From: Methylobacterium organophilum
GTDB taxonomy: Bacteria > Pseudomonadota > Alphaproteobacteria > Rhizobiales > Beijerinckiaceae
DNA length: 64,000 nt
Assembly (NCBI RefSeq): GCF_022179465.1
Contig: NZ_BPQV01000017.1
Span: 1 to 64,000, forward strand
Reading direction: 5' to 3'
Shown piece after piece: positions 1 through 64,000 of this stretch; position 1 is the first letter of the stretch; each line of letters starts with the position of its first letter. Both the position numbers and the translations under genes were made by a program. A model generated the notes under the pieces. It did not search any database. It was not told where the DNA came from and saw only the letters and a list, made by a program, of their open reading frames with translations.

Positions 1-57
1 ATCCGTGAAGGCGGCCGAACCGTCGGTGCCGGCGTCGTCGCCGCCATCAACGACTAA
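1..57 (+). CDS. tuf: Elongation factor Tu, C-terminal end only
   Basis: Only the last 18 codons and the stop (TAA at 55-57) are in the window; the gene continues to the left. The translated tail reads [18 protein letters not shown], which matches the conserved C-terminus of bacterial EF-Tu ([12 protein letters not shown]), the GTPase that delivers aminoacyl-tRNA to the ribosome. Its position immediately before rpsJ is the standard str-to-S10 junction, which supports the call. Nothing can be said about the rest of the protein. Confidence 0.9.
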
Positions 58-93
58 GCCATCCGGCACGAGCTACCGACAGGGGACGAAGAG

Positions 94-115
94 GGGCGGG
101 CCCTCGCGCCCGCCC
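94..115 (+). terminator. Hairpin between tuf and rpsJ
   Basis: Arms gggcgggc (94-101) and gcccgccc (108-115) form a perfect 8-bp stem with a 6-base loop, followed by TTCAC rather than a real T-run. It could be a leaky terminator separating tuf from the S10 operon or simply a processing/stability hairpin in the rpsJ leader. Confidence 0.4.
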
Positions 116-143
116 TTCACGTTCCCGCCGAGGTAATCAGGTC

Positions 144-452
144 ATGAACGGTCAGAATATCCGCATCCGCCTCAAGGCGTTCGACCATCGCATCCTCGAT
201 GCGTCGACCAAGGAAATCGTCTCCACGGCCAAGCGCACCGGCGCCCAGATCCGTGGCCCGATCCCGCTGCCGACCCACATCGAGAAGTTCACCGTGAACC
301 GCTCGCCGCACATCGACAAGAAGTCCCGCGAGCAGTTCGAGATGCGCACGCATAAGCGGGTGCTCGATATCGTCGACCCGACTCCGCAGACCGTGGACGC
401 GCTCATGAAGCTCGACCTCGCCGCGGGCGTGGACGTGGAGATCAAGCTCTAA
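144..452 (+). CDS. rpsJ: 30S ribosomal protein S10
   Basis: 102 residues, the normal length for S10, beginning [19 protein letters not shown], the conserved N-terminus of the family. S10 sits in the 30S head and, as NusE, also takes part in transcription antitermination. The motif [14 protein letters not shown] and the RKRVLDI-like segment are typical. It is the first gene of the S10 operon here, 86 bases after tuf and 50 bases before rplC. The ATG at 144 is preceded by GAGGTAA, an acceptable ribosome binding site. Confidence 0.98.
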
Positions 453-502
453 GTCCGCCTCGGACCTAGAGCTTCCTGTTTCATCGCGCGAGGGAGAGAC
501 CT

Positions 503-1228
503 ATGCGCTCAGGCGTCATCGCACGGAAGGTCGGCATGACCCGCGTCTTCACGGACGCAGGCGAACACGTGCCCGTCACCGTGCTCCAGATCGATCAGTG
601 CCAGGTTGTGGCACACCGTACCACCGAGAAAGACGGCTACGTCGCGCTGCAGGTCGGCGTCGGCAAGGCCAAGGTGAAGAACGTCTCGGCTGCCGAGCGC
701 GGCCGCTTCGCCGTCGCCAAGGTCGAGCCGAAGCAGAAGCTCGCCGAGTTCCGCGTGTCCGAGGACGCGCTGATCCCGGTCGGCGCCGAGATCACCGCCG
801 ACCACTTCATCCCGGGCCAGTTCGTCGACGTGACGGGCACGACCACGGGTAAGGGCTTCGCCGGCGGCATGAAGCGCTGGAACTTCGGCGGTCTGCGCGC
901 CACCCACGGCGTGTCGATCTCCCACCGCTCGATCGGTTCGACCGGTGGCCGCCAGGATCCGGGCAAGACCTTCAAGAACAAGAAGATGCCGGGCCATCTC
1001 GGTGTCGAGCGGGTGACCACGCAGAATCTGCGCGTCGTGCGCACGGATCCGGAGCGCGGCCTCATCCTCGTCGAGGGCGCCGTTCCCGGCGTCGCCGGCG
1101 GCTGGATCCAGGTCCGCGACGCGGTCAAGCGCGCGCTCCCCGCCGACGTGCCGCAGCCGGGCAAGTTCCGTGAGAACGGTGCTGCCGCCGCGGCTCCCGA
1201 AGCGCCCGCCTCCGAGGAGAACGCGTGA
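503..1228 (+). CDS. rplC: 50S ribosomal protein L3
   Basis: 241 residues; begins [16 protein letters not shown], the L3 signature start, and carries the conserved loop around [22 protein letters not shown] that reaches toward the peptidyl transferase centre. Compared with the roughly 210-residue enteric protein it has an Ala/Pro/Glu-rich C-terminal tail (about residues 220-241), common in alphaproteobacterial L3. Ribosome binding site GAGGGAGAG lies just upstream of the ATG. The stop TGA overlaps the rplD start, so the two genes are translationally coupled. Confidence 0.98.
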
Positions 1229-1848
1229 TGAAGCTCGATATCACCACGCTCGACGGCGGCTCCGCCGGCTCGGTCGAGCTCAACGAGGCGATCTACGGCC
1301 TTGAGCCGCGCGCCGACATCCTGCAGCGCATGGTGCGCTACCAGCTCGCCAAGCGGCGCGCCGGCACCCATGCGGTGAAGAACCGTTCGGATGTCGATCG
1401 CACCTCGAAGAAGCTGTACAAGCAGAAGGGCACCGGCAACGCCCGTCACGGCGCCGCCTCCGCCCCGCAGTTCCGCGGCGGTGGACGTGCCTTCGGTCCG
1501 GTCGTGCGCAGCCATGCCCACGACCTGCCCAAGAAGGTGCGCGCGCTTGCCCTCAAGCATGCGCTCTCCACGAAGGCCAAGGCCTCGACCCTGATCGTCG
1601 TCGACGACATCAAGATCGAGAGCTTCAAGACCAAGGCGCTCATCGAGCGCTTCGGCAAGCTCGGCCTCTCGAACGCGCTGATCATCGGCGGGGCGGAAGT
1701 GGACGAGAATTTCGGCCGCGCCGCTCGCGCCATCCCGCAGATCGACGTTCTGCCCGTGCAGGGCATCAACGTCTACGACATCCTGCGCCGCGACACGCTC
1801 GTGCTGACGCGCGCCGCCGTCGACGCGCTGGAGGAGCGTTTCAAATGA
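1228..1848 (+). CDS. rplD: 50S ribosomal protein L4
   Basis: 206 residues from the ATG at 1228, which shares its A with the rplC stop codon (TGATG). A GTG at 1225 would add one residue but the ATG gives the classical coupling and the expected [10 protein letters not shown] start. The L4 loop that lines the exit tunnel is recognisable ([22 protein letters not shown]). In enteric bacteria L4 represses its own operon; no equivalent leader can be confirmed here. Confidence 0.97.
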
Positions 1849-2141
1849 GTGCCGATCCGCGCCACTACGACGTGATCGTCTCCCCGGTCATCACCGAGAA
1901 GGCGACCAACCTCACCGAGCAGAACAAGGTCGTCTTCCGGGTCGCCCCGAAGGCCACCAAGCCGCAGATCAAGGACGCGGTCGAGAAGCTGTTCGACGTC
2001 AAGGTCACGAGCGTCAACACGCTCGTCACCAAGGGCAAGAAGAAGTTCTTCCGCGGGCAGCGCGGGCAGCGTTCGGACGTGAAGAAGGCGATCATCACCC
2101 TCGCCGAGGGTGACACGATCGACGTCACGACCGGCCTCTGA
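1845..2141 (+). CDS. rplW: 50S ribosomal protein L23
   Basis: 98 residues, with the L23 core motifs [11 protein letters not shown]-like ([12 protein letters not shown]) near residue 12 and [16 protein letters not shown] in the middle. L23 surrounds the tunnel exit and is the docking site for trigger factor and signal recognition particle. The ATG at 1845 overlaps the rplD stop by four bases (ATGA), indicating coupled translation. Confidence 0.98.
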
Positions 2142-2166
2142 GACTTGAAGCGTTAGGATCAAGCCG

Positions 2167-3003
2167 ATGGCCTTGAAGACATTCAAACCGGTCACGCCGA
2201 GCCTGCGCCAGCTCGTGCTCGTCGACCGCCGTGAGCTCTACAAGGGCAAGCCGGTGAAGGCGCTGACCGAGGGCAAGACCTCCTCGGGTGGCCGCAACAA
2301 TCTCGGTCGCGTCACCGTCCGCTTCCGCGGCGGTGGCCACAAGCGGGTCCTGCGCAACGTCGACTTCAAGCGTCGCGAGAACCTGAACGTGGCGGCGACC
2401 GTGGAGCGGATCGAGTACGATCCGAACCGCACCGCCTTCATCGCGCTCATCACGTTCCCCGACGGCAAGCAGAGCTACATCCTGGCTCCGCAGCGCCTCT
2501 CCCCCGGCGACACCGTCGTCGCGGGCGAGACCGTCGACGTGAAGCCGGGCAATGCTGGCCCGATCGGCAACATGCCGGTGGGCACGATCGTCCACAACGT
2601 CGAGCTGAAGATCGGCAAGGGCGGCGCGATCGCCCGGTCCGCGGGCAACTACGCCCAGATCGTCGGCCGCGACCAGGGCTACGTGACCCTGCGCCTGAAC
2701 TCCGGCGAGCAGCGCCTGGTCCATGGCCAGTGCTTCGCCACCGTGGGCGCGGTCTCCAACCCCGACCACATGAACATCTCGCTCGGCAAGGCCGGGCGCA
2801 ATCGCTGGCTGGGCAAGCGTCCGCATAACCGCGGCGTCGCCATGAACCCGGTCGATCACCCGCACGGCGGCGGTGAGGGTCGCACCTCGGGCGGCCGGAA
2901 CCCGGTCACGCCCTGGGGCGTGCCCACCAAGGGGAAGAAGACCCGGTCCAACAAGCGGACCGACACCTTCATCCTGTCCAGCCGTCATAACCGCAAGAAG
3001 TAA
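2167..3003 (+). CDS. rplB: 50S ribosomal protein L2
   Basis: 278 residues, full length for L2. Begins [17 protein letters not shown] and contains the highly conserved C-terminal motif [18 protein letters not shown] (about residues 225-243), whose histidine is implicated in subunit association and peptidyl transfer. The start is a clear ATG 25 bases after rplW; the upstream AGGATC gives a modest ribosome binding site. Confidence 0.98.
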
Positions 3004-3008
3004 CCACC

Positions 3009-3287
3009 ATGGCACGCTCCCTTTGGAAGGGGCCGTTCGTCGACGGCTACCTCCTCAAGAAAGCCGACGCCGCGCGCGGTTCCAGCCGCAACGAGGTCGT
3101 CAAGATCTGGAGCCGCCGCTCCACGATCCTTCCGCAGTTCGTGGGCATCACCTTCGGTGTGCACAACGGACACAAGCATATCCCGGTCTACGTCACCGAG
3201 GAGATGGTCGGGCACAAGTTCGGCGAGTTCTCGCCGACCCGCACCTTCCCGGGCCACGCGGCCGACAAGAAGGCGAAGAGGCGCTGA
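3009..3287 (+). CDS. rpsS: 30S ribosomal protein S19
   Basis: 92 residues, the usual S19 size, starting [19 protein letters not shown] and containing the conserved [31 protein letters not shown]-type core (about residues 45-75) and the TRTFPGHA tail. S19 lies in the 30S head near the A-site finger. Only five bases separate it from rplB. Confidence 0.98.
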
Positions 3288-3288
3288 G

Positions 3289-3672
3289 ATGGGCAAGGCT
3301 GCCACCCCCCGCGCGCTCCCCGAGAACGAGGCGAAGGCCGTCGCGCGCATGCTGCGCGTCAGCCCTCAGAAGCTCAACCTCGTGGCGGCGCTGATCCGCG
3401 GCAAGAAGGTCGAGACGGCGCTCGCCGACCTCGAATTCTCGCGCAAGCGCATCGCCCGCGACGTGAAGAAGTGCCTCGAGAGCGCGATCGCCAACGCCGA
3501 GAACAACCACGACCTCGACGTGGACGACCTGGTCGTGAGCCAGGCCTTCGTCGGCAAGGCGCTGGTTCTCAAGCGTTTCCACGCCCGTGCCCGCGGCCGC
3601 GGCGCGCGCATCCTGAAGCCCTTCTCGAACCTCACGATCGTGGTTCGCGAAGTGCGCGCCGAAGCGGCCTGA
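3289..3672 (+). CDS. rplV: 50S ribosomal protein L22
   Basis: 127 residues from the ATG at 3289, one base after the rpsS stop; a longer reading that runs back into rpsS is not credible because [33 protein letters not shown] is the normal alphaproteobacterial N-terminus. The beta-hairpin that reaches into the exit tunnel and determines macrolide sensitivity is visible near the C-terminus ([20 protein letters not shown]). Coupled to rpsS by proximity. Confidence 0.97.
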
Positions 3673-3682
3673 GGAGTTTCCG

Positions 3683-4438
3683 ATGGGACAGAAAGTCAAT
3701 CCGATCGGCCTGCGGCTCGGCATCAACCGGACCTGGGATTCCCGCTGGTTCGCCGAGAAGGGCGAGTATGCCCGGCTGATGCACGAGGACGTCGCGATCC
3801 GCGCCGCCCTCATGAAGCAGCTCAAGCAGGCCGCGGTCTCCAAGATCGTGATCGAGCGTCCGCACCGGAAGTGCCGCGTCACCATCCACTCGGGCCGCCC
3901 GGGCGTGGTGATCGGCAAGAAGGGTGCGGATATCGAGAAGCTGCGCAAGCTCGTGAACACGATGACGAAGGCGGACGTCGCCATCAACATCGTCGAGGTG
4001 CGCAAGCCCGAGATCGACGCCACCCTGGTGGCCGAGTCGATCGCCCAGCAGCTCGAGCGTCGCGTCGCCTTCCGTCGCGCCATGAAGCGCGCCGTGCAGT
4101 CGGCCATGCGTCTCGGTGCCGAGGGCATCCGCATCAACTGCGCCGGCCGTCTCGGCGGCGCGGAGATCGCCCGCACGGAGTGGTACCGCGAGGGCCGCGT
4201 TCCGCTGCACACCCTGCGCGCCGATGTCGATTACGGCGTCGCCACGGCGTTCACGACCTACGGCACCTGCGGCATCAAGGTGTGGGTGTTCAAGGGCGAG
4301 ATCCTCGAGCACGACCCGATGGCGCAGGACAAGCGCGCTCAGGAAGAGGGCGGCCGCTCCGGCGGGCGTCGTGAGCGCGATCGCGAGGGCGGCCGCGAGG
4401 GCGGCCGCGAGGGTCGCCGCGATCACGCCAACGCGTGA
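3683..4438 (+). CDS. rpsC: 30S ribosomal protein S3
   Basis: 251 residues. Starts [24 protein letters not shown], the S3 signature, and contains the KH-type RNA-binding segment ([15 protein letters not shown], about residues 75-90). S3 lines the mRNA entry tunnel. The last ~30 residues are a low-complexity Gly/Arg/Glu tail encoded partly by a 12-base tandem repeat (separate entry), longer than in enteric S3. The preceding GAGGAG is a strong ribosome binding site. Confidence 0.98.
4383..4418 (+). repeat. Three tandem 12-base repeats in the 3' end of rpsC
   Basis: The unit gcgagggcggcc occurs at 4383-4394 and 4395-4406, and with two changes (gcgagggtcgcc) at 4407-4418. It encodes Arg-Glu-Gly-Gly steps of the disordered S3 tail, so copy number could vary in frame without damaging the folded core. 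Confidence 0.8.
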
Positions 4439-4470
4439 TCGCAGCCACCTGAAGCATATGAGAGGCTGCC

Positions 4471-4884
4471 ATGCTGCAACCCAAGAAGACCAAGTTCCGC
4501 AAGCAGTTCAAGGGGCGCATCCATGGCGCGGCCAAGGGCGGCTTTGAGCTGAACTTCGGCCAGTTCGGCCTCAAGGCGATGGAACCCGAGCGCATCACCG
4601 CGCGCCAGATCGAGGCGGCCCGCCGCGCGATCACCCGCGAGATGAAGCGTCAGGGCCGCGTGTGGATCCGGGTGTTCCCGGATCTGCCCGTCACCGCCAA
4701 GCCCACCGAAGTCCGCATGGGCTCCGGTAAGGGTGCCCCCGAGTACTGGGCGGCCCGCGTCCATCCCGGCCGCATCATGTTCGAGGTCGACGGTGTCGCC
4801 GAGGACATCGCCCGCGAGGCTCTGCGCCTCGGTGCCGCGAAGCTGCCGGTGCGCACGCGCGTCATCCAGCGCATCGCCGATTGA
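4471..4884 (+). CDS. rplP: 50S ribosomal protein L16
   Basis: 137 residues, standard for L16, starting [16 protein letters not shown] and containing the conserved [17 protein letters not shown] motif (about residues 80-96), the segment near the A-site tRNA elbow. Preceded by GAGAGGC as binding site, 32 bases after rpsC. Confidence 0.98.
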
Positions 4885-4898
4885 TAGGAAGAAGGATC

Positions 4899-5114
4899 AT
4901 GAAGTCTACGCAAAGACTGTCTGATCTGCGCGCGATGTCGGCGGATCAGCTTTCCGACGAGCTCGTCAACCTGAAGAAGGAGCAGTTCAACCTGCGCTTC
5001 CAGGGTGCGACGGGCCAGCTCGAGAACGTCGCCCGGGTCCGTGAGGTCCGGCGCGACATTGCCCGCGTCCGCACGCTGCAGCGTCGCAAGACGCTCGACG
5101 CGGCCAAGGCCTGA
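4899..5114 (+). CDS. rpmC: 50S ribosomal protein L29
   Basis: 71 residues from ATG at 4899, chosen because GAAGGA sits six bases upstream and because an upstream in-frame start would overlap the rplP stop and add residues (MIGRRI) not typical of L29. The core [26 protein letters not shown] is the helical hairpin of L29, which flanks L23 at the tunnel exit. Confidence 0.96.
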
Positions 5115-5126
5115 GGAGATAACGCC

Positions 5127-5393
5127 ATGCCCAAGCGCATCCTTCAGGGTGTCGTCGTCAGCGACAAGACCGACAAGACCATCGTCGTGAAGGTGGAGCG
5201 TCGCTTCACCCACCCGGTGATGAAGAAGACCGTCCGTCGCTCGAAGAACTACCATGCCCACGACGAGGGCAACGTGGCCAAGATCGGCCAGACGGTGTTC
5301 ATCGAGGAGTCGCGGCCCTATTCCAAGACCAAGACCTGGAAGCTGGTCGAGGATCAGGCCGCTGCGGCCGAGGCGGCCGGCACCGCCGCCTGA
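5127..5393 (+). CDS. rpsQ: 30S ribosomal protein S17
   Basis: 88 residues, beginning [21 protein letters not shown] with the OB-fold motif [25 protein letters not shown] that defines S17, an early 30S assembly protein. Ala/Glu-rich tail after residue ~75. It closes the first block of the S10 operon and is followed by a terminator-like hairpin rather than directly by rplN. Confidence 0.98.
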
Positions 5394-5418
5394 GGTCTTC
5401 CTCGGGACAGGTTCGAAG

Positions 5419-5444
5419 CGGGCGCGAGCTTTCGCGCCCGTTTT
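5419..5444 (+). terminator. Intrinsic terminator after rpsQ
   Basis: Perfect 9-bp stem cgggcgcga (5419-5427) / tcgcgcccg (5432-5440) with a GCTT loop, immediately followed by TTTTC and a second GTTT. This is a textbook intrinsic terminator located 25 bases after the rpsQ stop, in a place where most bacteria have continuous S10-spc transcription. Confidence 0.75.
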
Positions 5445-5530
5445 CGTTTGCGGGCAGACCGCTTCCTCCCCCGTCGACGCCGCCAAGGGGTCGCCGGGAT
5501 GCGGAAGCGGGCGATCGCCGCGATATGGCC

Positions 5531-5645
5531 TTGCGCGATGGACGGACTCATTGTAATGGGCACGCCTTCGCGACAGTCCATGGGATGTTCGCATCCCTTC
5601 GTACGCGGTGACCGCGCCGGCGTTCAAAGCGCCGATTGCGCGGTC
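5531..5645 (+). promoter_or_regulatory. Candidate spc promoter and structured rplN leader
   Basis: The 353 bases between rpsQ (ends 5393) and rplN (starts 5747) hold no convincing gene. They contain TTGCGC (5531-5536), a 17-base spacer and TAATGG (5554-5559), a weak promoter candidate. Downstream lie a hairpin gggatg-TTCG-catccc (5582-5597, UUCG tetraloop) and a longer bulged hairpin with outer arms gaccgcgc (5610-5617) / gcgcggtc (5638-5645) and inner arms cggcg / cgccg (5618-5622 / 5630-5634). Together with the terminator upstream this suggests that rplN and the following genes form their own transcription unit with a structured 5' leader, possibly for ribosomal-protein feedback. The hairpins are seen; promoter activity and control are inferred. 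Confidence 0.45.
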
Positions 5646-5746
5646 TCTCTTATGAGCCGGGGACGTCAGATCCCCATCAGGCGTCGTCCGCCGGGCAATA
5701 CCGCCCGCGTGCGGAAACCCGCCTGAAACAAGGAAAGGTCACTCCT

Positions 5747-6115
5747 GTGATCCAGATGCAGACGAATCTGGACGTCGCCGACAATTCTGGTGCGCGTCGC
5801 GTGATGTGCATCAAGGTGCTCGGCGGGTCGAAGCGCAAGTATGCCGGCGTGGGCGACATCATCGTCGTCTCCGTGAAGGAGGCGATTCCGCGCGGCCGCG
5901 TGAAGAAGGGCGACGTCATGAAGGCGGTCGTCGTTCGCACCGCCAAGGACGTGAAGCGCGCCGACGGCTCGGTGATCCGGTTCGACCGCAACGCGGCCGT
6001 CCTGATCAACAATCAGAAGGAGCCGGTCGGCACCCGTATCTTCGGGCCGGTGCCGCGCGAGCTGCGCGCCCGCAACCACATGAAGATCATCTCGCTCGCT
6101 CCTGAGGTGCTGTGA
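5747..6115 (+). CDS. rplN: 50S ribosomal protein L14
   Basis: 122 residues, exactly the family length, when started at the GTG at 5747 ([27 protein letters not shown]). The ATG three codons later would trim the conserved MIQ start. AAGGAAAGG lies upstream. The signature with [14 protein letters not shown] and [15 protein letters not shown]-type segment is present. L14 contacts 16S rRNA helix 14 and binds silencing factor RsfS. Opens the spc block after a 350-base leader. Confidence 0.96.
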
Positions 6116-6429
6116 TGGCCGCCAAGATCAAGAAGGGCGACACGGTCGTCGTTCTCACCGGTCGCGACGCGGGTCGCTCCGGCGAGGTCATCCAGGTGCT
6201 GCCGAAGGAGGACAAGGCCTTCGTTCGCGGCATCAACCTGGTGAAGAAGCACCAGCGCCAGACCCAGAACCAGGAAGGCGGCATCATCTCCAAGGAGGCT
6301 GCCATCCACCTGTCCAACATCGCGGTGGCCGATGCCAACGGCAAGCCGACCCGTGTTGGGTTCCGCATCCTCGACGACGGGCGCAAGGTCCGGTTCGCCA
6401 AGACCACGGGGGATCAGATCGATGGCTGA
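6115..6429 (+). CDS. rplX: 50S ribosomal protein L24
   Basis: 104 residues from the ATG at 6115, which shares its A with the rplN stop; a GTG at 6112 would add one residue. The KOW motif is clear ([27 protein letters not shown], residues 4-30), followed by [13 protein letters not shown]24 initiates 50S assembly on 23S rRNA domain I. Overlap with both neighbours indicates coupled translation. Confidence 0.96.
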
Positions 6430-6988
6430 GGCCGACAAGAACGCCTACGTCCCGCGTCTGCGCAAGCACTACGACGAGGTCGTCCGGCAGAAGCTGATCG
6501 AGCAGTTCGGGTACAAGAACCCGATGCAGGTCCCGCAGATCGAGAAGATCGTCATCAACATGGGCGTCGGCGAGTCCACTGCCGATTCCAAGAAGGCCTC
6601 GGTGGCGGCGGGCGACCTCGCCCTCATCGCCGGCCAGAAGCCGGTCATCACCCGCGCCCGCAAGGCGATCGCGACCTTCAAGGTCCGCGAGGGCATGCCG
6701 ATCGGCTGCAAGGTGACGCTGCGCAAGCAGCGCATGTACGAGTTCATGGATCGCCTGATCACGATCGCGCTGCCGCGCGTTCGCGACTTCCGCGGCCTGA
6801 ACCCGAAGTCCTTCGACGGCCGCGGCAACTACGCCCTCGGCCTGAAGGAGCATTTCGTGTTCCCGGAGATCTCCTACGACAAGGCGGAGCAGCCCTGGGG
6901 CATGGACATCGTCATCCAGACGTCCGCCACGACGGACGAGGAGGCGCGCGCGCTCCTCGCCCAGTTCCGTTTCCCGTTCCGGCAGTAA
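6422..6988 (+). CDS. rplE: 50S ribosomal protein L5
   Basis: 188 residues from the ATG at 6422, overlapping the end of rplX by eight bases; longer upstream readings are shadows of rplX. Starts [21 protein letters not shown] and includes the conserved [10 protein letters not shown] (about residues 40-50) and [22 protein letters not shown]5 carries 5S rRNA into the central protuberance and contacts the P-site tRNA. Confidence 0.97.
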
Positions 6989-7033
6989 GCGGCGGCAACG
7001 CTCGCTTATACGCGGACACCGGAGAGAGAAGAC

Positions 7034-7339
7034 ATGGCTAAGAAGAGCTCAGTCGAAAAGAACAACCACCGCAAGGCGCTGGTGAAGCGCTTTGCCGAGA
7101 AGCGGAAGGCGCTGCTCGAGATCGCGAACAACGAGTCGCTCGGCATGGAGGAGCGCTTCGAGGCGCGCCTCAAGCTCGCCGAGCTGCCGCGCAACTCGTC
7201 GCCCACCCGCATTCGCAACCGTTGCGAGATCACCGGGCGCCCCCGCGCCTATTACCGGAAGCTCGGGATGTCCCGTGTTGCCCTGCGCGAGCTCGGCAAC
7301 AAGGGCCTGATCCCGGGTCTCGTGAAGTCCAGCTGGTAA
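7034..7339 (+). CDS. rpsN: 30S ribosomal protein S14
   Basis: 101 residues, the long zinc-independent form of S14: the CxxC pairs of the short form are absent and only one Cys lies in the [20 protein letters not shown] segment (about residues 62-80). S14 sits in the 30S head. Preceded by GGAGAGAGAAGAC, a strong binding site, 45 bases after rplE. Confidence 0.97.
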
Positions 7340-7351
7340 GGGGGAGCGACC

Positions 7352-7747
7352 ATGGTCAACGATCCCGTGGGTGACATGATCACCCGTATCCGCAACGGCC
7401 AGCTGCGCCGCCGCAACGTCGTCCAGACGCCCGGCTCGAAGCTGCGCAAGAGCGTGCTCGACGTCCTCAAGTCCGAGGGCTACATCCGCGACTACGCGAC
7501 CACCGACCTCGGCAACGGCCGTTCGGAGTTCGCGATCGAGCTGAAGTACTTCGACGGCCAGCCCGTCATTCGCTCGATCAGCCGCGTGTCGAAGCCCGGC
7601 CGCCGCGTCTACTCGTCCGTGGGCGAGCTGCCGCGCGTCGCCGACGGCCTCGGCGTCACCATCATCTCGACCCCGCAGGGCGTCATGGCCGATCACGAGG
7701 CGCGCGAGCGCAACGTCGGCGGTGAAGTGCTCTGCAAGGTGTTCTGA
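7352..7747 (+). CDS. rpsH: 30S ribosomal protein S8
   Basis: 131 residues, starting [16 protein letters not shown] after the initiator Met, with the conserved C-terminal [26 protein letters not shown] that binds 16S rRNA helix 21. In E. coli S8 represses spc translation by binding near rplE; no such site was identified here. The upstream GGGGGAGCG is a good ribosome binding site. Confidence 0.98.
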
Positions 7748-7763
7748 TCCGGAGGACAGCGAC

Positions 7764-8297
7764 ATGTCTCGCGTAGGCAAGAAGCCCGTCCCCGTCCCCG
7801 CCGGCGTCACCGCCACGGTCACGGGTCAGACGGTGAAGATGAAGGGCTCCAAGGGCGAGCTCCAGTTCGTGGTGCCGCCCCAGGTCATCGTCGAGTTCAA
7901 GGACGGCGCCGTCTCGGTGCAGCCCAAGGACCAGTCGAAGCAGGCCCGCTCCCTGTGGGGCACCTCGCGCGCCCAGGTGGCGAACCTCGTCGAGGGCGTC
8001 TCGAAGGGCTTCGAGAAGAAGCTGGAGATCACCGGCGTGGGCTACCGCGCCGCGATGGCCGGTAAGGCGCTCAAGCTGTCGCTCGGCTACAGCCACGACA
8101 TCGAGTACGAGATCCCGGCCGGCATCACCATCGTGACGCCGAAGCCCACGGAGATCGTGGTCTCGGGCATCGATCGTCAGCGCGTCGGCCAGGTGGCCGC
8201 GGAGATCCGCGAATACCGTGGCCCCGAGCCCTACAAGGGCAAGGGCGTCAAGTACGCCGGCGAGTTCATCTTCCGCAAGGAAGGCAAGAAGAAGTAA
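7764..8297 (+). CDS. rplF: 50S ribosomal protein L6
   Basis: 177 residues from the ATG at 7764 ([15 protein letters not shown]), chosen over an upstream start that overlaps rpsH because GGAGGA lies ten bases before it and L6 always begins this way. The C-terminal motif [27 protein letters not shown] (about residues 150-177) is diagnostic. L6 lies near the factor-binding GTPase centre. Confidence 0.98.
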
Positions 8298-8307
8298 GGG
8301 GGCGATC

Positions 8308-8670
8308 ATGTCGAACAAGAACGAAGCCCTCATCCGCCGCAAGGCGCGCGTCCGCCGCGCCCTGCGCGCGGCCGCCAATGGCCGTCCGCGGCTGTCGGTG
8401 TTCCGCTCGTCCAAGCAGATCTACGTCCAGGTCATCGACGACGCGGCGGGCCGTACGCTCGCCTCCGCCTCGACCCTGGAGAAGGATCTCAAGGGCAGCC
8501 TGAAGACCGGCGCCGACGTCGCCGCCGCCACCGCGGTGGGCAAGCTCGTCGCCGAGCGCGCCAAGGCGGCCGGCGTGTCGAAGGTCATCTTCGACCGCTC
8601 GGGCTACCTCTATCACGGCCGGGTCAAGGCCCTGGCCGAAGCCGCCCGCGAGGGCGGTCTGGAGTTCTGA
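8308..8670 (+). CDS. rplR: 50S ribosomal protein L18
   Basis: 120 residues from ATG at 8308 ([20 protein letters not shown]), the family length; upstream in-frame codons belong to the rplF reading-frame shadow. Contains [20 protein letters not shown] and [26 protein letters not shown] at the C-terminus, the 5S-rRNA-binding surface and conserved tail. AAGGGGGCG precedes the start. Confidence 0.97.
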
Positions 8671-8679
8671 GGAACTTCT

Positions 8680-8733
8680 CCCTCCCCCGTCTCGGGGGAG
8701 GGGAACCATCGAGCGAGCGGGCGTCACGCCCGC
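8680..8733 (+). other. Two hairpins between rplR and rpsE
   Basis: A perfect 10-bp stem ccctcccccg (8680-8689) / cgggggaggg (8693-8702) with a 3-base TCT loop, then a 7-bp stem gcgggcg (8717-8723) / cgcccgc (8727-8733). No T-run follows either. The first looks like the short C/G-rich intergenic stem-loops dispersed in many high-GC alphaproteobacteria; it probably slows or shapes the transcript rather than ending it. Confidence 0.5.
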
Positions 8734-8758
8734 GTCAGTGAGATCACGGGAAAGAACA

Positions 8759-9337
8759 ATGGCACGTGAACGCGAGGGTCGTCGCCGCGACGACCGCGAG
8801 GAGCGCGACAGCGAGTTCGTGGACAAGCTCGTCCACATCAACCGCGTCGCCAAGGTGGTGAAGGGTGGCCGTCGCTTCGGCTTCGCGGCGCTCGTCGTCG
8901 TCGGCGACCAGAAGGGCCGCGTCGGCTTCGGCCACGGCAAGGCCCGCGAGGTGCCGGAGGCCATCCGCAAGGCGACGGAAGCCGCCAAGCGCGGCCTGAT
9001 CCGCGTCAGCCTGCGCGAAGGCCGCACGCTGCACCACGACGTCAACGGCCGTCACGGCGCCGGCAAGGTGATCCTCCGCGCGGCCCCGCAGGGCACCGGC
9101 ATCATCGCGGGCGGCCCGATGCGCGCCGTCTTCGAGACGCTGGGCATGCAGGACGTGGTGGCCAAGAGCCTCGGCTCTTCGAACCCCTACAACCTCGTGC
9201 GCGCCACCTTCGACGCGCTCAAGAACGAGGACAGCCCGCGTTCGGTCGCGGCCCGTCGTGGCCTCAAGGTGTCCGCGCTCCAGGCGCGCCGCCGCGATGC
9301 CGACCCGGCCGACACCTCTGAAGCCGCCGTGGCGTAA
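8759..9337 (+). CDS. rpsE: 30S ribosomal protein S5
   Basis: 192 residues from ATG at 8759 ([19 protein letters not shown]). Contains the S5 dsRBD-like core, including [31 protein letters not shown] (about residues 33-63) and [16 protein letters not shown]5 takes part in decoding fidelity and the mRNA helicase site. The start was set at the MAREREG motif; the ATG at 8738 adds seven residues not seen in the family. Confidence 0.97.
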
Positions 9338-9349
9338 GGGGAGGGCAGA

Positions 9350-9544
9350 ATGGCTAGCAAGACTGTCCGCATCGAGCAGGTCGGTTCGCCGATCCGCCGC
9401 GAGGCCTCCCAGCGCCAGACGCTGATCGGCCTCCGGCTGAACAAGCTGCACCGCGTCTCCGAGCTGGAGGACACTCCGGCGGTGCGCGGCATGATCCGCA
9501 AGGTCGCGCATCTCGTGCGCGTCCTCGACGACGCCGCGGCGTGA
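9350..9544 (+). CDS. rpmD: 50S ribosomal protein L30
   Basis: 64 residues, normal for L30, with the conserved [26 protein letters not shown] (about residues 8-34) and a C-terminal [17 protein letters not shown]. Encoded 12 bases after rpsE with AGGGGAGGG as binding site. Confidence 0.97.
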
Positions 9545-9557
9545 GGAGGGCTCCACC

Positions 9558-10055
9558 ATGAAGCTCAACGAGATCCGCGACAACGAGGGCGCCACCAAGG
9601 CGCGCATGCGTGTCGGCCGGGGCATCGGCTCCGGCAAGGGCAAGACCGCGGGCCGCGGCGTGAAGGGTCAGAAGGCCCGCACCGGCGTGGCCATCAAGGG
9701 CTTCGAGGGCGGCCAGATGCCGCTGCATCGTCGCCTGCCGAAGCGCGGCTTCAACAACATCCACGCCGCCGACCTGAACGAGGTGAATCTCGGCCGGGTG
9801 CAGGAGGCCGTGGATGCCGGCAAGCTCGACAAGGCCGCAACCGTGACGGTCGACGCCCTCGTCAAGGCCGGCGTGATCAGCCGCGCCCGCGACGGCGTGA
9901 AGCTGCTCGGCGTCGGCGAGCTGACCGCGAAGCTCAGCTTCGAGGTCACCCGCGCCTCCAAGTCGGCCATCGAGGCCGTCGAGAAGGCGGGTGGCTCGGT
10001 GACCACGGTCTACGCCGCCGGCGTCGCGCATCGCGGCACGGTTGCGTCGGCCTGA
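9558..10055 (+). CDS. rplO: 50S ribosomal protein L15
   Basis: 165 residues. [41 protein letters not shown] at the start is the extended rRNA-penetrating arm, followed by [20 protein letters not shown], both diagnostic of L15, a late 50S assembly protein. The strong ribosome binding site GAGGAGGG precedes the ATG. Confidence 0.98.
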
Positions 10056-10078
10056 GCCAGCCCTTAAGTCGAACAACC

Positions 10079-10121
10079 GAGCGGCGGCCCGTGCGACGCG
10101 CGTGGCCGCCGCTCCTGTTTT
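10079..10121 (+). terminator. Terminator-like hairpin between rplO and secY
   Basis: Arms gagcggcggcc (10079-10089) and ggccgccgctc (10104-10114) are perfectly complementary over 11 bp with a 14-base loop, followed by CTGTTTTC. Good intrinsic-terminator form although the T-run is four. It would separate secY-adk from the spc ribosomal genes or act as a partial terminator lowering secY expression. Confidence 0.6.
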
Positions 10122-10169
10122 CGGGACGCGCGAATCGCGTCCGAACGCCCATTTCCGGGAACGCGTGAC

Positions 10170-11513
10170 ATGGCCTCAGCCGCCGAGCAGCTTGCCGCCA
10201 ACCTCAATTTCGGCGCCATCGCCAAGGCCGACGAGCTGAAAAAGCGGATCTGGTTCACGATCGGCGCGCTGATCGTGTTCCGGCTCGGCACCTACATCCC
10301 GATTCCCGGCATCGACCCCGAGCAGTTCGCCCGGAACTTCCAGAACCAGGCGGGCGGCGTGCTCGGCCTGTTCAACATGTTCTCCGGCGGCGCCGTCGAG
10401 CGCATGGCGGTGTTCGCGCTGAACATCATGCCGTACATCTCGGCCTCGATCATCGTTCAGCTCCTCACCTCGGTCGTGCCGAGCCTGGAGGCGCTGAAGA
10501 AGGAGGGCGAGTCCGGCCGCAAGGTCATCAACCAGTACACCCGCTACCTCACGGTGGTGCTGGCGCTGGTCCAGTCCTGGGGCATCGCCTTCGGCCTGCA
10601 GGGCTCGAATGCGGTGATCAACCCGGGCCCGTTCTTCATCCTCTCGACCGTGATCACGCTCACCGGCGGCACGTTGTTCCTGATGTGGATCGGCGAGCAG
10701 ATCACCTCCCGCGGCATCGGCAACGGCTCCTCGCTGATCATCTTCGCGGGCATCGTCGCCCACCTGCCGGCGGCGATCTTCGGCGCCCTCGAGCTGTCGC
10801 GCACTGGCGCGCTCTCGCCGGCCATCCTGCTCGGCGCCGCCGTGGCCGCGGTCGCCCTGGTCTATTTCATCGTGTTCATGGAGCGCGCCCAGCGCCGTCT
10901 CCTGATCAACTATCCGAAGCGCCAGGTCGGCAACCGGATGTACGAGGGCCAGACCTCGTTCCTGCCGCTCAAGCTCAACACCTCGGGCGTGATCCCGCCG
11001 ATCTTCGCCTCGTCGCTGCTGCTGCTGCCGACGACCGTGGCGAGCTTCTCGGCCAATCAGGGCTCCACCGGCATCCTCGGCACGCTGACGGCCTATCTCG
11101 GCCACGGGCGGCCGCTCTACATGGTGGCCTACGCGGCGCTGATCATCTTCTTCACGTTCTTCTACACCGCGGTGGTGTTCAATCCGCAGGAGACGGCGGA
11201 CAACCTGAAGAAGCATGGCGGCTTCATCCCGGGCATCCGCCCCGGCGAGCGCACCGCCGCCTTCATCGACAAGGTGCTGACCCGCATCACCGTGATCGGC
11301 GCCCTCTACCTGACTTTCGTCTGCCTGGTGCCGGAGATCGTGGCCTCCTACACCTCGGCGAGCCTCGGCTTCGGCGGCACCTCGCTGCTGATCGTGGTCT
11401 CCGTGACCATGGACACGGTCGCCCAGATCCACGGGCACCTGATGGCGCATCAGTACGAGGGCCTCGTGAAGAAGGCGAAGCTGCGCGGCGCCTCCACCAC
11501 GCGCCGCCGTTGA
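10170..11513 (+). CDS. secY: Protein translocase subunit SecY
   Basis: 447 residues with about ten hydrophobic membrane segments, the size and layout of SecY, the channel subunit of the SecYEG translocon. Recognisable motifs: FRLGTYIPIPGIDPEQF (residues ~30-50), FNMFSGGAVERMAVFALNIMPYISASIIVQLL in the second segment, and GIGNGSSLIIFAGIV. The C-terminal KKAKLRGASTTRRR is the cytosolic tail. Preceded by terminator-like structure; 147 bases before adk. Confidence 0.97.
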   Translation: MASAAEQLAANLNFGAIAKADELKKRIWFTIGALIVFRLGTYIPIPGIDPEQFARNFQNQAGGVLGLFNMFSGGAVERMAVFALNIMPYISASIIVQLLTSVVPSLEALKKEGESGRKVINQYTRYLTVVLALVQSWGIAFGLQGSNAVINPGPFFILSTVITLTGGTLFLMWIGEQITSRGIGNGSSLIIFAGIVAHLPAAIFGALELSRTGALSPAILLGAAVAAVALVYFIVFMERAQRRLLINYPKRQVGNRMYEGQTSFLPLKLNTSGVIPPIFASSLLLLPTTVASFSANQGSTGILGTLTAYLGHGRPLYMVAYAALIIFFTFFYTAVVFNPQETADNLKKHGGFIPGIRPGERTAAFIDKVLTRITVIGALYLTFVCLVPEIVASYTSASLGFGGTSLLIVVSVTMDTVAQIHGHLMAHQYEGLVKKAKLRGASTTRRR

Positions 11514-11660
11514 GTGACAGACCGGCCCGCCTCTCCACCAAAGGTGCGGTGGACGGGCCTTGAGGAATTGCGCAGAAACGCGGGCTGCGGCTAAGCGAAG
11601 CGCCGTCAGGCCGCGAAGCAAGAGCCCGGGCGCGGGCCTTTGAGGACAGGAAGGGACGCC

Positions 11661-12263
11661 ATGCGGATCATTCTGCTCGGACCCCCCGGGGCGGGGAAGG
11701 GTACCCAGTCCGAGCGCATCGTGCAGCGCTACGGCATCCCTCAGCTCTCGACGGGCGACATGCTGCGTGCGGCGGTCGCCGCCGGCACGCCGGTCGGGCG
11801 CGAGGCCAAGGCGATCATGGAGAGCGGCGGGCTCGTGCCGGACGCGGTCGTGGTCGGCATCGTCGCCGACCGGATCGAAGAGGCGGATGCCAAGCCCGGC
11901 TTCATCCTCGACGGCTTCCCGCGCACCGTGGAGCAGGCCCGGGCCCTCGACGCCATGCTCGCCGACAAGGGCATCGCCCTCGACGCGGTGGTGGAGTTCG
12001 TCGTCGACGAGAACGCCCTCGTCGGCCGCATCGCCAAGCGCGCGGAGGAGACGGCCGCCAAGGGCCTGCCCGTGCGCAAGGACGATACGCCGGAAGTCTT
12101 CAAGACCCGGCTCGAGGCCTACAAGAAGCAGACCGCGCCGCTCTCCGACTATTATGCCGGAACGGGGCTCCTGAAGCAGCTCGACGGCATGAAGCCGATC
12201 GACGCGGTCACCACCGAGGTCACGGCGCTGCTCGACGGCTACCGCGAGGCCGTCGCCTCCTGA
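11661..12263 (+). CDS. adk: Adenylate kinase
   Basis: 200 residues from ATG at 11661 ([20 protein letters not shown]); the P-loop [10 protein letters not shown] spans residues 7-16. Catalyses ATP + AMP = 2 ADP. The length and the short [15 protein letters not shown] segment indicate the short-LID form without zinc cysteines, usual in alphaproteobacteria. LDGFPRT around residue 84 is the AMP/NMP-site motif. Follows secY as in most bacteria. An ATG 21 bases upstream exists but the P-loop spacing and AGGAAGGGACG binding site favour 11661. Confidence 0.97.
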
Positions 12264-12387
12264 GGCGTTCCGGCGTGACGGCGGCTTAGGCCGCCGCCGC
12301 GGGGCGAAGCCCGCCGTTCCCCCGTTGCAGAGCTCGCCTCTCGCGAAAGCGTTTGTCCGTGCGCAGGCCGGATGCAAGGAGGCGGGC

Positions 12388-13560
12388 ATGACGCCCATGC
12401 CCCCCACGTCCGACACGACCCTCTCGGCCGGGCTCCTGCGGATCCTGGCGGTCGCGGCCGGCAGCGCGGTCGCCAACAGCTACTACAATCAGGCCTTCCT
12501 CGGGCTTCTGGCCCATGATTTCGGCGTCGCCTCCGGCACGGTGGCCACGATCCCCGTGCTGTCGCAGCTCGGCGGCGCCTGCGGCGTCCTGTTCCTCGCC
12601 CCCCTCGGGGACCGGTTCGAGCGGCGGGCGCTGATCCTGGCCACCGTCGCGGCCCTGGTCGTCACCCTGATCGCGGCCGCGCTCAGCCCGAGCCTCGCCT
12701 GGCTCGCCGCGGCGAGCCTCGGCGTCGGTCTCTTCGCGACCGTCGCGCAGCAGATCGTGCCCTTCGCGGTCCAGCTTTCCGCCCCCTCGGAACGCGGCCG
12801 CGTGATCGGGACGGTGCTCAGCGGCATCCTCATCGGCGTCCTCGGGGCGCGGGCCGTGAGCGGGGTGATCGCCGACGCCCTCGGCTGGCACGCGGTCTAC
12901 TGGTTCGCGGTGGCCCTCACCGGCACGGTCGGCCTCGTGCTGGCCCTGGTCCTGCCGCGGATCGAGCCGACGACGCGGCTCAGCTACCCGCATCTCCTCG
13001 CCTCGATGGTCACGCTGGTGCGCAGCCATGCCGGCCTGCGCCGCGCCATGGCGATCCAGTTCCTGATGTTCGGCGCCTTCATGGGCTTCTGGTCGACCGT
13101 GGCCCTGCATCTGCGCGAGCCGGTCTACGGCCTCGGCGGCACCGCGGTGGGTCTGCTGGCGCTGGCCGGCATCGCCGGAGCGCTCGCCGCGCCGCGGGCC
13201 GGGGCGCTCGCCGACCGGCACGGCCCCGCCAGGGTCGTCTCCGCCGGCACCGGCCTCGTCATCGCCGCCTTCCTGCTGTTCCGGCTGCTGGACGGCAGCC
13301 TCGCCGCCCTCGCCGCCGGGGTGCTGGTGATGGATCTCGGCGTGGCCTCGTCCCAGGTCGCCAACCAGGCCCAGGTGCATGGGCTCGATCCCCAGGCCCG
13401 GAGTCGCCTCAACACCGTGTTCATGGCGACGATGCTGCTCGGGGGCGCCTTCGGTGCGGGAATGGGCGGTCTCGCTTTCCAGCAAGCGGGCTGGACCGGC
13501 GCCTGCCTCTTCGGCGCGGGCGCCGCGGCCCTGGCGCTGCTGCTGTCGCGCCGGGGATGA
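12388..13560 (+). CDS. MFS transporter inserted between adk and rpsM
   Basis: About 390 residues with roughly twelve hydrophobic segments, a major facilitator superfamily exporter by overall pattern. [17 protein letters not shown] in segment 1 and [13 protein letters not shown] (cytosolic loop 2-3 motif, about residues 72-84) support the family, and [11 protein letters not shown] repeats that loop in the second half. The start was placed at ATG 12388 because AAGGAGG lies just upstream. The substrate cannot be read from sequence; drug or sugar efflux is typical of relatives. It is transcribed in the same direction as the ribosomal genes but is not part of the canonical operon, so it looks like an insertion into the supercluster. 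Confidence 0.85.
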
Positions 13561-13598
13561 GGGACGCCTTCGGACTCGGAAGATCCGTAAAGGGCGCG

Positions 13599-13627
13599 TT
13601 GACATCTTTGCGCGCCTGCGCTAGGCG
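13599..13627 (+). promoter_or_regulatory. Promoter candidate for rpsM-rpsK-rpoA-rplQ
   Basis: TTGACA at 13599-13604, a 17-base spacer, then TAGGCG at 13622-13627. The -35 is a perfect consensus and the spacing ideal; the -10 is weak. It lies 38 bases after the MFS gene and about 160 bases before the rpsM start, implying a leader of roughly 155 bases. The same architecture (TTGACG-17-TAGACG) precedes ilvI in this window. Confidence 0.6.
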
Positions 13628-13790
13628 AGCCACCTTCGTCGAGACACGATCAGGTCCGGGGCACCTTCGAGAAAGGCTGCTTGCGGGCCGATTTGTCGTC
13701 TTGAGGGCGCGCAGGGGCCGGCCTCCACCGGACGCGCGCTTGTCACAGGCAAAAACGGCAGGGCTGCGGCCCGCCCCATGGAGTGCAGTC

Positions 13791-14159
13791 TTGGCTCGTA
13801 TCGCTGGCGTCAACATCCCGACCAACAAGCGCGTCGTCATCGCGCTTCAGTACATCCACGGCATCGGCCCGCAGAAGGCCGGCGAGATCACCGAGAAGGT
13901 CGGCATCCCCGCCGAGCGCCGGGTGAACCAGCTCACCGACGCCGAGGTGCTCCAGATCCGCGAGACCATCGACCGCGACTACGTCGTCGAGGGCGATCTG
14001 CGCCGCGAAGTCTCGATGAACATCAAGCGCCTGATGGATCTCGGCTGCTACCGTGGCCTGCGCCACCGCAAGCAGCTCCCGGTCCGCGGCCAGCGCACCC
14101 ACACCAACGCCCGCACCCGCAAGGGCAAGGCGAAGCCGATCGCCGGCAAGAAGAAGTAA
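13791..14159 (+). CDS. rpsM: 30S ribosomal protein S13, TTG start
   Basis: 122 residues when started at the TTG at 13791, giving (M)[25 protein letters not shown], the invariant S13 N-terminus; no ATG or GTG in frame is close, and GGAG sits seven bases upstream. The C-terminal [24 protein letters not shown] tail, which contacts P-site tRNA, is present. First gene of the alpha block behind its own promoter. rpmJ, often found just before it, is not here. Confidence 0.95.
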
Positions 14160-14170
14160 TTCTGGCATTG

Positions 14171-14198
14171 GAAGGCCGTGCGTCGCTCGGCCTTCTTT
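14171..14198 (+). terminator. Weak terminator or attenuator between rpsM and rpsK
   Basis: 8-bp perfect stem gaaggccg (14171-14178) / cggccttc (14188-14195) with a 9-base loop, followed by only TTTGC. It may reduce but is unlikely to stop transcription into rpsK. Confidence 0.4.
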
Positions 14199-14327
14199 GC
14201 GTCGCGCCGGGTGCTCCCCTGCGGCGGCGGTTGATCGGGACGGACCTGCACGGCAGCCGCGCCCACGTGATGAAACATCCCGAGCGCCTGGTGTTACGGG
14301 CGTGATTGAAGGACCAGCGAGAACAGA

Positions 14328-14717
14328 ATGGCCAAGGAACCGACCCGCGTCCGCCGGCGCGAACGCAAGAACATCGTCTCGGGCGTGGCGCATGTGAACG
14401 CCTCGTTCAACAACACGATGATCACCATCACCGACGCGCAGGGCAACACGATCTCCTGGTCGTCCGCCGGCGCCATGGGCTTCAAGGGCTCGCGCAAGTC
14501 GACCCCGTACGCCGCCCAGGTCGCCGCCGAGGATGCCGGCCGCAAGGCCGCCGAGCACGGCATGCGCACCCTCGAGGTCGAGGTCTCCGGCCCCGGCTCC
14601 GGCCGCGAGTCGGCCCTTCGTGCCCTCCAGGCCGCGGGCTTCACCGTGACCTCGATCCGCGACGTCACCTCGATCCCGCATAACGGCTGCCGGCCGCGCA
14701 AGCGCCGCCGCGTCTGA
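14328..14717 (+). CDS. rpsK: 30S ribosomal protein S11
   Basis: 129 residues, standard S11: begins [40 protein letters not shown] and ends [14 protein letters not shown], both highly conserved. S11 lies on the 30S platform, near the Shine-Dalgarno helix. Separated from rpsM by 168 bases and from rpoA by an inserted hydrolase gene, which is unusual. Confidence 0.98.
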
Positions 14718-14763
14718 TCGGACGGGATCGACGGAACGAACGAGGCTGAAAACGGAGACGCCG

Positions 14764-15642
14764 GTGGCGAACGACACGACGGCCCTTCCGGGTGTGCTGC
14801 GCTGGAATCTCGGCGACCTCACGGTCACCGCGCTCAATGACGGCTACTTCGAAGGGTCGCTCGATCTCGTCACGGGCATCTCCAAGGAAGAAGCCGGCGC
14901 CCTCCAGGCCGCCGGTTTTCGTCCGCAGGCCCCGCTGATCACGCTCAACGCGTTCCTCGTCACCGGGGCCGGCCGCAAGCCGGTCCTGATCGACACCGGC
15001 TACGGCAAGCTCGGGCCCGAGACCCTCGGCCGCGTTCCCGCTGCCCTCGCGGCGGCGGGGGTGAGGCCGGAGGAGATCGAGACGCTGATCCTCACCCATC
15101 TGCATCCCGACCATGCCGGCGGGCTGCTGACGGGGGACGACCGGGCGGCCTATCCCAACGCCGAGCTGCTGGTGCATGCCGACGAGGTGGCGCATTGGCT
15201 GCCCGACGAGGCGCTGGCCAAGGCTCCGGAGGGGGCCAGACCCTATTTCGAGGGCGCCCGCAAGGCGGTCGCGCCCTACAAGGGTCGGCTGCGCGATCAC
15301 CGGGGCGGCGAGGTCGCGCCGGGCATCGACGCGGTCCATCTGCCCGGGCACACCCCGGGCCATTGCGGCTTCCGGATCTCGTCCGGGGGCCAGTCGCTGT
15401 TGCTGTGGACCGACGTGGTCCATCTGCCGGCGATCCAGTTCAAGAACCCGCAAGCCGGCGTCGTCTTCGACGTGGACGGCGAGCAGGCGCGGGAGACCCG
15501 CAAGCGCGTCCTCGACGAGGTCGCGAGCGAGAAGACGTTCATCGCCGGCTCTCATCTCGAGTTCCCGGCACTCGGCCACGTCGCCCGGGACGGTGCAGGC
15601 TACAGCTTCGTGCCGGCGCTCTGGGTGGCGGGAGTCCGGTAG
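14764..15642 (+). CDS. Metallo-beta-lactamase-fold hydrolase between rpsK and rpoA
   Basis: 292 residues from a GTG at 14764. The zinc-binding motif THLHPDH occupies residues 111-117 (His112, His114, Asp116, His117), a further His in LPGHTPGH near residue 198, and a C-terminal [10 protein letters not shown] supplies the last His. The short LNDGYFEGS start and [10 protein letters not shown] resemble quorum-quenching lactonase/MBL-fold enzymes of the AttM/AiiB type, but substrate cannot be assigned. It lies 46 bases after rpsK in the same direction and 101 bases before rpoA, so it is probably cotranscribed with ribosomal genes. No signal peptide, hence cytosolic. Confidence 0.85.
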
Positions 15643-15743
15643 GCGGAACGAGACTTTGGGGACCGGGCGCGCCAGGGCGGGCGCATCCGGCCGAAGCGCT
15701 AGAGCCCTCGCGGGCGGCGCAGGATTGGACGAGAGGTAGGACC

Positions 15744-16763
<1,020 letters not shown>

Positions 16764-16775
16764 GCAAGCCGCATC

Positions 16776-16795
16776 GGGGCGCCCGCGGGCGCCCC
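16776..16795 (+). other. 20-base perfect palindrome between rpoA and rplQ
   Basis: ggggcgcccgcgggcgcccc is its own reverse complement and would fold into an 8-bp GC stem with a CGCG loop 13 bases after the rpoA stop. Another perfect palindrome, cttcgcgcgaag, starts five bases later. No T-run follows, so it is more likely a transcript-stabilising or pausing structure than a full terminator. Confidence 0.5.
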
Positions 16796-16910
16796 TTCGC
16801 GCGAAGAACTCCCGCCGCGGGGTCAAGCGGATCCATGAAGAACAGCCTCCCTGGCGAGGCGCCCGACCGTTCCGTGGCACGGCGGCCGGGTCGAGAGAAG
16901 GACAGCCATC

Positions 16911-17327
16911 ATGCGTCACGGTTTCCGCGGTCGTCGCTTCAACCGCACCCCCGAGCACCGCAAGGCGATGTTCGCCAACATGTCCGCCGCGCTGATCAAG
17001 CACGAGCAGATCGTCACCACCCTGCCCAAGGCCAAGGACCTGCGTCCGGTCGTCGAGAAGCTGATCACCCTCGGCCGCGTCGACAGCGTGCATAACCGCC
17101 GCCTCGCCATGGGCCAGCTGCGCGACGCCGCCATGGTCACCAAGCTCTTCACGGTGCTCGGCCCGCGCTACCAGGCCCGTCCGGGCGGCTATTGCCGCAT
17201 CATGAAGGCCGGCTTCCGCTACGGCGACAACGCCCCGCTCGCCGTGATCGAGTTCGTCGACCGCGACGTCGACGCCCGCGGCAAGGATTCCGGCCCCGTG
17301 GTCGGCGGCGAGGCCGAGGCGGCCTGA
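16911..17327 (+). CDS. rplQ: 50S ribosomal protein L17
   Basis: 138 residues, starting [24 protein letters not shown], with [27 protein letters not shown] as the conserved C-terminal half. Last gene of the ribosomal supercluster and closed by a strong terminator. AGAGAAGGACAG precedes the ATG. Confidence 0.98.
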
Positions 17328-17355
17328 TCCGGGCCACAAGGCCATCTTTTCAAGG

Positions 17356-17384
17356 AAGGGCGATCCGAAAGGGTCGCCCTTTTC
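17356..17384 (+). terminator. Intrinsic terminator after rplQ
   Basis: Arms aagggcgatcc (17356-17366) and gggtcgccctt (17371-17381) pair over 11 bp with one T-G wobble around a GAAA tetraloop, followed by TTCTGTTCTT. This is the end of the ribosomal supercluster transcript. Confidence 0.8.
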
Positions 17385-17443
17385 TGTTCTTCCGGGCCAA
17401 TCGCACTATGATGCCTGTCCTCGACAAGAGGAGAAAACAGGTC

Positions 17444-17734
17444 ATGCGTCGCTCGATTATTCTATTCTTATTCTTTTCTTGTGGTCTTGCCGGATCCGCG
17501 CAGGCGCACCTGTCGATGGACGACAAGGCCGATCTCTGGCCGCGGGCCAGCATGACCGACAAGATCGATTTCACGAACCGGATGGGCAAGGCCTTCTCGG
17601 CGCTCTCGCCGAACCTCGACAACCACTATTTCATGCGCTGCCTGGAGGAGACGGCCAATATCGGTAATCCCGGCGCGCTGCGGCTCGAGGATTTGGTGAA
17701 GGCCTGCGTGTCCCTCGACAAGAAGGAGCCGTAG
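17444..17734 (+). CDS. Small exported protein of unknown function
   Basis: 96 residues from ATG 17444, chosen because AAGAGGAG precedes it and because it yields a clean signal peptide: MRRSIILFLFFSCGLAGSAQA, with probable cleavage after AQA at residue 21. The mature ~75 residues contain DFTNRMGKAFSALSPNLDNHYFMRCLEETANIG and two cysteines that could form a disulfide. I do not recognise a family. The first 60 bases are strikingly A/T-rich (attattctattcttattc) for this genome, which reflects the hydrophobic signal core but also departs from local codon use. It sits alone between the rplQ terminator and the minus-strand chemosensory operon. Confidence 0.7.
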   Translation: MRRSIILFLFFSCGLAGSAQAHLSMDDKADLWPRASMTDKIDFTNRMGKAFSALSPNLDNHYFMRCLEETANIGNPGALRLEDLVKACVSLDKKEP

Positions 17735-17763
17735 CCCAGGGGCGCCCGCAGCCTGAGTCGCGC

Positions 17764-19626
17764 TCACGCCGCGCCGAGCAGGCCCGCGACCTGGGCGGCG
17801 AGCTCGCCGGAGCCGAAGGGCTTCATCAGCACCGGCAGGTCCTCGGGGATCGCGACGGCGTCGGCATGGCCGGTCAGGATCAGGACCGGCGTCCCGGGGA
17901 AGCGCCGGCGCACCTCCGTGGCGAACTCCACCCCGTTCATGCCCGGCATGGCGAGGTCGGCCACGACGAGGTCGAAGCGGGCCCCGTCCATGGCGTTCAG
18001 CGCCGACGGGCCGTCCACGGCCTCCGATTCCGCGTAGCCGAAATCGTGCAGGAAGGAGGCGGTGACGTGCCGGACCTCGGCGTCGTCGTCGACGACGAGG
18101 ACCCGGGCCGAGCGCCGGGGCGCCGGCCGGTCGCCGTTGACGGTGACGGTGCCGCTCTCCGTCTCCCCCACGGCCCGCGGCAGGGCCAGCTCCACCTGCG
18201 TGCCCCGCCCGACCTCGCTGCGGATCCGCAGGCGTCCCTTGGCCTGCTGGGCGAGGCCGAACACCATGGCGAGGCCGAGCCCCGTGCCCTGGCCCACGGC
18301 CTTGGTGGTGAAGAAGGGCTCGCAGACGCGCTCCAGCAGCTCGGGCGGGATGCCGGTGCCCTCGTCGGTCACCGTCACCAGGGCGTAGTCGCCGTCGGCG
18401 AGCTCCGCTTCGCCGGAGACATGGGCGGCTCCGGTCGCGATCGTGATCGCGCCGCCTTCGGGCATCGCGTCCCTGGCGTTGATGCAGAGATTGAGGATCG
18501 CGAGTTCGAGCTGATCGGGATCGACGCAGGCCTGTGGCGTCTCGGAGGCGAGCGCCGTGCGCACGGTGACGAGCCCGCCGAGGCTGCGGCCGAACAGGTC
18601 GCTCATGCCGTCGATCAGGGCGTTCACGTCGACGCTGCGCAGGCGCAGATCCGGCGTCCGGCTGAAGCTGAGCAGGCGCTTGGTCAGGGCGGAGCCGCGC
18701 TGGGCCGCACCGGTGGCGTTGTCGATCAGGCGCTTCACCCGCGGCTGGTCGGCGACCTTCGGGCCGGCGAGCTCCAGGCTGCCGAGGATCGCGGTCAGCA
18801 GGTTGTTGAAGTCGTGGGCGATGCCCCCCGCGAGGGTGCCCAGCGCCTGCATCTTGTCGGTCTGGCGCAGGCGGGTTTCCATCAGCCGCTGCTGCGTCAC
18901 GTCCCGCTCGATCACGGCGAGATGGGACACGTCCCCGGCCGTGTCGCGGATCGGGACGCGGCTCACCTGCGTCCAGCGCTCGGCCCCCGCCGGCCCCGTC
19001 GCGACGACGGCCTCGGTGGGCTCGGCGCCGGAGACGGCAAGCGCCTCGGCCCCGCGCACCGCCTCGGCCGCGGCGGGATCGAGGAACTCCGCCTCCTGCC
19101 GCCCCATGCAGGCGGCGGGCTCGGCCCCGAGGGAAGCCGCCTTGCGGGCGTTGAGGCGGACGAAACGGCCTTCCGAATCCTTGAAGGCGATAGCGTCCTC
19201 GGAATGGTCGAGCAGGCCGCGCAGCAGCGCCCGTTCGGTGGCGAGGTCGCGGGCGAGCCGGTGGCGCTCATAGGCGTTGCGCACGGTGCTGCGCAGCAGG
19301 GCCGGGTCCCACGGCTTGGTCACGTAGCCGATGATGCCGCCGCGGTTGAGCGCGCCGATCACCGCGGTGATGTCGGCATAGCCCGTGAGCAGGATGGCCT
19401 GCGCCTCGTGGAAGCTGCGCGCTTCGGCCAGCAGCGCGTCGCCGGTCAGGCCCGGCATGCGCTGGTCGGAGATGATCACGGCGATGTCCGGGTCGGCCCG
19501 CATGATCGCCAGCGCCTCGACGGGGCGGGTCGTGGTGACGACGCGGTAATCGTCCTCGAACAGGTCCTCGAGAGCGATGAGGATGTCCGGTTCGTCGTCG
19601 ACGGCGAGGATCGTACCTTTGGTCAT
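17764..19626 (-). CDS. Hybrid kinase REC-PAS-HisKA-HATPase-REC
   Basis: 620 residues from the ATG whose complement is 19624-19626 (MTKGTILAVDDEPDI). Domains in order: receiver 5-120 (Asp54 in SDQRMPG, Lys104), PAS about 135-250, dimerisation/phosphotransfer with His271 in GIAHDFNN, ATPase about 370-485 (Asn383, TDEGTGIP, GQGTGLGLAM), second receiver 508-615 (Asp557 in ADLAMPG, Lys602). No membrane segment, so cytosolic. Last gene of the chemosensory operon; its start overlaps the stop of the preceding kinase by four bases (ATGA), so it is translationally coupled and probably takes phosphoryl groups from, or competes with, that system. No DNA-binding or GGDEF output domain. Target unknown. Confidence 0.9.
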   Translation of the reverse strand: MTKGTILAVDDEPDILIALEDLFEDDYRVVTTTRPVEALAIMRADPDIAVIISDQRMPGLTGDALLAEARSFHEAQAILLTGYADITAVIGALNRGGIIGYVTKPWDPALLRSTVRNAYERHRLARDLATERALLRGLLDHSEDAIAFKDSEGRFVRLNARKAASLGAEPAACMGRQEAEFLDPAAAEAVRGAEALAVSGAEPTEAVVATGPAGAERWTQVSRVPIRDTAGDVSHLAVIERDVTQQRLMETRLRQTDKMQALGTLAGGIAHDFNNLLTAILGSLELAGPKVADQPRVKRLIDNATGAAQRGSALTKRLLSFSRTPDLRLRSVDVNALIDGMSDLFGRSLGGLVTVRTALASETPQACVDPDQLELAILNLCINARDAMPEGGAITIATGAAHVSGEAELADGDYALVTVTDEGTGIPPELLERVCEPFFTTKAVGQGTGLGLAMVFGLAQQAKGRLRIRSEVGRGTQVELALPRAVGETESGTVTVNGDRPAPRRSARVLVVDDDAEVRHVTASFLHDFGYAESEAVDGPSALNAMDGARFDLVVADLAMPGMNGVEFATEVRRRFPGTPVLILTGHADAVAIPEDLPVLMKPFGSGELAAQVAGLLGAA

Positions 19627-21350
19627 GCGTCCGCCGTCTGTCGCGGGATCCCGATGACGAAGCAAGCCCCACCGCCCGGCGCTGTCTCGACGCTCAGGGT
19701 GCCGCTATGCGCCTGCACGACGCTGTAGGCAATCGCCAAGCCGAGGCCGGTGCCGGAGCCGACGGGCTTCGTCGTGAAAAAGGGCTCGAAGATCCGCTCC
19801 CGCAGCGCTTCCGGGATGCCGGGGCCGGTGTCGCTGATCCGGATCACGTCCGTCTCCGCCTCGGCCCGGGTCGCCACCGTGATCGTGCCGGGGCCCGCGA
19901 TCGCATCGGCGGCGTTGCCGAGGATGTTCATGACGACCTGATTGAGCAGGGCCGGGGTGCAGCAGATCTCCGCCCGCCCGGCGAAATCCCGGATCACGGT
20001 GATGCGGTCGCCGAGCTTGTGCTGGATCAGGGACAGGACGGTCTCGATCGCGTCCGGCACGTTGACGAGGGAGCGCTCGCCCTCGTCGAGGCGGGAGAAC
20101 TTGCGCAGGTTGAGCACCAATTCCTGGATCCGCGTCAGGCCCATCCGCATGGAGCCGACCCGGTCGCGCGCCTTGGTCAGGGCCTTGCGCGCGCCCTCGT
20201 CCTCCGGCGGCGCCATCTCCGTGAGCAGGCGCTCCACGGTGCCCTGATGGGCCAGGATGAAGGCGAGGGGATTGTTGATCTCGTGGGCGATGCCGGCCAC
20301 CAGTTCGCCGAGGGAGGCCATCTTGGCGGCCTGGACCAGCTTGGCCTGGGCCTCCGTCAGCTTGCGGTTGGCGGCGGCGAGGTCCTGGTTCGCCTGCTCC
20401 AGGGCGTCGGCGAGGGCCGCGCGGGCCTCCGCCGCCTCGGCCTCGGCCCGGGCGCGTTCGAGCGCACGTTCCCGGGCCCCGAATTCGCCGGTGATGCGGC
20501 GGTTGTCCTCTTCGAGAAGCCGGCGCCGGACCAGGCCGCGCACCCGCATCGCCAGGATCTCGCCGTCGGTCTTGGCGACCACGTCGTCGGCGCCGGCGGC
20601 GAAGGCCTCCACGTGGATCGCCTTGTCCGGGTTGCCGCTCGCGACGCCGAGCAGCTGGAAGGCTCCCGTCGCGCTGGTGCCGTCCTGCAGCGCCAGGCTG
20701 CGGCGCGCCGCGATCTCCCGGCACAGGGCGAGCCCGTCATAGGCGTGCCCGAGCAGATCGACGGTCACGCAGTCGAAGGCGGCGCCCGGCGCGTCGAGGG
20801 CGGCCAGCGCCGTCGCCCGGTCGGCGGCGGTCTCGACGGCATGGCCGTCCTGGCTGAGCAGGCCGGCGAAGAAGGTGCGGTAGGTGGCGCTGCCATCCAC
20901 CACGAGCACCCGGCCGCGCCGGAAGGCGGAGACGCCCGGCCCCTCCTCGGCGACTCGCTCGCGCAGGAGCGCGCGGATGCGCAGGATCAGGAGGTCGCGG
21001 TCGGCGGATTTGGCGACATAGGCGTCGGCCCCGCTCTCCAGGCCCTGGCGCTCGCCGTCCTGGGCTCCGGTCAGCATCAGCACGGGCAGGGTGCGGGTGC
21101 GCAGCGAGAGGCGCATCTGCCGGGTGAACTCGTCGCCGTTCATCCCCGGCAGGTGATGATCGGCGACGACGAGGTCGGGCAGGTCGCTGTTGAGGCGGTC
21201 GAGCGCGGCCTCCGCCGTCGCGCAGCGGTCGACGGAGAAGCCCGCGCCTTCGAGGAACAGGCGCAGCTCCAGGGCCTGGGTCTCGGAATCCTCCACGAGG
21301 AGGAGCCGGGCGGCCCGGTCCGGCGCCGCCGTTGCCAGAGTCTCCGTCAT
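19623..21350 (-). CDS. Hybrid kinase REC-REC-coiled coil-HisKA-HATPase, CheS3-like
   Basis: 575 residues starting MTETLATAAPDRAARLLLVEDSETQ; longer upstream readings are shadows of cheB. Receiver 1 spans about 15-130 (Asp64 in VADHHLPGM, Lys114), receiver 2 about 145-275 (Asp198 in VTVDLLGHAYDG, Lys260), a charged Ala/Glu/Arg-rich coiled coil 285-345, His356 in GIAHEINN, and a C-terminal ATPase domain with ISDTGPGIP and GSGTGLGLAI. Two N-terminal receivers feeding a soluble kinase is the architecture described for CheS3 of Rhodospirillum centenum, where phosphate from a CheA homologue controls cyst formation (recalled, not searched). Start overlaps the cheB stop by four bases. In receiver 2 the usual acidic pair (DD) is VD, so its metal binding may be weakened. 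Confidence 0.88.
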   Translation of the reverse strand: MTETLATAAPDRAARLLLVEDSETQALELRLFLEGAGFSVDRCATAEAALDRLNSDLPDLVVADHHLPGMNGDEFTRQMRLSLRTRTLPVLMLTGAQDGERQGLESGADAYVAKSADRDLLILRIRALLRERVAEEGPGVSAFRRGRVLVVDGSATYRTFFAGLLSQDGHAVETAADRATALAALDAPGAAFDCVTVDLLGHAYDGLALCREIAARRSLALQDGTSATGAFQLLGVASGNPDKAIHVEAFAAGADDVVAKTDGEILAMRVRGLVRRRLLEEDNRRITGEFGARERALERARAEAEAAEARAALADALEQANQDLAAANRKLTEAQAKLVQAAKMASLGELVAGIAHEINNPLAFILAHQGTVERLLTEMAPPEDEGARKALTKARDRVGSMRMGLTRIQELVLNLRKFSRLDEGERSLVNVPDAIETVLSLIQHKLGDRITVIRDFAGRAEICCTPALLNQVVMNILGNAADAIAGPGTITVATRAEAETDVIRISDTGPGIPEALRERIFEPFFTTKPVGSGTGLGLAIAYSVVQAHSGTLSVETAPGGGACFVIGIPRQTADA

Positions 21351-22432
21351 ACCGTCGCCTCCGGCCAGACGCAGGCCAGGAGCTGCCCCGCCACCCGGTC
21401 GAGGGGCAGGACCTGCGCGGCCGCCGAGAGCCGCACGGCCGCGGCCGGCATGCCGTAGACCACCGCCGTGCTCTCGTGCTCGGCGATGGTGAGGGCCCCG
21501 GCCCGGCGCATGTCGAGCAGGCCGAGCGCCCCGTCCTCGCCCATGCCGGTGAGCAGCACGCCGAGCCCGCGGGCGCCCGCCTGCCGGGCGACGGAGCGGA
21601 ACAGCACCGTCGCGGCCGGGCGCTGGCCGCTGACCGGCTCGGAGCCCATCACCCGCAGGGTGCCGGCGGTGCCGAGTTCGAGATGCCGGTCGCCGGGGGC
21701 GACGTAGACATGGCCGGGCTGCATCCGCTCCCCGTCCCGGGCGACGGCCACCGGCAGGGGCACGACGCTGTCGAGCCAGCTCGCGAAGCCTTCCATGAAG
21801 GCCGCGCCCATGTGCTGGACGAGCAGGACCGGCAGGGGGAAGCCCGCGGGCAGGGCGCCGATCACCTTGGCCAGGGCCGGCGGCCCGCCGGTGGAGGCCG
21901 CGATGGCGAGCACGCTCGGCTGGGCGTTCGCCGCCAGGGGGAGGGGCTCGTCCTGGATGAGGGAGGCCTTGCGCGCCGCCCATTCCGCGCCGATCGGGCG
22001 GCGGCGGATCACCGGCACCGCCGCCATGATGCGCAGCTGCGTGCAGATCTCCTCGGCGATGGCCTCGTAGCCGGCATTCGTCGTGGCCACCGGCTTCTCG
22101 ACCACGGAGAGCGCGCCGGCCCGCAGGGCGTTCATGGAGATCTTGAGAGAGGAATCCTCGACCGCATCCGCGATCACCACGATCGGGGTCGGGTGCTCGG
22201 CCATGATGCGCCGGGTCGTCTCCAGGCCGTCGATGCCGGGCAGGCGGATATCCATGGAGATCACGTCCGGCCGGGTCACCGCGAGGGCGGCCAGCGCCTC
22301 CTCGCCCGAGGCCACCGCCCCGGCGAGCTCCAGCCGCGGGTCCCGCGCCACGATATGCGCGAGCAGCGTGCGCACCACCAGCGAGTCCTCCACGAGCATC
22401 ACGCGCACGCGGCGGCCAGGTTCGGATCCCAT
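21347..22432 (-). CDS. cheB: Chemotaxis response regulator protein-glutamate methylesterase CheB
   Basis: 361 residues from the ATG complement at 22430-22432; a GTG at 22438 would add two residues and create a 4-base overlap with cheA, matching the neighbours, so either may be used. N-terminal receiver (VMLVEDSLVVR, Asp in MDIRLPGIDG) and C-terminal methylesterase with the catalytic Ser in AIAASTGGP, His in LLVQHM and Asp in TGMGEDGA, all present. It removes methyl groups from receptor glutamates and is activated by phosphorylation from CheA, giving adaptation of the pathway. Its own stop overlaps the next kinase. Confidence 0.95.
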   Translation of the reverse strand: MGSEPGRRVRVMLVEDSLVVRTLLAHIVARDPRLELAGAVASGEEALAALAVTRPDVISMDIRLPGIDGLETTRRIMAEHPTPIVVIADAVEDSSLKISMNALRAGALSVVEKPVATTNAGYEAIAEEICTQLRIMAAVPVIRRRPIGAEWAARKASLIQDEPLPLAANAQPSVLAIAASTGGPPALAKVIGALPAGFPLPVLLVQHMGAAFMEGFASWLDSVVPLPVAVARDGERMQPGHVYVAPGDRHLELGTAGTLRVMGSEPVSGQRPAATVLFRSVARQAGARGLGVLLTGMGEDGALGLLDMRRAGALTIAEHESTAVVYGMPAAAVRLSAAAQVLPLDRVAGQLLACVWPEATV

Positions 22433-22434
22433 CG

Positions 22435-24639
22435 TCACAGCAATTGACCGATCGTGTCCAGGAGCTCGCGCTGATCGAACTTCTGCTTCGTCAGATACGC
22501 GCTGGCGCCGAGGTCCAATCCCCGGGCCACGTCCTCGGCGTCGCCGCGCGACGTCATCAGGATCACCGGAAGGTTCGCGAAGGCGTCCTGCCCGCGCAGG
22601 GCCTTCACCAGGCCGAAGCCGTCGAGGCGGGGCATCTCCACATCCGCCACCACGAGATCGATGGGTTCGAGCCCGGACCGCAGGGTGTCGAGCGCGTCCT
22701 GCCCATCCACGCAGACGACCACCCGGTAGCCCGCCGCTTCCAAGATGCTCTTCTCCAGGGTCCGCGTGGTGATCGAATCGTCGACGACGAGAACCGTCGA
22801 ACGCCGGCTGGCGGCCAACGTTCCGTCGGGGGACGTGTCGAGTCTGATACCATCTCTCCGGGCGATCGCAGCCCCCTCGACGGCCCGCGACAGCAGGAAA
22901 TCCGGGTCGAGCACCAGGGCTGGGATCTCGGCTTCGAGGATGACCGTGCCCGTGGCCAGCATCGCGTCGAGACCGATCGGCGGCGCCGGCATGAGCAGGC
23001 AGGTCCGCACCTCGCGCAGGCGCTCCGCCACGAGCACGAAGCGGCGCCCGGACCCGGCCCGCAGGAGCACCGCCGCGACCGGCCCGTCCCGCTCCTCCGC
23101 TGCCCCGAGCAGGGCGGCGAGGTCGACCACCGGCAGCGTCTCCGTCGCGCCGCCCACGTCCGGCAGGCTCGCCACGGGCCGCCCCTGCACGCGGCCGCGC
23201 TGCTCGGGGGGCAGGCGCAGCAGGCGCACCACCGCATCCGCCGGAAGGGCATAGGCCGCGCCCCCCGCCTCGACCACGAGGACCGGGCAGCGGGCCGCCG
23301 AGAGCGGCAGGCTCATCACCAGGGCGCTGCCATGGGGCTCGCCCGGTTCGAGCCGGGCGCTGCCCTGCAGGCGCCGCACCGCCTCCGCCACCACCGACAG
23401 GCCGATGCCGCGCCCGGAGAGGGTGTCGACCGCGGCGCTGGTGGAGAAGCCGGGCTCGAACACGAAGCCGAGCAACCTCTCGCGCTCCGCCCGCTCCCCG
23501 GGGGCGAGCAGCCCGGCGGCGCGGGCGCGGGCCTCGATCGCCGGGAGGTCGGGGCCGCGGCCGTCGTCGCGCACGGCGATCTCCAGCCGTCCCGCGCGCA
23601 GGGCGACCTCGAAGCGGATGACGAGGGAGGCCGGCTTGCCGGCGGCGATCCGCGTCTCCGGCGGCTCGAAGCCGTGGCTGAGGGCGTTGCGCAGGACATG
23701 CAGGACCGGGTCCTTCAGCACCTGGAGCATCACCCGGTCCACCGGCAGGTCGAGGCCGCGCACCCGGACATCGACCTCGCGGCCCTCGCCGCGGGCGGTC
23801 TCGCGCAGGGTCCGGGCGAAGCCGCCGAACACGGTCTCCGCCGGGACCAGGGCCAGGCGCTCGGCCTCCTCCCGGACCCGCGCCGCGGCGTTCTCCAGGG
23901 CGAGGGCGGTGCCGACCTGGCTGCGGGCGAGGTCGGCGGCGTCGCGGGCGAGATCGGCGAGCGCCGCCTCCAGGCTCGACAGGTCGGTCCGGCCCCGCTC
24001 CGCCTCGCCGCCGGCGCCGCGCAGCCGCTCGGTCTGGCGCCGGAGCCGGGCCGCGGAGGCGGCGATCCGGCGCAGGCCCTCCGAGACGGCGGCCTGGCCG
24101 GGCAGGGTTCCGGCGAGGTCGTAGGTGGCGAGCGCCAGTGCCTGCACGGTCGTGGCGGGCACCCGCAGCACCGCCTGGGCCGGATCGGGCGGGATCTCCG
24201 GCACCGGCTCGGCCGGGGCGGCCTCCTTCGGCGGGGGCGGGGCGGGCGCGGGCTCCGCGGCCGGGGACCGGCCGGCGAGGCAGGCATCGAGCGCGGCGAG
24301 CGCGTCGGGAGGCATGGAGGGCGTGCCGGTCTTGGTCCCGGCGACGAAGGCCTCGATCCGGTCGAGGGCGAGGTGGGAGGCGGCCATCACCGCCCCGTCG
24401 AGGGCGCGCCGCCCGTCGCGCACCTGCTCGAACAGGGTCTCCAGGCGGTGGGCGATGGTCTCGACCGGGGGCAGGTCGACGGCGCGGGCGGCGCCCTTCA
24501 GGCTGTGGGCGCGGCGGAAGACGTCGTTCCAGTCCGGGGCGCGCCCCTCCGCCCCGCCGGCGAGCGCCGTGCGGATCGCCTCGAGGTGCTCCCGGTGCTC
24601 GAGGTCGAAGGCTTCGAGGAGCTGCCGCCGGATGTCCAT
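22435..24639 (-). CDS. cheA: Hybrid chemotaxis histidine kinase CheA with fused receiver
   Basis: 734 residues. Hpt domain at the N-terminus with phospho-accepting His45 in RRAHSLKGAARA; a Pro/Ala-rich linker about 125-160; dimerisation helices; ATPase with VLHVLRNALSHGFEPP (N box), RDDGRGPD and GRGIGLSVV (G boxes); a CheW-like SH3 domain (roughly 440-580); and a receiver (TVLVVDDSITTRTLEK, Asp in VADVEMPRLDG) at the C-terminus. A CheA fused to a receiver is typical of Wsp/ACF and type IV pili systems rather than flagellar ones. No P2 (CheY-docking) domain is obvious. Next gene cheB follows directly. Confidence 0.94.
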   Translation of the reverse strand: MDIRRQLLEAFDLEHREHLEAIRTALAGGAEGRAPDWNDVFRRAHSLKGAARAVDLPPVETIAHRLETLFEQVRDGRRALDGAVMAASHLALDRIEAFVAGTKTGTPSMPPDALAALDACLAGRSPAAEPAPAPPPPKEAAPAEPVPEIPPDPAQAVLRVPATTVQALALATYDLAGTLPGQAAVSEGLRRIAASAARLRRQTERLRGAGGEAERGRTDLSSLEAALADLARDAADLARSQVGTALALENAAARVREEAERLALVPAETVFGGFARTLRETARGEGREVDVRVRGLDLPVDRVMLQVLKDPVLHVLRNALSHGFEPPETRIAAGKPASLVIRFEVALRAGRLEIAVRDDGRGPDLPAIEARARAAGLLAPGERAERERLLGFVFEPGFSTSAAVDTLSGRGIGLSVVAEAVRRLQGSARLEPGEPHGSALVMSLPLSAARCPVLVVEAGGAAYALPADAVVRLLRLPPEQRGRVQGRPVASLPDVGGATETLPVVDLAALLGAAEERDGPVAAVLLRAGSGRRFVLVAERLREVRTCLLMPAPPIGLDAMLATGTVILEAEIPALVLDPDFLLSRAVEGAAIARRDGIRLDTSPDGTLAASRRSTVLVVDDSITTRTLEKSILEAAGYRVVVCVDGQDALDTLRSGLEPIDLVVADVEMPRLDGFGLVKALRGQDAFANLPVILMTSRGDAEDVARGLDLGASAYLTKQKFDQRELLDTIGQLL

Positions 24640-24659
24640 CCCTCAGACGCGCCCGTGCC

Positions 24660-26333
24660 TCAGAGCCGGTAGCGCTCGGCCAGGGTCATCAGCCCCTGCG
24701 CGAGCTCGGTCAGGTTGGCGGAGGCGGTCTCGACCTGCCGCGTGCCGGCGGCGGTCTGCTGGCTCGCCTGGCGGATGTTCTGGAGCGCACCCATCACCTG
24801 CTCGATGCCGAGCTGCTGCTGGTTGGTCGAGGCGACGATCTGCTGGAAGGTCTGCACGCCCTCCTCGACCCGGGCCGCCATCTCCTCGATCGTGCGCACG
24901 GTGGAATCCGTGCGGCTCTTGCCGGTGGCGGCGCGCTTCACCGCCTCCTCGGTCAGCATCACCGAGGAATTGATGCCGCGCTGGATCTCCGAGAGCAGGG
25001 TACGAACCTGCACCGTGGCGGCCTTGGCCTGATCGGCGAGGAGCTTCATCTCGGAGGCGACGATGGCGAAGCTGCGCCCGCTCTCGCCCGCCGCCGCCGC
25101 CTCGATCGCCGCGTTCAGCGCCAGGAGATGGGTGCGCTCGGAGATGTCGTTCACCGTGGCGATGATCTCGCCGATGGCCTGCGTTTTCTCGCTCAGCGCG
25201 ACGATGTTGCCGGCCACGGCCTCCCCCTGCTCGCGGATCGAGTCCATGGCGCGGGCGGTGTCGGAGGCGGCCCGCAGGCCCTGCTTGGCCGTCTGGGCGG
25301 CGGCCTGCGCGGTCGCGATCACCTCGGTGGCGCGCTTGGAGATCTGGGCGCCGGAATGGGTGATCTCGTCCACCGTCGCGGCGGTCTCCTGCACGGCGGC
25401 GAACTGCTCCTCGACGCTCGCCGCCTGCTCCTGGGCCGAGGCCCGGATCTCCGCGGCGGCCGCGTTGAGGTCGGCGGTGGCGGCCCGGTTGGTGCGGGCG
25501 AGATCGGACAGGCCGGCCACCATGCCGTTGAGGGTGCGCCCCAGGCGGCCGACCTCGTCCCCGCCGCGGGCATCGAGCTGGCTGGAGAGGTCGCCCGAGC
25601 CGACCCGCTCGGCGAAGGCCATGACGAGGTTGAGCGGGCGCACCACGGCGCGGCTGATCAGCACCGTGACGAGCACGGCCAGCACCACGGCGAGCAGGAG
25701 GGTCAGGATGATCGAGAAGCGGCTGCTCTCGTGGATCTCGGCCACGGCGCGCTGGCCCGCCATCACACCCTCGTCGAGGGCCGCCCGAGCCTTGTCGATG
25801 GCCGCGAGCGTCGTCTCGTAGAGCCCGCTCACCTCGTCGTTGCGGTTCTCCACCTCCTCGACATCCTTCGCCGAGGTGGCGCCGAGCTGCGCCTCGCTCA
25901 GCATCCGGTAGCGGCGATAGATGTCCTGGGACTGCACCAGCACCGTGTGCAGCCTGTCCCAGGTGGCCGCGCGCTCCTTGGAGATCGACAGGTTGCGGTA
26001 CTGATCGGTCTCCCGGACCAGCTCGGCGAAGAGGCCGTCCGTCTTCACCGCGATCTTGCGCCAGCTGCCGACGAAATCCTCGTCCCGCACGGTGCGGCCC
26101 TGCGCCCGCAGGAGCGTGGCGATCACGGCGTTGCGCCGGACGACGCCGAGATTGCGGGTCTCGTTGCCGAGCTCGTCGAGCTGGCGCAGCACCACGAGGT
26201 CGCGGGAGACGATCTTGTCCGTCGCGTCCCGCACCGCCCCGATCTGGCCGATCGCGTAGAAGCCGAGGGCGATCATCACCAGGGTGACGGCCACGAAGCC
26301 GAGGAGGATGCGTTTTCCGATCGAGAGCGACAC
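24660..26333 (-). CDS. Methyl-accepting chemotaxis protein
   Basis: 557 residues from the GTG whose complement is 26331-26333 (VSLSIGKRILLGFVAV); longer readings run into the upstream cheW. A membrane segment at about 5-28, a periplasmic four-helix-type sensory region of ~160 residues, a second segment (ILTLLLAVVLAVLVTVLI), HAMP linker (about 215-265) and a cytosolic signalling coiled coil whose tip reads ERTHLLALNAAIEAAAAGE. This is the sensory input of the cluster. The ligand cannot be inferred; Wsp-type receptors sense surface contact. No pentapeptide CheR tether is seen at the C-terminus (ends LAERYRL). Gap of 20 bases to cheA. Confidence 0.93.
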   Translation of the reverse strand: MSLSIGKRILLGFVAVTLVMIALGFYAIGQIGAVRDATDKIVSRDLVVLRQLDELGNETRNLGVVRRNAVIATLLRAQGRTVRDEDFVGSWRKIAVKTDGLFAELVRETDQYRNLSISKERAATWDRLHTVLVQSQDIYRRYRMLSEAQLGATSAKDVEEVENRNDEVSGLYETTLAAIDKARAALDEGVMAGQRAVAEIHESSRFSIILTLLLAVVLAVLVTVLISRAVVRPLNLVMAFAERVGSGDLSSQLDARGGDEVGRLGRTLNGMVAGLSDLARTNRAATADLNAAAAEIRASAQEQAASVEEQFAAVQETAATVDEITHSGAQISKRATEVIATAQAAAQTAKQGLRAASDTARAMDSIREQGEAVAGNIVALSEKTQAIGEIIATVNDISERTHLLALNAAIEAAAAGESGRSFAIVASEMKLLADQAKAATVQVRTLLSEIQRGINSSVMLTEEAVKRAATGKSRTDSTVRTIEEMAARVEEGVQTFQQIVASTNQQQLGIEQVMGALQNIRQASQQTAAGTRQVETASANLTELAQGLMTLAERYRL

Positions 26334-26379
26334 GGGGGGCTGGCTCCGGATGACGGGGATCGGCGGGTCCGCGGCGGCG

Positions 26380-26931
26380 TCAGGCCGCCGGACGGTAGCG
26401 CCGAAGGAGGAGGGGAAGGTCGAGGATCGAGAAGCCGCCCGCGCCGTCGCGGCCGGGCGGCGCATAGCGCGCGACCGCATGGGCGCCGAGGCTGGCATCG
26501 GGGTTGGCATCGGGCAGGGCCGGCACGGGCACGTGCTCCACGCCGAGCACCCGCTCGACGAGGAGGGCGATCGGCGGCTCCTGGCCGCGCAGCCGCAGCA
26601 GATGGCCGCGCCCCGCCTCGTCCTCCGGGCCGCGCCCGAGGCCGAGATGGGCGGACAGATCGATCACGGTGACGACGACGCCCGACAGGGCGACGATCCC
26701 GCGGATGGCCGGGGCGGCCCCCGGCAGGCGGGCGCAGGGGCGCCCGGGCAGAACCGCCGCGGCGGCCTCGATCGGCAGGCCGTAGCGCTCCGGGCCGCAG
26801 GTACAGACGAGATAGGCGGACAGCGCCACGGCCTCGGCGCCGCCGGCCGGTCGCGCGGCCAGGGCGGCGGAGCGGGCGTCGAGCAGGATGCGCCGTCGCC
26901 GGGCGTCGAGAACCGCCGGAGCCTCGCTCAC
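26380..26931 (-). CDS. cheW: CheW-type coupling protein, second copy
   Basis: 183 residues from GTG at 26931; its start overlaps the cheR stop by four bases. The CheW SH3-like fold is seen in AYLVCTCGPERYGLPIEAAAAVLPG, RGIVALSGVVVTVIDLSAHLGLG and IALLVERVLGVEHVPV. It links the receptor and the kinase in the signalling array. A ~35-residue N-terminal extension (AVLDARRRRILLDARSAALA) resembles the extra helix found in WspD-like and other ACF CheW proteins. Lies between cheR and the receptor gene. Confidence 0.9.
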   Translation of the reverse strand: MSEAPAVLDARRRRILLDARSAALAARPAGGAEAVALSAYLVCTCGPERYGLPIEAAAAVLPGRPCARLPGAAPAIRGIVALSGVVVTVIDLSAHLGLGRGPEDEAGRGHLLRLRGQEPPIALLVERVLGVEHVPVPALPDANPDASLGAHAVARYAPPGRDGAGGFSILDLPLLLRRYRPAA

Positions 26932-28424
26932 GCGATCGGCCTCCGCAGGCCGGAGAGCGCATGCCGCAGGTTGTCCCTCATCTCGCCCGCGGTCACGCCG
27001 TCACCCTCCGGGAGCACCGTCTCCGGCGACAGTCCTTGCGCGAGGCTCAGGGCATTGTCGAGGGCGCGCAGGGCCGAGAGGCGGCGGCCGAGCGCCGAGA
27101 GCAGCAATCCCAGCTGGTAATGGGCCATCACGAAGTCCCGGTCGAGGAACAGGGCGCCGCGCAGGGCCCGCTCGGCCTCCGCCTCGCGGCCGAGGCTGCG
27201 GGCGAGCAATCCCTGGTAGTAGCGCAGCCCCGGATCGATCGGGTCCGCCTCCAGGGCCGCGCTCAGCGCCCGCCAGGCCGCCCCCATCTCCCCCGCATCG
27301 GCCAGGGCCCGGATGCGGGAAAGGACGCGGTCGCGGTCGGACTCCGCCTCCGCGGGGATATCCATGAGGGCGTCCGGGGCGGCGGGCCGGGGAGGGGCCG
27401 CCGGTGCTGAGGACGGCGCCAGCGGATCCGGGACGGGCAGCGGCCGGGCGAGGGAGGGCGGCGTCGCAGCCGGCGGTGGGGCGGACGGCGCGGCGACCGG
27501 CTCCGCGGGGAGGGGAGGCGCGGCCTCCGGCGTGCCGAGGGGCCGATAGGCGACCGTGCCGGGGAGATTGACCGGTGCGAGCCAGGCGGCGAAGGCCGGG
27601 TTCGGCTCGGCATGGCCGAGGAGCAGCCAGCCGTCCTCGCCCAGGCGCTGGCCGAAGGCGCGCACCATCCCGTTCACCTGCGCCTGCCCGAAATAGATCA
27701 GCACGTTCCGGCAGAGGATCAGGTCGAAGGCGGCGTAGGCCTCGGGCACGGTGCCGTCGAGGAGAGCCAGGAGGTTCAGGCGCTCGAACCGGACCATGGC
27801 GCGGTATTCCGGGCGCAGGGCGTAGCCGCCCTCGCGCAGCGCCCCGGCCCGGGCCGGGATCGGCCGGAACCAGCGCAGGCGCTCCTCCGGCGGCAGGGTG
27901 CGCAGGGCCCAGCGCCCGTATTCCCCGAGGCGCGCCGTGGCGAGGGCGGCGGCGCTCAGATCCGTTCCGAGGATGGTCACGCGCCAGTCGGGCAGGGCGA
28001 GGCCGAGCAGCTCGTGGACGAGGATGGCCACGGAATAGGGCTCGGCCCCGGTGGAGCAGCCGGCGCTCCAGATGCGCAGGGTCTTCTGTCCCTTCCGGGC
28101 CGCGATCAGGCCGGGCAGGATGGTGCTGCGAAGCGCCTCGAACTGCTCGGCGTAGCGGAAGAAGAAGGTCTCGCCGATGGTGATCTCGGCTTCCAGCGCC
28201 GACCATTCCCCGGCCCCCTCCGGCCCGGAGAGCCGGGCGAGATAGGCTTCCGAATCCGGCACCCCGCAGGCGCGGAAGCGCCGGGCGAGGCGGTCGAACA
28301 GCAGGTCGTCCTTGTCGGCGTAATAATGGTGGCCCGTCTGCGCGATGATGCGCGCCTTCAGGGCCGGGAAGCCGGCATCCGTCCGCGATTCGCCCGTGCG
28401 GCGGCGCCCCGGCTCCTCCGCCAC
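26928..28424 (-). CDS. cheR: Chemotaxis methyltransferase CheR with C-terminal TPR region
   Basis: 498 residues from GTG at 28424. Residues ~20-290 are a CheR SAM methyltransferase: FPALKARIIAQTGHHYYADKD start, SAGCSTGAEPYSVAIL SAM motif, and CRNVLIYFG. A Pro/Ala-rich linker (~300-375) leads to about 100 residues of TPR-like helices (AWRALSAALEADPIDPGLRYYQG, YQLGLLLSALGRRLSALRALDNAL). CheR-TPR fusions are a hallmark of WspC and related ACF/Frz systems; the TPR tail normally mediates protein contacts. It methylates the receptor encoded two genes downstream, opposing CheB. Confidence 0.93.
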   Translation of the reverse strand: MAEEPGRRRTGESRTDAGFPALKARIIAQTGHHYYADKDDLLFDRLARRFRACGVPDSEAYLARLSGPEGAGEWSALEAEITIGETFFFRYAEQFEALRSTILPGLIAARKGQKTLRIWSAGCSTGAEPYSVAILVHELLGLALPDWRVTILGTDLSAAALATARLGEYGRWALRTLPPEERLRWFRPIPARAGALREGGYALRPEYRAMVRFERLNLLALLDGTVPEAYAAFDLILCRNVLIYFGQAQVNGMVRAFGQRLGEDGWLLLGHAEPNPAFAAWLAPVNLPGTVAYRPLGTPEAAPPLPAEPVAAPSAPPPAATPPSLARPLPVPDPLAPSSAPAAPPRPAAPDALMDIPAEAESDRDRVLSRIRALADAGEMGAAWRALSAALEADPIDPGLRYYQGLLARSLGREAEAERALRGALFLDRDFVMAHYQLGLLLSALGRRLSALRALDNALSLAQGLSPETVLPEGDGVTAGEMRDNLRHALSGLRRPIA

Positions 28425-28431
28425 GCCCGCC

Positions 28432-28944
28432 TCACGTCTCCGCCGGGAGGGCGGCGAGGCGCGCGGCCGCGCGCAGGCGCAGGGTCTCGAGCCGGGCCTG
28501 CTCCTCGCGGGTCACGATGCGGGCGAAGGAGAGGACGTGCACCAGCCGGTCGCCGAGGGCGATCTCCGCCTCGACGCAGCCGTTGAGGGTGCGCGCGTCC
28601 GAGACCGGGCGCAGGTCCTCTACCGGGACCTGGACGAGATCCACGACGCGGTCGACGAGGAGGCCGAGATCGCCGCCGGCGGACAGGACCACGTGGCTAT
28701 AGGCGTCCGCAGGCGCCGCGTCGGGCGCGGCCTCGGCCCCCGCGCGCAGGCCGAGGAGGCGGGCGAGGTCGAGCACCGGCACGGGCGCGCCCGACAGGTT
28801 CAGGAAGCCCGCCAGCGGTCCCCCCGCCGCCGGGGGCGCGTGCAGATGCGGCAGCGGCAGCACCTCCCGGACGGAGGCCCGCGACAGGGCGCAGAGGCGG
28901 CCCGCCAGGTCGAGGAGGAGATAGGCGGAGGCGGCTGGCGTCAT
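28432..28944 (-). CDS. cheW: CheW-type coupling protein, first gene of the chemosensory operon
   Basis: 170 residues from the ATG complement at 28942-28944 (MTPAASAYLLLDLAGRLCALSRASV). The upstream in-frame region is Arg/Cys-rich and not CheW-like. Domain core: LAGFLNLSGAPVPVLDLARLLGL and LGLLVDRVVDLVQVPVEDLRPV. Position first in the operon, followed by cheR after seven bases, parallels wspB or wspD. The 224 bases upstream up to the ilv leader peptide separate the two divergent transcripts; no clear promoter for the che genes was found there. Confidence 0.9.
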   Translation of the reverse strand: MTPAASAYLLLDLAGRLCALSRASVREVLPLPHLHAPPAAGGPLAGFLNLSGAPVPVLDLARLLGLRAGAEAAPDAAPADAYSHVVLSAGGDLGLLVDRVVDLVQVPVEDLRPVSDARTLNGCVEAEIALGDRLVHVLSFARIVTREEQARLETLRLRAAARLAALPAET

Positions 28945-29103
28945 GTCTCGCCTCAGGGCGCAGCGCCCGGTGGCCCTGCAGGTTCGGTCGCGGCTGCGCT
29001 TCGATGTGGTCCGAAACGCGCGTGGGGACAAGACGAGCGAAGCCTGGCCGCGGTTCCCCGTCGATCGCCCGTCGATTTGATCGAGAACCGCGCAAGGATC
29101 CCG

Positions 29104-29132
29104 TTGACGCTCGCCTATCCTTCGACTAGACG
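29104..29132 (+). promoter_or_regulatory. Promoter of the ilvI attenuator transcript
   Basis: TTGACG (29104-29109), 17-base spacer, TAGACG (29127-29132). Transcription would begin near 29139, about 30 bases before the leader peptide start, which is the usual distance in attenuator-controlled operons. Confidence 0.65.
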
Positions 29133-29168
29133 GGCGGCTCTTGTTTTCGAAGCAGTCTGATACGAAGC

Positions 29169-29219
29169 ATGCGTGCGGTTCTCATCGTAGCGGAAGCGCC
29201 ACGGACGGGGCGGGCTTGA
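29169..29219 (+). CDS. ilv leader peptide [16 protein letters not shown]
   Basis: ATG at 29169, stop TGA at 29217-29219, 16 residues: [16 protein letters not shown]. Codons 4-7 are GTT CTC ATC GTA, i.e. Val-Leu-Ile-Val in a row, the three branched-chain amino acids whose synthesis depends on the downstream gene. The stop codon lies inside the first leader hairpin (29210-29229). This is the classical design of a ribosome-mediated attenuator: starvation for any of the three charged tRNAs stalls the ribosome on codons 4-7 and prevents the terminator. Too short for ordinary gene finding. Ribosome binding site is weak (GAAGC). Confidence 0.85.
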
Positions 29220-29275
29220 AATAGCCCGCGAGACCCGGTCGGTGGCGCATGCAGGGTCCCTCGGGGCCCTTTTTT
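29210..29275 (+). terminator. ilvI attenuator: pause hairpin, antiterminator and terminator
   Basis: Hairpin A: gcgggct (29210-29216) / agcccgc (29223-29229), overlapping the leader peptide stop. Terminator: agggtccc (29253-29260) / ggggccct (29263-29270), about 7 bp with a T-G wobble, followed directly by a run of six Ts (29270-29275). Alternative pairing gaccc (29232-29236) with gggtc (29254-29258) would disrupt the terminator's left arm and act as antiterminator. Arrangement and order fit translation-coupled attenuation; which segment the stalled ribosome frees is inferred. Confidence 0.8.
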
Positions 29276-29322
29276 GTTGCCGAATTCCGGGTCGTCGCAT
29301 GCGAAAGGTGATGGAGGAGACG

Positions 29323-31098
29323 ATGGGCGGCGAGGTCATGACCGGGGCCGAGATGGTCATCCGGGCGTTCCAGGATCAGGGCGTGGATACCCTGTTCGGC
29401 TATCCGGGCGGCGCGGTGCTCCCGATCTACGACGCCCTGTTCCACCAGGACGCGGTCAAGCACGTGCTCGTGCGCCACGAGCAGGGCGCGATCCACGCGG
29501 CGGAGGGCTATGCCCGCTCCTCCGGCAAGGTCGGCTGCGTCCTCGTGACCTCCGGCCCGGGCGCCACCAACATCATCACCGGCCTGACCGATGCGATGCT
29601 GGACTCGATCCCGATCGTCGCGATCACGGGCCAGGTCCCGACGCATCTGATCGGCTCCGACGCCTTCCAGGAATGCGACACGGTCGGCATCACGCGCCAC
29701 TGCACGAAGCACAACTACCTGGTCAAATCGATCGACGACCTGCCGCGCATCCTGCACGAGGCGTTCTACGTCGCGAGCCACGGCCGTCCGGGCCCGGTCG
29801 TCATCGACCTGCCCAAGGACGTCCAGTTCGCCTCCGGCGTCTACGAGCGCCCGCGCCACAACGGCCACAAGACCTACCACCCGGCGGTCAAGGGCGATCA
29901 GGACAAGATCCGCGCGGCCGTCGAGCTGATGGCCTCCGCGCGCCGGCCCGTCTTCTATACCGGCGGCGGCGTCATCAATTCCGGGCCCGAGGCCGCGCGT
30001 CTCCTGCGCGAGCTGGTGGCGGAGACCGGCTTCCCGATCACCTCGACCCTGATGGGCCTGGGCGCCTTCCCCGCCTCCGACGACAAGTTCCTCGGGATGC
30101 TGGGCATGCACGGCACCTACGAGGCCAACCTCGCGATGCACGATTGCGACGTGATGATCTGCATCGGCGCGCGCTTCGACGACCGCATCACCGGCCGGCT
30201 CGATGCCTTCGCACCCTATTCGAAGAAGATCCACGTCGACGTCGACGCCTCCTCGATCAACAAGGTCGTCAAGGTCGATGTCGGGATCCTGGGCGATTGC
30301 GCCTCGGTGCTGGAGGACATGCTCGCCGCCTGGCGGGCGCTGCCGTCCCAGCCCGACAAGGGACGCCTGGAGGACTGGTTCAACAAGATCAGCCGCTGGA
30401 AGTCGCGCGACTGCCTCGCCTACTGGCCCTCGGGCACGATCATCAAGCCGCAATACGCGGTCCAGCGCCTCTACGAGGCCTGCAAGGACCGCAAGACCTT
30501 CGTCACCACGGAGGTCGGCCAGCACCAGATGTGGGCGGCGCAGTACTTCAAGTTCGAGGAGCCGAACCGCTGGATGACCTCCGGCGGCCTCGGCACCATG
30601 GGCTACGGCCTGCCCGCCGCCATCGGCACGCAGCTCGCCAACCCGGACGGGCTCGTGATCGACATCGCGGGCGAGGCCTCGATCCTGATGAATATCCAGG
30701 AGCTCTCGACGGCGGTGCAGTACCGGCTGCCGATCAAGATCTTCATCCTGAACAACGAGTACATGGGCATGGTGCGCCAGTGGCAGGAGCTGCTGCACGG
30801 CTCGCGCTACTCGCAGAGCTACTCGGAGAGCCTGCCGGACTTCGTGAAGCTCGCCGAGGCCTACGGCGCCAAGGGCATCCGCTGCGAGAAGCCCGGCGAG
30901 CTCGACGCGGCGATCAAGGACATGCTCGACTACGACGGCCCGGTCATCTTCGACTGCGTCGTCGACAAGACCGAGAACTGCTTCCCGATGATCCCCTCGG
31001 GCAAGGCGCATAACGAGATGCTGCTCTCCGACTATCTCGGCGAGACCGGGGTCGAGATCGGCGACGTCATCTCGGAAGAGGGCAAGATGCTGGTCTGA
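29323..31098 (+). CDS. ilvI: Acetolactate synthase large (catalytic) subunit
   Basis: About 591 residues from ATG 29323, favoured over ATG 29299 and 29311 because GGAGG lies five bases before it. Condenses two pyruvates, or pyruvate with 2-oxobutyrate, the first common step of Val/Leu/Ile synthesis; ThDP, FAD and Mg dependent. Seen: [18 protein letters not shown] and [15 protein letters not shown] with the catalytic Glu (H-E-Q) near residue 50, [12 protein letters not shown], and the ThDP-binding segment GEAS...NNEYMGM near 450-475. The usual GDG of that motif reads G-E-A here (Glu451), a variant I recall from other Rhizobiales. Controlled by the upstream attenuator. Its regulatory partner ilvH is not adjacent. 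Confidence 0.96.
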
Positions 31099-31127
31099 CG
31101 ACCGGTACGGCCGGCCGGTCGGCGGAT

Positions 31128-31159
31128 CGCGCCCGGGGGCTTCAGAGGCCCCGGGCGCG
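31128..31159. terminator. GC-rich hairpin between convergent ilvI and methyltransferase genes
   Basis: Arms cgcgcccgggg (31128-31138) and ccccgggcgcg (31149-31159) are perfectly complementary over 11 bp; the methyltransferase stop codon (31142-31144) falls in the loop. No T-run on either side, so termination strength is uncertain, but the position between convergent genes suggests a shared bidirectional end. Confidence 0.45.
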
Positions 31160-32032
31160 GGCGGCGGACCGGATCCAGGCCGAGACCCGCGAGGGCGGCA
31201 GGTCGTGATGGCGCTTGGCATCGAGGGACGGCACCGAGGCGGCCCGGGCTTCCGGGCTCCAGGCGTCGCGCTTGCGCAGGAGGACGAAGAACTCGTCCTC
31301 GTTGGGCAGCGTCGGCGCGAAGGCCTCGCAGGCGAAGGGGATCAGGCCCAGCGCCAGGATCTCGGCGAGCGCCACGGCGAAGCTGTGCGGCGTGAACACC
31401 GTGCAATGGGCGTCGACATAGGTGTCCGTGCCGGCGACCTCCCGGACGATGCGCAGGGCCTCGGCGGGGCCGCCGCCGGGATAGGGCGTCGGGTCGACCC
31501 GGTGGCCCTTCCACACCGCCGGGGCATGGACCGGGCAGGCGCGGGCGATCTGCTCGTAGATCGCCGAGATGGGCGGCCGCTCCAGCCGGTTCAGATGCGC
31601 CGCGACGAGGGCGCCGGTCGGGGTCACGGGGCGGTGATGGTCGAAGGTGAAGCGCTTGTCGGGCACGACCAGGCAGACGAGGCCGTCCGCCTTCAGCGCC
31701 TCGGCCGCCTCGGCGAGCCAGCGGATGGGATCGGGGATGTGTTCGATCACATGGGCGGCGACGACGTAGTCCACGGGGCCGCGCGGCCCCAGGGCCTCGG
31801 CGAGGCTGCAGCGGTCGAGCACCACGTCGACCTCGGCGATGCCGGCCACGCCCTCCGGTCCCAGAGCCGGATGTCCGTCGTACTTCCGGCGGAGGTCGTC
31901 GGCGCCGAGGTGGTCCGCGTAGAGGATGTCGCCGTCTTCGCGGAGGATCAGAGGCCGGGCGAGGGGGCCGATCTCGACGCCGACACGTCCCGCGGGACGA
32001 ACAAATTCCAAGACACGCTGGCGCCGGTTCAT
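31142..32032 (-). CDS. Class I SAM-dependent methyltransferase between ilvI and ilvH
   Basis: 296 residues from the ATG complement at 32030-32032 (MNRRQRVLEFVRPAGRVGVEIG). A Rossmann-type methyltransferase: SAM motif I VGVEIGPLARP (about 18-28), VDVVLDRCSLAEAL, then DYVVAAHVIEHIPDPIRWLAE with the EHIPDP motif typical of methyltransferase-11/23 domains, and LVCLVVPDKRFTFDHHRP. The last ~60 residues are predicted soluble. Relatives are often found with glycan or cell-surface genes, but no such neighbour is present, so the substrate is unknown. Opposite strand to both ilv genes; 83 bases from the ilvH start, so divergent promoters share that gap. Confidence 0.8.
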   Translation of the reverse strand: MNRRQRVLEFVRPAGRVGVEIGPLARPLILREDGDILYADHLGADDLRRKYDGHPALGPEGVAGIAEVDVVLDRCSLAEALGPRGPVDYVVAAHVIEHIPDPIRWLAEAAEALKADGLVCLVVPDKRFTFDHHRPVTPTGALVAAHLNRLERPPISAIYEQIARACPVHAPAVWKGHRVDPTPYPGGGPAEALRIVREVAGTDTYVDAHCTVFTPHSFAVALAEILALGLIPFACEAFAPTLPNEDEFFVLLRKRDAWSPEARAASVPSLDAKRHHDLPPSRVSAWIRSAARARGL

Positions 32033-32115
32033 GGCGCGGCCGGTATCACCCGGGAGGACGACGGTCCAGCGCCCTTCCGGGACCCAGGGAAGACGACAGC
32101 GAAGGATCGGCACGG

Positions 32116-32658
32116 ATGAACGCGATGAACACCCACTACCCCGACGCGGTCCGCGTCGAGCCGGTCAACCGCCACACCCTCGCGGTGATCGTGGACAACG
32201 AGCCCGGCGCCCTCGCCCGCATCGCCGGCCTGTTCTCGGGCCGCGGCTACAACATCGAGAGCCTGACCGTGTCCGAGACGGAGGAGGCGCGCCACATCTC
32301 CCGCATCACCATCGTGACCACGGGCACGAACGCGGTGATCGAGCAGATCAAGGCGCAGCTCGACCGCCTGGTGCCGGTGCACCGGGTCGTCGACCTCACC
32401 CTCCAGGGCAATGCCCTCGAGCGGGAGCTCTGCCTGGTGAAGGTGGTCGGCCAGGGCGAGAACCGCAGCGAGGCCCTGCGGCTCGCCTCGGCCTTCGGCG
32501 CGCGCACGCTCGATGCCACGCTCAACTCCTTCGTGTTCGAGCTGACCGGCGCGACCGAGGAGATCGACCGCTTCATTCACCTGCTCGGCGTGATCGGCCT
32601 CGTCGAGATCTCCCGCACCGGCATCGCCGCCATGGGCCGCGGCGCGGAGCCGATGTAG
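32116..32658 (+). CDS. ilvH: Acetolactate synthase small (regulatory) subunit
   Basis: 180 residues, starting MNAMNTHYPDAVRVEPVNRHTLAVIVDNEPGALARIAGLF. An ACT domain occupies about 19-95 (NEPGALARIAGLFSGRGYNIESLTV), followed by the second ACT-like half (ELCLVKVV..AFGARTLDATLNSFVFELTG). It binds valine and confers feedback inhibition and full activity on the large subunit. Because an opposite-strand gene separates it from ilvI it must have its own promoter, and the leader attenuator of ilvI would not control it. Confidence 0.95.
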   Translation: MNAMNTHYPDAVRVEPVNRHTLAVIVDNEPGALARIAGLFSGRGYNIESLTVSETEEARHISRITIVTTGTNAVIEQIKAQLDRLVPVHRVVDLTLQGNALERELCLVKVVGQGENRSEALRLASAFGARTLDATLNSFVFELTGATEEIDRFIHLLGVIGLVEISRTGIAAMGRGAEPM

Positions 32659-32714
32659 GATCGGGCCGGAATCTCGGCCGGCGCGCCCCGCGCGCCGGTT
32701 CCCGGAGGCTCGCG

Positions 32715-33008
32715 ATGGAAGCCAAAGTCGTTCGCTGGGGCGATGATCTCGCCGTCAGGCTGACCAGCGCGGAGGCCGAGGAACTCGGCATCCGCGAGGG
32801 GGAGACCGTGGAGATCGTTTCGAAGCCGCCATCGCCGCCCGAACCGGCACAATGGGCCGGCCGGCGCTACGTTGACGGGCGTCCTGTCTACACACTCGAG
32901 GAGATGGTCTCGGAGATGCGCCGTCTCGGTCCGGACTTCGAGCCGCCGACCGTCGATTGGGGACCGGATCGCGGCGCCGAGATCATCGACGACGGCGATC
33001 CCCGCTGA
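32715..33008 (+). CDS. mazE: MazE/AbrB-type antitoxin
   Basis: 97 residues. N-terminal ~45 residues MEAKVVRWGDDLAVRLTSAEAEELGIREGETVEI form an AbrB/MazE swapped-hairpin DNA-binding domain (the usual form is WGNSLAVRLP). The C-terminal half (RRYVDGRPVYTLEEMVSEMRRLGPDFEPPTVDWG) is the acidic, partly disordered arm that binds and inhibits the toxin. ATG at 32715 is preceded by GGAGG. The toxin gene begins one base after its stop. Confidence 0.85.
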   Translation: MEAKVVRWGDDLAVRLTSAEAEELGIREGETVEIVSKPPSPPEPAQWAGRRYVDGRPVYTLEEMVSEMRRLGPDFEPPTVDWGPDRGAEIIDDGDPR

Positions 33009-33009
33009 G

Positions 33010-33354
33010 ATGGCGCCCGACGACGCGCCGCTCCAGCCCGGCGATCTGATCCTCGTCGAACTCGGCCCGGTGCGCGGCACCGAACAGGATGGGCGGCGGC
33101 CGGTTCTCGTCGTCTCGGAAGCACTCATGAACTCGGCGACGCGCCGGGTGATCGGCTGCCCGATCACGCGCAACGTCGACCCCTGGCCGACCAAGGTCAT
33201 GCTTCCCGCCGGCACAGGCACGGCCGGCGCCGTCCTGACGGACCAGGTCCGCTCGATCGATCAACGGGCTCGCATCCTCAGGCGTCTCGGCGTGGTGCCC
33301 GACTCCGTTCTCATCGAAGTTCGCCACCAGATCGCGAAGCTGATCGGTCTCTGA
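33010..33354 (+). CDS. mazF: MazF/PemK-type endoribonuclease toxin
   Basis: 114 residues from ATG at 33010, one base after the antitoxin stop, so coupled. The fold-defining features are QPGDLILVELGPVRGTEQDGRRPVLVVSEALMN at the start, VIGCPITRNVDPWPTKVML, and VLTDQVRSIDQRARILRRLG (MazF catalytic S/T-D-Q-x-R motif, TDQVRSID). MazF cleaves RNA at short sequence motifs, arresting growth. Length and both conserved motifs are intact, so the toxin is probably functional. Confidence 0.88.
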   Translation: MAPDDAPLQPGDLILVELGPVRGTEQDGRRPVLVVSEALMNSATRRVIGCPITRNVDPWPTKVMLPAGTGTAGAVLTDQVRSIDQRARILRRLGVVPDSVLIEVRHQIAKLIGL

Positions 33355-33381
33355 CCCGCACGAAATTTGGAAGATCTCCGA

Positions 33382-34026
33382 ATGACCGCCCGCACCCTCT
33401 ACTACGCCCCCGGCGCTTGCTCGCTCGCGTCCCACATCGCCCTGGAAGAGACCGGTGCGCCCTACGAGACCGTGCGCCTCGACCTGCAGGCGGGAGACCA
33501 GAGGGCCGCGGAATACCTGGCGATCAACGAGAAGGGCCGGGTGCCCGCCCTCTACGAGGACGGCTGGGTGCTCACCGAGAACACCGCGCTCCTGCGCCAC
33601 ATCGCCCGCGCGCATCCGGAGGCCGGGCTCTGGCCGCAGGCGCCCCGGGCGCAGGCCGAGGCGGACGAGTGGCTGTCCTGGCTCTCGACGAACCACCACC
33701 CGGCCTTCGCCCATATCCGCCGCAGCGAGCGCTACACCGACGACGAGGCCGCGTTTCCCGGAATCCGGGCCAAGGGCCTCGACACCTTCGGCGATCTCTG
33801 CACCATGACGGAGGTGCGCCTCTCCAACGGCGGCTGGGCGGTGGGCGGCCGCTACAGCGTGGTCGATCCCTACCTGCTCCTGTTCTGGACCTGGGGCCGC
33901 GGCCCGGCCTGCAAGTTCGACATGGCCGAGCGCTTCCCCGCCTGGACCGCCCATGCGAGGGCGATGGCGGAACGGGCCGCCGTGCAGGCGGTCTTCGCCC
34001 GCGAGAGGCTGACGCTGCCGGCCTGA
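33382..34026 (+). CDS. Glutathione S-transferase family protein
   Basis: 214 residues from ATG at 33382 (MTARTLYYAPGACSLASHIALEETGAPYETVRLDL). The thioredoxin-like N-terminal domain carries YYAPGACSLASHIALEE and NEKGRVPALYEDGWVLTENTALLRHIA (cis-Pro and ENTAL GSH-binding turn), followed by an all-helical C-terminal domain. Cys13 sits where beta-class enzymes have their catalytic Cys (GACSLA). The substrate is not inferable. Follows mazF by 27 bases and precedes the tetR operator. Confidence 0.88.
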   Translation: MTARTLYYAPGACSLASHIALEETGAPYETVRLDLQAGDQRAAEYLAINEKGRVPALYEDGWVLTENTALLRHIARAHPEAGLWPQAPRAQAEADEWLSWLSTNHHPAFAHIRRSERYTDDEAAFPGIRAKGLDTFGDLCTMTEVRLSNGGWAVGGRYSVVDPYLLLFWTWGRGPACKFDMAERFPAWTAHARAMAERAAVQAVFARERLTLPA

Positions 34027-34102
34027 GCCCGCGGCCTCGCGCGCGGCGCCGGAGCCGAGCCCGGGAGCCCGGTTGCCTGAGGCGGCGAATCTGTCTAAGG
34101 AG

Positions 34103-34120
34103 CCGTACCGTACGGTACGG
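34103..34120 (+). promoter_or_regulatory. 18-base perfect palindrome, probable TetR operator
   Basis: ccgtaccgtacggtacgg is its own reverse complement and ends 16 bases before the tetR ATG. Its core taccgtacggta is the type of dyad bound by TetR-family dimers. Position over the transcription start region suggests autorepression. Seen: the palindrome; inferred: binding by the downstream regulator. Confidence 0.75.
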
Positions 34121-34136
34121 TACTGGCCCCAGGGCG

Positions 34137-35820
<1,684 letters not shown>

Positions 35821-35823
<3 letters not shown>

Positions 35824-35915
35824 TCCGGGAACGGATCACCCGTGACATCGAGGCCGGGCTTTCCCGGCCTCGGGCTCATCTGAAGGCCGGCCCGCGACGC
35901 GGTGCCGGCCTTTTT
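35821..35915 (+). terminator. Three consecutive hairpins after ilvC, last is an intrinsic terminator
   Basis: Hairpin 1: tgatccg (35821-35827) / cggatca (35832-35838), overlapping the stop codon. Hairpin 2: gaggccggg (35850-35858) / cccggcctc (35863-35871) with CTTT loop. Hairpin 3: aaggccggc (35883-35891) / gccggcctt (35904-35912) with T-run TTTTT at 35911-35915. The third is the functional terminator; the first two may protect the transcript 3' end. Confidence 0.8.
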
Positions 35916-36019
35916 CTTGGGCGGCCCCCTCGGGCAAGATGCCCTACAGGCGGCCCCGCCTGCTCTGCGATGCTGCCCCGCGCAAAGACGGGCGGCACGA
36001 CATACCGGGAGGATACGAG

Positions 36020-36673
36020 ATGGATTCACTCTATAGCGGGGAGCACCGCGCGCTCCAGGAAGCGTTCGGCACGCAGAAGCTCGCGGACTTCCTCGACAAG
36101 CATCACGTCCAGCCGGCGCTCGGCGAGCCGGAGCGCGGCTTCATCGAGACCCGCGACATGTTCTTCCTCTCGACCGTCGATCCGGAGGGGAACCCGACCG
36201 TCTCCTACAAGGGCGGCCCCAGCGGCTTCGTGAAGGTGCTCGGCCCGAACGCGCTCGCCTTCCCGGGCTTCGACGGCAACGGCATGTTCCTGTCGATGGG
36301 CAACATCACCGGCCAGGGCCGGGTCGGCCTGCTCTTCATCGACTTCGAGACGCCGCACCGCCTGCGGGTGCAGGGCACCGCGCGGGTCCTGCGCGAGGAT
36401 CCCCTGCTGAGCGAATACACCGAAGCCAAGTACATCGTGCGCGTCGACGTCACCAAGGCCTGGGTCAACTGCCCGCGCTACGTCCACCAATACACCCGCG
36501 TCGCGCAGAGCCGCTACGTGCCCAGGCCCGGCAGCGAGACGCCGCTCGCCCAGTGGAAGCGCCTCGACATGGTGCAGGCGGTGATCAGCGACGAGGACCG
36601 GGCGCGGGCCGAGCGGGAAGGCGTGCTGAGCCTCGATGCCTATGGGGAGAAGCTGGTGAAGGGCGAGGCCTGA
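36020..36673 (+). CDS. Pyridoxamine 5'-phosphate oxidase-like FMN-binding protein
   Basis: 217 residues from ATG at 36020, where GGGAGGA is the binding site; the ATG at 35939 lacks one and its N-terminal extension is not family-like. The split-barrel flavin domain runs from about 30-170: RGFIETRDMFFLSTVDPEGNPTVSYKGGPSGFVKVL, then RVGLLFIDFETPHRLRVQGTARVL. Relatives are called pyridoxamine 5'-phosphate oxidase family proteins without proven PNPOx activity; substrate unknown. Single gene, converging on trpS. Confidence 0.8.
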   Translation: MDSLYSGEHRALQEAFGTQKLADFLDKHHVQPALGEPERGFIETRDMFFLSTVDPEGNPTVSYKGGPSGFVKVLGPNALAFPGFDGNGMFLSMGNITGQGRVGLLFIDFETPHRLRVQGTARVLREDPLLSEYTEAKYIVRVDVTKAWVNCPRYVHQYTRVAQSRYVPRPGSETPLAQWKRLDMVQAVISDEDRARAEREGVLSLDAYGEKLVKGEA

Positions 36674-36796
36674 GGGAGCGGGGCGCGGCGCCCCGGGCGA
36701 TCCTGCGGAAGACAGGCCGGGCGAGGTCGCCACGAGATCGCGGGCGGGGCCAGCGCGGCCGGGAGACCGATGCCGGCTCCGAGCCGTCGCAACCGT

Positions 36797-36821
36797 CCGA
36801 ACGGCCGGAGCGGCCGTTCGG
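36797..36821. terminator. 11-bp hairpin between convergent genes
   Basis: ccgaacggccg (36797-36807) / cggccgttcgg (36811-36821), loop GAG, perfect over 11 bp, 11 bases beyond the trpS stop and 123 beyond the flavoprotein stop. Likely a bidirectional transcription end although T-runs are missing. Confidence 0.55.
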
Positions 36822-36831
36822 CGCCCGTGCC

Positions 36832-37893
36832 TCAGACCGCCTTCAGCGCCGGCCCGCGGCGGACGAAGCCGACGATGTCCTTCACCGCGTCGAGGGTCGG
36901 GGCGGCGATGGCCTCGGCCCGGGCGGCGCCGTCGGCCAGCACGGAATCGATATAGGCCGTGTCGGCGACGAGCCGCTTCATCTCGGCGCCGATCGGCGCG
37001 AGCTTCTCGACGGCGAGGTCGACCAGCGCCGGCTTGAAGCTCGAGAACTGGGCGCCGCCGAAATCCGTCAGCACCTCCTCGCGGGTGATGCCGCGCAGCG
37101 CCGCGAAGATGCCGACGAGGTTGTCCGCCTCCGGCCGGCCGGCGAGGCCCGCCACCTCGGAGGGCAGCGCCTCCGGATCGGTCTTGGCCTTGCGCACCTT
37201 CTGGGCGATGGCGTCCGCGTCGTCGGTGAGGTTGATGCGGGAATAGTCGGAGGGGTCCGACTTCGACATCTTCTTCGAGCCGTCGCGCAGGGACATGACG
37301 CGGGCGGCCGGGCCGCCGATCAGCGGCTCGGTGAGCGGGAAGAACTGCTCGCCATGGCCATGGGCCAGGATCGAGCCGGCGAAGTCGTTGTTGAACTTCT
37401 GCGCGATGTCGCGGGTCAGCTCCAGATGCTGCTTCTGGTCCTCGCCCACGGGCACATGCGTCGCCCGGTAGGCCAGGATGTCGGCGGCCATCAGCACCGG
37501 ATAGTCGTAGAGCCCGATCGAGGCGTTCTCCCGGTCCTTGCCGGCCTTGTCCTTGAACTGCGTCATGCGGTTCAGCCAGCCGAGGCGGGCGACGCAGTTG
37601 AAGATCCAGGCGAGCTCGGCGTGCTGGGGCACCTGGGACTGGTTGAAGACGATCGAGCGCTTGGGATCGATGCCGGCGGCGAGGAAGGCGGCGGTGACCT
37701 CGCGGATCTGGCCCTTCAGCGCCTCGGGGTCCTGCCACAGCGTGATCGCGTGCAGGTCCACCACGCAATAGAGGCACTGCGCGTCCCGCTCCTGCATCTC
37801 CACGAAGCGCTTGATGGCGCCGAGATAGTTGCCGAGATGCAGGTTCCCGGTCGGCTGGACGCCGGAGAAGACGAGGTCGGTGAACGCGGCCAT
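36832..37893 (-). CDS. trpS: Tryptophanyl-tRNA synthetase
   Basis: 353 residues from the ATG complement at 37891-37893 ([34 protein letters not shown]). Class I synthetase: the HIGH-type motif is GNLHLGN (residues ~16-22) and the KMSKS motif is [19 protein letters not shown] (about 200). Charges tRNA-Trp. The longer reading from 37968 adds residues not seen in the family. Followed 110 bases upstream on the same strand by the endonuclease III homologue. Confidence 0.97.
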
Positions 37894-38002
37894 CGGCGCG
37901 GATCCCTGGGTGCGGAGGCTGGGCCGAGGCGATCTCGTGTCCCTGGTCAAGGGGCCGGTTACTGGCACCCGGGAGCGGAGCCGGTCAAGAACGCCGGCGG
38001 GC

Positions 38003-38776
38003 TCAGCGAAGCTCTTTTCGCGCCCGCCCGGTCGGGCAGAGATCGAGCAGCACGCAGGCGCCGCAGCGCGGGGCGCGGTGGTGGCAGACCTGCTGGCCGT
38101 GCAGCATCAGCACCTCGTGGTTGTCGTAGAGGGCCTGGGCCGACCAGTCCGCCGGCAGTTGCGCCCGCAGGATCGCGTGGCTCGGGCCGACATCGACCTT
38201 CGGCCCGATCAGCCCGAGCCGCTGGGCGACCCGGTGATGATGGCTGTCGACGGGCAGCGCCGGCATGCGCAGGGTGCTGAAGGCGAGCACCGCCGCGCTC
38301 GTCTTCGGGCCGATGCCGGGGATCGCCTCGAGCCAGGCCCGGGCGGCCTCCACCTCCATCGCCTTCAGGACATCGAGGGAGAGCTCGCCCTGCCGCTCGG
38401 CCACCGCGGCGAGCACGGCCTTGATCCGCGGCGCCTTCAATTCGGGCCAGGTCACGCCCCGGATCGTCTCCTCGATCGCCGCCGTGTCGGCCGCCATCAC
38501 GGCGGCCCAGTCGGGCCAGCGCGCCCGCAGCGCCTTGAAGGCCCGCCCCGACTCCGCGTTGCGGGTGCGGTGGGAGAGCAGCGAGGAGATCAGCTCGCTG
38601 AGGGGATCGAAATCGTGGAAATAGGGGATCGGGCAGCCATAGACGCCGCAGAGGCGCCGGTGGATCTCCAGGGCGCGCGGGGCGGCCTCGGCATCCGGCG
38701 CGGGGTCCGGCGCGGGGTCCGGCTTGGGCCGGGCGCGGGGACGCTTCTGGGCGGAGCTGTCGGGCAGGAAGGACAT
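38003..38776 (-). CDS. Endonuclease III-family DNA glycosylase
   Basis: 257 residues with a Pro-rich N-terminal arm (~35 residues) preceding the HhH-GPD core. The helix-hairpin-helix and catalytic Lys are in [15 protein letters not shown], the general Asp in [15 protein letters not shown], and the C-terminal 4Fe-4S cluster cysteines follow C-x6-C-x2-C-x5-C ([17 protein letters not shown]). Removes oxidised pyrimidines and cuts abasic sites. Slightly divergent from Nth (SHHHR instead of THVxR), so a paralogue of nth is possible. Confidence 0.88.
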
Positions 38777-38837
38777 GGAGGCCGAATCCGCGAGGGATTC
38801 GGCCGGTTCCCGCGCCGGGCCACTTCCTTCGGGGCGC

Positions 38838-39587
38838 TTACTTCGTCAGCGCGTAGATGTTCACGTCGAGCTTCTCGTCCGCCTTGTCGGTCAGGTCGGT
38901 CACGTATTCCTCGACGAAGCGGTCCTGCACGGCGATGTCCTTGGCGTCGAGATAGGCGGTGAGCGTCTCGTAGGTGCCGTCGATCTCGTCGTAGGATCCC
39001 TTGTGGGGAAACCGCATCGCCTTGCCGGCCGGAGTGGTGCCGAAGCGCAGGCCCTCCTCCGTCGGCGGGTTGGCGGGCGTCGCCTCGATCGGAATCATCG
39101 CCTCGTAGTCGAAGCCCGCATCCTCGGTCTTCATGAAGATCGCGATCGGGCGGCCGGTCGCCTTGACGCCCGCCTTGGCCAGCGCCGCCTCGATCCGCGC
39201 GAAGCTCGCCTTCAGGCTCGGCACCGCCTCCTCCCACTTGGTGGTGCCGGACACGATGGCCGCCGGCTTGGGGGCGAGGGTGACCGTCTCCACGTCGTTC
39301 GACTCGGCACTCGGCGGCACCAGCGTCTGGCGGGGGCTGGGACCCGCCGCGCTCGGCGGGGGAGCCCCGGGCGGGGTCTGCCGCACCGGCGCCTGCTCCG
39401 GGGCGGGGGCAGGCGTGCCCCCCTCGGATTTCGACGGGTCGGGCTGCGTCGTCGTCGGCAGCGGCGTCTTCTCGGCGGGCGAGGGCGCGTTGGACGGCGG
39501 GGGCGCCTTCTCGTCCGCCCAGGCCGGCAGGCTCGCGCCGCCGACGAGAAGCGAGAGGGCGAGGAAGGGAGCGGGCAGACGGATCAA
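38838..39587 (-). CDS. Exported protein with GyrI-like ligand-binding domain, TTG start
   Basis: About 249 residues from the TTG complement at 39585-39587, preceded at six bases by GGGAG; no ATG or GTG in frame gives a better start. Residues 1-23 form a signal peptide (LIRLPAPFLALSLLVGGASLPAWA). Then a ~80-residue Pro/Ala/Thr-rich linker (PSNAPSPAEKTPLPTTTQPDPSKSEGG...) and a C-terminal GyrI/AraC effector-binding-type domain (GRPIAIFMKTEDAGFDYEAMIPIEA, FPHKGSYDEIDGTYETLTAYLDAKDI, RFVEEYVTDLTD). The same domain binds drugs in regulators; here the protein is periplasmic, so it may bind a small molecule in that compartment. Convergent with nothing; divergent from dapF. Confidence 0.75.
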   Translation of the reverse strand: MIRLPAPFLALSLLVGGASLPAWADEKAPPPSNAPSPAEKTPLPTTTQPDPSKSEGGTPAPAPEQAPVRQTPPGAPPPSAAGPSPRQTLVPPSAESNDVETVTLAPKPAAIVSGTTKWEEAVPSLKASFARIEAALAKAGVKATGRPIAIFMKTEDAGFDYEAMIPIEATPANPPTEEGLRFGTTPAGKAMRFPHKGSYDEIDGTYETLTAYLDAKDIAVQDRFVEEYVTDLTDKADEKLDVNIYALTK

Positions 39588-39858
39588 GAAAGACTCCCGA
39601 ATGGCCCTGCCGACCGCCCGCGCTGATTCGCGCGCGGCTCCCGGGCACGGCGTCCTACGTAGCGACGAAGCCCCGCGCCTGCGAGGGTGCGCGCCTCGGC
39701 GAGGCGGATCCGGCGCGGGATCGTGACCCGGCGCGGCCTGCATGCCACGCCCCCGTACCCCGCCCGGGTCTCGCGCCCGGCGGCCCGGGCTGCCATATAG
39801 CCCCCGGCTTCCAACCATCCGCCGCCTCTCATCCGAGCCCCATCGGCACACAGGCCTC

Positions 39859-40752
39859 ATGAGTCCTCTCGCACATCGTCGTTTCCTCAAGATGCACGGC
39901 GCCGGCAACGCGATCGTGGTGCTGGACCTGCGCGGCAGCGGCCTCACCGTCGCGCCGGAAGAAGCCCGCGCCATCGGGCGGGATTCGCGCTCGCGCTTCG
40001 ACCAGCTCATGGTGATCCACGACGCGCAGAGCCCCGGCACCGACGCGTTCATGCGGATCTACAACACCGACGGCTCGGAATCGGGGGCCTGCGGCAACGG
40101 CACCCGCTGCGTCGCCTATGCCATGTTCGACGACCCCGCGATGGCGCGCCCGGCCGAGGGCGGCACCCTGACGCTGGAGACCAGGGCGGGGCTCGTGGCC
40201 GTGCGCCGGGTCGCCGACCGCTCCTTCACCGTCGATATGGGCCGCCCCCGCCTGAACTGGGACGAGATCCCGCTGGCCGAGCCCTTCCCCGACACGCGGC
40301 GGATCGAGTTGCAGATCGGGCCGATCGACGCGCCGGTGCTGCATTCCCCGAGCGCGGTGAGCATGGGCAACCCGCATGCGATCTTCTTCGTCGAGACCGA
40401 CCCGGACGGCTACGATCTCGGCCGCATCGGCCCGCTGCTGGAAGCCCATCCGCTCTTCCCCGAGCGGGCCAACATCTCGATCGCGCAGGTGACCGGCCGC
40501 GAGACGATCAAGCTGCGGGTCTGGGAGCGCGGGGCCGGCCTCACCCTCGCCTGCGGCACCGCCGCCTGCGCCACGGCGGTGGCCGCCGCGCGCCTGCGCA
40601 TGATCGGCCGGCAGGCCACGGTGAGCCTGCCCGGCGGCGATCTCTTCATCGAGTGGCGCGCCGACGACCACGTGCTGATGACCGGCCCGGTCTTTCTCGA
40701 AGGGGAGGGCACCTTCGACCCCGCGATCTTCGCCGGATGCGCGGCGGAATGA
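39859..40752 (+). CDS. dapF: Diaminopimelate epimerase
   Basis: 297 residues from ATG 39859 ([24 protein letters not shown]). Converts LL- to meso-diaminopimelate for lysine and peptidoglycan. Both catalytic cysteines are present: Cys78 in [11 protein letters not shown] and Cys232 in [12 protein letters not shown], along with the phosphate-like loop. Its stop codon overlaps the mtaB ATG (ATGA at 40749-40752), a common pairing in Rhizobiales. The 271-base gap upstream is the divergent promoter region with the GyrI-like gene; no clear promoter boxes were found. Confidence 0.96.
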
Positions 40753-41972
40753 GCGTCGAGACGCTCACCTTCGGCTGCCGGCTCAACACCGTCGAGTCGG
40801 AGGCGATGCGCGCCGCCGCCGAGGCCGCGGGCGGGGGCGACCTCCTGCTCGTCAACACCTGCGCCGTCACCGCGGAGGCCGGGCGGCAGGCCCGCAAGGC
40901 GATCCGCGGGGCCGCCCGGGCGCGGCCCGACCGGCCCATCGTCGTCACCGGCTGCGGCGCCGAGGTGGAGCGGGAGGCCTATGCCGCCATGCCGGAGGTG
41001 TCCCGCCTCGTCGGCAACGCCGCCAAGACGCGGCCGGAGACCTGGACCGGCGACGCTGCGCCTCCGGGCACCGTCATGGAGGAGCGCCGCCTCGCCCCCG
41101 TCCGGGCCGACGCCCTGGAGGGGCATACCCGCGCCTTCGTCGCCGTGCAGAACGGCTGCGACCATCGCTGCACCTTCTGCGTCATCCCGTTCGGCCGCGG
41201 CCGTTCCCGCTCGCTGCCCCCGGACGCGGTGGTCGAGCAGGTCGCCCGCATCGTCGACCGGGGCGGCTGCGAGGTCGTGCTGACCGGGGTCGACCTCACG
41301 GCCTATGGCCGCGACCTCGCGGCGGGCCTGAGCCTCGGCACCCTGGTCCGGCGCATCCTGAAGGGGGTGCCGGATCTGGCGCGGCTGCGCCTGTCCTCGA
41401 TCGATTCCATCGAGGCCGATCCGGCCCTCGTCGCCGCCTTCGCCGAGGAGCCGCGGCTGATGCCGCACGTCCATCTCTCCCTACAGGCGGGGGACGACCT
41501 CATCCTCAAGCGCATGAAGCGGCGCCACAGCCGCTCCGAGGCGATCGCCTTCTGCGACAGGCTCAAGGCCCTGCGCCCCGGCATCGTCTTCGGAGCGGAC
41601 CTGATCGCCGGCTTCCCCACCGAAACCGAACCCCACTTCACCCGCTCCCTCGACCTCGTCGCGGAATGCGGGCTGACCCATCTCCACGTCTTCCCCTATT
41701 CCCCCCGGCCGGGCACGCCGGCCGCACGCATGCCGCAAGTCGCGCCGGAGATCGTGCGCGATCGCGCCTCCCGCCTGCGCGCCGCGGGGGAAGCGGCGCT
41801 CGTTCGCCATCTCGACGGCGAGATCGGCGCCGTGCGGCGGGTCTTGACCGAGCGGGGCGGCATCGGCCGCACCGAAGGCTTCGCGCGGGTCCGCCTCCCC
41901 GGCGCAGCCACGGGCGAACTGCGCACCGTGCACGTCACCGGCCATGACGGGCAGATGCTCTCGGCGAGGTGA
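40749..41972 (+). CDS. mtaB: tRNA (N6-threonylcarbamoyladenosine37) methylthiotransferase MtaB
   Basis: 407 residues from ATG 40749, overlapping dapF. Radical SAM methylthiotransferase: N-terminal UPF0004 domain with [14 protein letters not shown] (Cys10) and further Cys in [21 protein letters not shown] and VTGCGAEVE (second [4Fe-4S]); radical SAM motif C-x3-C-x2-C in [22 protein letters not shown] near 140-160; C-terminal TRAM-like segment. Adds the methylthio group to ct6A/t6A at position 37 of tRNAs reading ANN codons. No TRAM recognisable at full length, which fits MtaB rather than MiaB. Confidence 0.93.
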
Positions 41973-41974
41973 CG

Positions 41975-42670
41975 TCAGGCAGGAAGCCCACAACGCGCGA
42001 GCTCGGAACGCATCCGCTCCGGCGGGGGCGCCTCCACCCGGATCGGATCCTTGCGTGGATAGAGAGGGAGGACGAGGGCGCGGGCATGCAGGTGGAGATC
42101 CGCGCCGCGTGGCGCCGTCCCGTAGACGGCATCGCCCAGGATCGGCCAGCCGGAAGCGGCGCAATGCACGCGAAGCTGATGCGTGCGGCCGGTGACGGGC
42201 TTCAACTTCAGAACGGTGCGCCCGGCCGCGGGATCGCGCCCGAGCACCCGCCAATGGGTGAGAGAGGGATCGCCTGCGGGGTCGACCTTCATCCACCAGC
42301 TCCGCGGGTCATTGGAACGCTTGGCGAGAGGCAGGTCGATCGTGCCGGCTTCGTCGGGGGGCCCGCCCTCGACCACCGCCCAATAGGTCTTCTCCACGGC
42401 GCTCTCCGCGAAGAGGCGGTTGAGCCGCGCCAGCGCCTTGGCATGGCGCCCGAGCACCAGGCAACCGGAGGTGTCGCGGTCGAGCCGGTGGGCCGCCTGC
42501 GGCCGCTTCGGCAACCCGAAGCGCAGGGCGTCCAGATAATCGGTCAGCGTCGGGCCGCCCTTCGGTCCGGGATGCACCGGCAAACCCGCCGGTTTGTCGA
42601 TGACGAGCATCAGGGCGTCGCGGTAGAGGAGGCGCGCACTTATGTCGGTGATGAGTGTTTGGGCCGGCAT
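41975..42670 (-). CDS. RluA-family pseudouridine synthase
   Basis: 231 residues, convergent with mtaB with two bases between stops. Catalytic Asp in AAHRLDRDTSGCLVLGRHAKAL (about residues 60-80) and the conserved KPAGLPVHPGP, VEKTYWAVVEG and GRTHQLRVHCAASGWPILGD segments define the family. Short form without an S4 domain; the exact rRNA or tRNA target (RluA/TruC-like) cannot be fixed from sequence. Confidence 0.92.
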   Translation of the reverse strand: MPAQTLITDISARLLYRDALMLVIDKPAGLPVHPGPKGGPTLTDYLDALRFGLPKRPQAAHRLDRDTSGCLVLGRHAKALARLNRLFAESAVEKTYWAVVEGGPPDEAGTIDLPLAKRSNDPRSWWMKVDPAGDPSLTHWRVLGRDPAAGRTVLKLKPVTGRTHQLRVHCAASGWPILGDAVYGTAPRGADLHLHARALVLPLYPRKDPIRVEAPPPERMRSELARCGLPA

Positions 42671-42714
42671 CGCATCGTTTCGCTAGTGACGCCGGCCGCC
42701 GGGAGCAAGATCGA

Positions 42715-44013
42715 ATGAGCGACGAGGAAAAGCCGGGCTGGTTCGGCCGGCTGTTCGGACGGAAGGGCAAGGAGGCATCGCAGCCGGCAGCCGCCGACGA
42801 GGCCGCCACGCTGGATCCGATCTCGCCGGCCTCGGAGTCGGAGGGCCAGCCCGATTTCGCCACAGGTGCGGACGACATCGCGGCCGTGCCCCTGCCGCCG
42901 AGCGAGCCCTCGCCCGAGGACCCGGACAAGAACACGGTTCCCGACGAGGTCGAGGGTGCCGATCTCCAGCCCGTCGCCGACGAGGACGCGCCGCCCGCCG
43001 GGACGGCGGGCGACGACCCCGAGCACGGCACAGCACCGGTTTCCTCCCTCGTCTCCGCCGAAACCCCGGCAGAGGCGCCGGCCGAGGAGAAGCGCGGCTG
43101 GTGGAGCCGGCTCACTGCCGGCATGCGCCGCACCTCCTCAGCCCTGTCCGACCGGGTCACGGGGGTTTTCACGAAGCGGAAGCTTGATGCCGACACGCTG
43201 GAGGAGCTGGAAGATGCGTTGATCCAGGCGGATTTCGGGGTCGAGACGGCCATGCGGATCTCCGAAGCCGTCGGCAAGGGGCGCTACGAGAAGGGCATCT
43301 CCGCCGACGAAGTCCGCGCCATCCTCGCCACGGAGGTCGAGCGGGCCCTGGCTCCCGTCGCCCATCCCCTCGCGGTCGACGCGACCCGGAAACCCTTCGT
43401 GATCCTGATGGTCGGCGTGAACGGCGCCGGGAAGACCACCACCATCGGCAAGCTCGCCTCCAAGCTGAAGGCGGAGGGGCGCAGCGTGATGCTGGCGGCC
43501 GGCGACACCTTCCGCGCCGCGGCGATCGAGCAGCTCAAGGTCTGGGGCGAGCGCACGGGCACGCCGGTGATCGGCGGCGCCCAGGGGGCGGATGCGGCCG
43601 GCCTCGCCTTCGACGCCCTGCAGCGGGCGAAGGAGGCGGGCACGGACGTGCTCCTGATCGACACCGCCGGCCGGCTCCAGAACAAGGCCGGGCTGATGGC
43701 GGAGCTCGAGAAGGTGGTGCGGGTGATCCGCAAGCTCGACCCCGAGGCGCCCCACGCCGCGCTCCTCGTGCTCGACGCGACCGTCGGCCAGAACGCCCTC
43801 AGCCAGGTCGAGCTGTTCTCCCAGGCGGCGCCGATCAGCGGGCTGGTGATGACCAAGCTCGACGGCACGGCCCGGGGCGGCATCCTGGTGGCGCTCGCGG
43901 CCAAGTTCGGCCTGCCGGTGCACTTCATCGGCGTCGGCGAGGGCGTGGAGGATCTGGAGCCCTTCGCGGCCCGGGATTTCGCCCGCGCCATCGCCGGGCT
44001 GGAGAAGGATTAG
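42715..44013 (+). CDS. ftsY: Signal recognition particle receptor FtsY
   Basis: 432 residues from ATG 42715 (MSDEEKPGWFGRLFGRKGKEAS). The first ~140 residues are a long acidic A domain (rich in Asp/Glu/Pro) with a membrane-anchoring amphipathic start, then the N domain, then the GTPase domain: GVNGAGKTTTIGKLASKLK (G1), DTAGRLQNKAGLM (G3), VLDATVGQNAL, TKLDGTARGG (G4) and VGEGVEDLEPFAARDFARA at the C-terminus. Docks ribosome-SRP complexes on the membrane at SecYEG. The stop codon is embedded in the antiparallel end of vapC. Confidence 0.96.
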   Translation: MSDEEKPGWFGRLFGRKGKEASQPAAADEAATLDPISPASESEGQPDFATGADDIAAVPLPPSEPSPEDPDKNTVPDEVEGADLQPVADEDAPPAGTAGDDPEHGTAPVSSLVSAETPAEAPAEEKRGWWSRLTAGMRRTSSALSDRVTGVFTKRKLDADTLEELEDALIQADFGVETAMRISEAVGKGRYEKGISADEVRAILATEVERALAPVAHPLAVDATRKPFVILMVGVNGAGKTTTIGKLASKLKAEGRSVMLAAGDTFRAAAIEQLKVWGERTGTPVIGGAQGADAAGLAFDALQRAKEAGTDVLLIDTAGRLQNKAGLMAELEKVVRVIRKLDPEAPHAALLVLDATVGQNALSQVELFSQAAPISGLVMTKLDGTARGGILVALAAKFGLPVHFIGVGEGVEDLEPFAARDFARAIAGLEKD

Positions 44014-44408
44014 GGCAGGGCCGGCGCGATGTCGGTGCGCGCGAAATCCGCGCCCTTGAACAGCAGCGGCGCATCCAGCGATTTCGCCAGGGCGTAGGAG
44101 AAGCAATCGCCGAAATTCAGCCCGGCCGGATGCCGGCCCTTGCCGAACCGGGCAAAGGCATCCGCTGCGAGCCGGACGAGGGCGTGATCGACGGGGTGGA
44201 TGTCGATCTGCTCGCGGGCGAGCCAGGCGTCGAGATCCGCCCGGGCCGCCTGCCATCGGCCTATCACCATCGCGCATTCGAGATAGGTGGCAGCCGACAT
44301 GACGCGGCGCGGTCGCGACCGCACGGCCTCGCTCAAGAGGTCGGCATCCGCCTCGTTCGCGAGGATCGCGATGAAGACAGACGTGTCGATGACGTGGCAG
44401 TCGCTCAC
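44010..44408 (-). CDS. vapC: VapC-type PIN-domain ribonuclease toxin
   Basis: 132 residues from GTG at 44408, overlapping the vapB stop by four bases. PIN fold: VIDTSVFIAILANEADADLL (Asp8-type first acidic residue), SAATYLECAMVIGRW (Glu) and LNFGDCFSYALAKSLDAPLLFKGADFARTDI (second and third Asp), a complete set of acidic catalytic residues. VapC toxins cut tRNA or rRNA. It converges on ftsY so tightly that the stop codons overlap: ftsY TAG 44011-44013, vapC TAA complement 44010-44012. Confidence 0.9.
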   Translation of the reverse strand: MSDCHVIDTSVFIAILANEADADLLSEAVRSRPRRVMSAATYLECAMVIGRWQAARADLDAWLAREQIDIHPVDHALVRLAADAFARFGKGRHPAGLNFGDCFSYALAKSLDAPLLFKGADFARTDIAPALP

Positions 44409-44665
44409 ACGGGCAGGCCGTTCTCGTCGTAGGCCAGGACCTCGTCGAGGGGGCGCGAATCAATCAGAACGCGCGCCTGCACGCTTTCCCGCAGGAGGCG
44501 GGCGGATTCCTTGGCATCCACGGGCATCCGTTCCCGACCAGGGGCGAGCCTGTCGCGCTCGCGGCGCAGGAGCTCGACGATCAGATCCGCCCGGTCCCGC
44601 CCCGTCGCCCGTTCCAGGTCGACGAGGAGGGCTTCGGCCTCCGGGTTCTCGATCCTGATCGTCAT
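44405..44665 (-). CDS. vapB: VapB-type antitoxin
   Basis: 86 residues, MTIRIENPEAEALLVDLERATGRDRADLIVELLRRERDRLAP. The N-terminal ~30 residues form the ribbon-helix-helix-like arm of PSK/VapB antitoxins that dimerises and binds the operator; the C-terminal part would mask the toxin active site. The start is a clean ATG. Upstream 214 bases (44666-44879) up to the yciB start hold no gene; no operator palindrome was noticed. Confidence 0.85.
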   Translation of the reverse strand: MTIRIENPEAEALLVDLERATGRDRADLIVELLRRERDRLAPGRERMPVDAKESARLLRESVQARVLIDSRPLDEVLAYDENGLPV

Positions 44666-44879
44666 GTCCGACCGTGGCGGCGCGATCGCCGCAGTTGGAG
44701 CGCGCTTCGTCGCAGTGGAGACCGCTTCGGCGTGAACGCGCGTTGTGACGGGGCCTGGAGCCGCGTCCGGTCCGAGGGGAGGGGCCCGGCTCTAGGAATA
44801 CGCAACGCCCTGTCCTACACCCGCCGCGCCGCCGCCGCCATCACCGGCCGGACGCCGGCGAAGGCCACCAGAACGCCCG

Positions 44880-45491
44880 ATGAAGATCGAATCCGTCCCG
44901 CCCCGCCGGCACCTGCCGCCGCTCCTCAAGCTCGCCCTGGAGCTCGGGCCGCTCGTCGTCTTCTTCCTCGTCAATTCCTATGCGGAGCGCTTCGGCGTCT
45001 CGCCCGACCAGAAGCTGTTCGTGGCGACCGGCGTCTTCATCGCGGCGACGGTGGTCGCGCTGGCCGCCCATTTCGCCCTGGTGCGCCGGCTGCCGGTGAT
45101 GCCCCTCGTCTCGGGCGTCGTGGTGGTGGTGTTCGGCGGCCTGACGCTCGCGCTTCAGGACAAGACCTTCATCATGATGAAGCCGACCATCGTGAACGGC
45201 CTGTTCGGGGTGGTGCTGCTCGGCGGGCTGGCCTTCGGCCGCTCGCTGCTCTCCGTCGCCCTCGACAGCATGTTCAACCTCACCGAGGAGGGCTGGCGCA
45301 AGCTCACCTTCCGCTGGGGCGTGTTCTTCCTGGCCCTGGCCGTCCTCAACGAGGCGGTCTGGCGCACGCAGACGGAAGACTTCTGGGTCAGCTTCAAGGT
45401 GTTCGGCATCATGCCGCTCACCATCGCCTTCGCGCTGGCCCAGACGCCCCTGCTGATGCGCTACGAGCGCAAGGACAAGGCCGAGGCCTGA
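44880..45491 (+). CDS. yciB: Inner membrane-spanning protein YciB (septation protein A)
   Basis: 203 residues with about five hydrophobic segments ([102 protein letters not shown]). The conserved DLLPVxxFF-like [14 protein letters not shown] start and [18 protein letters not shown] are characteristic of the family, which maintains envelope integrity and cell-division-related functions. Convergent with ccmG, four bases between stops. Confidence 0.92.
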
Positions 45492-45495
45492 TCCG

Positions 45496-46110
45496 TCACG
45501 GGGAGGCCGCCGCGATCTTGCCCGCGGCGCGGATCTTGGCGAGCACGTCGCCGTAATTCTCCGCGGTCACGATGCCGACGAGCTTGTCGCGGATCGTGCC
45601 GTCCGGCCCGATGATGAACGTCTCCGGCACGCCGTAGACCCCGAAATCGATGCCGACGCGGCCGCTCGCATCCGCGCCCACCGCGGCGAAGGGGACGCCG
45701 TTGCGCGCCAGGAAGCGACGCCCGGCCTCGGCGCCATCCTTGTAGTCGATGCCGACCAAGCGAATGCCGGGCTCCCGGGACAGGCGCATCAGCATCGGGT
45801 GCTCGACCTGGCAGGGCGCACACCAGGAGGCCCAGAAGTTCAGGACCGTCACCTGGCCCTTGAGATCGGCGGAGGACAGGCCCGGCACCGGCTGCCCCTC
45901 GGCCGAGAGGCCGGCGACGGGACCGAGATCGAAAGCCGGGACGGGCTTGCCGATCAGCGCGGAGGGAAGCGCCTGCGGATCGACGCCCGAATGCAGCCGC
46001 AGGAAGAACAGGCCGGCGAGGATCGCGAAGACCAGCACCGGCAGCAGGACCAGCAGCGAGCGCCGCACCGGCTCCGCCGGGGCGTCGTGGGGGGAGGGGG
46101 TCTCGCTCAT
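45496..46110 (-). CDS. ccmG: Cytochrome c maturation thiol:disulfide reductase CcmG/DsbE
   Basis: 204 residues from ATG at 46110, overlapping the ccmD stop by four bases. One N-terminal membrane anchor (SLLVLLPVLVFAILAGLFFLRL) and a periplasmic thioredoxin fold with the WCAPC active site in NFWASWCAPCQVEHPMLMRLS. It reduces apocytochrome c cysteines before heme attachment. Last gene of the ccmC-ccmD-ccmG minus-strand operon. Confidence 0.93.
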   Translation of the reverse strand: MSETPSPHDAPAEPVRRSLLVLLPVLVFAILAGLFFLRLHSGVDPQALPSALIGKPVPAFDLGPVAGLSAEGQPVPGLSSADLKGQVTVLNFWASWCAPCQVEHPMLMRLSREPGIRLVGIDYKDGAEAGRRFLARNGVPFAAVGADASGRVGIDFGVYGVPETFIIGPDGTIRDKLVGIVTAENYGDVLAKIRAAGKIAAASP

Positions 46111-46274
46111 GGCCGCGGCGGCGTCCGGCTCGCTTCGAGGGCGGCCAGCGCCCGGTTCTGCGCCCGGCGGTCGCGCCAGGCGTTGAGGATGAGGCCCGCG
46201 ATCACGAGGGCCGTGAAGCCGTAGGCGCCGAGGATGAAGCCCGCATGGGGGCCGAGCTGGGCGGTCAGGTCCAT
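46107..46274 (-). CDS. ccmD: Cytochrome c maturation protein CcmD
   Basis: 55 residues from the ATG complement at 46272-46274 (MDLTAQLGPHAGFILGAYGFTALVIAGLILNAWRDRRAQNRAL). One membrane helix (HAGFILGAYGFTALVIAGLILNAW) followed by a positively charged cytosolic tail, the exact layout of CcmD, which stabilises the CcmABC-CcmE complex. The start overlaps no gene, but its stop overlaps ccmG; ccmC ends ten bases upstream. Confidence 0.9.
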   Translation of the reverse strand: MDLTAQLGPHAGFILGAYGFTALVIAGLILNAWRDRRAQNRALAALEASRTPPRP

Positions 46275-46284
46275 CGTGACACCC

Positions 46285-47076
46285 TCAGACCGGCTGGCCC
46301 ACGGGAAGGGGCGATGCCGGCGCCATGGCGGCCCCTGCATCGAGCCGCTCGGCCTCGCGGATCGTCAGCGCCCGCACCCGGCGGCGCAGGATCTCCGTGC
46401 GCATGCCGTAGAGATGCAGGCTCACGCCCAGCAGGGTGAAGGCGAGGATCATCGCGAGCAGCGGATAGAGCATCGACGGATCGATGGTCGAGCCGCCCAT
46501 GCGCAGGATCGAGGCCGGCTGGTGCAGCGTCGACCACCAGTTCACGGAGAACTTGATGATCGGCAGGTTCACCGCCCCCACCAGCGTGAGGATGGCGATG
46601 GCACGGGCCGCCCGGTTGGGATCCTCGATGGTGCGCCACAGGGCGATGATGCCGCAATAGATCAGGAACAGGATCAGCATTGAGGTCAGCCGGGCATCCC
46701 AGACCCAGTAGGTGCCCCACATCGGCTTGCCCCAGAGCGAGCCGGTGACGAGGCAGACCAGGGTGAACATCGCCCCGATCGGCGCCGCGGCCCGCTGCGC
46801 CACATCGGCCAACGGATGCCGCCAGACCAGCGTACCGATCGCCGAGACCGCCATCGCGCCGTAGAAGAACACCCCGAGCCAGGCCGCGGGCACGTGGATG
46901 TACATGATCCGCACGGTCTCGCCCTGCTGGTAGTCCGGCGGCACCACGAACCAGGTGAGATAGAGCCCGGCGGCGATCAGAAGCGCCGAGGCAGCCGCGA
47001 GCCAGGGCAGCAGGCGCCCCGACCAGCGCATGAAGTGCCCCGGATGGGCGAGGCGGTTCCAGAAGGCGGTCCACAT
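46285..47076 (-). CDS. ccmC: Heme-handling membrane protein CcmC
   Basis: 263 residues with about six membrane segments. The tryptophan-rich WWD-type motif that presents heme is WGTYWVWDARLTSMLILF (about 120-135), with flanking His residues in VRIMYIHVPAAWLGVFFYGAM and the GSTIDPSMLYPLLAMILAF segment. CcmC delivers heme to CcmE. Start ATG complement at 47074-47076. The 264 bases to the divergent transglutaminase-like gene are the likely promoter region; nothing specific stood out. Confidence 0.94.
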   Translation of the reverse strand: MWTAFWNRLAHPGHFMRWSGRLLPWLAAASALLIAAGLYLTWFVVPPDYQQGETVRIMYIHVPAAWLGVFFYGAMAVSAIGTLVWRHPLADVAQRAAAPIGAMFTLVCLVTGSLWGKPMWGTYWVWDARLTSMLILFLIYCGIIALWRTIEDPNRAARAIAILTLVGAVNLPIIKFSVNWWSTLHQPASILRMGGSTIDPSMLYPLLAMILAFTLLGVSLHLYGMRTEILRRRVRALTIREAERLDAGAAMAPASPLPVGQPV

Positions 47077-47340
47077 GCCGCCCGTTTACCGCGCTGTGCG
47101 GTGCACCAGCAATGCACGAGGCCGGCACCGCGACGGTGCGTCCAACGCCGCTCGGATCGTGCCCCGACGCTTCAACCCGACGCGCGGAAAGGACCGAACC
47201 GGTCCCGGCCGCCCGGAGCGAAACTCCTTGCCCTGCGCAACATTTGTGCAGCGCTCTCCCCTCTATCCGCAGGCGCGGCTGGAACAGCGCGCGCGCAGGG
47301 ATGTTCTGGGGGTTCACATTGTCGACCTGTGGACCCCAAG

Positions 47341-48180
47341 ATGCTGATCCGAACCGGCTTCACGATCGCCTTCGAGACCGTGCGCTCCACCCCGATGTCC
47401 CTACTTCTGAACGTGCGCCCGGAGCGTCAGCCGGATCTCGTGACGCCTGAGACCATCCGGTTCGACCCGCCGGTCGAGGTGCGGCAGCATCGCGATGCCT
47501 TCGGCAATGTCGCCACCCGCCTCGTCGCGCCAGCCGGGCGCATCGCCATGTCGGCGGATTTCGTGATCCGGGATTCCGGCGAGCCGGATCCGGTCGTGCC
47601 GGAGGCGCGCCAGTTCCCCGTCGAGGACCTGCCCGACGACGTGCTGCCCTACCTGATGGGCAGCCGCTACTGCGACACCGACAAGCTCTGCGCCACCGCC
47701 TGGCAGCTCTTCGGTCAGACGCCGGAGGGCTGGGCGCGGGTGCAGGCGATCGTCGACTACGCCCATGAGCGGATCCGCTTCGACTACATGCAGGCGGATG
47801 CGACCCGCAGCGCCGCGGAGGGTCACGCCCAGCAGGTCGGCGTCTGCCGGGACTTCGCCCATCTCGCCATCACGCTGTGCCGTTGCATGAACATCCCGGC
47901 GCGCTACTGCACGGGCTATCTCGGCGATATCGGCGTGCCGAAGGATCCCGCGCCGATGGATTTCTCCGCCTGGTTCGAGGCCTATCTCGACGGGCGCTGG
48001 TACGCCTTCGACGCCCGGCACAACCGCCCGCGCATCGGCCGGATCGTGATGGCGCGGGGACGCGATGCCACCGACTGCGCCATCACCACCAGCTTCGGCT
48101 CCGCCAAGCTCGTCACCTTCCAGGTCCATACCGACGAGGTCGAACCGGAAGACGCCGCGCTCTCCCGCCGAGCCGCCTGA
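47341..48180 (+). CDS. Transglutaminase-like domain protein
   Basis: 279 residues from ATG at 47341, chosen because the sequence upstream is Arg/Cys-rich and not family-like. N-terminal beta-rich domain (MLIRTGFTIAFETVRSTPMSLLLNVRP) then the transglutaminase-like core: Cys169 in VGVCRDFAHL, WFEAYLDGRWYAFDARHNRPRIGRIVMARGRDATDCAITTSFG. The aromatic cage of this family is present. The catalytic His is usually placed in DFHAWFE; here the same position is Ser209 (PMDFSAWFEAY), but related alphaproteobacterial proteins I recall also carry Ser, so the His in FDARHN may serve. Probably a protease-like or cell-surface amidase; substrate unknown. Confidence 0.8.
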   Translation: MLIRTGFTIAFETVRSTPMSLLLNVRPERQPDLVTPETIRFDPPVEVRQHRDAFGNVATRLVAPAGRIAMSADFVIRDSGEPDPVVPEARQFPVEDLPDDVLPYLMGSRYCDTDKLCATAWQLFGQTPEGWARVQAIVDYAHERIRFDYMQADATRSAAEGHAQQVGVCRDFAHLAITLCRCMNIPARYCTGYLGDIGVPKDPAPMDFSAWFEAYLDGRWYAFDARHNRPRIGRIVMARGRDATDCAITTSFGSAKLVTFQVHTDEVEPEDAALSRRAA

Positions 48181-48251
48181 GCCATCCACCTCCCGGTTCG
48201 CGCCCCTTCGCGGCCGCTTGCGTGAAGCCGCCCCGCGCCGCATAGGCGGAG

Positions 48252-48282
48252 CGCCCGCTCCGACACGCGGTCGGAGCGGGCG
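48252..48282 (+). other. 12-bp hairpin upstream of ccmA
   Basis: cgcccgctccga (48252-48263) / tcggagcgggcg (48271-48282), loop CACGCGG; perfect 12-bp stem ending 17 bases before the ccmA TTG. It could end the transglutaminase transcript (no T-run follows) or lie in the ccmA leader. Confidence 0.5.
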
Positions 48283-48299
48283 AACATGCGGGCGGATCG

Positions 48300-48950
48300 T
48301 TGCGGCTGATCGTCGAGAACCTGGCCTGCCGCCGCTCCGGGCGCCGCGTCTTCGAGCGCCTGTCCTTCGCGCTCTCCGACCGGGAGGCGCTGATGGTCAC
48401 CGGCCGCAACGGCGCCGGCAAGTCGAGCCTCCTCGCCATGCTCGCGGGACGCCTGAAGCCCGCCTCGGGCACGATCCGCGTCGAGGGCGTCGGCGAGCGC
48501 ACCCTGCCGGAATGCCTGCACGTGGTCGGCCACCGCGACGGGCTGAAGACCGCGCTGACCGCCGGTGAGAACCTCGCCTTCGCCCGCGATCTCCTCGGCG
48601 CGCCGACCCTGAGCCCCCGCGATGCGCTGGCGGCGCTCGGCCTCGCCCATGCCCTGGACCTGCCGGTCGGCTACCTCTCGGCCGGGCAGCGGCGGCGGGT
48701 GGCGCTCGCCCGCCTCCTCGTCTGCCGGCGCCCGCTCTGGCTCCTCGACGAGCCGACCGCCGCCCTCGACACCGCCTCGCAGGCCGTGCTGGCCGGCCTG
48801 ATGGCGCGCCACCGGGACGAGGGCGGCCTGATCGTCGCCGCGACCCATCAGGCGATGGGGCTGGAGGACGCGACGGAGCTGCGCATCGCCCCCCCCGCCG
48901 CATCCGCCCCGGCCGACGCGGCGGCCTCGGACTGGGAGACCTGGTCGTGA
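48300..48950 (+). CDS. ccmA: Heme exporter ATP-binding protein CcmA, TTG start
   Basis: 216 residues starting at TTG 48300 (LRLIVENLACRRSGRRVFERL); no nearby ATG or GTG is in frame. Walker A GRNGAGKSSLLAMLAG (about 35-50), signature motif LSAGQRRRVALARLLVC (about 122-138), Walker B RPLWLLDEPTAAL, and His switch in AATHQ. ATPase subunit of the CcmAB transporter that releases holo-CcmE from CcmC. Coupled to ccmB by a 4-base overlap (GTGA). Confidence 0.9.
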   Translation: MRLIVENLACRRSGRRVFERLSFALSDREALMVTGRNGAGKSSLLAMLAGRLKPASGTIRVEGVGERTLPECLHVVGHRDGLKTALTAGENLAFARDLLGAPTLSPRDALAALGLAHALDLPVGYLSAGQRRRVALARLLVCRRPLWLLDEPTAALDTASQAVLAGLMARHRDEGGLIVAATHQAMGLEDATELRIAPPAASAPADAAASDWETWS

Positions 48951-49615
48951 TCCGCGCCGTGGCGGCGCTGGTGCGCCGGGACCTCCTGCTCGCCGCCCGG
49001 GTCGGCGGCTCGGGGGCGCTTTCCCTCGTCTTCTTCCTGATGATCGTGGCGCTGGTGCCCTTCGCCCTGGGGCCCGACCTGAACCTGCTCTCGCGGATCG
49101 GCCCGGCGATCCTCTGGCTGGCCGCGGTGCTCGCGACGCTGATCGGGCTCGACCGGCTCTTCCAGGCCGACGAGGAGGACGGCTCCCTCGACCTGATGAC
49201 GGGCTCGCCCGCCCCCGTGGAGCTGGTCGTGCTCGCCAAGGTGCTGGCCCACTGGCTGACCACGGGCCTGCCGCTCGCCCTGGTCTCGCCCCTGTTCGGC
49301 CTGCTGGTGGCGCTCTCGCCCACCGGCATGGGGGCGACCGCCCTGACGCTGCTCGTCGGCACCCCGGCGCTCACCTTCATCGGCGCGGTCGGCGCCGCGC
49401 TCACCGCCTCGATCCGCCGCGGCGGCCTGATCCTGGCGGTGCTGGTGCTGCCGCTGATGATCCCGACCCTGATCTTCGGCGTCTCGGCGAGCGAGGCCGC
49501 CCTCGGCGGCACCGTTCCCTTCGCCACGCCGCTCACGATCCTGGCAGCCCTCAGCCTGATTGCCGCGGTCATCGGCACGCTCGCCGCCGCCGCCGCCCTG
49601 CGCTGGTCGGAATAA
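48947..49615 (+). CDS. ccmB: Heme exporter membrane protein CcmB
   Basis: 222 residues from GTG at 48947. Six hydrophobic segments starting with GSGALSLVFFLMIVALVPFALG (the FF..PFALGP pattern is diagnostic of CcmB) and DLMTGSPAPVELVVLAKVLAHWL between helices 2 and 3. Transmembrane partner of CcmA. Followed by 232 bases without a gene before the zinc-ribbon protein. Confidence 0.94.
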   Translation: MIRAVAALVRRDLLLAARVGGSGALSLVFFLMIVALVPFALGPDLNLLSRIGPAILWLAAVLATLIGLDRLFQADEEDGSLDLMTGSPAPVELVVLAKVLAHWLTTGLPLALVSPLFGLLVALSPTGMGATALTLLVGTPALTFIGAVGAALTASIRRGGLILAVLVLPLMIPTLIFGVSASEAALGGTVPFATPLTILAALSLIAAVIGTLAAAAALRWSE

Positions 49616-49847
49616 TAGGGCGGCGCGGAGGACGAGACGGCGGCAGCCAGGCGGACCAGATTTTTGTAAAGGCTCCGGAAACCGGGGGCAGCGATCCCGA
49701 GTTCCTGCCGCGACAACGACGAAGCTCGGCGGACCGGGGCGCTCGCCCCCCGGTGAACGCCGACCGCGCCCCCTCGACATCTCTGACGGCCGCTCCGCCG
49801 ACCCGCACGCCACGGGCGCGGCCGGAACCGGGCCTGGAACGACACCG

Positions 49848-50912
49848 ATGAAGCTCTTCAAGTGCCAGTCCTGCGGCAACGTCCTGTATTTCGAGAACCG
49901 CACCTGCGAGCGCTGCGGCCATCGCCTCGGCTATCTGCCGGAGATGGACACGCTCTCCGCGGTGTCGCCGGCCGGCGACAACAACTCCTTCACGCCCCTG
50001 GCCGCGCCTGAGACGCCGCGCTTCTTCTGCACCAACGCCCAGCACGACGCCTGCAACTGGCTGGTGCCGCCCGGCTCCACCGACGCCTTCTGCCTGGCCT
50101 GCCGCCACAACGGCATCGTGCCGGACCTGAGCGTGCCGGAGAACCTCATCCACTGGCGCGAGATGGAATTCGCCAAGCACCGGCTGATCTACTCGCTCCT
50201 GCGCTGGAAACTGCCCCTCGTGACCCGGGCCGAGGATCCCGAGCACGGTCTGATCTTCAACTTCCTGGCCGATCCGCCCAGCGCCGACGGGCCGAAGGTG
50301 ATGACGGGCCATGAGAACGGCGTGATCACCATCGCCCTGGTCGAGGCCGACCCGGCCGAGCGGGAGAAGCGGCGCAAGGCCATGGGCGAGCCCTACCGGA
50401 CCCTGCTCGGCCATTTCCGGCACGAGGTCGGGCACCATTACTGGGACGTGCTGGTGCGCGATGCCGGCAAGCTCGGGGCCTGCCGGGCCGTCTTCGGCGA
50501 CGATTCGCAGGATTACGGCGCGGCGCTCAAGCGCCACTACGAGCAGGGCACGCCGCCGAACTGGCGGGAGAACTTCGTCTCGGCCTACGCCACCACCCAC
50601 CCCTGGGAAGACTTCGCCGAGACCTGGGCCCACTATCTCCACATCGTCGACACCCTGGAAATGGCGAGCGCCTTCGGCATGCAGGTGCAGCCCCTGCTCG
50701 ATTCCCACGGCGAACTCGCCGCACGGGTCGATTTCGATCCCTACCGGGCCGAGGGCATCCAGCAGATCATCGATGCCTGGCTGCCCTTCGTCTTCGCCAT
50801 GAACAGCGTCAGCCGGGCCATGGGCGAGACCGATCTCTACCCCTTCGTGCTCGCGCCGCCCGTGGTGACGAAGCTCGGCTTCATCCACGACCTCGTGCAC
50901 GGCCGGGTCTGA
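49848..50912 (+). CDS. Zinc-ribbon and zincin-like putative metallopeptidase
   Basis: 354 residues from ATG 49848 (MKLFKCQSCGNVLYFENRTCERCGHRLGYLPE); upstream in-frame sequence is Pro/Arg-rich noise. The N-terminal CxxC-x14-CxxC zinc ribbon occupies residues 6-28. A second set of Cys (FCTNAQHDACNW and DAFCLACRHNG) is found at about 60-90. The HExxH zincin motif is HEVGHHYW (about 190-197), with Glu-x-H and downstream WEDFAETWAHYLHI supplying a third ligand. This combination matches the widespread, uncharacterised zinc-binding metallopeptidase family (DUF2248-type). Location alone with no operon partners. Confidence 0.8.
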   Translation: MKLFKCQSCGNVLYFENRTCERCGHRLGYLPEMDTLSAVSPAGDNNSFTPLAAPETPRFFCTNAQHDACNWLVPPGSTDAFCLACRHNGIVPDLSVPENLIHWREMEFAKHRLIYSLLRWKLPLVTRAEDPEHGLIFNFLADPPSADGPKVMTGHENGVITIALVEADPAEREKRRKAMGEPYRTLLGHFRHEVGHHYWDVLVRDAGKLGACRAVFGDDSQDYGAALKRHYEQGTPPNWRENFVSAYATTHPWEDFAETWAHYLHIVDTLEMASAFGMQVQPLLDSHGELAARVDFDPYRAEGIQQIIDAWLPFVFAMNSVSRAMGETDLYPFVLAPPVVTKLGFIHDLVHGRV

Positions 50913-51118
50913 GCGGGCGCCCGCCTCGGCGGCGGACGCGCCGGAATGAAAGGGGAAAGGGGCGCGCGCGGCCGCGCGACGCTGGCGGCCAGATTCGAAA
51001 CGTTCTATACGGGCGGCGGCTGCGCCGCGCGACCCCTCAGGGCGTCCAAACCGCCCCTCGCGCACCATCCTACCCGGGCACCCCCGGGGCGGCGCGCGCT
51101 CTTTGGAGCGCTTCCAGC

Positions 51119-51159
51119 CGAACACCTCGTGTGGCGCAGGTTATGCCTGCGCGTGTTCG
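51119..51159 (+). promoter_or_regulatory. Structured leader hairpin before acnA
   Basis: Inner stem gcgcagg (51134-51140) / cctgcgc (51146-51152), loop TTATG; outer arms cgaacac (51119-51125) / gtgttcg (51153-51159) extend the same helix with an 8-base bulge on the 5' side. Total 14 bp ending 27 bases before the acnA GTG. This is a convincing RNA structure in the 5' leader; control by iron or by aconitase itself is only speculation. Confidence 0.5.
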
Positions 51160-51186
51160 CAACGCCAGCTTAGGATCCGACCCGCC

Positions 51187-53886
<2,700 letters not shown>

Positions 53887-53910
53887 GCGCACCCGTCTCG
53901 AACGATGCGG

Positions 53911-53938
53911 AAAGGCCTCCCTCCGGGGAGGCCTTTTT
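53911..53938 (+). terminator. Intrinsic terminator after acnA
   Basis: aaaggcctccc (53911-53921) / gggaggccttt (53926-53936), perfect 11-bp stem with TCCG loop, followed by TTCGTTTC. One of the clearest terminators in the window. Confidence 0.9.
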
Positions 53939-53976
53939 CGTTTCGGAGGTCGCGGAACCAGAAAGGGGCTTGCCGT

Positions 53977-54025
53977 CGATCCTGTTTCGATATATCTAAA
54001 AATACGACATATCGAAACAGGATCG
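53977..54025 (+). promoter_or_regulatory. 17-base perfect inverted repeat over the padR promoter
   Basis: Left arm cgatcctgtttcgatat (53977-53993) and right arm atatcgaaacaggatcg (54009-54025) are perfectly complementary over 17 bases with a 15-base A/T-rich spacer. A promoter candidate TTGCCG (53970-53975), 17-base spacer, TATCTA (53993-53998) overlaps it, and the right arm includes the AGGA ribosome binding site for padR. It is probably the operator of the downstream regulator; the same sequence in RNA would form a 17-bp hairpin and could mask the binding site. Confidence 0.8.
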
Positions 54026-54034
54026 AATCATCCC

Positions 54035-54640
54035 ATGCATCCCCATTCCCATCACCGCCATCCCTCCGACTGCTTCTTCGCCCGCGAGGAGGGTCATGAC
54101 GGACCTCACCATCACCGCATGCACCGCGAGGGGCCGGGCTTCGGTCCGGGCCGGTTCGGGCGCGGCGGACGGGGGGGCCTCGGTCGCTTCTTCGCCCATG
54201 GCGACCTGCGGCTCGTCATCCTCCACCTGATCGCGGAGAAGCCGCGCCACGGCTACGAGATCATCAAGGCGATTGAGGAGCAGGTCGGCGGCGCCTACAG
54301 CCCGAGCCCGGGCACGATCTACCCGACCCTGACGCTGCTCGAGGAGCTCGGCCACGTCACCGTCAGCGAGGGGGACGGCGCCAAGAAGCTGCACACCATC
54401 ACCGAGGAGGGCCGGGCCTTCCTCGAGGCGCAGCGCGCCACCCTCGACCCGCTGCTCGCCCGCATGGCGGAGGCCGCGCGCACCCATGGCGGCGGCCCGG
54501 CCCCGCAGGTGGTGCGGGCCATGGAGAACCTGAAGCTGGCCCTGCGCCTGCGCCTCTCCCGCGGCCCGCTGAGCACGGACGAGATCAACGCCGTCGCTGC
54601 CGCCATCGACGCCGCCGCCACCGCCGTCGAGCGCAGCTGA
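54035..54640 (+). CDS. His-rich PadR regulator, YqjI-like
   Basis: 201 residues. The first 35 residues are exceptionally His-rich (MHPHSHHRHPSDCF...HHHRMHREG), followed by a Gly/Arg-rich linker and a PadR winged helix (RFFAHGDLRLVILHLIAEKPRHGYEIIKAIEEQVGGAYSPSPGTIYPTLTLLEEL, about 50-105) and a C-terminal dimerisation helix. The His-rich head plus RFFxHGxLRLVIL start closely resembles E. coli YqjI, a nickel-responsive repressor of a ferric reductase gene (recalled from literature). Here no reductase gene is adjacent; the only near target is its own promoter and the monooxygenase-like gene downstream. Metal sensing is therefore inferred. Confidence 0.87.
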   Translation: MHPHSHHRHPSDCFFAREEGHDGPHHHRMHREGPGFGPGRFGRGGRGGLGRFFAHGDLRLVILHLIAEKPRHGYEIIKAIEEQVGGAYSPSPGTIYPTLTLLEELGHVTVSEGDGAKKLHTITEEGRAFLEAQRATLDPLLARMAEAARTHGGGPAPQVVRAMENLKLALRLRLSRGPLSTDEINAVAAAIDAAATAVERS

Positions 54641-54706
54641 TCGGGCTCGACCGCGGCGGCGGGCGAGGGTAGGGCGGTCGCCGGACGTCAACAGGAGCGA
54701 CCGACG

Positions 54707-55006
54707 ATGATCCTCGAAATCGCGCAGATCGACGTGAAGGCCGGCGCGGAGGCCGCGTTCGAGGCGGGCATCGCCAAGGCCGCCGAGATTTTTCGCGCGG
54801 CCAAGGGCTGCCGCAGCTTCGCGGTGCGCCGCTCCGTGGAGAAGCCGCAGCGCTACCGCCTGCTGATCGAGTGGGAGACGCTCGAGGCCCACACCAAGGA
54901 CTTCACCGGCTCCGAGCCGTGGAAGCAGTACCGGGCCCTCGTCTCCGACACCTTCGAGGCTCCCCCGCAGGTCGAGCACACCGAGCTGACGCTTCAGGCC
55001 TTCTGA
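54707..55006 (+). CDS. Antibiotic biosynthesis monooxygenase-domain protein
   Basis: 99 residues. Ferredoxin-like ABM fold: MILEIAQIDVKAGAEAAFEAGIAKAAEIFRAAKGCRSFAVRRSVEKPQRYRLLIEWETLEAHTKDFTGSEPWKQYRALVSDTFEAPPQ. The LIEWETLEAHTKDF segment is characteristic. Such small dimers are often heme-degrading, quinone-oxidising or of unknown role; the lack of the IsdG Asn/His pair makes heme degradation unsupported. Lies 66 bases after the padR-type gene, so it may belong to the same unit. Confidence 0.75.
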   Translation: MILEIAQIDVKAGAEAAFEAGIAKAAEIFRAAKGCRSFAVRRSVEKPQRYRLLIEWETLEAHTKDFTGSEPWKQYRALVSDTFEAPPQVEHTELTLQAF

Positions 55007-55049
55007 ACGATCGGCGCGGGCCATGGTTCTCCTGCCAGAGGAGAACCGC

Positions 55050-55259
55050 ATGTCCGACGAGCACGGGAAACCGACCCGGGAGACGATCCGGCGGGCGGAA
55101 CGGGACGGTCTGGCGGATCTGAGCGTCAATACCAGCCGGCGCCCGGCCGGCTCCCCGGCGGGCGGGCCGCCGGACGGACGCTCCGAGGGCAAGCCCGCCG
55201 CCGGCACGCCCGGTGGCGAGCCCCTGGAGGACCAGCAGGCGCCCCAGAGGCGCGGCTGA
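55050..55259 (+). CDS. Small hydrophilic Pro/Gly-rich protein, hypothetical
   Basis: 69 residues from ATG at 55050, with AGAGGAG as binding site (MSDEHGKPTRETIRRAERDGLADLSVNTS). The rest is Gly/Pro/Arg-rich and predicted disordered (RRPAGSPAGGPPDGRSEGKPAAG). The strong binding site and a 3-base-period GC pattern favour a real gene, but no homology is recognised. Precedes hemC by 56 bases. Confidence 0.5.
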   Translation: MSDEHGKPTRETIRRAERDGLADLSVNTSRRPAGSPAGGPPDGRSEGKPAAGTPGGEPLEDQQAPQRRG

Positions 55260-55315
55260 GCCGCTCCTCCGCACAGCGGCGTGACAGGAAGCCGGCGCGG
55301 GGCTAAGCCCGGCGC

Positions 55316-56245
55316 ATGAGCCTGAACCGCCCCCTCCGCATCGGCACCCGCGGCAGCCCCATGGCGCTCGCCCAGACCGGCATGGTCCGCGACCGGATCG
55401 TCGCGGCCAATCCGGGCCTGGAGACCGAGATCGTCGTCGTCTCGACGGTCGCCGACCGGGTGCTCGACCGGCCGCTCTCCGAGATCGGCGGCAAGGGCCT
55501 GTTCACGAAGGAGCTGGAGCAGGCTCTGTTCGCGGACGAGGTCGACGTCGCCGTCCACTCGATGAAGGACGTCGAGACCTGGCTGCCGGACGGCCTCGTC
55601 ATCGGCTGCATCCTGGAGCGGGACGATCCCCGCGACGCCTTCCTCGCCGCCTCCGAGGCGAAGGGCTTCGACGATCTGCCGCCGGGGGCGCGGGTCGGCA
55701 CCTCCTCGCTGCGGCGGGGCGCTCAGGTGCTGATGCGCCGGCCCGACCTCCGGATCGTGCCCCTGCGCGGCAACGCCAATACCCGCATGCGCAAGCTGGA
55801 AGCGGGGGAATGCGACGCGACCCTGCTCGCCCTCGCCGGCCTGCAGCGTCTCGGCATGGAGAGCGTGGCCAAAAGCGTCCTCTCCGTGGAGGAGATGCTG
55901 CCCGCCGTGGCGCAGGGCGCCCTCGGCATCGAGTGCCGGGCGGGGGACGACCCGATCCGGGCATTGCTGGCTCCCGTGGCCTGCGCCACGACGACAACGG
56001 CGCTGGAAGCCGAGCGCGGTCTGCTCGCCGCCCTCGACGGCTCCTGCCGCACGCCGATCGCGGCGCTCGCCCGGATCGACGGCGACCGCCTGCATCTCGA
56101 CGGCCTGCTCTTCCTGCCCGATGGCAGCCGCCACTGGGCCGTCACCCGCGACGGCCTCGCGGCGGACGCCGCCGCCATCGGCAAGGAGGCCGGCGAGGCC
56201 CTGCGCCATGCGGCGGGACGGACCTATACGGAACGGCTGCAGTAA
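55316..56245 (+). CDS. hemC: Hydroxymethylbilane synthase (porphobilinogen deaminase)
   Basis: 309 residues, [33 protein letters not shown]. The dipyrromethane cofactor Cys is in [18 protein letters not shown] (about residue 245), the catalytic Asp in [13 protein letters not shown], and arginine-rich [14 protein letters not shown]. Polymerises four porphobilinogens in tetrapyrrole synthesis. Stop followed by the tRNA-Gln gene on the opposite strand. Confidence 0.96.
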
Positions 56246-56278
56246 CGGGGAGACCTGCCGTCGGCGTCATCGGCTGGA

Positions 56279-56353
56279 TGGCTGGGGCGGGAGGATTCGA
56301 ACCTCCGTATGGCGGTACCAAAAACCGCTGCCTTACCGCTTGGCGACGCCCCA
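56279..56353 (-). tRNA. tRNA-Gln (anticodon TTG)
   Basis: On the minus strand, TGGGGCG (56353-56347) pairs with CGCCCCA (complement of 56283-56289), then G73 and an encoded CCA (56279-56281). The anticodon stem-loop is GCGGT-TTTTGGT-ACCGC, giving anticodon TTG. D-arm (GCCAAGCGGTAAGGC) and T-arm (CGGAGGTTCGAATCCTCCC) are complete. 75 bases including CCA. It reads glutamine codons CAA and CAG. Confidence 0.95.
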
Positions 56354-56438
56354 TCGACGCGCGGGTCGGGCGTTGTCTAGACGGGGCCGGGGCCGCTGGC
56401 AACACGGGATCGGGCCGGCGATCGAACAGGAGGCCGGG

Positions 56439-57218
56439 ATGGCGCGGGCAGGCGGGGCGGAGGGTGCGGCACGGGGCGTGGCCCTGGTCACCGGGGCAGG
56501 CTCCGGCCTCGGCCGGGAGGTCGCCCTCGGGCTGGCGCAGGCCGGCTGGCGCTTGGCCCTGGCCGGGCGGCGGCCCGAGCCCCTGGAGGCCCTCGCCGCC
56601 GAGATCGCGGGGCAGGGGGGCGAGGCCCTGGCGCGGCCGGCCGATGTCGGCGATCCGCAGAGCGTCGAGGCCCTGTTCGCCGAGATCGGCCGGCATTTCG
56701 GCCGGCTCGACCTCCTGTTCAACAATGCCGGCATCTTCACCCCGGCCGCCACCGTCGATGAGGTCCGGATCGAGGACTGGCTCGCCAGCGTGCAGATCAA
56801 CCTCACCGGCGCCTTCCTCTGCACCCGCGCGGCCTTCGCGATGATGCGGGCGCAGAAGCCGCAGGGCGGCCGGATCATCAACAACGGCTCCATCGCCGCC
56901 CATGTGCCGCGGCCGATGTCGGCACCCTATTCGGCCACCAAGCACGCGATCACCGGTCTCACCCGCGCCACCGCCCTGGACGGGCGCGCCTTCGACATCG
57001 CCTGCGGGCAGATCGACATCGGCAATGCCGAGACCGACATGACCCGCGCCTTCGGCCAGGGCGCCCGGCAGGCGGACGGCTCGATCAAGCCCGAGGCGGT
57101 GATGGCGGCGCGCCACGTCGCCGAGGCCGTGGTCTACATGGCCGGGCTGCCGCTCTCGGCCAACGTGCCCTTCATGACCGTGATGGCGACGAAGATGCCC
57201 TATCTCGGCCGGGGCTGA
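56439..57218 (+). CDS. Short-chain dehydrogenase/reductase
   Basis: 259 residues from ATG 56439, preceded by AGGAGG. Rossmann fold with [13 protein letters not shown] (NAD(P)-binding TGxxxGxG, residues ~18-30), NNAGI (about 90), Ser in [12 protein letters not shown], and the YSATK catalytic Tyr-Lys pair (about 158-162). The cofactor-specificity region ([15 protein letters not shown]) does not settle NAD vs NADP. Substrate unknown. Starts 85 bases from the tRNA and runs away from it. Confidence 0.88.
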
Positions 57219-57324
57219 GGCGCCCTTTTGCACCCTCCCGCGCGAGCGCGTATGAGGACGCGCGCTTCCCGCTGACTCTCCTCGAGGACGAGCGGCCGCC
57301 TTCCACCGGCGGCCGGTGCCCGCC

Positions 57325-58944
<1,620 letters not shown>

Positions 58945-58960
58945 CGCGTCGGCTCAGCCA

Positions 58961-58988
58961 CGACGCTTCGATCGGAACCGAAGCGTCG
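58961..58988 (+). terminator. Hairpin after prfC
   Basis: cgacgcttcg (58961-58970) / cgaagcgtcg (58979-58988), perfect 10-bp stem with an 8-base loop, 17 bases after the stop. No clear T-run; a moderate terminator candidate. Confidence 0.5.
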
Positions 58989-59058
58989 CGGGCTGACCCG
59001 GGACACGACGACCGCCCCGCGCGTCAACAGCTCCGAGGATAGGGGGAATTCCGGCCGC

Positions 59059-59290
59059 GCCTTCCTGCCCTTCACCGTGGTGCCGGGTCTCGCCAACATC
59101 GTGGCCGGCCGCTGGTGCTCGGCGGCCTCGCCTTCGCCCCCGCCACCGCGGCCCCTGTTCCTGACGGGCGGCGCGCTCTCCGATCTCGCCCGGCAGGCCG
59201 GCCTGATCGGCGTCGCCACGGGGATCGGCACCGCAATGCCCTCGATGACCAGCCCCCTGCTGTCGCGGGTCCCGGCGGAGCGGGGCGGTG
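59059..59290 (+). pseudogene. Remnant of an MFS transporter gene
   Basis: In one frame the sequence reads FLPFTVVPGLANIVAGR, then a neighbouring frame gives LVLGGLAFAPATAA, and the first frame resumes GVATGIGTAMPSMTSPLLSRVPAERGGEA. These are recognisable pieces of helices and loops from a DHA2-type MFS protein (the GxGxAMPSMTS..SRVPAERRGEAAG segment is characteristic), but with a frame change, missing middle parts and no start or stop of a full protein. It ends at the terB stop. A decayed gene copy or the trace of a deletion. Confidence 0.5.
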
Positions 59291-59298
59291 AGGCGGCT

Positions 59299-59733
59299 TC
59301 AGCCGAGCAGGGCCGCCTTGTCGACGAGAAGGGCCTTGGCGAGGTCGTCGAGCACCTTGTGCTCGCTCTCCGTGACGCCGCCCTCGTCGGCGACGTCGGC
59401 GGCGATCAGGAAGACGTGCTGGCGCTGCTCCAGGGGACGGTCGGCGATGGCCGAGACGAGGCGCAGGTTCTCGAGCCGCCCGGCGCGCAATTCGGCCCGG
59501 GCCAGCGCCTCGAACAGCTCCTTCTCGAGGGCCAGGGTGTCGTAGGATTTCTCCAGGATCGGGTTGGCGCGCATGCTGACCAGGGCGGCCTCGATCTCCT
59601 CCTCGTCGGTCTCCCCGTCGGCGACGATGACGTTGGCCGCGGCGGCCACCGCCGCCTGCATGAACGCCGTGTCGCCCGCGTAGGACATCACCGCCCGGTT
59701 GAAGCGGACGAGTGCATCCTGAAAGAACCCCAT
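59299..59733 (-). CDS. TerB-family tellurite resistance-type protein
   Basis: 144 residues from the ATG complement at 59731-59733 (MGFFQDALVRFNRAVMSYAGDTAFMQAAVAAAANVIVADGETDEEEIEAAL). All-helical TerB fold with repeated acidic helix motifs (ADGETDEEEIE near residue 40, EGGVTESEHKVLDDL near the C-terminus). No other ter gene is present, so a tellurite role is not supported; stand-alone TerB proteins are common in alphaproteobacteria with unknown function. The 284 bases to the MFS gene at 60018 hold no gene. Confidence 0.8.
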   Translation of the reverse strand: MGFFQDALVRFNRAVMSYAGDTAFMQAAVAAAANVIVADGETDEEEIEAALVSMRANPILEKSYDTLALEKELFEALARAELRAGRLENLRLVSAIADRPLEQRQHVFLIAADVADEGGVTESEHKVLDDLAKALLVDKAALLG

Positions 59734-60017
59734 CCTGCCCTCCTCGCACTCTTCCGCGCCGGGATGCGGAGGCCCTCGGCCCGAGCATCTTAAGCGCGAA
59801 TCGCGGCGCCTCCAGCGGGCCGAACCGCCTGCGGCGCGATTTCCATCGGCATTTGTGGCCTGCGCATCACAGGGCGGAGATCGGTTGGCCGCACACGCCG
59901 CCGGACCGCGAAAAATGCGTTCCCGGGCCGGAACCGAGTCCGGGATGCGCATTTGAATGCCTGGGATGAAGGCGGCACCCTGAAACGTGCGCGGCGTCAT
60001 CCGCCCTTCAGCGACGG

Positions 60018-61334
60018 ATGACGATCATGACGCAGACAACCGGTGCCACGGGTGCGCCTGCTCCCTCGCAGAAGTCCCTGCGCGGCCTCGACGCGCTGAA
60101 CTTCTTCCTGGCCGACGTGCGCGACGGGCTCGGCCCCTACCTCGCCATCTACCTGCTCGCCGTGCGCGGACCCGAGCAGGGCTGGAACGAGGCCACGATC
60201 GGCCTCGTCATCACCATTTCCGGCATCGTCGGGCTGATCGCTCAGACGCCGGCGGGCGCCCTGATCGACCGAACCCGCCACAAGCGGGCCATCGTGATCG
60301 CCGCGGCGGTGGCGGTGACCCTGAGCTGTCTGGCGCTCCCCTTCGTCTCGAACTTCTTCCTCGTCGCCGCCACGCAATCGCTGGCGGGCATCGCCGGGGC
60401 GATCTTCCCACCGGCCCTGGCGGCGATCACGCTGGGCGTCGTCGGCCCGAAGATGTTCTCCAAGCGGATCGGCCGGAACGAGGGCTTCAACCATGCCGGC
60501 AACGCCGCCTCGGCGATGATCGCAGGGGCCAGCGCCTATTTCTTCGGGCCGATCGTGGTGTTCTGGCTGATGGCGATCCTCGCCGGCGCCTCGATCGTCG
60601 CCATGCTGATGATCCCGGCGGAGGCGATCGACGACGACCTCGCCCGTGGCCTCGACCACGCCGAGCAGCAGGGCGGCGAGCAGCCCTCCGGCCTGTCGGC
60701 GCTCCTGCAGAACCGCCACCTGCTGCTCTTCGCCTTGCTCTGCGCCGCCTTCCACCTCGCCAATGCGGCCATGCTGCCGTCCGTCGGCCAGTTGCTGACC
60801 AAGATCTCGGGCAAGGACCACGCGACCTCGCTCATCGCGCTCTGCATCGTCGCCGCGCAATGCGTGATGGTGCCGGTCGCGATCTTCGTCGGCGCCAAGG
60901 CGGATGCGATCGGCCGCAAGCCGATCTTCCTGGCCGCCTTCGGCTTCCTGGCCCTGCGCGGCGTGCTCTACACCTTCTCGGACAACCCCTTCTGGCTGGT
61001 GGGCGTGCAATGTCTCGATGGGATCGGCGCCGGCATCTACGGCGCCCTGTTCCCGATCGTGGTCGCGGACCTCACCCGCGGCAGCGGGCGGTTCAACGTG
61101 GCGCAGGGGGCGATCGCCACGGCGCAGGGCGTCGGTGCCTCGTTCAGCGCGACCCTGGCCGGCGTGATCATCGTCGGAGCCGGCTTCTCCGCCGCCTTCC
61201 TGGCCCTGGCGGCGATCGCCGCGGCGGGCTTCCTCGTCTACCTGACGCTGATGCCGGAAACCCGTGGCTTGGATCCCGCCCAGGCCAGCCGCGACGGCGG
61301 CGCGGGACCGATGCCGGCGGCCGCGGCGGCCTGA
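60018..61334 (+). CDS. MFS transporter
   Basis: 438 residues (a second in-frame ATG at 60027 is equally possible). Twelve hydrophobic segments; loop 2-3 motif AGALIDRTRHKRAIVI and its repeat ADAIGRKPIFLAAF identify the superfamily, and a ~35-residue central loop (AEAIDDDLARGLDHAEQQGGEQPSG) divides the halves. N-terminal FFLADVRDGLGPYLAIYLL resembles a family of unknown-substrate MFS proteins in Rhizobiales. The orientation matches the small exported protein downstream. Confidence 0.88.
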   Translation: MTIMTQTTGATGAPAPSQKSLRGLDALNFFLADVRDGLGPYLAIYLLAVRGPEQGWNEATIGLVITISGIVGLIAQTPAGALIDRTRHKRAIVIAAAVAVTLSCLALPFVSNFFLVAATQSLAGIAGAIFPPALAAITLGVVGPKMFSKRIGRNEGFNHAGNAASAMIAGASAYFFGPIVVFWLMAILAGASIVAMLMIPAEAIDDDLARGLDHAEQQGGEQPSGLSALLQNRHLLLFALLCAAFHLANAAMLPSVGQLLTKISGKDHATSLIALCIVAAQCVMVPVAIFVGAKADAIGRKPIFLAAFGFLALRGVLYTFSDNPFWLVGVQCLDGIGAGIYGALFPIVVADLTRGSGRFNVAQGAIATAQGVGASFSATLAGVIIVGAGFSAAFLALAAIAAAGFLVYLTLMPETRGLDPAQASRDGGAGPMPAAAAA

Positions 61335-61441
61335 CGATCCCCCGAAGATCCCGCGGCGCCCCTCGGCCGCGGGGCAGGAACGCATCCGCCCCCGGCCGGT
61401 TTGTCCCGGACTCTCCCGTACGGAGCCACGAGGAGTTCGGG

Positions 61442-61750
61442 ATGCCCAGAGTTTCGCCTATTGCCGTGCTGGCCGGGATCTTCCTGTCCACGGCCGCCTA
61501 TGCCCAGGACCCGTCCGTGCCGCAGAAGGGACAGGACACCGACCCCAAGCTGCCGCCGCCGAGCGAGCAGGTTCCGGAGAAGGTGAGACCCGAGACGGAC
61601 GCGCAGAACAGGACGCTGAGCGACAAGCTCCGGGACTCAGACGGCGTCATCAAGCCGCCCTCCGAGGTCGATCCCGAGATCAAGACCATCGCACCGGAAC
61701 CGAACCCGAATTCGATGCCGGTGATCAAGCCTCCGGGCAACGCGAAATAA
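61442..61750 (+). CDS. Small exported Pro-rich protein of unknown function
   Basis: 102 residues from ATG 61442 with GAGGAG upstream. MPRVSPIAVLAGIFLSTAAYAQ is a signal peptide with cleavage at AYA-Q, after residue 20; the mature part is Pro/Asp/Lys-rich and looks disordered (DPSVPQKGQDTDPKLPPPSEQVPEKVRPE). No known domain. Its transcript ends at a hairpin just before purA. Confidence 0.65.
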   Translation: MPRVSPIAVLAGIFLSTAAYAQDPSVPQKGQDTDPKLPPPSEQVPEKVRPETDAQNRTLSDKLRDSDGVIKPPSEVDPEIKTIAPEPNPNSMPVIKPPGNAK

Positions 61751-61863
61751 GGCGTCACACCTTCGAGAAGCGGCGGCTTTTCACGGGATCGGACGGCTGG
61801 ATTGCGCTCCCTCGCCTTGACCCGGGCGCAGGGATGGCCGAAGAGGCCCCGCAACCCACCCCG

Positions 61864-61885
61864 CCCCGGCCAATGCCGGGGTTTT
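61864..61885 (+). terminator. Terminator before purA
   Basis: ccccggc (61864-61870) / gccgggg (61875-61881), loop CAAT, followed by TTTTC. Intrinsic terminator for the exported protein transcript, 55 bases before purA; could also act as an attenuator of purA. Confidence 0.6.
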
Positions 61886-61939
61886 CGCGCGTGGCGTCCG
61901 GGCTCTGGCCCCTCGCCGCGCGAGACAGGTCAGAACCTT

Positions 61940-63232
<1,293 letters not shown>

Positions 63233-63282
63233 GGCAGAGGCGGGCAGTCTGAGCCGCCCCGAAGGGATCGGATCGAGGCACG

Positions 63283-64000
63283 ATGGCGGACTATTATCCG
63301 TTGCTGGCGCGGGCGCTCGACGCATTGCCCGACCGTTCGCCGGCCATGCGCAAGGCCGTCTACGATCGCGCCCGCGGCGCCCTGATCGCTCAGCTCCGCT
63401 CCCTCGACCCGCCGATCGCCGAAGCCGATATCGAGCTGGAGCGGAAGGCCCTCGACGCGGCGATCGGACGCCTGGAGACGGCTTACGGGGAGCCCGCACC
63501 GCCGGCCGAGGCGCCCGCAGCCGAACCCCCGGCTCCGCCGCCGGCGTCCCCCGCGGCTGCGGCCTCCTCGAAGCCCACATTCCTGCCCGATCCATCCCCG
63601 GCAGCGGAGGCTTCGAAGCCTGCGGCGGAAGAGGCTCCGAAGCCTGCGGCCCCGGCTCCGGAGCGGGCTTCGGAGCCCACGCTGCCGCCGGCCCCGCCGC
63701 CGGAGCTGATGCCGCCCGCCGCCGCCGCCGACGCGCTGCCCGAGGCCGGGCCGCCCGAACCCTTCGCCGCCTTCGTGCCGCCGCGCCCGCCGCGGCCAGA
63801 GCCGGCGCCGGCCGCAGCGGCCGAAGGGGAGGCCCCGGCCGAGCCCGCCAATGCCAATGGCCGGCGCCGGCCCAAGATCGACGTGGTGCCGCCGCGGACC
63901 GGCCGTGCGCAGATGCTGCGCAACGCCGTGGTCTTCGGCCTCCTCGCGATCGTGATCGGCGCGATCGGCGTCGCCGCCTATCTCCTGCGCGACAAGCCCT
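63283..64000 (+). CDS. Pro/Ala-rich single-pass membrane protein, truncated by window end
   Basis: Open from ATG 63283 through the end (239 codons visible), no stop. Residues 1-65 look folded (MADYYPLLARALDALPDRSPAMRKAVYDRARGALIAQLRS, two helices), residues 68-205 are a Pro/Ala/Glu-rich linker (EAPAAEPPAPPPASP, SKPAAEEAPKPAAPAPE), then NGRRRPKIDVVPPRTGR and a membrane helix NAVVFGLLAIVIGAIGVAAYLL (about 214-235). Charged cytosolic region, one membrane span and a C-terminal part outside the window. The N-terminal module occurs in other Rhizobiales near purA, as far as I recall; function unknown. Confidence 0.75.
   Translation, partial: MADYYPLLARALDALPDRSPAMRKAVYDRARGALIAQLRSLDPPIAEADIELERKALDAAIGRLETAYGEPAPPAEAPAAEPPAPPPASPAAAASSKPTFLPDPSPAAEASKPAAEEAPKPAAPAPERASEPTLPPAPPPELMPPAAAADALPEAGPPEPFAAFVPPRPPRPEPAPAAAAEGEAPAEPANANGRRRPKIDVVPPRTGRAQMLRNAVVFGLLAIVIGAIGVAAYLLRDKP

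Follow-up and report, generated by a model that had tools for sequence, protein, structure and literature searches.

Ribosome-mediated attenuation of alphaproteobacterial ilv genes is already known, and the design that the original prediction for the present locus named as known for ilv/leu operons of proteobacteria is in print for this group. The Caulobacter ilvBN/ilvIH attenuator (Tarleton et al., 1994, as cited in PMC4117421) resembles our locus, as far as the available part of the citing source describes it, in that the acetolactate synthase genes of an alphaproteobacterium are preceded by a leader containing codons for Ile and Val and by a terminator hairpin. However, ilvH does not adjoin ilvI in the DNA studied here, and the Caulobacter locus in our set (L076), compared without alignment, has no leader by our search rule (a possible one is seen by eye) and no match to the Rfam family Atu_C8. 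Attenuators of ilvB/ilvIH were also predicted in Alphaproteobacteria by Vitreschak et al. (2004, as cited in PMC1273637 and PMC2573895); the consulted parts of these sources tabulate a cis-regulatory element for S. meliloti ilvIH (PMC2573895) and cite an alphaproteobacterial ilvB leader peptide (PMC1273637), and the predicted systems share gene kind, bacterial group and leader-peptide attenuation with our locus.

The choice of control codons has a precedent in the leu attenuator of S. typhimurium which, according to the available part of PMC1183508, uses rare CUA codons, a choice explained there by selective charging of isoacceptors; according to a theory given in the same paper, the codons used for control are the ones with the greatest sensitivity of translation to limitation. 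Rare synonymous control codons are likewise found in our locus; however, the bias concerns valine and is located at the final codons of the run. Our literature search, with most subscription journals outside its scope, did not return any description of an ilvI attenuator in Methylobacterium or of a GUA rule, and the term 'ilv' does not occur in the main text of the Methylorubrum start-site paper PMC9320726 or in those of PMC2873474 and PMC2881028. Here the known kind of attenuator is documented across the genus and through much of an order, and the old question of which codon of a mixed run does the sensing, and why rare synonyms are used, is recast as a question about one codon.

Organization of the ilvI leader region

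The window, i.e., the whole stretch of DNA that was analysed, comprises 64,000 nt of Methylobacterium organophilum (NZ_BPQV01000017.1, positions 1-64,000; all window coordinates are on that scale). We predict from sequence and computation, with a probability of about 0.88, that the region ahead of ilvI is a ribosome-mediated transcription attenuator of this gene (Table 1). The prediction is supported by the presence of the parts, their conservation, the covariation of a hairpin, a flip of the predicted fold and a codon bias. The original prediction had listed a 16-codon leader ORF with GTT CTC ATC GTA (Val-Leu-Ile-Val) at codons 4-7, a hairpin over the leader stop codon, a GACCC/GGGTC antiterminator and a terminator with six Ts, all of which are present by direct reading of the window. 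Thus, codons for the product amino acids stand in a leader ORF, a terminator lies ahead of the structural gene, and the two are accompanied by a conserved, mutually exclusive antiterminator. The gene itself presumably is ilvI, a name that rests on family knowledge and on the presence of an ilvH-like ORF at 32116-32658; its closest named relative among the matches listed is from Methylobacterium sp. Leaf123 (93%).

Table 1. Features of the ilvI leader region in the window.
Feature	Position	Strand	Basis or remark
Putative promoter TTGACG-17 nt-TAGACG	29104..29132	+	Read from sequence; weakest element
Leader peptide ORF, 16 codons and stop	29169..29219	+	ATG at 29169; stop TGA at 29217-29219
Codon 7 GTA (Val), proposed sensor codon	29187..29189	+	Codon bias and fold flip
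Outer stem 5' arm GCGCCAC, anti-antiterminator	29196..29202	+	Partner 29242-29248
Outer stem 3' arm GTGGCGC	29242..29248	+	Partner 29196-29202
Middle helix, 29204-29209 with 29234-29240	within 29204..29240	+	Pairing in the 48-row alignment
Inner hairpin over stop codon, 29210-29216 with 29223-29229	within 29204..29240	+	Covariation
Antiterminator 5' arm GACCC	29232..29236	+	Pairs with 29254-29258
Antiterminator 3' arm GGGTC, also terminator 5' arm	29254..29258	+	Pairs with 29232-29236
Intrinsic terminator, stem-loop and T6	29253..29275	+	Stem 29253-29270; T run 29270-29275
Conserved GTTGCC immediately past the T run	29276..29281	+	RTTG in 106/106 distinct genus leaders
ilvI, acetolactate synthase large subunit	29323..31098	+	Start taken as ATG 29323, preceded by GGAGGAG

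The terminator listed in Table 1 is the only terminator-like site found in a scan of 29000-29400 (shuffled sequences yield 0.3), and folding of 29139-29290 gives a minimum free energy of -67.1 kcal/mol (z -2.59; equally low in 3 of 200 shuffles). No riboswitch or T-box family was matched in the window, where the sole match at gathering score is a tRNA. The proposed promoter stood only in part: its two hexamers with a 17-nt spacer can be read in the sequence, and TTGACG-17 nt-TACA(C/G)G is kept in three similar leaders compared by eye (L241, L242, and L250), whereas a consensus promoter scan of 29000-29400 called none. That scan result would fit a plain terminator behind an accidental ORF, with ilvI under another promoter; conservation across the order, covariation and the geometry of the control codons make such an arrangement exceedingly improbable.

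The attenuator would operate as follows. While RNA polymerase transcribes the leader, a ribosome would translate the 16-codon ORF. When charged valine tRNA is ample, the ribosome would complete the ORF and depart, upon which the GCGCCAC/GTGGCGC outer stem could close around the inner hairpin, the terminator would form, and transcription would end ahead of ilvI. When tRNA-Val(UAC) is uncharged, the ribosome would halt when GTA codon 7 enters its A site and would hide the first bases of the outer stem; in the strand thereby freed, GACCC would pair with GGGTC and capture the 5' arm of the terminator before its 3' arm exists, so that ilvI would be transcribed.

Conservation of the leader in Methylobacterium and in the order

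The ilvI gene was found at cut-off in 110 of the 112 Methylobacterium genomes searched. A leader pattern, drawn up after the first leader peptides had been seen, has a single match at each of the 107 genus ilvI loci examined with it (108 entries, the window being counted twice), and direct inspection of the remaining three loci (L089, L090, and L092) shows that they also carry the leader. Since it is present at all genus ilvI loci examined, the leader is not a chance feature.

A covariance model, R1, built from 48 Methylobacterium leaders alone, matches the window's own genome once, at ilvI. Under stricter filters (E<=0.01), it matches 64 of the 121 genomes of the order (65 matches) and gives no match in the other 57; ilvI lies downstream in all 30 match loci that were checked from these 65, with the window and one genus mate included. 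A rule requiring four branched-chain residues in six yielded candidate leaders at 100 of the 133 non-duplicate ilvI loci outside the genus, a set that, being rule-based, may include a few false leaders (e.g., L173 and L082). No leader was found by the rule at the other 33 loci, about ten of which show one by eye; neither the rule nor the eye finds one at L095, in two Pelagibacteraceae, and at several Rhodospirillales ilvI loci. The attenuator appears to be exceptionally well conserved, and a likely sensing codon can be assigned to it.

Several further features of these loci were observed. The region upstream of ilvI in L095 is packed with repeated CTCTCCCG...CGGGAGAGG sequence. Some Methylobacterium leaders, such as L134 and L188, have approximately 100 extra bases separating the terminator from ilvI, and the leader ATG of this type lies approximately 285-300 bases ahead of the aligned ilvI start, vs. 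the usual 175 or so. A Shine-Dalgarno-like tetramer is absent from 99 of the 106 distinct genus leader ORFs, whereas ilvI has one in 84 of 106.

Conserved helices and covariation

Covariation was analysed in an alignment of 48 rows out of the 106 distinct genus leaders (A1, in which the window row begins at the second base of the leader ATG). The hairpin over the stop codon covaries, with two-sided changes in 47 cells vs. 17.7, a value reached by none of 500 shuffles and exceeding the slid controls as well; pairing likewise is above both kinds of control. In its inner helix, 95.8% of cells are paired and two-sided changes occur at four of the seven pairs, whereas the middle helix is in part poorly kept (column pair 40/77 is unpaired in 37 of the 48 rows). 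The outer stem is nearly invariant: all seven pairs are paired in 48/48 rows, with a single compensatory pair (in L123) and one-sided C-to-U changes in ten rows at one pair and in one row at another. The antiterminator helix, whose 5' arm is mostly GA(C/U)CC in the genus alignment, has 91.3% of its cells paired and no two-sided change in the 48 rows, 13 of which lack the first pair. The terminator also lacks two-sided changes, because its nearly invariant sequence hardly varies. Alignment of relatives, which had been proposed as a check, therefore bears out the attenuator reading of the region through the Val/Leu/Ile run conserved in the genus and the covarying hairpin stem, with the antiterminator conserved and free of two-sided change.

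The leader peptide tail is conserved within the genus as well, which could be taken as a sign that the terminated leader RNA or its peptide also acts in trans, as do rnTrpL and peTrpL of Sinorhizobium (a precedent described in the available parts of PMC7298713 and PMC10117765). The tail nevertheless looks as if it were kept for pairing. Its codon 11 is CCA in 76 and TCA in 30 of the 106 leaders; the first base, C or T, pairs with G either way, and the third base A is fixed even though CCA is rare, accounting for 23 of the 899 Pro codons in window genes. A function in trans is further brought to mind by the filing of Atu_C8, an Rfam family matching the same leader, as an sRNA; on balance, we consider it unlikely.

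Two proposals on the sequence near the end of the leader lack support. The sequence RTTGCC, directly after the T run of the terminator, is conserved across families, without a convincingly supported pairing partner: RTTG is found at this place in all distinct genus leaders and (A/G)TTGCC in many other leaders. As a general mark of attenuators it is unsupported, given that TTTTTRTTGCC occurs three times in the window's own genome, namely at ilvI, after another hairpin without an evident leader peptide, and at a site without an evident hairpin (by eye). RNAalifold suggested long-range pairing of codons 7-9 with the bases past the T run, in a helix similar to one of the Atu_C8 model; swap and shuffle tests do not support this helix. 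In 93 leaders outside the set of 106, own partners gave -5.61 kcal/mol vs. -5.58 kcal/mol for swapped ones, a comparison without power where neither side of the helix varies; its covariation score was reached by 2, its number of two-sided cells by 9, and its number of changed pairs by 284 of 500 shuffles, and the same helix slid by three columns scores higher (0.131 vs. 0.126).

Predicted effect of ribosome stalling on the leader fold

Folding with occupied codons, another check proposed at the outset, was approximated by hiding a growing length of the RNA 5' end, a crude stand-in for the stalled ribosome. At full-length equilibrium, masks of 0-30 nt leave the terminator favoured (mean 0.95-0.97), and no flip is seen in the stall range. 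The readout used below, chosen after that result was seen, is the fold of the RNA before the 3' arm of the terminator is made. Because the flip occurs only in this earlier fold, the model requires a kinetic choice, which is assumed.

In the 106 leaders, the terminator arm is free with 24-29 nt hidden and taken by an upstream partner in 97-100% of leaders with 32-39 nt hidden; the fraction of leaders above 0.5 is 0, 0.10, 0.32, 0.97, and 0.99 at 29, 30, 31, 32, and 33 nt, respectively. The sharp trapping at 31-32 nt corresponds to a distance of 13-14 nt, counted from where codon 7 begins. From the usual ribosome footprint, the leading edge would be expected at about that distance when codon 7 occupies the A site. 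Among eight leaders whose structures were drawn, L134 and L250 form the GA(C/U)CC/GGGTC helix and the others form mixed alternatives. In a wider set of 95 leaders (16 hand-picked from the genus and 79 distinct peptides from outside, with runs ending at different codon numbers), the first flip within a fixed range falls 10-15 nt from the first base of the last run codon in 59 cases (13 of 16 and 46 of 79, respectively) vs. 24 of 380 shuffled controls; 17 leaders have no flip, and 19 flip elsewhere. Results scattered widely under an earlier rule based on the last flip: 63 of 106 genus leaders fell at 10-13 nt and 37 of 93 others at 10-14 nt, and 27 of 93 lacked a flip.

In these model folds, a stall at the control codons is thus predicted to shift the structure at about codon 7 or later, and hardly at codons 4-6. 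The proposal that occupation of any of codons 4-7 leads to antitermination is not supported by the mask-and-fold series, since codons 4-6 leave the arm free. The claim that the codons match the end products of the enzyme holds with regard to conservation of the Val/Leu/Ile run; as the fold would barely respond to a ribosome halted at codons 4-6, sensing of Leu and Ile may be overstated. The two ends of the mask series are less clear-cut. With 0-9 nt hidden, the arm is half taken in the genus (mean 0.40-0.57; 0.02-0.36 in the window), thus an untranslated leader would not be cleanly 'off'. A ribosome at the stop codon (approximately 61-63 nt hidden) is also predicted to allow the antiterminator (mean 0.63-0.65), hence the off state would depend on ribosome release.

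Codon choice at the end of the leader peptide run

Codon 7 is GTA in 106/106 distinct genus leaders, whereas GTA makes up 7 of the 1177 Val codons in 42 predicted window genes. It is the last codon of the run in 92 leaders; the other 14 have a further Val at codon 8, which is GTG in 13 and GTC in one (L142). At codon 4, by comparison, Val is encoded by GTA in none and by GTT in 28 of 59 genus leaders. A similar preference is seen among the 79 distinct peptides outside the genus, where all 72 Val codons in the last position of the run are GTA (53) or GTG (19), with GTC and GTT absent. At the next position upstream, Val is encoded by GTA in 27 and by GTG in 13 cases; two positions upstream, by GTA in 13, GTG in 1, and GTC in 2; and at distances of three positions or more, 20 of 29 Val codons are GTC or GTT. 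All these counts are non-independent, since the leaders share ancestry. The window's own genome yielded 44 tRNA matches; a tRNA-Val gene with each of the anticodons UAC, GAC, and CAC occurs once among them, in a list that is incomplete since it contains no tRNA-Ile. The UAC anticodon reads both GUA and GUG.

The GTA at codon 7 and the terminal preference for GTA or GTG suggest that sensing may proceed through tRNA-Val(UAC). We tentatively propose, at somewhat less than even odds, that the Hyphomicrobiales ilvI attenuator approximates a sensor of one tRNA, tRNA-Val(UAC), at one position, in which a stall at the end-of-run codon would just uncover the antiterminator and the Leu and Ile codons would be poor stall sites. 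A possible alternative, which we also hold to fall short of an even chance, is that Val, Leu, and Ile are all sensed equally by the attenuator, with GTA conserved for local structure or for DNA or RNA context and not for isoacceptor sensing. Codons 5 (Leu) and 6 (Ile) are indeed conserved too, mostly as AT-rich rare synonyms (CTT in 92/106 and ATT in 54/106 leaders, respectively), an actual ribosome is bulkier than the mask, and GTA might pair weakly with the conserved sequence past the T run. On the other hand, the terminator arm remains free at the lengths that a ribosome halted on codons 4-6 would hide, and GTT would do equally well as an AT-rich codon, yet it is found at codon 7 in 0/106 leaders vs. 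the 28 of 59 seen at codon 4.

Relation to the Atu_C8 RNA family

The Rfam family RF02502 Atu_C8 ('Rhizobiales sRNA') aligns over its full length (1-122) to window positions 29164-29284, with a score of 30.3 bits, under the gathering score of 50. It scores 121.2 bits on the ilvI leader of Agrobacterium, 119 in Sinorhizobium, 116.1 in Rhizobium, and 95.4 in Mesorhizobium; these four matches above gathering score end approximately 65-100 bases ahead of the ilvI match start, in the same genomic context as in the window. Scores at L005, L008, L013, and L024 range from 28.4 to 41.3 bits. By our own reading of the alignment, the Atu_C8 consensus holds a leader ORF with a run ending in Val-Val. The family, which Rfam files as an sRNA gene and not as a leader, is thus an ilvI leader. 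The consulted part of an Agrobacterium survey (PMC3738593) states that 5' UTR leaders account for three sRNAs from an earlier study, Atu_C8 being unnamed there.

Genomic neighborhood of ilvI

In the window, a methyltransferase-like ORF (by eye; 31142-32113, minus strand) sits between ilvI and the ilvH-like ORF. The gap between ilvI and ilvH is only 141 bases in L086 and 23 bases in L087, both of the same genus; a related gene is found in the interval in L005, L007, and L091, and the interval varies in other families too. Given this variable interval and the opposite-strand ORF within it, ilvI and ilvH need not form one operon in the window. Separately, a near-threshold match to the Guanidine-II riboswitch (31.6 vs. 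32 bits) was observed at L024:555-603 on the minus strand.
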